DNA from: a virus
Reading direction: 5' to 3' (one strand)
Virus record (IMG/VR): IMGVR_UViG_3300024999_000390
Coordinates: 1-24,333 of that record
DNA length: 24,333 nt
Shown: positions 1 through 24,333 of the stretch, in pieces
Layout of the letters: each line of letters starts with the position of its first letter
Position numbering within the stretch: position 1 is the first letter of the stretch
Made by a program: the position numbers and the translations under genes
Notes under the pieces: model-generated
Seen by the model: the letters and a program-made list of their open reading frames with translations, nothing else
What the model was told of the DNA's origin: nothing
The model's database searches: none

Positions 1-331
1 TTTTGAATGTACTAAAAGTTTTTAATGCAAAAATTTCTTCACATTTTTTGTCGTCTAAGATTAGTTGAACTCGCTTTTCTTCTTTGTTGTCAAATCCAAG
101 ATGTTCTCTCATTTCTGGATTCTCAATGTAAACTCTACTATGATCTCCGTTTCCAGATCCAACAAAAAATAAGTTATTATTTTGTACTTGTGTTTCAATC
201 TCCATATTTGGAATATATACAGTTTGATTTGCTTTAATAAATTCATCACCATCCATACTGTACCTCTCCCATGAGATATTCCAATCACATAAGTTTTTAA
301 CCTTTGACCTACTATTCATATCAATAGCCAT
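1..331 (-). CDS. Unknown protein downstream of the capsid genes (partial, 3' end missing)
   Basis: An open frame starts at ATG 331 and runs off the left edge of the window, giving 110 visible residues beginning MAIDMNSRSK. A GGAGGGAG ribosome-binding site lies 9 bases upstream of the ATG. The visible part is soluble, mixed charged and hydrophobic, with no signal peptide, membrane segment or cysteine motif. I do not recognise a family. It follows the major capsid gene once the homing endonuclease gene is ignored. In head modules this place is usually taken by a minor head, connector or other virion protein, but that is only a positional inference. A plus-strand frame over the same bases has no ribosome-binding site and is taken as a shadow. 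Confidence 0.75.
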   Translation of the reverse strand, partial: MAIDMNSRSKVKNLCDWNISWERYSMDGDEFIKANQTVYIPNMEIETQVQNNNLFFVGSGNGDHSRVYIENPEMREHLGFDNKEEKRVQLILDDKKCEEIFALKTFSTFK

Positions 332-365
332 TTTAGTTTACTCCCTCCATATTACCCTTTATTTT

Positions 366-1739
366 TTATTTGATTTGTTTAATTTTATTATCAATTAAAG
401 TTTTATATGATTCATCTTTTTCTGTCCAATATGGAATTATTAGATATTCATAATTCATTTTTCTTGCATAGTTTTCTTTGTAATTATCTTTATCTATTTG
501 GTATTGCAATTCTTCTTCTGGAGAAGTATTGTTTTTTATTGCAGTCTGTATATGCCAACTATTAATTATATAATGCTGACACCCATGAACTTCTATTATT
601 AAATGTTTGCCATTTTGAAATATTATTTCATTATCATATCTCAACATAGATGATGATTTTATCTTTTTAACTTTTAACATATTCTTTGGACTGATAGTGC
701 AGTTATTCTCATGTAATATTTCATAGTTTAATTCTCCTAAATATGCAACAGTCTTTGATTGCAGTTTAGAATAATTATTTTCTGCTACACAATAAGGGCA
801 ATCAAATCCACATAATTGTGAATTACTTATTTTCCTTAAATAATCATCATGTTTTCCATCTTTGCATTTCCAATACACCTCTTGACTACTTTTAGGGGCA
901 TATTCAAAAGGAGATTTTGTATTTTTGTCAGACCAAACATTTAATGATTCTGGATATAATGTTCCTAAGCTATCCAATGGATGAACTTTTCCATGTTGGT
1001 TAGTACATAATGGACACCTTTTATTACTTGAGAAATCATTGCAAGAAACATCATAACTCCCATGATAATCTTTCTCTTGACATTTAATCCATACCTTTTT
1101 ATCTTTTGCATTGTTCCCATAACTAATTTCCCAAGGATCTAATATATTTATATCATAATCCCAATACTTCTCGAAAAAATTTTCGCCTAAATTATCAATG
1201 CTCCTTTGTGCAAAAGACTTACACTTTCTACAATCTATATTTCTTTGTTTATCATTTACCAAATCACTAATTCCATGTAATTCGGAATTATGTATATTTC
1301 TATTACATAAAAACCAATATTTTTTTGATGATTTACTTGGTACATCTTCTGGATTACAATTATTTAACTTGTAATCCCATCTATCTAATAAATCTTGTCT
1401 GCCGTTATTAATACACCATTGTCTAAATGATATACTATTTTTTATCATAGTAGATTTGTTTTCGCTATTTTTATCTCTAATTTTAAGAGCACATTTATTG
1501 CAATAATATTTACCATCTTCTTTGACGCATTTTTTATAAACACGCCATTCTGTTGGTTTCAATTCCTTATTACAACCATCACACTCTATAATAATTTCGT
1601 GGTGTGAAGAATTTGGTAAATCATTTACATCAATATCAAATAAATCTCTAAATTTAGTAAATATATATCCTTTTGATTCATACCATTGTTTAGTGTTTAC
1701 ATGCCAACTTACAGAAACAATTTTTGATATAAGTCCCAT
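366..1739 (-). CDS. Zinc-ribbon homing endonuclease, Vsr/EDxHD-like
   Basis: A 457-residue free-standing endonuclease, probably a homing enzyme that cuts phage DNA lacking this gene. Residues 1-85 form an N-terminal module ending in CDGC (53-56) and CNKC (80-83). Tandem Cys-rich repeats follow, closing with CRKC (170-173), CPLC (242-245) and CPYC (314-317). Each has a W-x-K/L-C strand and resembles the probable zinc-ribbon domain DUF4379. The C-terminal part (325-457) has RYDNEI (367-372), then IIEVHGCQHY (381-390), a later D416 and IIPYW (434-438), the layout of Vsr-fold EDxHD nucleases. The ATG is preceded by AAGGAGG. It stands alone between the capsid terminator and the next gene, as expected for an inserted mobile gene. 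Assignment to the broad class is fairly secure; the catalytic residues are inferred. Confidence 0.75.
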   Translation of the reverse strand: MGLISKIVSVSWHVNTKQWYESKGYIFTKFRDLFDIDVNDLPNSSHHEIIIECDGCNKELKPTEWRVYKKCVKEDGKYYCNKCALKIRDKNSENKSTMIKNSISFRQWCINNGRQDLLDRWDYKLNNCNPEDVPSKSSKKYWFLCNRNIHNSELHGISDLVNDKQRNIDCRKCKSFAQRSIDNLGENFFEKYWDYDINILDPWEISYGNNAKDKKVWIKCQEKDYHGSYDVSCNDFSSNKRCPLCTNQHGKVHPLDSLGTLYPESLNVWSDKNTKSPFEYAPKSSQEVYWKCKDGKHDDYLRKISNSQLCGFDCPYCVAENNYSKLQSKTVAYLGELNYEILHENNCTISPKNMLKVKKIKSSSMLRYDNEIIFQNGKHLIIEVHGCQHYIINSWHIQTAIKNNTSPEEELQYQIDKDNYKENYARKMNYEYLIIPYWTEKDESYKTLIDNKIKQIK

Positions 1740-1776
1740 TACTTAATTCCTCCTTCGAATCACCACCTATTTTTAT

Positions 1777-1812
1777 AAAATAAAAGAAGAGTGGTCTAGG
1801 AAAACCACTCTT
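1777..1812 (-). terminator. Intrinsic terminator after the major capsid gene
   Basis: Read on the minus strand, AAGAGTGGT (1804-1812) pairs perfectly with ACCACTCTT (1787-1795) across an 8-base loop, followed by CTTTTATTTT. It lies about 70 bases after the capsid stop and just before the ribosome-binding site of the homing endonuclease gene, so it would end most head-gene transcripts. A second imperfect stem, TCTTAATT with AATTAAGA, lies between the capsid stop and this terminator. Confidence 0.85.
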
Positions 1813-1883
1813 GTCGAATCTTAATTAAGCATCGATTCAAAATTAAGACCTATCTTTTATCAAAATTAACTATTTAAAGCGTA

Positions 1884-3002
1884 TTACTCAGCTAAAGCTG
1901 AATCATATATATATCCCATAGCAGGAATTAGTTCAATTAATACTTTGTTGCCGTAGGAAATGTCGAATCTTGTCACTTCTGCTCGTAAATTGATGTCAGT
2001 GGCAGTCATTGTGGAAAGTTGCCCTTGAATACCGATCTGAAGTGCTGATTGCTGGCCTTGTGGCAAGAACCACAAATCAGTTGTAGGAAGTTGTGGTGCG
2101 TAAAAATCTCCAGCAGTATTAAGATCAATCATATTGTAAGCGTTAGGTATTTCTACAACAACACTTCCTTTATAATTCTTAATTAAACCAGTTTTCATTA
2201 CTTCTTCCATTACAGATTCAGGAAATCTAAATTCTGTACCAGCAGCCACTACACTAAAATTAGTCAAATCGCCTAATTTATTAATTGTGCTATAATCTCC
2301 TAGAATTGTTACGGAAGAACCAAAGCGTCTTGCTTTTTTTCTTACATCCTCAACATTAGTCTTTGTAATTCCTTCTGCGTAGTTCTTTAATGTGGTAGCA
2401 GAGGTAATAGCACTTCTCAATGCGTTGATATGAGAAAGAACCATTTGGTTAATAATGTCAGTCAAAACCTGTTCATTGGCATATGCCATGGTGTCTGTAT
2501 CACCATACATTAATTCTTTAGGATCAATAATTAAACCACCTGTTGCATTTTGAACTGTCATAGTACCAGTTCTTTTCTTAACAGTAGGAAATACAAAAGA
2601 ACCAGAAGATGCTTGAGTTCTTGACTTATCTCCTTGCAACTGAACTACAGAATATCTCAATTCCTCATTTTCTTTTACACGAGTAACCGTCCCCATAGCA
2701 CTATTAATTGCCAATCTCTTCTCCAAAGGTTGTTGAATAGTAATAGTACGAATAGCATTCAACTCAGCTTTAGCTTGAGTATTGCCATCATTCGCCATTC
2801 CTGCTAAAGTCTTAATCTTATCCATTACTGTATCAACTTTTTTACCATACTTAGATACATCTTTGCCATAAACAATATTAGTAAAAATCTCTACATCCTC
2901 ACTTGGGCGTACTGTATTTGCTAACTTATTCTTAACAATTTTATTAATCTCCACTTGTTCTGCATTTTCTTGTAATTTTGTAAAATCTATTCCAAAACTC
3001 AT
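1884..3002 (-). CDS. Major capsid protein, HK97 fold
   Basis: A 372-residue protein that would form the hexamers and pentamers of the phage head. Its length and layout fit an HK97-fold capsid protein: a charged helical N-terminal region (1-100), a central mixed region (101-280), and a C-terminal beta-rich part with ALQIGIQGQL and LRAEVTRFDISYGN, ending in a hydrophobic strand. There are no cysteines and no signal peptide. Its place in the order terminase, portal, protease/scaffold, decoration, capsid is the standard head-gene order and supports the call more than any single motif. The ATG has an AGAGG ribosome-binding site. A strong terminator follows, consistent with high expression. The N-terminal helix may be a delta domain removed by the upstream protease, but no cleavage site can be read. 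Confidence 0.85.
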   Translation of the reverse strand: MSFGIDFTKLQENAEQVEINKIVKNKLANTVRPSEDVEIFTNIVYGKDVSKYGKKVDTVMDKIKTLAGMANDGNTQAKAELNAIRTITIQQPLEKRLAINSAMGTVTRVKENEELRYSVVQLQGDKSRTQASSGSFVFPTVKKRTGTMTVQNATGGLIIDPKELMYGDTDTMAYANEQVLTDIINQMVLSHINALRSAITSATTLKNYAEGITKTNVEDVRKKARRFGSSVTILGDYSTINKLGDLTNFSVVAAGTEFRFPESVMEEVMKTGLIKNYKGSVVVEIPNAYNMIDLNTAGDFYAPQLPTTDLWFLPQGQQSALQIGIQGQLSTMTATDINLRAEVTRFDISYGNKVLIELIPAMGYIYDSALAE

Positions 3003-3077
3003 TGTTAATACCTCTTTTCTTTCTTATTTATTATTTATTAATTCACAGATATATTAAAATTCACCTAATCTCATAAC

Positions 3078-3599
3078 TTACAGATTATCGTTTGCCATTA
3101 CCTCTACAACATAACCACCAGCAACAGTTCCACCACCTGCATCAATTGTAAAAGCACCAAAAGTAGTTTTTCTAATTACTTTAAGATAAATCTCATAAGT
3201 AGAAGGATCTGCTGTTTTAGTCCATTTTTGAGGATTTGTAGTATCTGCTACAGAACGCCCAATGACAAAAGCTCCAACTGCAACGTCAGCAAAAGCATCA
3301 GTAAGCAAATCAGCAGACATATCAAATTGCAAACCTACACAATCCTTTAATCTGAATGCGCGGATATACTCATCAGCAATAACCTTATAAGAATCAGTAT
3401 TAATAATTTCAGGTTTGTCAATGATATTAAACATCACATAAATGTCACCCAATTTCGCTGTAGTCAAATCTGGAACCAATACCTGCACATCTGATGTAAC
3501 ATTAAACTGATAACCATTGTATGTATCCGCAATTGCCTTTACATTAGGTTTGTTAGGAACATTAAGAAAATTTGAATCATGAAACTTAAATAAACTCAT
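3078..3599 (-). CDS. Probable head decoration or minor capsid protein
   Basis: A 173-residue, beta-rich, cysteine-poor protein between the protease/scaffold gene and the major capsid gene, where head decoration proteins are usually found. It contains one Cys (in DCVGLQ) and a glycine-rich C-terminal turn (DAGGGTVAGGY) typical of small capsid-stabilising proteins. I chose the ATG at 3599 (MSLFKF) because AGAGG is 9 bases upstream; a TTG two codons earlier would leave only 3 bases. Family membership cannot be proved by eye; the call rests on position, size and composition. Confidence 0.6.
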   Translation of the reverse strand: MSLFKFHDSNFLNVPNKPNVKAIADTYNGYQFNVTSDVQVLVPDLTTAKLGDIYVMFNIIDKPEIINTDSYKVIADEYIRAFRLKDCVGLQFDMSADLLTDAFADVAVGAFVIGRSVADTTNPQKWTKTADPSTYEIYLKVIRKTTFGAFTIDAGGGTVAGGYVVEVMANDNL

Positions 3600-3684
3600 T
3601 ATCAATTACCTCTTTTCTTTTTATTTTTGTTATTATTAGTTATTATTGATCTTTAACATTATATTTATCTTTACTTTCTAAAAC

Positions 3685-4272
3685 TTAGTTAAAGAAAGAT
3701 GGGATACTACCAGGAACTTTTTTCATTTCTTTTTCTTTAATAGAAATAAACATTGCATTCTTAGTGTTAGTTTCAACATCAGTGTTATCTTGAGTTGCAA
3801 TCATTTCTTTAAATTTCTTTGCACAAAGTTCTGCTTCTGCTTTCTTTAATCCTTCCAAATCAATAGCTTCAACAAAAGATTTAAGAGAATTTACTTCGCT
3901 TTCTTCAAAACCATTTTTAGTAATTTCTGTTTCAAAATAAGAATTTACTTCTGCAATTTTCGCTTCTGAATCTGCTTTAAATTTTTCTTCTCTAAAAGAA
4001 TTTACTTCAACAGTTAAAGATTCTTTTTCTGCTTTTTCAGATTCAAGTAATTTATTAACCTCTACAATAGTAGTGTTTAGTTCGACTACTTTATTATCTA
4101 GTTCTGTTGCTTTTTCAATTAGAGTATTAATTTCTGTTGCTTTTTCCTCCAAAGATTTAGTCAATGAATTGATATCTACTCCTTTTTGTTCTAGGGAGTT
4201 TGTAAGAGTATTAATTTCATTAATTTTATCTTCGATTTTTTTATTAAGTTCCAATACAATTTTTTCATCCAT
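3685..4272 (-). CDS. Possible separate scaffold protein from an internal in-frame start
   Basis: Inside the protease/scaffold gene an ATG at 4272 (MDEKIVLEL, residue 359 of the long form) is preceded by AAGGAGG with 11 bases between. Starting there would give a 195-residue protein made almost entirely of the coiled-coil scaffold. Nested in-frame scaffold genes are known in lambda (C/Nu3) and related phages. The ribosome-binding site also encodes Lys-Glu-Glu, so it could be a coincidence of codon choice, and the spacing is slightly long. Confidence 0.5.
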   Translation of the reverse strand: MDEKIVLELNKKIEDKINEINTLTNSLEQKGVDINSLTKSLEEKATEINTLIEKATELDNKVVELNTTIVEVNKLLESEKAEKESLTVEVNSFREEKFKADSEAKIAEVNSYFETEITKNGFEESEVNSLKSFVEAIDLEGLKKAEAELCAKKFKEMIATQDNTDVETNTKNAMFISIKEKEMKKVPGSIPSFFN

Positions 4273-5346
4273 TTTTTTACTTTCCTCCTTCGTTTGATTA
4301 TTTAATATATTAATCAGTGAATTGTTAATCTCTACTGGTTGACCACCATCAACTGGTGTCCATGACTCTTCAGCTTTTACAATATCACCAATAATAACCT
4401 TTGAACCTTCTACTGTGTATGTACTTTTATAATATTCTCCTGTTTTATAATAACTTTTCATCACAAATGTTGAACTAGTTGGATAAAATTTATGAATATA
4501 GAAATAGCAATATTCATCTGAACTGTTTTCTTTACTGAATTTTTTGTTGAATCCATTTTCAACTAATGTTGCAATATCTTTAATGTCCATTTCGTTTAGT
4601 TCAATCATTGTTTTACTAGGGATATTGTTGTCAGGAATGTTATTATTATTGTCATCTGGCAATATAGTGTCCCCCTTTCCTGTTATTTTATTATTTATAT
4701 CAAGGCTATTCTGTTTAGAATTCACCTCGAAAACAACGCTATTCTTATCGGATGGTTCAGTTAAATAAAGAATTGCCAATCCTGTCAGGTCAAATTTTAT
4801 CGGTATTCTACCATCCATCATACTGCCGTCTTCATTTACAGATCCATTTAAATATCCAATTTTCTTATCTTTACCTTTACCATTTATTTCAATTGAACCA
4901 TAAACTTTATTGGTAGATAATTCTTCTTTTAACCATTTAACAAATAAAGGATATCTTTGACTATATAAAAAACCTTCTGTCATAAGAAGTTTTTTTGTGA
5001 CTCCATCAATCTCAACATCTTCGATATAACATTCTTGAACTGAACCTACAGAGACTCCATCAAATTCAGCATAACCATCTTCACTAAACGACATAGTTCC
5101 ATGATCACTAGGAATTTGATTTTCTTCATCAAGCCAAGAAACAACATATGGCATTCCAATAGCAGATTTTATATTTTCATTAATGTGCTCTTCTAACCAT
5201 GAGATTCCATTTGAATTATAATACGAATTATCTGGAACAATTTCTAAAGCTGACATTCGGATTTTTGATCTTCCTGCAACATCTTCTTCGGACATTTCAC
5301 AAATTTCTATATATGTATTATTAGGAATTATTGTTGACTCATTCAC
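3685..5346 (-). CDS. Prohead protease fused to scaffold
   Basis: A 553-residue protein in two parts. The N-terminal part (about 1-215) is a globular domain in the place of the capsid maturation protease, with candidate residues in SDHGTMS and the later YGSIEING strand. After a Asn/Asp-rich linker (about 228-245) there is a second small domain of unknown role. The C-terminal part (about 355-520) is a long charged coiled coil with repeated EINTL, DINSL and EINTLIEK heptads, typical of a capsid scaffold. It ends in a short basic tail (KKVPGSIPSFFN), which could bind the capsid protein. The start is GTG at 5346, with AAAGGAGGTGA 9-10 bases upstream. It follows the portal gene by 35 bases. The scaffold part is well supported; the protease part is inferred from gene order, as its catalytic dyad cannot be fixed by eye. 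Confidence 0.7.
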   Translation of the reverse strand: MNESTIIPNNTYIEICEMSEEDVAGRSKIRMSALEIVPDNSYYNSNGISWLEEHINENIKSAIGMPYVVSWLDEENQIPSDHGTMSFSEDGYAEFDGVSVGSVQECYIEDVEIDGVTKKLLMTEGFLYSQRYPLFVKWLKEELSTNKVYGSIEINGKGKDKKIGYLNGSVNEDGSMMDGRIPIKFDLTGLAILYLTEPSDKNSVVFEVNSKQNSLDINNKITGKGDTILPDDNNNNIPDNNIPSKTMIELNEMDIKDIATLVENGFNKKFSKENSSDEYCYFYIHKFYPTSSTFVMKSYYKTGEYYKSTYTVEGSKVIIGDIVKAEESWTPVDGGQPVEINNSLINILNNQTKEESKKMDEKIVLELNKKIEDKINEINTLTNSLEQKGVDINSLTKSLEEKATEINTLIEKATELDNKVVELNTTIVEVNKLLESEKAEKESLTVEVNSFREEKFKADSEAKIAEVNSYFETEITKNGFEESEVNSLKSFVEAIDLEGLKKAEAELCAKKFKEMIATQDNTDVETNTKNAMFISIKEKEMKKVPGSIPSFFN

Positions 5347-5380
5347 AAAATATTCTCACCTCCTTTCATTACAAAATTAT

Positions 5381-6988
5381 TTATTTAGTTGATGGTTTTA
5401 CTTGATTGTTGCTATTTGTATTGCGAGTTACTTTTCCTCCGACACTTAAATCTTTCTCTTTTTTCAAAGGTGCTCCACCTCTAATATCACTAGAACTCAT
5501 TGTGTTTGCAGATTGATGAACAGGATATTTTTCTTCGTATCCCAATTCAATCTCTTCATCTAAACAGCTAAAGTAGTCCTCTACATCGAGTCCTGCACAA
5601 GCTACTAAATATCTTCTACTTCCTCCAATTAGTGTATATAAAGATTGTGCTTTTTCAAACATATCATCTTTATTCAACCAAGAAATTGGCAAATACTTAA
5701 TGTCAATATAATTTTTTGGTTTGATATCTAGTAATTCATTAATAACTCTGGTATATTCTATGGCTATTTCATTTACACATTGAAAAACCTGAGATGATAC
5801 TAAATCTAAATTCACTGCAAGATTTGCATAAGAACTACCACCAGAACTTTCTGCATTTAAAGCTGAACTTGCAAATCCTAAACTCGTACTGATCTTTTTC
5901 ATGTTTTCGTCACTCAAAGTATTTTCAACTAAAGAAGAATCTTTACTTAACCTATCTATTTTTGTCCCAGGAGCTAAACTAAGGGTTGAGATTTTGGCGT
6001 TTTCTCCACTTGTATTAACTTTTACAGCACCCTTAAAAGCTTCAATAACTTCTGTCTGTTGTTTCGCATTAAGACTGCAAGAGCCACTTTTTTCCCCTTC
6101 TGGGAGAATCATAAAGTATATACTACTAGCTAATTCACTGACTAATTGGTATTGACTGTCATTATAGTCACTACTTGCTTTCATATCAACAAACGCCGAC
6201 AACCCCAAAGGTCGTCCGTACGGTTCGTCCTCTCTTGCTTTGAATTTTAATGCAATAGTTTTTTTATAATCCAACGTGAACCATCTTTTACTTGGATTTT
6301 TCTTATAATCCATATATGCCTTCATAAATTCTTTTGGATAATTTTTGATTTCATTTACTAAACCACCATATTTAAATTGATCAAAATACATCATATCAAA
6401 ACCAGCAATTGATATATTATTCTGAAATCCTATTATTTTACAATAGTCTAAATCTAATGGTTGAATCATAAAATTATCATCTAATGATAATCCTTCAATT
6501 CTATCTATTGATTCAACTGTCATTGAACCAGTATCAAGATTTTTATTATTTGCAGAAGTATTTCTCAATACTCCTATATATGTTCCGAGTACAAATAAAT
6601 TTCGTAATATATCTCTAGTTGTTCTATCATGATTTAATAATTTTAAGTAAAGATTAACAGTTTTTTTCTTTTCTTTTAACTCTGGAGTCTTATTCCTCAT
6701 TGTTGTAATATGTGATAAAATTGGTATAGCAATGGAATAATCGCAAATGTTACTATATATTCCCTGAGAATTATATGCTTGTTCAGATATAGTTCTTAAT
6801 ATTTCATTATATATCATAGGATATTTTACATATTGTTTTAAATCGCTCATGGGTATATTATCGGTATCTAACATTCCTGTTGATATGGAATATGAATTAT
6901 AAGATAGAGAGTTAGTTTCGACTTCATTTGAAAATTGGTTAGAAGAAGGGGAGTCTGGAGTTTCTGTTGGGGTTGTTTTTTTTGTCAA
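5381..6988 (-). CDS. Portal protein
   Basis: A 535-residue protein that would form the dodecameric ring at the packaging vertex, binding the terminase and giving DNA its passage. It has a disordered Thr/Ser/Pro-rich N-terminus (1-30), an alpha/beta body, and a segment with KFKAREDEPYGRPLGLSAF followed by a long helix, as seen around the clip and stem of SPP1-type portals. SLGFASSALNAESSGGSSYAN is the region that usually precedes the crown helices. The C-terminus is basic and disordered. Length is normal for the family. The start is TTG at 6988, with AGGAGG 10 bases upstream and no better ATG. It lies directly downstream of the large terminase gene, the expected neighbour. Confidence 0.82.
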   Translation of the reverse strand: MTKKTTPTETPDSPSSNQFSNEVETNSLSYNSYSISTGMLDTDNIPMSDLKQYVKYPMIYNEILRTISEQAYNSQGIYSNICDYSIAIPILSHITTMRNKTPELKEKKKTVNLYLKLLNHDRTTRDILRNLFVLGTYIGVLRNTSANNKNLDTGSMTVESIDRIEGLSLDDNFMIQPLDLDYCKIIGFQNNISIAGFDMMYFDQFKYGGLVNEIKNYPKEFMKAYMDYKKNPSKRWFTLDYKKTIALKFKAREDEPYGRPLGLSAFVDMKASSDYNDSQYQLVSELASSIYFMILPEGEKSGSCSLNAKQQTEVIEAFKGAVKVNTSGENAKISTLSLAPGTKIDRLSKDSSLVENTLSDENMKKISTSLGFASSALNAESSGGSSYANLAVNLDLVSSQVFQCVNEIAIEYTRVINELLDIKPKNYIDIKYLPISWLNKDDMFEKAQSLYTLIGGSRRYLVACAGLDVEDYFSCLDEEIELGYEEKYPVHQSANTMSSSDIRGGAPLKKEKDLSVGGKVTRNTNSNNQVKPSTK

Positions 6989-7052
6989 ATTGAAGATGCC
7001 TCCTTTCTTAAGGTGGTTATGTTATTTAATTTAATTTTTATTTTACTTGTTG

Positions 7053-8738
7053 TTATGAGTATGAAAATACAAAGGCATGGTCTGAATCATCCGTGTTAAT
7101 TATATCCCCTCTTCTTTTCTCATATAAATAATGAGCTAGAAGCAATAATGTATAAAATTTATCATCATACATAATTCTTTCTTTGTCTTTTGGTAATATA
7201 TATCTTACACTTGTTTTTTCAGCATTAGATACTCTATGAATATTAATTGTTTCAGTTTTCATGATGTCAATATTAATTAATGATAATTCTTCTTCAAATG
7301 AAAGATTATAATTCTTTAGATTTCTTTCACTTCCATCATCGGAAGCTAATGTTACAAACCCTTTACCAGAATACTCATATGGAAATTTAATCAAATCTAA
7401 TTGTAATAACTCCTGTAATTCTTCACACATTTTATTTCTATATTTATTAGGAGATATTAATGCTAATTTTTCCCATGCGTTAGGATAATTATATATTTCT
7501 GTTTCATAAATATCAGAAACTTTATCAATAAATCCCTTATGTTTAATACCTTTATCATCAAACCAATCATCTAATAAATTATCTGCATAAGCTGAAACCC
7601 CAGCTCCTCCTGCCCCTGCATCGATCAAAAATGCTTCAATATTTTCATAATCAGGATTATTGCCATTGTAATCTAATATTGTTTGCTTTAAGAATTTAAT
7701 TTGGTCAGGTGTTTTCATTTTAATCTTTCTTTTACTAGCTAAATCAATCATATTTGTACAATTTATAATTTTTCCATAATACCCAATATTTTCATCTTTT
7801 AAGATTTGCATCACAGAAACAATGCTTCCATCTCCTGCTCTTGCAGGGTCAAAAGCAATTGCAAATTTTTCTTTTCCAGTTTCATTTGAAAATTTAGGCA
7901 AAGAAAATGTACTATTTCTTGTTATCATAGCACGTTTATATATTTGTGTTTCTCCACCATCCGAATCGAATTTATTGTAGTATTCTCTTAATGCTTTGTC
8001 TCTATTTGATGTCATAGCTGTTTCTACTTTAGATTTTTGTAGAAGTGGAGGATGTTCTATTCCATCCATCATTGGATTAATTGGAATATTACAAGGAATA
8101 TCACAACAAAAATAATCTCTATTTCCCATCATCATTTTCATTGCAAAATCTTTGTATTTTCTAAAGAATGTGGTATCGACTGAAGAAGCTGATGAGGCAT
8201 AAATTAATTGTGTAGGAACGTTTCTTCTTGATGCTTTAACATCAAAATCTTTTTGTACCGATGTAGCAAAATCACTATCTTGAGTTGCAAATGCTGCCAT
8301 TGCTTCTAATAATTCTTCACCAGAATACCCCGCCTCATCAAAAAATACAAGTGATGCACGTTTGCTCCTGTTATTGTCAGGATTTCCATTAAGTGTAAAT
8401 ATTTCACTATTATTGTATGTTGATACATGGAAAGATACAGGATTGTGTGAAAATCCTGTCTTACAAGAAGGACTTTGTACAATCTCATTTCTAAATATAT
8501 CTTTTAATGATTTAATTGAATTAATTCTATCTAAAGCAATATCTTCAATTTTGGTAAAACATTCCTGTGCTTGACTTCCGACATTACTTACTATGTAAAT
8601 ATCTTGGTCTTCATATAATATTGATTTTAATCCCATTAATACCGCAGCTTCAAAGCTTTTACCTGCGTTTCGACTTTCACACCACAGCACATAAGGGGTA
8701 TTCCAACTCATTTGAAGAACCCATTTTTGAAAATCCAA
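7053..8738 (-). CDS. terL: Terminase large subunit, main frame
   Basis: The packaging motor: an ATPase that pumps DNA into the prohead and a nuclease that cuts concatemers. Counting from TTG 8738, the ATPase has a Walker A-like ESRNAGKS (21-28) and a Walker B ASLVFFDEA (D134, E135). The RNase H-like nuclease has FAIAFDPARAGDGS (acidic D297), then FLIDAGAGGAG (D373), with a late YDDKFYTLLLLAHYLY helix. The TTG used here has no ribosome-binding site; the frame is open only a short way upstream before a TAA. The expected N-terminal segment is in another frame at 8749-8877, so this gene is frameshifted. The portal gene follows. The family call is secure; how the full protein is made is not. Confidence 0.88.
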   Translation of the reverse strand: MDFQKWVLQMSWNTPYVLWCESRNAGKSFEAAVLMGLKSILYEDQDIYIVSNVGSQAQECFTKIEDIALDRINSIKSLKDIFRNEIVQSPSCKTGFSHNPVSFHVSTYNNSEIFTLNGNPDNNRSKRASLVFFDEAGYSGEELLEAMAAFATQDSDFATSVQKDFDVKASRRNVPTQLIYASSASSVDTTFFRKYKDFAMKMMMGNRDYFCCDIPCNIPINPMMDGIEHPPLLQKSKVETAMTSNRDKALREYYNKFDSDGGETQIYKRAMITRNSTFSLPKFSNETGKEKFAIAFDPARAGDGSIVSVMQILKDENIGYYGKIINCTNMIDLASKRKIKMKTPDQIKFLKQTILDYNGNNPDYENIEAFLIDAGAGGAGVSAYADNLLDDWFDDKGIKHKGFIDKVSDIYETEIYNYPNAWEKLALISPNKYRNKMCEELQELLQLDLIKFPYEYSGKGFVTLASDDGSERNLKNYNLSFEEELSLINIDIMKTETINIHRVSNAEKTSVRYILPKDKERIMYDDKFYTLLLLAHYLYEKRRGDIINTDDSDHAFVFSYS

Positions 8739-8748
8739 TAGTCTTATA

Positions 8749-8877
8749 CTAACCGAACAAATCTTCAGCCGCGATAATTGGATTACGTCTCCAAAACTTT
8801 ATAATCTTAGAGTTTGCATCATACATTTCTATTTTCCTTGTTGTTAGTAATTTTTTATCACGGTTAAGATTTGCCAT
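8749..8877 (-). CDS. Frame-shifted N-terminal segment of the large terminase
   Basis: A 42-codon frame starts at ATG 8877 with a strong AAGGTGGTGA ribosome-binding site and ends at TAG (8749-8751). Its end reads FWRRNPIIAAEDLFG, the helix and loop that normally lead straight into LLDFQKW in large terminases of this kind. LLDFQKW is exactly what begins the main frame a few bases on. Joining the two needs a +1 shift (or -2) at TTC GGT TAG, which would give AAEDLFGSIRLLDFQKW. So this is very probably the missing N-terminus and not a separate gene. Whether the shift is programmed, a mutation or a sequencing error cannot be told here. There is no homopolymer run at the site. Confidence 0.8.
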   Translation of the reverse strand: MANLNRDKKLLTTRKIEMYDANSKIIKFWRRNPIIAAEDLFG

Positions 8878-8894
8878 TTAAAATATTCACCACC

Positions 8895-10043
8895 TTAATT
8901 ATCTTCTGATTTTATTTTAATCCTTAATTTTCTATTTTCTTCTAGTGACTCATCAAGTTCACTTTGCAAACTTTGAATTAATGTTCTTTGCTCTTTAATC
9001 ATATTATCTAAATCATTTTCATCAAATCTAAGTTGTTCTAATATACTACTATTTGAAATATCAGCAGCATGTTTCATTCCTATGCCCTTTAATTGATCAT
9101 AATAATCAACTTCCGCATCTTCAAATCCTATTTCTCTATAATTTTTCATCATATACGTTAATGTAGATTTTCCAGCTTTTTTATCGCCTCTATTTTTTAC
9201 AGATATTGAATTTTCTTTTGCGATTTTATCTGTACTCCCTACTATTTGACTTTTAGTTGAAGATAAAGATTTAATTTCTCCTTGATTTGATATTAATGTT
9301 TTAGTATCATTACTTAAAGTGGCAATTACTAAATCTATTTTTCTTATTTGGTTGTTGTTATTAACTAATTGTAAAATTTGAGAAAGTTTGAAAGCATCAT
9401 CTAATAAATCTTCATCAAGATAAGTAATCAATTCATTATATAAGAACTTCTGATCAAAATTTGAATATCCAGCAAATGGGTCATATCCTATAAGTCTAAT
9501 TACATCGTCTTTAACTTGTAAATCTTTTTCAGTTAATTGTATATTAAAATCCAAATCTTTTGCTTCGATCTCAAATGAATTAGTTATAAGGTCTTTACCA
9601 GTTTCTTTGTCAAACAAGAATTTTGGATCAAAACCTGCTAGTGAATTATTAAAATTACCCAATGAATTTAATTTTGTCATATAAATTTTTAATGGGTGTG
9701 CGGTTGGTTTATTAGTACATTGTTTCATCGCTCCATCAAAATCACCTTCATTAAATGGAATATCAAACTTCATACAAGTTATAAGTATTGATTTCTTAAT
9801 ATCTTTTAAGATACCATAATAGGTGTCATATGTTCTAATTATACACTCTTTGCAAAATACCATTCTCGATTCATTAGGGTATTCAATATTTATCCCTAGA
9901 TATAAAGGGGATAAACTTTTATAAAAATTTGATCGTGCTTTTGGTTCATCCGTACACATTGGACATTTTATTTTACTTTCTTCATCTTTTGATTTTATTA
10001 CTGTTTGTTTTTGTGTTTTACCAACTCTAGGAATAGGTCTCAC
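8895..10043 (-). CDS. Zinc-finger protein, candidate terminase small subunit
   Basis: A 382-residue protein immediately upstream of the large terminase gene, the usual place of the DNA-recognising small subunit. The N-terminal domain has a Cys4 site, CPMC (28-31) with a later FCKECI, resembling treble-clef fingers. The middle is helical, and the C-terminal 40 residues (IKEQRTLIQSLQSELDESLE onward) form a clear coiled coil that could drive ring assembly. LTYMMKNYREIGFEDAEV could be part of a DNA-binding helical domain. The start is GTG at 10043; its SD-like AGAGG overlaps the start itself, so initiation is poorly defined, but the frame has a TAA just upstream and no alternative. The role is inferred from position and architecture, not from a recognised family signature. 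Confidence 0.55.
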   Translation of the reverse strand: MRPIPRVGKTQKQTVIKSKDEESKIKCPMCTDEPKARSNFYKSLSPLYLGINIEYPNESRMVFCKECIIRTYDTYYGILKDIKKSILITCMKFDIPFNEGDFDGAMKQCTNKPTAHPLKIYMTKLNSLGNFNNSLAGFDPKFLFDKETGKDLITNSFEIEAKDLDFNIQLTEKDLQVKDDVIRLIGYDPFAGYSNFDQKFLYNELITYLDEDLLDDAFKLSQILQLVNNNNQIRKIDLVIATLSNDTKTLISNQGEIKSLSSTKSQIVGSTDKIAKENSISVKNRGDKKAGKSTLTYMMKNYREIGFEDAEVDYYDQLKGIGMKHAADISNSSILEQLRFDENDLDNMIKEQRTLIQSLQSELDESLEENRKLRIKIKSEDN

Positions 10044-10058
10044 CTCTTTTGATTAAAT

Positions 10059-10088
10059 CAAAAAGAAGTCAGTATTTAACTAACTTCT
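10059..10088 (-). terminator. Intrinsic terminator overlapping the HNH gene stop codon
   Basis: On the minus strand AGAAGTTAGT (10079-10088) pairs with ACTGACTTCT (10064-10073), ten pairs with one G-U, around a 5-base loop, followed by TTTTTG. The TAA stop of the HNH gene lies inside the hairpin. A second near-palindrome (CTTTTTGATT with AATCAAAAG) follows directly and ends at the SD-like AGAGG of the next gene. Confidence 0.8.
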
Positions 10089-11866
10089 TCTAAATCTTTA
10101 TATTTTCCATTATAATAATTATCTAAAAAATCATAAAATTGCTCTTCAGTATTACTACCATACCCAAATTCGACGTGGAATTGTATGTGGTATTTCTTTT
10201 GCATACATATACCTAACGGGTGGCGATAATGTATTTCTAAACATTTGTCTATTAATTGTTGTAATTCTTCTTGGGTGTATAAAGAAATGTTTTCGTATAT
10301 AGGTAGATTAGTTTCATTAAGTGTGTCTTTAACAATACTCTCAAAACTATATAAGTGATGAATATCATCAAATCTTCCACTAGATAAAAAGCATTTGTAA
10401 TTAGCATTTTCCATACTATCCAATTTCCATTGTTTGATATTTCTTCTTAATTCTTGTGATAAGGCACTAATCCCACCTTTATAATTAGGATTTAGATTAC
10501 CGAATCTTTGACTGTCGTATTGAGGATTATCTTCACCTTTCCATTTATCAAGTAATAATAATCTATCTGCTGTCATTTTACCAAGTTCTACAAACATCCT
10601 ATTTAACGTTTCTTTTGATTTATAAAGATTTAAATTATTACCTTTACTCATTATTTTCTCATTTGTCAGATTTGGGAAGTATGTATTTTTAATCTCTGCA
10701 TTCGTCATGTTAGAATAATTATTTATGATTGTATCTATCTCGTCTTTATTCCACAAATGAACATTAGAATCGAATAAATATTTACCTCCCTTGCAAACTC
10801 TACATACATTTCTCAAGTTATCAGTACAGGATTGGTCATCAGGGAAATATAACCTATCAACTGGTAGATATTCTTCACAACATTTACACAATTTGCACAA
10901 TTTATTATCAATAAATTTATATTGTATCCTTCTATAATCTTTTATATAATTTTCGTTTTTCCTCAAATCTAACTTACCTGCCATATGTAATATTGCTTTT
11001 TCAGTTCTTGCAGTGGTCAATAGGGGTTGTATATCTTTGGTAAATTTGTCTTTATAATTTTCAATTATAATATTAATATCTTGTTGGTTCCAAGGTTCTG
11101 CTTTTAATTCTGGGTAAAAATCTTCTCCACTGCACTCACGGCAAATTCCCCTATAACCATCTAAACATCTATCGTCTATATCATAAAAATCTCTATTAAT
11201 TGGCAACTCTCTATCACAAATTTTACATCGTTTATGACCATCAATGGAATCTTTATGTCTTCTATCAATCTGACATTTAGCACATATATTATAAAAACCA
11301 TCCTTCGATTTTCCATAGTTTCTAAAATTAACATTATTTATTTCCAAAATACTTTCACAATCTATACATTTCTTATAGCCTTCAGGAATTACTTCTTTTT
11401 CTATACCAAATATTTCTTTACCATCCATACACTCTTTGCATTGCCCTGTTAATCCATCTGGTCTATGATAATCATGGCGAAAATATTCAGTAGTTTTAGG
11501 AAATTCTCTTTTACATTTGCTACATATTTTAACTTCTGACTGTAATTTTTCTTTCCACAATTCTTTGGAAACTTCTGACTTATATTTTCCTAAACAATCT
11601 ATACAACAATCTTTATTATCCTTATTATTCTTTCTAGTGTAATCACAGTAAGCTATTTTCTTTGGTTTCTCACAATAATCACATTCATACTCTACCATTA
11701 CATTAGATAATGGCAATAAGTCTTCAACTTTAATTATTATTGTCGTACCTTTTTTAACTACATATTTGTTTTTAACTTTTACCCTTGGAATTTTATAACC
11801 TAATAATTCATAATGTTTAGTTGTACTCGCATGGAGAATTACTTCTACTTCTTTTGTTAACAACAT
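10076..11866 (-). CDS. HNH homing endonuclease with zinc ribbons and two Myb-like domains
   Basis: A 596-residue free-standing nuclease, probably a homing enzyme. The N-terminal module (1-95, ending CDYC 62-65 and CIDC 88-91) resembles that of the other endonuclease in this window. Further Cys4 ribbons follow at 115-146, 167-198, 214-245 and 324-358, each K-x-C-x2-C ... C-x2-C. Two Trp-starting helical segments, 259-300 (PWNQQDINIIIENY) and 371-412 (LWNKDEIDTIINNY), look like Myb/SANT DNA-binding repeats. A short NPQY...NPNYKGG segment (447-465) resembles a NUMOD3 motif. The catalytic HNH part has DIHH (501-504), then LGICMQKKYHIQFH (551-564) with H560 and H564. The ATG has AAGGA 8 bases upstream. 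It has its own leader and terminator and splits the head module from the upstream genes, as expected for an invasive gene. Confidence 0.82.
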   Translation of the reverse strand: MLLTKEVEVILHASTTKHYELLGYKIPRVKVKNKYVVKKGTTIIIKVEDLLPLSNVMVEYECDYCEKPKKIAYCDYTRKNNKDNKDCCIDCLGKYKSEVSKELWKEKLQSEVKICSKCKREFPKTTEYFRHDYHRPDGLTGQCKECMDGKEIFGIEKEVIPEGYKKCIDCESILEINNVNFRNYGKSKDGFYNICAKCQIDRRHKDSIDGHKRCKICDRELPINRDFYDIDDRCLDGYRGICRECSGEDFYPELKAEPWNQQDINIIIENYKDKFTKDIQPLLTTARTEKAILHMAGKLDLRKNENYIKDYRRIQYKFIDNKLCKLCKCCEEYLPVDRLYFPDDQSCTDNLRNVCRVCKGGKYLFDSNVHLWNKDEIDTIINNYSNMTNAEIKNTYFPNLTNEKIMSKGNNLNLYKSKETLNRMFVELGKMTADRLLLLDKWKGEDNPQYDSQRFGNLNPNYKGGISALSQELRRNIKQWKLDSMENANYKCFLSSGRFDDIHHLYSFESIVKDTLNETNLPIYENISLYTQEELQQLIDKCLEIHYRHPLGICMQKKYHIQFHVEFGYGSNTEEQFYDFLDNYYNGKYKDLEEVS

Positions 11867-11897
11867 CTTATAATTCCTTCTTTCTACGTTTTATATC

Positions 11898-11968
11898 TTC
11901 TCTACGCTAAAAGTAAATGGAGAAGAGGCACGTAGAGAATAGGGAGCTACCCTATTACAAACCTCTTC
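11898..11968 (-). promoter_or_regulatory. Leader of the HNH gene with interleaved stems (pseudoknot or switch)
   Basis: Just upstream of the HNH start two stems interleave. TTCTCTACG (11898-11906, plus strand) pairs with CGTAGAGAA (11931-11939), nine pairs. GAAGAGG (11922-11928) pairs with CCTCTTC (11962-11968), seven pairs. The order b-a-b'-a' means they either form an H-type pseudoknot or exclude each other. A third hairpin, ATAGGG-CCCTAT with a 5-base loop (11939-11955), sits between b' and a'. The downstream arm ends about 20 bases before the AAGGA ribosome-binding site. All pairs are Watson-Crick; function is unknown. Confidence 0.5.
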
Positions 11969-12001
11969 CCATATGAACAAAATATAAAATTATGCTCACA
12001 T

Positions 12002-12026
12002 AAAAACCTAGTCAATTAAGACTAGG
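12002..12026 (-). terminator. Intrinsic terminator upstream of the HNH gene
   Basis: On the minus strand CCTAGTC (12020-12026) pairs perfectly with GACTAGG (12007-12013) around TTAATT, followed by TTTTTA. It is the second of two terminators after the ORF6N gene, so the HNH gene probably needs its own promoter or read-through. A weak TTGACT...CATAAT pair with only 15 bases between overlaps its end and could be that promoter, but the spacing is poor. Confidence 0.82.
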
Positions 12027-12051
12027 CATAATCTAAACACAATTAACCAAC

Positions 12052-12081
12052 AAAAGAACGCAAATATTTAAATCTGCGTTC
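12052..12081 (-). terminator. Intrinsic terminator after the ORF6N gene
   Basis: On the minus strand GAACGCA (12075-12081) pairs with TGCGTTC (12056-12062) around an AT-rich loop, followed by TTTTGTT. The loop can pair further through ATTTAAAT. The gene-free stretch 11867-12170 therefore holds two terminators and the leader of the HNH gene. An eight-codon ATG frame with AAAGGTAGG in front (about 12105-12129) also lies here but is too short to call. Confidence 0.75.
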
Positions 12082-12170
12082 CTCGACTTGCCTACAAAAC
12101 ATTAAATTAAAGAAACATTATTATTCATAATTTTCCTACCTTTAAAATTTCAATTTTATTTGATAATTAC

Positions 12171-13022
12171 TTATTTCAACTTTTTAATTTCGTTACCATC
12201 TATAGCAATTTTATTAGACTTCTTCAACTCTTTAATAGATTTTTCCGCTCTAATTGGTTCTACTTTATTAGGATATTCCTTTTGTAAATCACTAAAAATT
12301 TGCAACCAAGTATATCCTTTCTTACTCATCCAATGAATTTCATCTTCTATTTCTCTAATTACAGATAAATCTTGAGTAGAAAGAAAATCTCTAAGATTAT
12401 CCTGTTGTTTTAAATCTAAACTAGTTTTTATTTCCTTTGCATACATACCATATAAAATGTCATAAGTTAGATTTGTAACTGAGGCGTATGTATATCTGCC
12501 ATCGGGTAATTCTCCTTTTTGAATAAACATTGATATTGCAGAAGTTTCCCTATTGCGTCTAATTATCCCATCTTCTCTTGCTATAAGTTGTTTTAATTCT
12601 TCTTGTGTAAGAATTTGTATAGAACTTTTTATTGTAAAATAATCTCTAATCACTTTCTTATATTGTTTTCTTGCTAATTCAGTATTCATTAATTTTAGTA
12701 AAAGTGTATATCCTTGTTGAGATAAAAGATAAATGTTTTTACTAGCATTCAATGCATTTTTAGTGTATATTTTGCTGTCACTCAGAGTTACCTCGAATTC
12801 TGTCCCCTTTATATCAATAAAATCAATACCTTTTTCAAAATAGTTATCTTCGATATGTCTATTAATACTTTGATTAATTGTTTTTAATCCAACTCCATGC
12901 AATTCCGCAACCGTCTTTGCAAGAATTACTCTCTGATCTCCACCAAAACCACCATATACATTAGGAACTTCAATTCCACAAATTACTGTCTTACCTTTAA
13001 TTACTAAATTATTATTTTCCAT
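12171..13022 (-). CDS. ORF6N-domain protein (antirepressor-like)
   Basis: A 283-residue DNA-binding protein. The N-terminal 110 residues match the ORF6N layout: ICGIEVPNVYGGFGGDQRVILAKTVAELHGVGLKTI with a predicted helix-turn-helix, then NQSINRHIEDNYFEKGIDFIDI and YLLSQQGYTLLLKL. Such domains occur in phage antirepressors of the KilA-N/BRO/ORF6N group. The C-terminal part (about 145-283) is helical and charged, with no motif I can name. The start is ATG, with GAAAGAAG 12 bases upstream. It is the last gene of its transcript, being followed by two terminators. In phages such proteins usually act against a repressor or host regulator, but no operator can be seen here. Confidence 0.75.
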   Translation of the reverse strand: MENNNLVIKGKTVICGIEVPNVYGGFGGDQRVILAKTVAELHGVGLKTINQSINRHIEDNYFEKGIDFIDIKGTEFEVTLSDSKIYTKNALNASKNIYLLSQQGYTLLLKLMNTELARKQYKKVIRDYFTIKSSIQILTQEELKQLIAREDGIIRRNRETSAISMFIQKGELPDGRYTYASVTNLTYDILYGMYAKEIKTSLDLKQQDNLRDFLSTQDLSVIREIEDEIHWMSKKGYTWLQIFSDLQKEYPNKVEPIRAEKSIKELKKSNKIAIDGNEIKKLK

Positions 13023-13068
13023 TATAAATCACGCTTCTTTCATTCTTATAATTAATCACTCTAAAATA

Positions 13069-13251
13069 CTACCTACCTCTAATACACCAGTTATGATATA
13101 CTTCTTCAGACTCCTGAAAACTAAACTTATACCACGGTTTCTTTGTTACATTATGAATTCCAACTTCTTTAATCATTACTCCTTGCGACAAGTAGAAATT
13201 TGACTGTACTGGGTTGTAAATATAAACATATCTTTCTTTTTGCTCCATCAC
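13069..13251 (-). CDS. Short protein, possibly DUF5659-like
   Basis: A 60-residue protein with the pattern YIYNPVQSNFYLSQGV followed by a beta hairpin (KPWYKFSF) and a final helix with HNWC. Small proteins with a N-P-x-Q-x-N/x-F-Y-L pattern are common in Clostridium and Bacillus phages and may belong to DUF5659; this is from memory of the family look. GAGAGGAAG lies 12 bases before GTG 13251, and an in-frame ATG follows at once, so the exact start is uncertain by one codon. It sits 46 bases upstream of the ORF6N gene and is probably cotranscribed with it. No function is known. Confidence 0.6.
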   Translation of the reverse strand: MMEQKERYVYIYNPVQSNFYLSQGVMIKEVGIHNVTKKPWYKFSFQESEEVYHNWCIRGR

Positions 13252-13309
13252 TCTAAATCACTTCCTCTCATCTTAAAATAGGTAGTGCTGTTTCTTTACA
13301 ACACAAATA

Positions 13310-13333
13310 AGTACACCAAATTAATGATGTACT
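13310..13333 (-). terminator. Hairpin after the acidic 215-residue gene, possible weak terminator
   Basis: On the minus strand AGTACATC (13326-13333) pairs with GGTGTACT (13310-13317), eight pairs with one U-G, around an 8-base loop. It is followed by TATTTGTGTT, which is T-rich but not a clean tract. It lies about 45 bases after the stop of the upstream gene. Confidence 0.5.
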
Positions 13334-13379
13334 CTATCTATTGTAAAAATATTAAATTGTTTATTAATTTAACTTTATA

Positions 13380-14027
13380 TTAATCCTCTAAAAATTCCCT
13401 CATTTCTTCTTTACACTCTTCAAAACCTTGATCAAATCCATCGTCATGCCCCTTATCATAAACGCTTTCAAATAACTCATACAAACATTGTGGACAACAC
13501 AATCCCTCTTTAAAAACCATATCTACTGCCTCGGCGATAAAAATTACTTTTCTCTCATCTACACAATCTGGACACGGACAAGGAATATAATTCTCTTCAT
13601 CCATCATATTTCCATTCTCAACTTCCATATCCTCAACATATTCCTCATCAACCAACTCACAAAATTCTAATTCTCCACTACCACTTAAAAACTCCCTAAC
13701 ATCACCAAAACTCATCGAACTAAACACAAAATAATGAATCTCATCAGCTTCATCATATTTATAATTTCCATCGTTACCTTTAGAGTATTCACAAACAAAA
13801 TCCATATCTCCATTATTATAAAATTGAAGTGAAACATAATATTCATCAATATCTGAAGATAATTCTATTGCTGTAGCTACAATTCCATAATCATTATGAA
13901 TATAATCATAAATACAATGTGCCATTGCAAAATCAGCGACAAACATGAAACTCTGTGAATCTTGGAGATAAGAGTCAATAATATCTTTAATTTGTGGAAA
14001 CGTGTATTTATTTTTGTTAATTAGCAT
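13380..14027 (-). CDS. Acidic protein of unknown function with a Cys-rich site
   Basis: A 215-residue, strongly acidic protein I do not recognise. The N-terminal part (1-120) looks like a mixed alpha/beta fold with VADFAMAHCIYDYI and a beta strand EYYVSLQFYNNGDMDFV. A very acidic stretch follows (about 122-147). The last third has CPCPDC and CCPQC, which together could bind one zinc, and then a helix DKGHDDGFDQGFEECKEEM. The ATG is preceded by AAAGGCAGGAA. The extreme acidity recalls phage proteins that mimic DNA or bind basic host proteins, but nothing specific supports that. It lies between the ClpP-like protease and a short ORF, with a weak hairpin after it. Confidence 0.65.
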   Translation of the reverse strand: MLINKNKYTFPQIKDIIDSYLQDSQSFMFVADFAMAHCIYDYIHNDYGIVATAIELSSDIDEYYVSLQFYNNGDMDFVCEYSKGNDGNYKYDEADEIHYFVFSSMSFGDVREFLSGSGELEFCELVDEEYVEDMEVENGNMMDEENYIPCPCPDCVDERKVIFIAEAVDMVFKEGLCCPQCLYELFESVYDKGHDDGFDQGFEECKEEMREFLED

Positions 14028-14101
14028 TTTGTGTTCCTGCCTTTATTTATTATTTTATTTATTTGCAATTAGATTGTATTATTTATGTTTAAAGCATATA
14101 G

Positions 14102-14701
14102 TTAGATTATCTCATCCACTAAACCATACTCTAACATTTCTTCGCTTGTCATATACCATTCGTAACGACTCATTTTCTCATATTGGTCTTCAGTTATTTT
14201 TGTATGAGAGAGAATAAATTCTTTAATTTTTGTTTCATATTTCTCACTAAATTTGAAATAATCTTTAACTTGAGTAGTAGTTCCTTCTAAATATGTGCTT
14301 CCACTATGAATTAGTGCTGTACTAAAAGGATAGCATTTTACAGTTATATTTGGATTATTAAATCCTGCCATAATAATAAGACTTCCCATAGAATAGGCGT
14401 ATGCCATTACAGTAATAGTTGTTTTAGTTTTCAGTTTAGATATTAAATCACACAAAAACAGACCATTATGTACCTGACCGCCTAATGTATTTAAAAGTAT
14501 ATTAATCTCTTTTCCAGAATCATCATTATCCATTTCCATCAAAGGTAAACAAACACATTCAATTGTTGCTTCTGAAATAGTATCATTAATAATGATTGTC
14601 CTATTTTTAATTCCCTTAAAATACTGCCATAATATTGGATCAGCTGATTCTGATAATTGTGCTATAAGTTCATTGATATCAAGACTTCCTAGTTCTGACA
14701 T
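14102..14701 (-). CDS. ClpP-like serine protease
   Basis: A 199-residue protein of the ClpP/crotonase fold and normal ClpP length. The nucleophile is in AYAYSMGSLIIMAG (S104), the His in ALIHSGS (H132), and the oxyanion-side strand in INILLNTLGGQVHNGLFLCDLI (67-88). The C-terminal YMTSEEMLEYGLVDEII matches the family ending. The usual catalytic Asp of the D-R-D segment aligns with E181 in SRYEWYM, so the acid appears changed to Glu. ATG has AATGAGG upstream. It is not next to the prohead protease, so a head-maturation role is less likely than cytoplasmic proteolysis, perhaps with a host Clp ATPase; this is inference. It lies 30 bases after the phosphoesterase gene. Confidence 0.83.
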   Translation of the reverse strand: MSELGSLDINELIAQLSESADPILWQYFKGIKNRTIIINDTISEATIECVCLPLMEMDNDDSGKEINILLNTLGGQVHNGLFLCDLISKLKTKTTITVMAYAYSMGSLIIMAGFNNPNITVKCYPFSTALIHSGSTYLEGTTTQVKDYFKFSEKYETKIKEFILSHTKITEDQYEKMSRYEWYMTSEEMLEYGLVDEII

Positions 14702-14731
14702 AATAATACCTCATTTATTCTTTATATTTTT

Positions 14732-15934
14732 TTATTTAAGTTTACAATCATAAGCACAAATAAATCCCTTATCTCCTACTATAGTTACCGTCTGACTAAT
14801 CTCACCAGAATACCTATGATTTGTGCAATACTCATCATGAGTTACCCAAACCCCACTAGTAATAACCTTACACTTATCAATAGTTAAAATCTCAAAAATA
14901 TGCCTATGGCCCAAAAATATCATCTTAGGTTTCTTATCTAATAATCCTAACATTTGACTAGGAGCATTCTTTGTATTTCCATAATCTCCATGGTACAAAC
15001 AACAATAATTATCTTTAATATAAAACTCTGCAATCGTATTATCTAATATAGATTTCTCAAACTTAACATTCTTTAAATTTGCAGTTCTTAATTCCATAAA
15101 TTCTAATACAAAGTTCTCATATCTATCCTTGTTCTCTGATTTATCTTTAAATTCATTATTCCTACTATGATTTCCAGTTACAAAATGCACAACAATATCT
15201 TCAAAATGATTACTCAATTTCTCAATAAACTTAGACATATATTCTGAAAATCTTTTAGTTTGCTCTACTATTCCATATTGATTATTCCTTACAATTGTTT
15301 CATGAATTATTCCACTTAGGGCATCGCCTGAGAAACATAAATGACATTTATTAATCTTTTCCTTCTTCTGAATTTCTAAGATTTTTAAAGTATAATTTGC
15401 TAATCTTTCAAGAAAGACAGTTTCATTATATTTCTCAAATTCATTGTCCACAGTTAAGCCGAAATGTGGATCTGAAATCTGAATTACCATTTCATTATCT
15501 TCACTATGTAAATGTTCTGGCTTAATAAATACCAATGGTTTTAAATCTTTAATTGGCTCTTTAATCAAGTCATTTAAAGATTCTTTTCGTGCGAGAAATC
15601 TTATGTCTTTGTTTATAGATGTTCTTAAATCTTGAAGTTTAACTCTTTCCTTTTTCAGATTAATTTCTTTCAAATCCAAATCTGAAAGTTTCTTATCAAC
15701 AATTACATCTTTAACATTTTCCACAATGGTATTCAATTTTTTCAAAGTCCCATCTCGATCTTGCCTCTTTTTGATAAACTGCCTAAAATGTTCACCTGTC
15801 TTAAATGGATAATCATGATATTTATTAAGATCATTCCATGAAGGTGTTTTAGTATTAAGTATACTTTTATATTTATCTCTATCATTCTTGAAGTCTACGC
15901 CTATGATGTAAAGTTCATTTTTATCTTTAGACAT
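14732..15934 (-). CDS. Calcineurin-like metallophosphoesterase
   Basis: A 400-residue protein with a full set of metallophosphoesterase motifs: QISDPHFG (D155, H157), FSGDAL (G203, D204), FVTGNHSRN (N255, H256), YHGDYG (H315) and FLGHRHIFE (H343, H345). The family uses two metals to cleave phosphoester bonds in nucleic acids or nucleotides. The first 130 residues are a charged helical region (about 60-125 likely coiled) of unknown role. I chose ATG 15934 over an in-frame TTG at 15946, because the TTGAGG containing that TTG is the ribosome-binding site for the ATG. It shows no recognisable capping domain of SbcD/Mre11, so the substrate is open. It is the second gene of a run starting with a 56-residue zinc ribbon 35 bases upstream. 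Confidence 0.85.
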   Translation of the reverse strand: MSKDKNELYIIGVDFKNDRDKYKSILNTKTPSWNDLNKYHDYPFKTGEHFRQFIKKRQDRDGTLKKLNTIVENVKDVIVDKKLSDLDLKEINLKKERVKLQDLRTSINKDIRFLARKESLNDLIKEPIKDLKPLVFIKPEHLHSEDNEMVIQISDPHFGLTVDNEFEKYNETVFLERLANYTLKILEIQKKEKINKCHLCFSGDALSGIIHETIVRNNQYGIVEQTKRFSEYMSKFIEKLSNHFEDIVVHFVTGNHSRNNEFKDKSENKDRYENFVLEFMELRTANLKNVKFEKSILDNTIAEFYIKDNYCCLYHGDYGNTKNAPSQMLGLLDKKPKMIFLGHRHIFEILTIDKCKVITSGVWVTHDEYCTNHRYSGEISQTVTIVGDKGFICAYDCKLK

Positions 15935-15969
15935 TAATAACCTCAATCTATATTTATTTTCAATATTAA

Positions 15970-16140
15970 TTAATCATTATCGACCTTATGATTATTTTCT
16001 GGTAAGTCTATTTCAACTTCTGTATTATAATGATCCCAGAAACCACATGAATTACATAAAATTATTTCTTTACAATTAATAAATTTATAATGATATTTTA
16101 GACAACCGCACACTGGACATACTACATTTTCTTTTTCCAT
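15970..16140 (-). CDS. 56-residue zinc-ribbon protein
   Basis: A short gene from ATG 16140 to TAA at 15970, with a strong AAGGAGATGA ribosome-binding site 9-10 bases upstream. It begins MEKENVVCPVCG and continues to CNSCGFWDHYN, giving a Cys4 ribbon (C8, C11, C29, C32) with an acidic tail. Small one-ribbon proteins of this kind are frequent in low-GC phages and may bind nucleic acid or partner proteins; no family can be named. It lies between the structured segment that follows the Ro-like gene and the phosphoesterase gene, and is probably cotranscribed with the latter. Confidence 0.8.
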   Translation of the reverse strand: MEKENVVCPVCGCLKYHYKFINCKEIILCNSCGFWDHYNTEVEIDLPENNHKVDND

Positions 16141-16176
16141 TTGATTAAATCATCTCCTTATATAGAGAATAGAAAA

Positions 16177-16205
16177 GACAGTTTTCATCTGGGATAATCA
16201 CTGTC
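16177..16205 (-). promoter_or_regulatory. Hairpin in the leader of the small zinc-ribbon gene
   Basis: GACAGT (16177-16182) pairs with ACTGTC (16200-16205), with a short inner ATC-GAT pairing. It ends about 20 bases before the AAGGAGATGA ribosome-binding site on the minus strand. Six outer pairs only, so a weak call. Confidence 0.3.
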
Positions 16206-16233
16206 AAACCCATTTAGTAATATTTAATTATTA

Positions 16234-16287
16234 GAGACGTTTCCATGAAATAAACGCCTCGATGAAGTCAGTTTATGAAACTACTTC
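16234..16287 (-). terminator. Two tandem hairpins after the Ro-like gene
   Basis: Read on the minus strand, GAAGTAGTTT (16278-16287) pairs with AAACTGACTTC (16264-16274) around a 3-base loop, with one bulged base. Three bases later, GAGGCGTTT (16252-16260) pairs with AAACGTCTC (16234-16242), nine pairs including one G-U that exists only on this strand. The tandem follows the Ro-like stop by 12 bases. The bases after it are TAATAATTAAAT, not a T tract, so it may be a transcript-end stabiliser or an RNA element rather than a classic terminator. Confidence 0.5.
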
Positions 16288-16299
16288 CATATTAGATAA

Positions 16300-17787
16300 T
16301 TAAACAGTAATACAATCATACACTGGATCATTTAATGTATTAATCATCGCTTCATAAGGCGTACAACCCATGTTCTTCAATATAGATTTAAATACTGATG
16401 CTGACTGACCACTTGCAAGTTGAACTCCCTTATAATCAGAAGTTACTTGAAATGTATCATGTCTACTATCAACATTCCAAAAAACTATATTTGGAATTTC
16501 ATATCCAGAATTAGAATACATTTTTTTCATTGATTCATAGAAAGTCCAATCTGTGTTTCCCCATCCATCAGTACAACTATCCATTTCCATGTCACTAATA
16601 ATTACAAGAGATTTTGGCATATCTTCAGCATTAAGATTATTTTTTACAGCAGTATTTAGAATCAACTCAAATGCTGATTGAAGATTTGTATTTTCTACAA
16701 TTGCAGGAATGCATTTAATTCTCTCATATAAAGTATCACCTTTGAGTTGCACAAATGATGGTTTAGATGAAAAAGTCATAAATATATCTTTAAATATTCC
16801 ATGATTTCTTTCAGCAAAATACATTGCCAATCCTACTGAAGTTGCCATAGGTCTTCCTGACATACTACCTGAAGTATCTGCCATAATAAGAACATTATTT
16901 TCACCTTCAATATAATTAGGTAATGCTTTCCATTGTTCTTCAAGAACTTTATCATAATTATTAAAAGATAGATTACTCCCATAATCATCTATTTCCATTT
17001 TTTCAAGAATATCATATGGAAATAAGGTGCTCGCATTTATTTTCTCTTCACCATTAGATACTTTCTCAATATATGAATTAAATCCTTCATCATCATGCTT
17101 TTGAAATGTTTTTCTATAAATATTCATTGCTCTTGAAGGAACAGCAGAATATTTAATCTCATCCCATTGTTTACTTGACATTTTAACTTCTACAACATCA
17201 AGATATTTTCTAAGAGATGATAGTGTTTTACGATATTGTTTCTCTGTTAAACCTAATTGTTTAGCAGTTAATTTTCCTAATTTATTTGATTCAATAGAAC
17301 TAGCATTGCAAGATTTTAACCATTTAGGCATAAGACTAATTGATTCATTATCTTTCATATTTTGTATATCAGAATTCCATTGTGCTTTAATCAAATTCCA
17401 CATTGCATTTTCTACTTCTGTTCCAATAAATTCATATAAATCGTCATATCTCCCAAAAGTAGGTATATGTTGAATATTCTTTTCTATAATTTTAGGATAT
17501 AATTTTGCAAGAAACTTGATTATAATTCGAAATACTTTTCTCTCACCAAGGCCACCAAATCTAACATCTCTTGCATAGTAAGCAATTTTCATTGCCAAAA
17601 GTTTATCTTCAGCAAATGCCTTACTAAATGCAATTTCTATTTCTTCATTTGATCTGGTTCTAAAAGATCCAATTTGTCCAAATAAATCTACCAATGAACT
17701 GTATGTGCTCTTTAAAGCAGTTGCACCATTCTCAGTCAATGTTAGATTATCTTCTTGTTTTAATGCATTTACAAAATTTTGATTCAA
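16300..17787 (-). CDS. Ro60/TROVE-like RNA-binding protein with C-terminal vWA domain (DUF2828-like)
   Basis: A 495-residue protein. Residues 1-285 are all-helical and resemble HEAT-like TROVE rings of Ro60/Rsr: KAFAEDKLLAMKIAYYARDVRFGGLGERKVFRIIIKFLA is a clear helical-repeat stretch, and HIPTFGRYDDLYEF matches the conserved G-R-x-D-D segment. Residues 297-480 form a von Willebrand A domain with the MIDAS DTSGS (304-308), a Thr at 367 and ISDMEMD (D399). This order is that of TROVE-vWA and DUF2828 proteins. Ro proteins bind Y RNAs and misfolded RNAs and can tether them to exonucleases. The start is TTG 17787, with AGAGGAG 8 bases upstream. An 893-base gene-free region with hairpin repeats precedes it. 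The domain assignment is good; whether it binds RNA in this phage is inference. Confidence 0.78.
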   Translation of the reverse strand: MNQNFVNALKQEDNLTLTENGATALKSTYSSLVDLFGQIGSFRTRSNEEIEIAFSKAFAEDKLLAMKIAYYARDVRFGGLGERKVFRIIIKFLAKLYPKIIEKNIQHIPTFGRYDDLYEFIGTEVENAMWNLIKAQWNSDIQNMKDNESISLMPKWLKSCNASSIESNKLGKLTAKQLGLTEKQYRKTLSSLRKYLDVVEVKMSSKQWDEIKYSAVPSRAMNIYRKTFQKHDDEGFNSYIEKVSNGEEKINASTLFPYDILEKMEIDDYGSNLSFNNYDKVLEEQWKALPNYIEGENNVLIMADTSGSMSGRPMATSVGLAMYFAERNHGIFKDIFMTFSSKPSFVQLKGDTLYERIKCIPAIVENTNLQSAFELILNTAVKNNLNAEDMPKSLVIISDMEMDSCTDGWGNTDWTFYESMKKMYSNSGYEIPNIVFWNVDSRHDTFQVTSDYKGVQLASGQSASVFKSILKNMGCTPYEAMINTLNDPVYDCITV

Positions 17788-17820
17788 TTAAATTACTCCT
17801 CTTTATTTTAAATTTATTGT

Positions 17821-18350
17821 TTACAAGATACATATTTAACTATTAATTCTTCAAAGTTTTTTAATTGGCTGTTAGTATCTTTGATAAATCTCTAGATGCA
17901 AAATATTTTAGTTTGATATTTGCTGTACGTATTAATTTTATATAGTTATTCGCTGTAAGCATCTAAGAGGATTATGGGGTTGGGAATGATTAGATTTTGA
18001 TTGAACATTAACCTGCTTGTTTATAATTTGCTGAAAAATGTCTTTTATCAAGATGTTTTAATTTAGTGTTTGATAGTTTGATAATTTTGTTTGTTGTAAT
18101 TATTGTTTTTTGTATTATTATATGTATTTTATTGCTGTATATATCTTTTACAAGATACAAATTTAGTTTTGTTTTTTTGAATTTAAAATATAATACTTAT
18201 ATTTTTGTTGCAGTAAACATCTTTTCAAGACACAGTTTGTTTGTTTGTTTGTCAATTGTTCTGTCCATTCACTCCCTATGATTATATCAAGACGCATTTT
18301 TAAATAAATCATAATTATTATTTGAAATTGCTGGATACGTCTTAAAATTT
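17821..18350 (-). repeat. Degenerate hairpin repeat family upstream of the Ro-like gene
   Basis: In plus orientation the unit is TTGCTGTA-nnn-ATCTT, a short loop, AAGAT-nC, then AAATTTAG. Full copies sit at 17867-17914, 18027-18067, 18131-18166 and 18206-18239. Half copies are at 17821-17831 and 18284-18295 (right half) and at 17918-17933, 17949-17968 and 18326-18344 (left half). Full copies fold as hairpins; on the minus strand the loops in two copies are GUAA and GAAA (GNRA type) and the hairpin is followed by TACAGCAA or a near match. The copies differ in sequence but keep ATCTT/AAGAT. No reading frame covers them. Possible roles are small RNA units, RNA regulatory elements of the Ro-like gene, or protein-binding sites. 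Confidence 0.65.
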
Positions 18351-18498
18351 ATTATTATGAAGAAATTACACTTGAAACCGAATTAATTAAAATCCGAGGA
18401 AGATAAATCTTCTATAATTCCTTCATAAAATCAATCAAATAATAATCACAATATCCATCTCTTATTCATAAAATCCATTATGCTATTTTTATAAACTC

Positions 18499-18610
18499 GA
18501 CTCTCAATCCTAAAGGCAACAGAGTCCCTCCATTTCTTTAAGTTCGATAGTAGTCAAGTGAGATGGAATATGTTATGATTTATTAATATAATTAGGTGGC
18601 AAAGCCTTCT
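18499..18610. other. Cluster of three hairpins in the gene-free region
   Basis: The rest of the gene-free stretch (18351-18680) has three further inverted repeats: GACTCT/AGAGTC (18499-18526), CCATTTC/GAGATGG (18530-18566) and AGGTGGC/GCCTTCT around AAA (18594-18610). The last two have G-U pairs only if the RNA is read from the plus strand; on the minus strand these become A-C mismatches. Local GC content is higher than in the flanks. No reading frame of useful length and no clear promoter were found. Confidence 0.4.
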
Positions 18611-18634
18611 GGTGATAACACTTTTTATCTTGCT

Positions 18635-18669
18635 ATGTAATAACTATTGTATAGCAATAGTTATTACAT
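18635..18669. repeat. Perfect 15-bp inverted repeat
   Basis: ATGTAATAACTATTG (18635-18649) is followed by a 5-base spacer and its exact reverse complement (18655-18669). It lies 11 bases after the stop of the small Cys-rich gene on the minus strand. There is no T tract on either side, so it is either a transcript-end stem or an operator-like site. The AT-rich perfect symmetry does not tell which. Confidence 0.75.
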
Positions 18670-18680
18670 ATTAGTATTTA

Positions 18681-18863
18681 CTACTCATCATCTTCAATTT
18701 CAACTTCTCCATCTAAAGATAAATACTGATCACAACCATTAATGGTAATATCTAAAATCCCAACTTGCTTTTTTGTTCCTTCAAGTTTATACAACTTAGT
18801 AGACCACTCACAAACACTAGTTTTTACACAAGATTCACAGTATTGGTTATTTAAGTTTGCCAT
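18681..18863 (-). CDS. Small Cys-rich protein
   Basis: A 60-residue protein starting MANLNNQYCESCVKTSVCEW. C9, C12 and C18, with a later C44, could form a small metal site. The C-terminus is acidic (VEIEDDE). I recognise no family. The ATG has AAGGTGG upstream, in a leader (AAAAGGTGGAATAATT) nearly identical to that of the HU-like gene, which suggests one was copied from the other or that both share translational control. It follows the tRNA and probably shares its transcript. Confidence 0.65.
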   Translation of the reverse strand: MANLNNQYCESCVKTSVCEWSTKLYKLEGTKKQVGILDITINGCDQYLSLDGEVEIEDDE

Positions 18864-18930
18864 ATATTTTAATTATTCCACCTTTTAATTTTATTTAAAT
18901 ATTATTAAATTTACCTTACGCTATTTTATA

Positions 18931-19006
18931 TGGAGCCACTGAAAGGACTTGAACCCTCAACATACTGATTACAGGTCAGTTGCTCTACCAATTGAGCTAC
19001 AGTGGC
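18931..19006 (-). tRNA. tRNA-Thr (UGU), CCA encoded
   Basis: A 76-base cloverleaf on the minus strand. The acceptor stem GCCACTG/CAGTGGC is perfect, the D arm is GCTC...GAGC, the anticodon stem ACTGA/TCAGT holds the loop CCTGTAA, and the T arm has GTTCAAG. The CCA end is encoded. The anticodon UGU reads ACA. Two oddities: position 33 is C instead of the near-universal U, and position 73 is U. The anticodon arm and T loop are otherwise close to Bacillus-type tRNA-Thr. It lies 13 bases after the HU-like gene, so it is probably processed from that transcript. Confidence 0.93.
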
Positions 19007-19019
19007 AAGATTGATTATT

Positions 19020-19304
19020 TTATTCTGCTTTTACCATATCTTTAAAAGCCTTGGATGGACTAAACGCAGGTCTGAAAGAATCTTCTGTTTTCCATGCTTT
19101 TTCAGCACCTTGTAATTTAGAAACACCTTCACGACCTTTTGTTTCTTTCTTTTCAAATCCACCGAAACCTACGAGCAAAACTTTTTCTGACTTTGCCACT
19201 GTATCCATAACTGTTCCAGTAAATGCACCTACAAAAGCCTCTGTATCCTTTTTGCTGAATCCTGTACGTGTGGCGATCTCGTTAATTAATTGTTGCTTAT
19301 TCAA
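19020..19304 (-). CDS. HU-like DNA-binding protein
   Basis: A 94-residue member of the HU/IHF family, which bends and compacts DNA as a dimer. It starts MNKQQLINEIATRTGFSKKD, the typical first two helices, then VLLVGFGGFEKKE (the conserved G-F-G-x-F). A K-A-x-F-x-P-S-K-A-F end follows in FRPAFSPSKAFKDMVKAE. The DNA-binding beta arm carries TKGREGVSKLQGAEKAW where many HUs have R-x-G-R-N-P, so that Pro-tip motif is changed. The start is TTG at 19304 with AAAGGTGG upstream. The gene heads a short run with the tRNA and the small Cys-rich gene, after a terminator. The 180 bases upstream of it are AT-rich and contain no promoter I can defend. Confidence 0.9.
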   Translation of the reverse strand: MNKQQLINEIATRTGFSKKDTEAFVGAFTGTVMDTVAKSEKVLLVGFGGFEKKETKGREGVSKLQGAEKAWKTEDSFRPAFSPSKAFKDMVKAE

Positions 19305-19486
19305 AATTATTCCACCTTTTATTTTAAATTTTATTTATTATTACTTTTGACTACTATAATGATTCATTTTTAATCTATATACCTTTTGAGTATCAGATTA
19401 GTGGTTAATATTGGTGCATTGTACTTTTTTATTAAGTGCAAAGACCTATCTTCAATAGTTTTTAATACTATCCTCCTTTATTTTAA

Positions 19487-19531
19487 TATAAAAGAGGGTT
19501 AGCGGAGTGTCATCCCGACATGTCATAACCC
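19487..19531 (-). terminator. Intrinsic terminator after the PhoH-like gene
   Basis: On the minus strand GGGTTA (19526-19531) pairs with TAACCC (19496-19501). An inner TGTC/GACA stem with a GGGAT loop sits in between, and TCTTTTATATT follows. It lies 27 bases after the PhoH-like stop and separates that transcript from the HU gene. Confidence 0.72.
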
Positions 19532-19557
19532 AAAACTAACTATAATAAAACCATTAA

Positions 19558-20808
19558 CTAATCATGCCAATTCATTTCACTAACCATTTTGCTAATCTCA
19601 CTTCTATAATCTTCTACCATATTAACTTGTGCTGATATTACTTTATTCCTAAAATTTTCACTTGCAACTGTTAATCCATTCCTATGTTTACAATATCTAT
19701 TGTCAATCTGCCTTGTAGACCCATCTAATAAAACAACTGTATCTTCTCCAATTCTAGAAAGTAATCTTTCCATCTCTGAAGGAGTAAAATCTTGTGCTTC
19801 TGTAATAAATAGAATAGAATTACGCAAACTGCGAGATTTAGCAAATTGTATTGGTAAAACTTCAATTTTATTATTTCTATTCATAAATTCACTAATACTA
19901 TCTTCAGATGTTGTATCACATAAAACACCTAAAATTCCTTCACTCTTTTCTAGTATACCGCCTGGGATCGCAGGATAGGGTTTTCTATTATCTGGTGGCG
20001 AATCGCTTTTTACAAAATACATTTTATTATATCTACCATTGTTGTTGCTTCCTAATTGTTGTAAGGCCCAATGTAACATAATATAACTTTTCCCAGCTCC
20101 GTAAATTGAATCTGTAATCATGATTTTTACATTTTCATTCTGAAGCATATGTATAAAAGCTTTTTGATAAAGATCATAAGGGACAACTGCATCTTTTGTA
20201 CTAAGATATTTATTTGTTATTGGTTTTACCTTAACTTCTTCAAGATATTCACCATTCCACATATATAAATACTGTTCATCTTTTGTCGTGTTATTTATAA
20301 TTACATATTCATTTGGGAAACAATCAAGTTGATTTATTTCACTATCTCTTACTCTTACATAGTCTCTTTCTGTTAAAAATACTTCTTTAATTCCATTGTA
20401 TTTTTCTGAATTATCTTCACTTTGACTCCCAAACTTTTCACAAGGGATATCAATGGAATCACAAGTAAACCTAAACAAAATATCATTACTTAATGCAATT
20501 ATTTCATTGTCTTTAGCACATAATTCTCTAATATTTGATATAATCCTATTATCAACAATATCTTTATCAAAACATTCTGGCATATCATACTTATTTTCAC
20601 TAACAAAATAAACTACTTTATCTCTGTTTGCCTCGATATCTCTACATGCTCGTCTAGATAAATATTTCTTTTCCTCATTTTGACTATGTTTATTTCTCTC
20701 TAATTCACGGAGAACATAACCTACAATGAACACCTTATCAAATTGTTCAAATAATTCTTTAGAATATTGCATCAGGCAATTGGTGTCACTAGAACACTTT
20801 TTCTGCAA
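19558..20808 (-). CDS. PIN-PhoH protein
   Basis: A 416-residue protein with an N-terminal PIN ribonuclease domain (about 1-125) and a C-terminal PhoH ATPase (about 205-400). The PIN part begins SSDTNCLMQY (first acidic D8), continues VGYVLRELER (E35 region), and ends with KDNEIIALSNDI. PhoH has SIYGAGKSYIMLHWAL (234-249) for the P-loop and SILFITEAQDFTPSEMERLLSRIG followed by DGSTRQID, close to the family E-A-Q...T-P...L-x-R-x-G...G-D-x-x-Q-x-D. Two canonical residues differ: the first P-loop Gly is S234, and the Walker B acid before E337 is Thr. PIN-PhoH proteins are RNA helicase/nucleases. The start is TTG at 20808, with AGGTGG 12 bases upstream; a TAG closes the frame 21 bases before it. 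Confidence 0.82.
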   Translation of the reverse strand: MQKKCSSDTNCLMQYSKELFEQFDKVFIVGYVLRELERNKHSQNEEKKYLSRRACRDIEANRDKVVYFVSENKYDMPECFDKDIVDNRIISNIRELCAKDNEIIALSNDILFRFTCDSIDIPCEKFGSQSEDNSEKYNGIKEVFLTERDYVRVRDSEINQLDCFPNEYVIINNTTKDEQYLYMWNGEYLEEVKVKPITNKYLSTKDAVVPYDLYQKAFIHMLQNENVKIMITDSIYGAGKSYIMLHWALQQLGSNNNGRYNKMYFVKSDSPPDNRKPYPAIPGGILEKSEGILGVLCDTTSEDSISEFMNRNNKIEVLPIQFAKSRSLRNSILFITEAQDFTPSEMERLLSRIGEDTVVLLDGSTRQIDNRYCKHRNGLTVASENFRNKVISAQVNMVEDYRSEISKMVSEMNWHD

Positions 20809-20848
20809 TATTATTTGATACCACCTGTCCTATTTATTTTATTGCGTA

Positions 20849-21205
20849 TTATGAGACACTTTCACTATTGCCACCATTACTACTAAACATATACCTTTGA
20901 TTTTCTTTAACATTCATTAAATCAACATTGCTTTTCTCTAGTTTTTCTAAAATCTTTTTTTGCTCTAAAACATCTAATTTCAATATTTCTTTTAACTGTT
21001 CAGGAGAAAAGAATATTTTTAACCTATCAGTCAATTTTAATCTTAATAGATAATTATATGTTGCATCAGTTGTAAACCTTTGCTTCCCTCTACCTTTACC
21101 AAATCTACCTGTTACTTTTAATGAGTCACCATATGAACCTTTTGATTGTCTGATTGTATTTTTTTGTATTAAGTAAGTCATTTCATTTTTTGAGATTCTT
21201 TCCAA
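20849..21205 (-). CDS. Unknown basic protein upstream of the PhoH-like gene
   Basis: A 118-residue basic protein. It has a beta-rich middle with SLKVTGRFGKGRGKQRFTTDATYNYLL, which could contact nucleic acid. A helical C-terminal half (FFSPEQLKEILKLDVLEQKKILEKLEKS) looks like a coiled coil or a small helical bundle. No family is recognised. The start is TTG at 21205, with AAAGGAG 12 bases upstream. An in-frame ATG eight codons later has no clear ribosome-binding site. The gene lies 40 bases before the PhoH-like gene and is probably cotranscribed. Its leader contains a hairpin that covers the ribosome-binding site. Confidence 0.6.
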   Translation of the reverse strand: MERISKNEMTYLIQKNTIRQSKGSYGDSLKVTGRFGKGRGKQRFTTDATYNYLLRLKLTDRLKIFFSPEQLKEILKLDVLEQKKILEKLEKSNVDLMNVKENQRYMFSSNGGNSESVS

Positions 21206-21216
21206 GTTTATTTAGG

Positions 21217-21229
21217 ACTCCTTTGGAGT
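21217..21229 (-). promoter_or_regulatory. Hairpin covering the ribosome-binding site
   Basis: On the minus strand ACTCC pairs with GGAGT around AAA, so the AAAGGAG ribosome-binding site of the downstream TTG-started gene is inside a 5-bp hairpin. Five pairs are marginal at growth temperature; the effect may be small or temperature-dependent. Confidence 0.35.
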
Positions 21230-21234
21230 TATTT

Positions 21235-21273
21235 GTATATTTACTTTGTGTATATTTACTTTGTGTATATTTA
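21235..21273. repeat. Two perfect 15-bp direct repeats plus a partial third
   Basis: GTATATTTACTTTGT occurs at 21235-21249 and at 21250-21264, with a third partial copy GTATATTTA at 21265-21273. They sit directly between the ribosome-binding-site hairpin and the structured segment, in the leader of the 118-residue gene. They could be tandem protein-binding sites or a slippage product. Confidence 0.85.
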
Positions 21274-21849
21274 AACCGCAATCGACCATACAGTTTAATA
21301 GCAATTTTAGTAGGGTTAGAGCAGATTTCGATTTTTACAATCTACTCTGTCTGCTCCATACCCTCTATTTAGTTCGATATGCTGTTGGTCAACACATTGT
21401 TCCATCCCTTACTTGAGATGAATTGTTTTGCTTGTGTTACAGCATATGTGTCTAATATCTAAGCGACCAAACTATCAATATTAGACTAATCTAATACGAA
21501 CAATAATTATGTGGGAAACTAAGATGTCGTTGATTTGTATTATCTATAACCCTTTGGCCTTACGCTCTTAACTTCGATAATACATGCTAAATTATCTTCA
21601 AGTCCTATTGGCAAAACTAACAGACAATTTTAAGCAAAGTTTTCTACTACATAGCCAATTGTGTATGATTCGTTAGTAAGGAAAGGAGGTAATTATATTT
21701 TTGTTATTTTACAACTTAATGCTCTTTAATTTTTTTATTTGTTTTTAGCGTATCGACCAAACGCTTATGTATCTAGGGTTGTAGAGATATAATACTCTCC
21801 ACATTAGATATATTATGACAAGTCTTGAAACCATTGTTGGAGTAATGTT
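21271..21849. ncRNA. Candidate large structured RNA (strand undecided)
   Basis: A gene-free stretch with higher GC than its flanks and many paired segments: TTAAAC/GTTTAA (21271-21298), AGGG-GAGCAGA/TCTGCTC-CCCT (21312-21364), ATATGCTGT-AACACA/TGTGTT-ACAGCATAT with a TGGTC bulge (21377-21447), GTCTAATAT/ATATTAGAC (21450-21486), GTATTATC/GATAATAC (21537-21583), ATTGGC-AAAACT/AGTTTT-GCCAAT (21607-21659) and AGCGT/ACGCT (21747-21765). Three loops carry CGACCA (21283, 21464, 21754), complementary to the TGGTC bulge (21386-21390). This suggests loop-bulge contacts as in large ornate phage RNAs such as ROOL and GOLLD, but I cannot match it to either. No clear promoter or terminator was found, and both strands give similar pairing. 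Confidence 0.5.
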
Positions 21850-22620
21850 TCAGAACTTTTCAACTACTCGACGTTTTTGTTTTTGATACTCCTTGTCCCA
21901 TTGTTTTTGCTTATCTTTCTGGCATTTATTACAGTATTTTTTATTATTATAATTATATGTTAAATCTCCGCATTCCTCACAATTAATTATATTTTCCCCT
22001 TTCCATCTTAAATACTCAAGCACATAGTTTCTAAAATCATTAATTACTAAAACTACTTCACTATCTAAATTAGCAAAATTTACTTTAATATTTGTAGAAT
22101 TAACCATTATAGAAGAATCAACAAGTCCTAACTCCTTAAGATTGTGTATCATTTTCCCCTGATCTTTAATTCCAACTGAAACTTTAGCATCACTAAATAT
22201 ATTTCTATGTTCTTCATTTACCCAATTTTCTTCTTTACCATTAATTTGATTATATATCTTTGCATAAACTAATAATGTAAAAGCAAGTTTCTCAAACTTA
22301 ATATTATCTATATTTTTAATAATATTAAGTTCACTCTCTCTAATTTCAACTTCATTTATATCAAGAAGTGTATAATCTTTTATTCTATGTACATAATTTA
22401 TCATATTTTCTATTGATTTTTGCCATTTCATACTATTATAATTAGGTAAGTTTTTTGCAAAAAACTTATCTACAGTATCATTAATTTGAGGTTTATTCAT
22501 CCCTACAGAAAAATAGTGCTTTATTAATGTTCTCATTGTATGAGATGGCTTATCTTTGTCAATATATCCCTCATTTAATGATTTTTCTAATATCTTTTTC
22601 TCATTTAATATTAATCTCAT
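21850..22620 (-). CDS. Protein with C-terminal zinc ribbon
   Basis: A 256-residue protein I do not recognise. The first 200 residues are mostly helical and charged, with a winged-helix-like stretch DAKVSVGIKDQGKMIHNLKELGLVDSS (145-171) followed by beta strands. The C-terminus has CEEC (214-217) and CNKC (230-233), a zinc ribbon, and a basic tail KQKQWDKEYQKQKRR that could bind nucleic acid. I chose ATG 22620 over the in-frame GTG at 22632, because GTGAGGA itself is the ribosome-binding site for the ATG. The gene overlaps the end of the RNA polymerase gene by 20 bases, so the two are translationally coupled and may work together. Confidence 0.7.
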   Translation of the reverse strand: MRLILNEKKILEKSLNEGYIDKDKPSHTMRTLIKHYFSVGMNKPQINDTVDKFFAKNLPNYNSMKWQKSIENMINYVHRIKDYTLLDINEVEIRESELNIIKNIDNIKFEKLAFTLLVYAKIYNQINGKEENWVNEEHRNIFSDAKVSVGIKDQGKMIHNLKELGLVDSSIMVNSTNIKVNFANLDSEVVLVINDFRNYVLEYLRWKGENIINCEECGDLTYNYNNKKYCNKCQKDKQKQWDKEYQKQKRRVVEKF

Positions 22621-24333
22621 ATTTTTCCTCACAATCTATAATTTTAGTAAATAACGAAAAATACTCTCCCTTATATTCAATATCACCATTTACATCTACA
22701 ATAGGATATACTATAGTATTGTTATTTTTCTTAAGTAAATTATCTAAAATTTCATTGCCACAAACATCCCAAGCAAATTGTTTTGAGAAATTATTCTTAT
22801 AGCACAAATCAATTACTATATTACACAATTCTTTTTCATTACTGCAAATCACATGTGCTCTATCTTTAAAATCTTTTTTGAATATAATTCTAGCATTTTG
22901 CTTATCTTCTTTGCTGTTTTTATTATTGGATAATGTCTGAGCATGTTGTCTTACCCTTACAGTATACTCTTCATACAATGTCTTAATATTTTTGTATGTT
23001 TTATTATTAACTACTTCTCCATCAATTAATATTTTATAATCAAATTCTTCTCCTTTACTTATACTTTTATATCCATCAAATTCTTTTTCTAGTCTAATAC
23101 AAATACGATTCATTGTTGATTTGTTAATGAATACTGGCATTTTACGATAGTAATAATATAAAAACCTATGTTCATCTTCAGTTTTATCTTCTTTGTTTAT
23201 CAGTTCTGCTACATCTAAACCAAATCTCATTAGACAATTCTTATTTGTATTATCAATATAACTCTTATATTTTTTCTTAACATATGGGTAGTTATAGATA
23301 AAGAAATAAGGTTTTTTATCTGCAAGAATACTTAATTGAAATTCTTTATCTTCCATATCTTTAGCGGTGAAATAATCATACCATTCTTTTGGTAATGGTT
23401 TGCTAATTATCCCCTTTAACTTATCAATTGCATTTTGTTGATAATTCTGACCACAAATAATCCTATATTGTAATTCTTTATATTCTTCACTTTCCTTATC
23501 AAATCCAGAAGCAACATCAATCATTGTAGTTATTTTATTGGTAATTGGGCCAATATCATCTCCAAAACAATCTTTATTAGCTTTTATTAGAAGTTCTTCA
23601 GTTATTACCTTCTTTGGAGCAACTTTTTGAATACAAATAACTGCATCTAACTCCCTAGTAGTACGTAATAAAACTGAATTATTCGTTGTCATGACGGCAT
23701 CTGCATCTTTATCCAGACCATTTAATGCATGAGAAGTAGTATCCCAAGAGTTAAATATGGTAACAGTATTCATGTATTTATACCAATCTTGCATATTTTT
23801 AGTAAATTGAAATCTAAGAATTCTAATATTATTATGGCATGTCATAGGAGCACGATAGCAAACTACTTTTTTAACTCCTTCATCACTCCAGTATTTAGAA
23901 TAAAATTCTCCAGATTGTAAAAGTCCTGTAACTTCTAACCCAAAAATACTCTGACAAAAACTATATGGGTCTCCAGAAACAGTAGAAAAATTACCTTTTA
24001 CTCTCAAAACTCCTATTTTTGATTCGTTTATACGTTTTTTTATCATATTATGTATCTTATTTCTCACAAAAGGATCATTTATCATTCTTTTATCTACCAT
24101 TAATGCTTTAATAAAGTCACTATCTTGAGAGTTATAACTATCTTCTGATATATGAATACCTTTAAGAAATAAAATACTTTTAATTGGGTCATTACCAAGC
24201 ACATCATTAATTTCTTGAATCGTTGGTCGAACCAATTCTTCAATATCTTCATCAGAAAGTTCATATGATTGTATAAATTGATAATTAAGATTCCTCTCAT
24301 TTTCCAATTTTTCTGGTGTCATTTTAGTTACAC
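22601..24333 (-). CDS. Phage DPBB RNA polymerase, YonO/QDE-1 type (partial, 5' end missing)
   Basis: The visible 573 residues from M at 24322, plus three more upstream codons in frame, run off the right edge with no ribosome-binding site, so the N-terminus is missing. GDPYSFCQSIFG (117-128), CYRAPMTCHNNIR (155-167) and NGLDKDADAVMTT (201-213) match, in order, the segments around the catalytic double-psi beta-barrel of beta'-like RNA polymerases. There R-A-P-T-L and N-A-D-F-D-G-D occur. The metal-binding Asp triad is D204, D206 and D208, with Ala where most relatives have Gly. Single-subunit enzymes of this group include SPbeta YonO, crAss-like phage polymerases and eukaryotic QDE-1 RNA-dependent polymerases. 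It probably transcribes a class of phage genes, but the template type cannot be read from sequence. A zinc-ribbon gene overlaps its stop. Confidence 0.72.
   Translation of the reverse strand, partial: VTKMTPEKLENERNLNYQFIQSYELSDEDIEELVRPTIQEINDVLGNDPIKSILFLKGIHISEDSYNSQDSDFIKALMVDKRMINDPFVRNKIHNMIKKRINESKIGVLRVKGNFSTVSGDPYSFCQSIFGLEVTGLLQSGEFYSKYWSDEGVKKVVCYRAPMTCHNNIRILRFQFTKNMQDWYKYMNTVTIFNSWDTTSHALNGLDKDADAVMTTNNSVLLRTTRELDAVICIQKVAPKKVITEELLIKANKDCFGDDIGPITNKITTMIDVASGFDKESEEYKELQYRIICGQNYQQNAIDKLKGIISKPLPKEWYDYFTAKDMEDKEFQLSILADKKPYFFIYNYPYVKKKYKSYIDNTNKNCLMRFGLDVAELINKEDKTEDEHRFLYYYYRKMPVFINKSTMNRICIRLEKEFDGYKSISKGEEFDYKILIDGEVVNNKTYKNIKTLYEEYTVRVRQHAQTLSNNKNSKEDKQNARIIFKKDFKDRAHVICSNEKELCNIVIDLCYKNNFSKQFAWDVCGNEILDNLLKKNNNTIVYPIVDVNGDIEYKGEYFSLFTKIIDCEEKYEINIK

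What the first reader, a model, noticed from the sequence alone, without database searches (positions are those of the whole stretch)
17788..18680. Hairpin repeat family directly upstream of a phage Ro60-like gene
Four full and at least five half copies of a unit (ATCTT-loop-AAGAT joined to TACAGCAA on the minus strand) fill an 893-base gene-free region that leads into the Ro-like gene. The stem is kept while flanking bases drift, and GNRA-type loops appear in two copies. Bacterial Ro proteins are often encoded next to their Y RNAs, so this may be an unusual multi-hairpin RNA partner or a feedback element bound by the Ro-like protein. The repeats do not show the known Y RNA tRNA-like module, so this would be a new type.
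Basis: partly seen in the sequence, partly recalled or inferred. Interest (0 to 1): 0.72.

Follow-up and report, generated by a model that had tools for sequence, protein, structure and literature searches.

The report
Phage Y-RNA-like hairpins beside Ro-like gene
The repeats ahead of this phage gene belong to a widespread, apparently uncatalogued family of small structured RNAs that travel with a Ro60-fold protein; in many relatives they display mock tRNA anticodon loops or rearranged whole tRNAs, possibly as bait for host enzymes that cut tRNAs.

Summary
The unit is arm, 0-2 nt, ACAGCAA, loop, complementary arm, G. Three clear units lie on the minus strand at 17824-17882, 17892-17966 and 18288-18344. 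A covariance model built only from other phages ranks these three first in the whole window (E 3e-6 to 1.5e-5). Degenerate units fill 18030-18240; 18350-18680 has none.

The neighbouring gene is DUF2828/DUF7788. Its predicted fold matches the Ro autoantigen best (Foldseek E 6e-7).

The motif is tied to this gene family. A protein-blind IMG/VR scan gave 68 stretches (scrambled core: 2); 51 of 68 have DUF2828 on the contig. Strand agreed in 99 of 99 comparisons. Stems covary strongly.

In relatives, short loops often carry anticodon stem-loop mimics (CUNNNAA in 26 of 167 loops, 0.25 expected; UUU, the lysine anticodon, commonest). Long loops carry circularly permuted tRNAs. The architecture resembles bacterial Y RNA (YrlA), but the core differs, Rfam YrlA is not met, and no anticodon-arm mimic is described for YrlA.

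Best reading: Y-RNA-like partners of a phage Ro60-fold ring, possibly anticodon-nuclease decoys. Protein binding and decoy action are inferred.

The parts
16300..17787 (-). DUF2828/DUF7788 gene (495 aa, TTG start), Ro60-fold protein, presumed partner of the RNA units
   Evidence: Pfam PF11443 E 1.7e-43 and PF25043 E 8.9e-39; PHROG 850 'RNA-binding protein' E 6.6e-141; AlphaFold pLDDT 92.1; Foldseek best PDB match 1yvr Ro autoantigen E 6.4e-7
17797..17803 (-). Ribosome-binding site AGAGGAG of the DUF2828 gene, just downstream of the last unit
   Evidence: Sequence
17824..17882 (-). Unit nearest the gene: AAGATAC-TA-ACAGCCA-34 nt loop-GTATCTT-G
   Evidence: R1 covariance model 32.1 bits, E 3.4e-6; stem; L001 homologue 38.5 bits
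17892..17966 (-). Unit: TTAGATGC-TT-ACAGCGA-50 nt loop-GCATCTAG; a second, poorly conserved ACAGCAA lies inside its loop (17920-17926)
   Evidence: R1 29.7 bits, E 1.5e-5; stem; L001 homologue has the exact core ACAGCAA, 35.3 bits
18288..18344 (-). Unit farthest from the gene: AAGACGTAT-CCAGCAA-30 nt loop-ATGCGTCTT-G; loop holds a weak anticodon-arm candidate (UUAUGAU closed by 5 A-U pairs), identical in L001
   Evidence: R1 30.2 bits, E 1.1e-5; stem; L001 homologue 32.1 bits; hairpin check
18151..18224 (-). Weak unit with core ACTGCAA and arms AAGATGT/GTATCTT
   Evidence: R1 12.6 bits, E 0.36 only
18030..18240 (-). Block of degenerate units (cores ACTGCAA, ACAGCAA, TCAGCAA) whose arms can pair with neighbours as nested helices
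   Evidence: Minimum free energy -24.4 kcal/mol, z -2.71, 0 of 200 shuffles as stable; arms conserved in L001

Best explanation
The leader encodes an array of Y-RNA-like units. Each folds into a 7-9 bp stem with a conserved ACAGCAA on the 5' side, the likely binding handle for the adjacent DUF2828 protein, a phage Ro60-fold ring. The loop beyond ACAGCAA is a variable display part; in relatives it carries an anticodon stem-loop mimic or a circularly permuted tRNA. In this phage the loops are AT-rich and largely featureless, so these copies may be partly decayed, or may serve mainly as protein-binding or feedback sites in the gene's own mRNA leader. Shown: the unit, its stem covariation, its linkage and strand agreement with DUF2828, the predicted Ro60 fold, and the mimicry in relatives. 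Inferred: transcription, direct binding and biological action. For the action I favour an RNP that presents tRNA look-alikes, most plausibly as bait or sensor for host anticodon nucleases (about 0.4), with autoregulation through leader units as a second role. The stated confidence is for the Y-RNA-like partner reading, not for the decoy step.
For: Three best model matches of the whole window, both strands, are the leader units, with a model that excludes this phage and L001. Protein-blind scan: 68 stretches against 2 for a scrambled core; DUF2828 in the fetched DNA of 36 and elsewhere on the contig of 15 more. Strand same 99, opposite 0. In DUF2828 loci 302 of 501 gene-strand ACAGCAA words have a stem of 7 bp or more, 0 of 56 on the other strand. 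Covariation 0.626 against 0.182 shuffled. Bacterial genomes: 28 of 49 stretches with DUF2828 in the fetched DNA, same strand. Units in 26 of 27 DUF2828 phage records, none in T4 or T5. Ro60 fold. Anticodon-arm mimics and permuted tRNAs in relatives, as in YrlA architecture.
Against: No transcript or binding data. The window's loops lack a clear anticodon arm or tRNA module. Outer-stem pairing was part of the unit selection, so its pairing rate is not independent evidence. In Ochrobactrum phage OC the units lie about 50 kb from the gene. Some large motif-bearing contigs show no DUF2828, though they may be incomplete.
Confidence: 0.78

Rival explanations
1. The units are cis-acting leader elements only: DUF2828 protein binds stem-ACAGCAA sites in its own mRNA leader and represses its translation; no free RNA is made.
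For: In the window the last unit ends just before the ribosome-binding site; 74 of 99 pattern hits lie upstream of the gene, many within 30-100 nt of it.
Against: 25 of 99 lie downstream of the gene; some are kilobases away or among tRNA genes; anticodon arms and permuted tRNAs in the loops have no need in a plain operator. Not exclusive with the best explanation.
Confidence: 0.15
2. The units are processing signals of phage tRNA arrays (for RNase III, RNase E or RNase P), and DUF2828 is linked only because it sits by tRNA arrays.
For: DUF2828 genes often lie in or beside tRNA clusters.
Against: The window, Staphylococcus and Campylobacter units occur with few or no tRNAs nearby; the large tRNA arrays of T4 and T5 have no unit; an invariant ACAGCAA and anticodon-arm loops are not needed for processing.
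Confidence: 0.04
3. The long-loop units are permuted tRNA genes that mature into working tRNAs, and short units are their remnants.
For: Some loops hold a complete permuted tRNA including the anticodon arm.
Against: The acceptor arm is closed by a loop of only a few bases in many cases, and no ends for charging are evident; most units carry only an anticodon arm or no tRNA part.
Confidence: 0.04
4. The repeats act as DNA: iterons, operators or recombination sites, not RNA.
For: They are short repeats in a gene-free AT-rich stretch.
Against: Complete strand agreement (99:0), 155 different arm sequences with compensatory pairs, and specific enrichment of 7-nt anticodon-type loops all point to RNA.
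Confidence: 0.03

Closest known systems
YrlA, bacterial Y RNA (Rfam RF02553), partner of Rsr (bacterial Ro60)
   Same: Encoded near a Ro60-fold protein; basal stem with conserved unpaired bases as presumed protein handle; in many relatives a permuted tRNA-like module (T-arm, closed acceptor, D-arm) beyond the stem. Sub-threshold YrlA matches fall in such units (47.8 and 37.7 bits).
   Different: None reaches the 69-bit cut-off; the YrlA consensus has no ACAGCAA and neither do the bacterial YrlA sequences read here at the corresponding place. YrlA is described with D, T and acceptor arms (PMC8394870), whereas many units here have an anticodon arm, alone or with the rest. The window's units have no tRNA module. 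Here 2-9 copies occur per phage.
Ro60 / Rsr (TROVE, PF05731)
   Same: Predicted fold of the DUF2828 protein: helical ring plus von Willebrand A domain; best PDB match is Xenopus Ro autoantigen. Phage members are annotated 'Ro-like RNA binding protein'.
   Different: No TROVE match by sequence and no Ro60 hit by profile against the PDB; different Pfam families.
Phage tRNAs that evade anticodon nucleases
   Same: tRNA-like phage RNAs with lysine prominent; PARIS AriB cuts tRNA-Lys and a phage tRNA-Lys with changed anticodon stem-loop escapes (PMC11455837).
   Different: Those are working tRNAs with altered loops. The units here are isolated anticodon arms or permuted tRNAs with a closed acceptor, unlikely to be charged.

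Membership tests
YrlA (Rfam RF02553) | Covariance-model score above the curated cut-off (69 bits) | tested here: not met
   No match in the window; best in related phages 47.8 bits
YrlA (Rfam RF02553) | tRNA-like domain (T, acceptor, D arms) beyond the basal stem | tested here: not met
   Not in the window's units; present in 22 long-loop units of relatives
Y RNA (functional class) | Encoded close to a Ro60-type gene | tested here: met
   Units directly upstream of a Ro60-fold gene; linkage general
Y RNA (functional class) | Stem formed by the two ends, with conserved unpaired residues next to it | tested here: met
   7-9 bp stem and ACAGCAA, covariation
Y RNA (functional class) | Bound by the Ro protein as a stable small RNA | not testable with these tools
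   Needs pull-down or binding assay
Ro60 / TROVE protein | Match to PF05731 by sequence | tested here: not met
   DUF2828 and DUF7788 only
Ro60 / TROVE protein | Helical-repeat ring plus von Willebrand A domain fold | tested here: met
   Foldseek 1yvr E 6.4e-7, TM 0.59; 9kop E 1.2e-6; weak VWA_2 match
ACAGCAA-stem family of DUF2828 phages (defined here, model R1) | Match to a model that excludes the tested phage | tested here: met
   Three units, E 3.4e-6 to 1.5e-5, top of the window on both strands
Anticodon-nuclease decoy | Displays an anticodon stem-loop | tested here: inconclusive
   Strong in relatives; in the window only one weak AT-rich candidate
Anticodon-nuclease decoy | Bound or cut by an anticodon nuclease so that tRNAs are spared | not testable with these tools
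   Needs biochemistry and infection assays

The most novel reading that the evidence does not exclude
Phages of many host groups carry a ribonucleoprotein counter-defence: a Ro60-fold DUF2828 ring holds multi-copy RNAs through a stem-ACAGCAA handle, and these present isolated anticodon stem-loops (lysine UUU and asparagine GUU most often) or permuted, probably unchargeable tRNAs as bait or sensors for host anticodon nucleases.
Probability: 0.38. Interest if true: 0.88.

Novelty: new variant of a known kind. Interest (0 to 1): 0.76.

Why it matters
Ro60 and Y RNAs occur from bacteria to humans, yet what bacterial and phage versions do is still largely open. This gives a precise, searchable RNA signature (stem plus ACAGCAA) for the likely partners of phage DUF2828 proteins, which occur in 681 of 50,697 phage records and are annotated at best as RNA-binding. 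It also shows that the variable part of these RNAs mimics anticodon arms, so a concrete function becomes testable: bait for, or sensing of, tRNA-cutting defence enzymes.

Tried and rejected
Known RNA families: Rfam at gathering and lax thresholds gave only tRNA in the window, and tRNA or sub-threshold YrlA in relatives. GNRA loops: explained as inter-unit linkers. Sequence link from DUF2828 to Ro60 by profile against the PDB: none; the link is structural only. T4 and T5 stable RNAs of unknown function (T4 rnaC/rnaD; T5 RNA1, RNA2 and others) were checked as possible members: no ACAGCAA in them and no R1 match. TROVE in motif-bearing contigs lacking nearby DUF2828: none in 32. A group I intron in L001's DUF2828 gene: no Rfam intron match. 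Literature: no open paper was found that describes an ACAGCAA motif or DUF2828-linked RNAs. Chen et al. 2014 (RNA 20:1715), whose abstract as I remember it reports likely Y RNAs near Ro60 in more than 250 bacterial and phage species, could not be read here, so some of these phage RNAs may already be listed there.

Full report
WHAT IS IN THE WINDOW. The window is a whole 24,333-base IMG/VR virus record with portal, terminase and protease genes of a tailed phage. The gene at 16300-17787(-) is DUF2828 plus DUF7788. Dinucleotide shuffles of the leader give 0.026 such units on average and never three (2000 shuffles). The block 18030-18240 holds degenerate cores whose arms can pair with neighbours as nested helices (z = -2.7). 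No unit lies in 18350-18680. The close relative L001 keeps the leader (84% identity) while its upstream genes differ.

HOW THE UNIT WAS RECOGNISED. Upstream regions of distant DUF2828 phages show the same layout with different arms, for example GGGACAC-TC-ACAGCAA...GTGTCCC in L002, AAGACACTA-ACAGCAA...TAGTGTCTT in Bacillus phage BcoS-136, ATGGTACT-A-ACAGCAA...AGTACCAT in a Campylobacter phage and TGGACACA-G-ACAGCAA...TGTGTCCA in mycobacteriophage Lolly9. Over all DUF2828-bearing loci fetched, 501 distinct ACAGCAA words lie on the gene strand and 56 on the other; 302 of the 501, and none of the 56, have a stem of at least 7 Watson-Crick pairs. There are 155 different arm sequences.

UNBIASED LINKAGE. 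A DNA pattern that knows nothing of the protein (GACACTNACAGCAAN{25,54}GTGTCYWG) gave 68 stretches in IMG/VR; the same pattern with a scrambled core gave 2. DUF2828 is in the fetched DNA of 36 and elsewhere on the contig of 15 of the other 32; none of those 32 contigs has TROVE. A second pattern gave 112 stretches, 59 with DUF2828 in the fetched DNA. Where positions could be compared the strand agreed in 99 of 99, with 74 upstream, 25 downstream and none inside the gene. For scale, 681 of 50,697 phage records carry the protein. A scan of bacterial genomes gave 49 stretches, 28 with DUF2828 within the fetched DNA, all on the same strand.

COVARIATION AND MODEL. An alignment of 47 units with different arms, without the window or L001, gave a covariation score of 0.626 against 0.182 for shuffles. 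The outer stem was part of the selection, so its pairing rate is not independent; the inner helix (the anticodon arm) was not selected, and all five of its pairs show double changes. The covariance model R1 ranks the three window units first on both strands of the window (E 3.4e-6, 1.1e-5, 1.5e-5; the next is 0.36) and finds L001's units. E-values are rough because calibration was short. Over whole records R1 finds units in 26 of 27 DUF2828 phage records, including ones that contributed nothing to the model (BcoS-136, PJN02, VRE9_3, Ochrobactrum OC, Synechococcus B23, L003, L007). Reading the coordinates, all 82 matches lie on the DUF2828 strand. T4 and T5, which to my knowledge lack the gene, give none. 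The one DUF2828 record missed at that threshold, a Felix-like phage, has two visible units.

WHAT THE LOOPS CARRY. Loops fall into a class of up to 60 nt and a longer class of up to 115 nt. In the short class, hairpins with 7-nt loops stand out (96 units against 35 in shuffles; other loop sizes stay near expectation). With near-duplicates removed, 26 of 167 loops have a stem of at least 5 bp closing CUNNNAA, against 0.25 expected and at most 3 in 200 shuffles; four control patterns of like composition gave 0. With a 4-bp minimum the commonest anticodons are UUU (9), GUU (7) and UGA (4). These look like anticodon arms of tRNA-Lys, tRNA-Asn and tRNA-Ser. In the long class 52 of 88 loops have a T-arm (0.3 in shuffles), and 22 have T-arm, closed acceptor hairpin and D-arm in that permuted order, some also with an anticodon arm. 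In L002, L005 and L006 the core sits instead in the anticodon region of a normally ordered tRNA, next to a helix closed by a small loop. The window's nearest relatives (L058 73%, L092 69%, L114 64% protein identity) have anticodon-arm units. The window's own loops are AT-rich; only the 18288-18344 unit has a candidate (UUAUGAU closed by 5 A-U pairs, identical in L001), which is weak.

THE PROTEIN. The AlphaFold model (58-sequence alignment) has pLDDT 92.1. The two best Foldseek matches are the Xenopus Ro autoantigen (1yvr, E 6.4e-7, TM 0.59) and a TROVE domain (9kop, E 1.2e-6), the only ones below 0.001. Sequence profiles do not reach Ro60. So the DUF2828 protein has a predicted Ro60 fold but is not a TROVE family member by sequence.

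MECHANISM. Shown: unit, covariation, strand-specific linkage, predicted Ro60 fold, mimicry in relatives. Inferred: the stem-ACAGCAA part is the handle bound by the protein, because it is the constant part in phages that share little but this gene; the loop is a display part. Hughes et al. [quoted passage not shown] PARIS AriB cuts tRNA-Lys (PMC11455837), and Cas13a cuts U-rich anticodons, even in unmodified tRNA-Lys (PMC11042736). Anticodon arms shown without a usable acceptor end fit a decoy or sensor better than translation. A PNPase-tethering role, as for YrlA (PMC8394870), and autoregulation through leader units remain open.

KNOWN OR NEW. Y RNAs beside Ro60 proteins are known, and phages have been said to carry YrlA (PMC7765460). 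The units here fail YrlA membership (score, core sequence, and the tRNA module in this window) but share its architecture. An anticodon-arm display and the ACAGCAA handle were not found in Rfam or in the open literature searched; the key 2014 paper could not be read. I therefore file this as a new variant of a known kind, with the window's array a plain and perhaps partly decayed member of it.

Noticed in passing
L001 3781-6086: The DUF2828 gene of the closest relative is interrupted by a LAGLIDADG-type endonuclease ORF (4217-5062); no Rfam intron family matches there.
   Followed up: partly
L001 3194-3245: An extra unit with intact AAGACACT/GTGTCTAG arms but a deleted ACAGC core, which suggests that units decay by core loss.
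   Followed up: no
Ochrobactrum phage OC (MT028491.1) 157400-157699: Three strong units lie about 50 kb from the DUF2828 gene, so the RNA can be encoded in trans.
   Followed up: no
L217, L228, L248: Clostridium tertium, C. sartagoforme and C. gasigenes genomes have a unit next to a divergent DUF2828 gene on the same strand; prophage or chromosomal system not decided.
   Followed up: no
L007 about 800-1905: An RtcB-like RNA ligase reading frame (my reading of the DNA, not searched) lies directly upstream of the DUF2828 gene, recalling the bacterial rsr-yrlBA-rtcBA RNA repair operon.
   Followed up: no
L008 around 1940-2040 and 2135-2240; L015 around 6559-6660; L002 4691-4816: The tRNA body is opened at different points in different units (T-arm/acceptor junction, anticodon region, D-arm/anticodon-arm junction), as if the handle had been joined to tRNAs several times.
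   Followed up: partly
window 18634-18670: Perfect 16-bp inverted repeat with a 5-nt loop just after the stop of the small ORF 18681-18863(-), without a T-run on either strand.
   Followed up: no
window 18350-18640: Non-coding stretch without units, with a long imperfect inverted repeat (18434-18461 with 18560-18587); unexplained and not conserved in L001.
   Followed up: no
window 19558-20808: PIN domain fused to a PhoH-like ATPase, another possible RNA-acting protein near the Ro-like gene.
   Followed up: no
L261 10285-13950; L262 10909-11172: T5 and T4 tRNA clusters contain annotated stable RNAs of unknown function, some called tRNA-like; they are not members of this family.
   Followed up: partly
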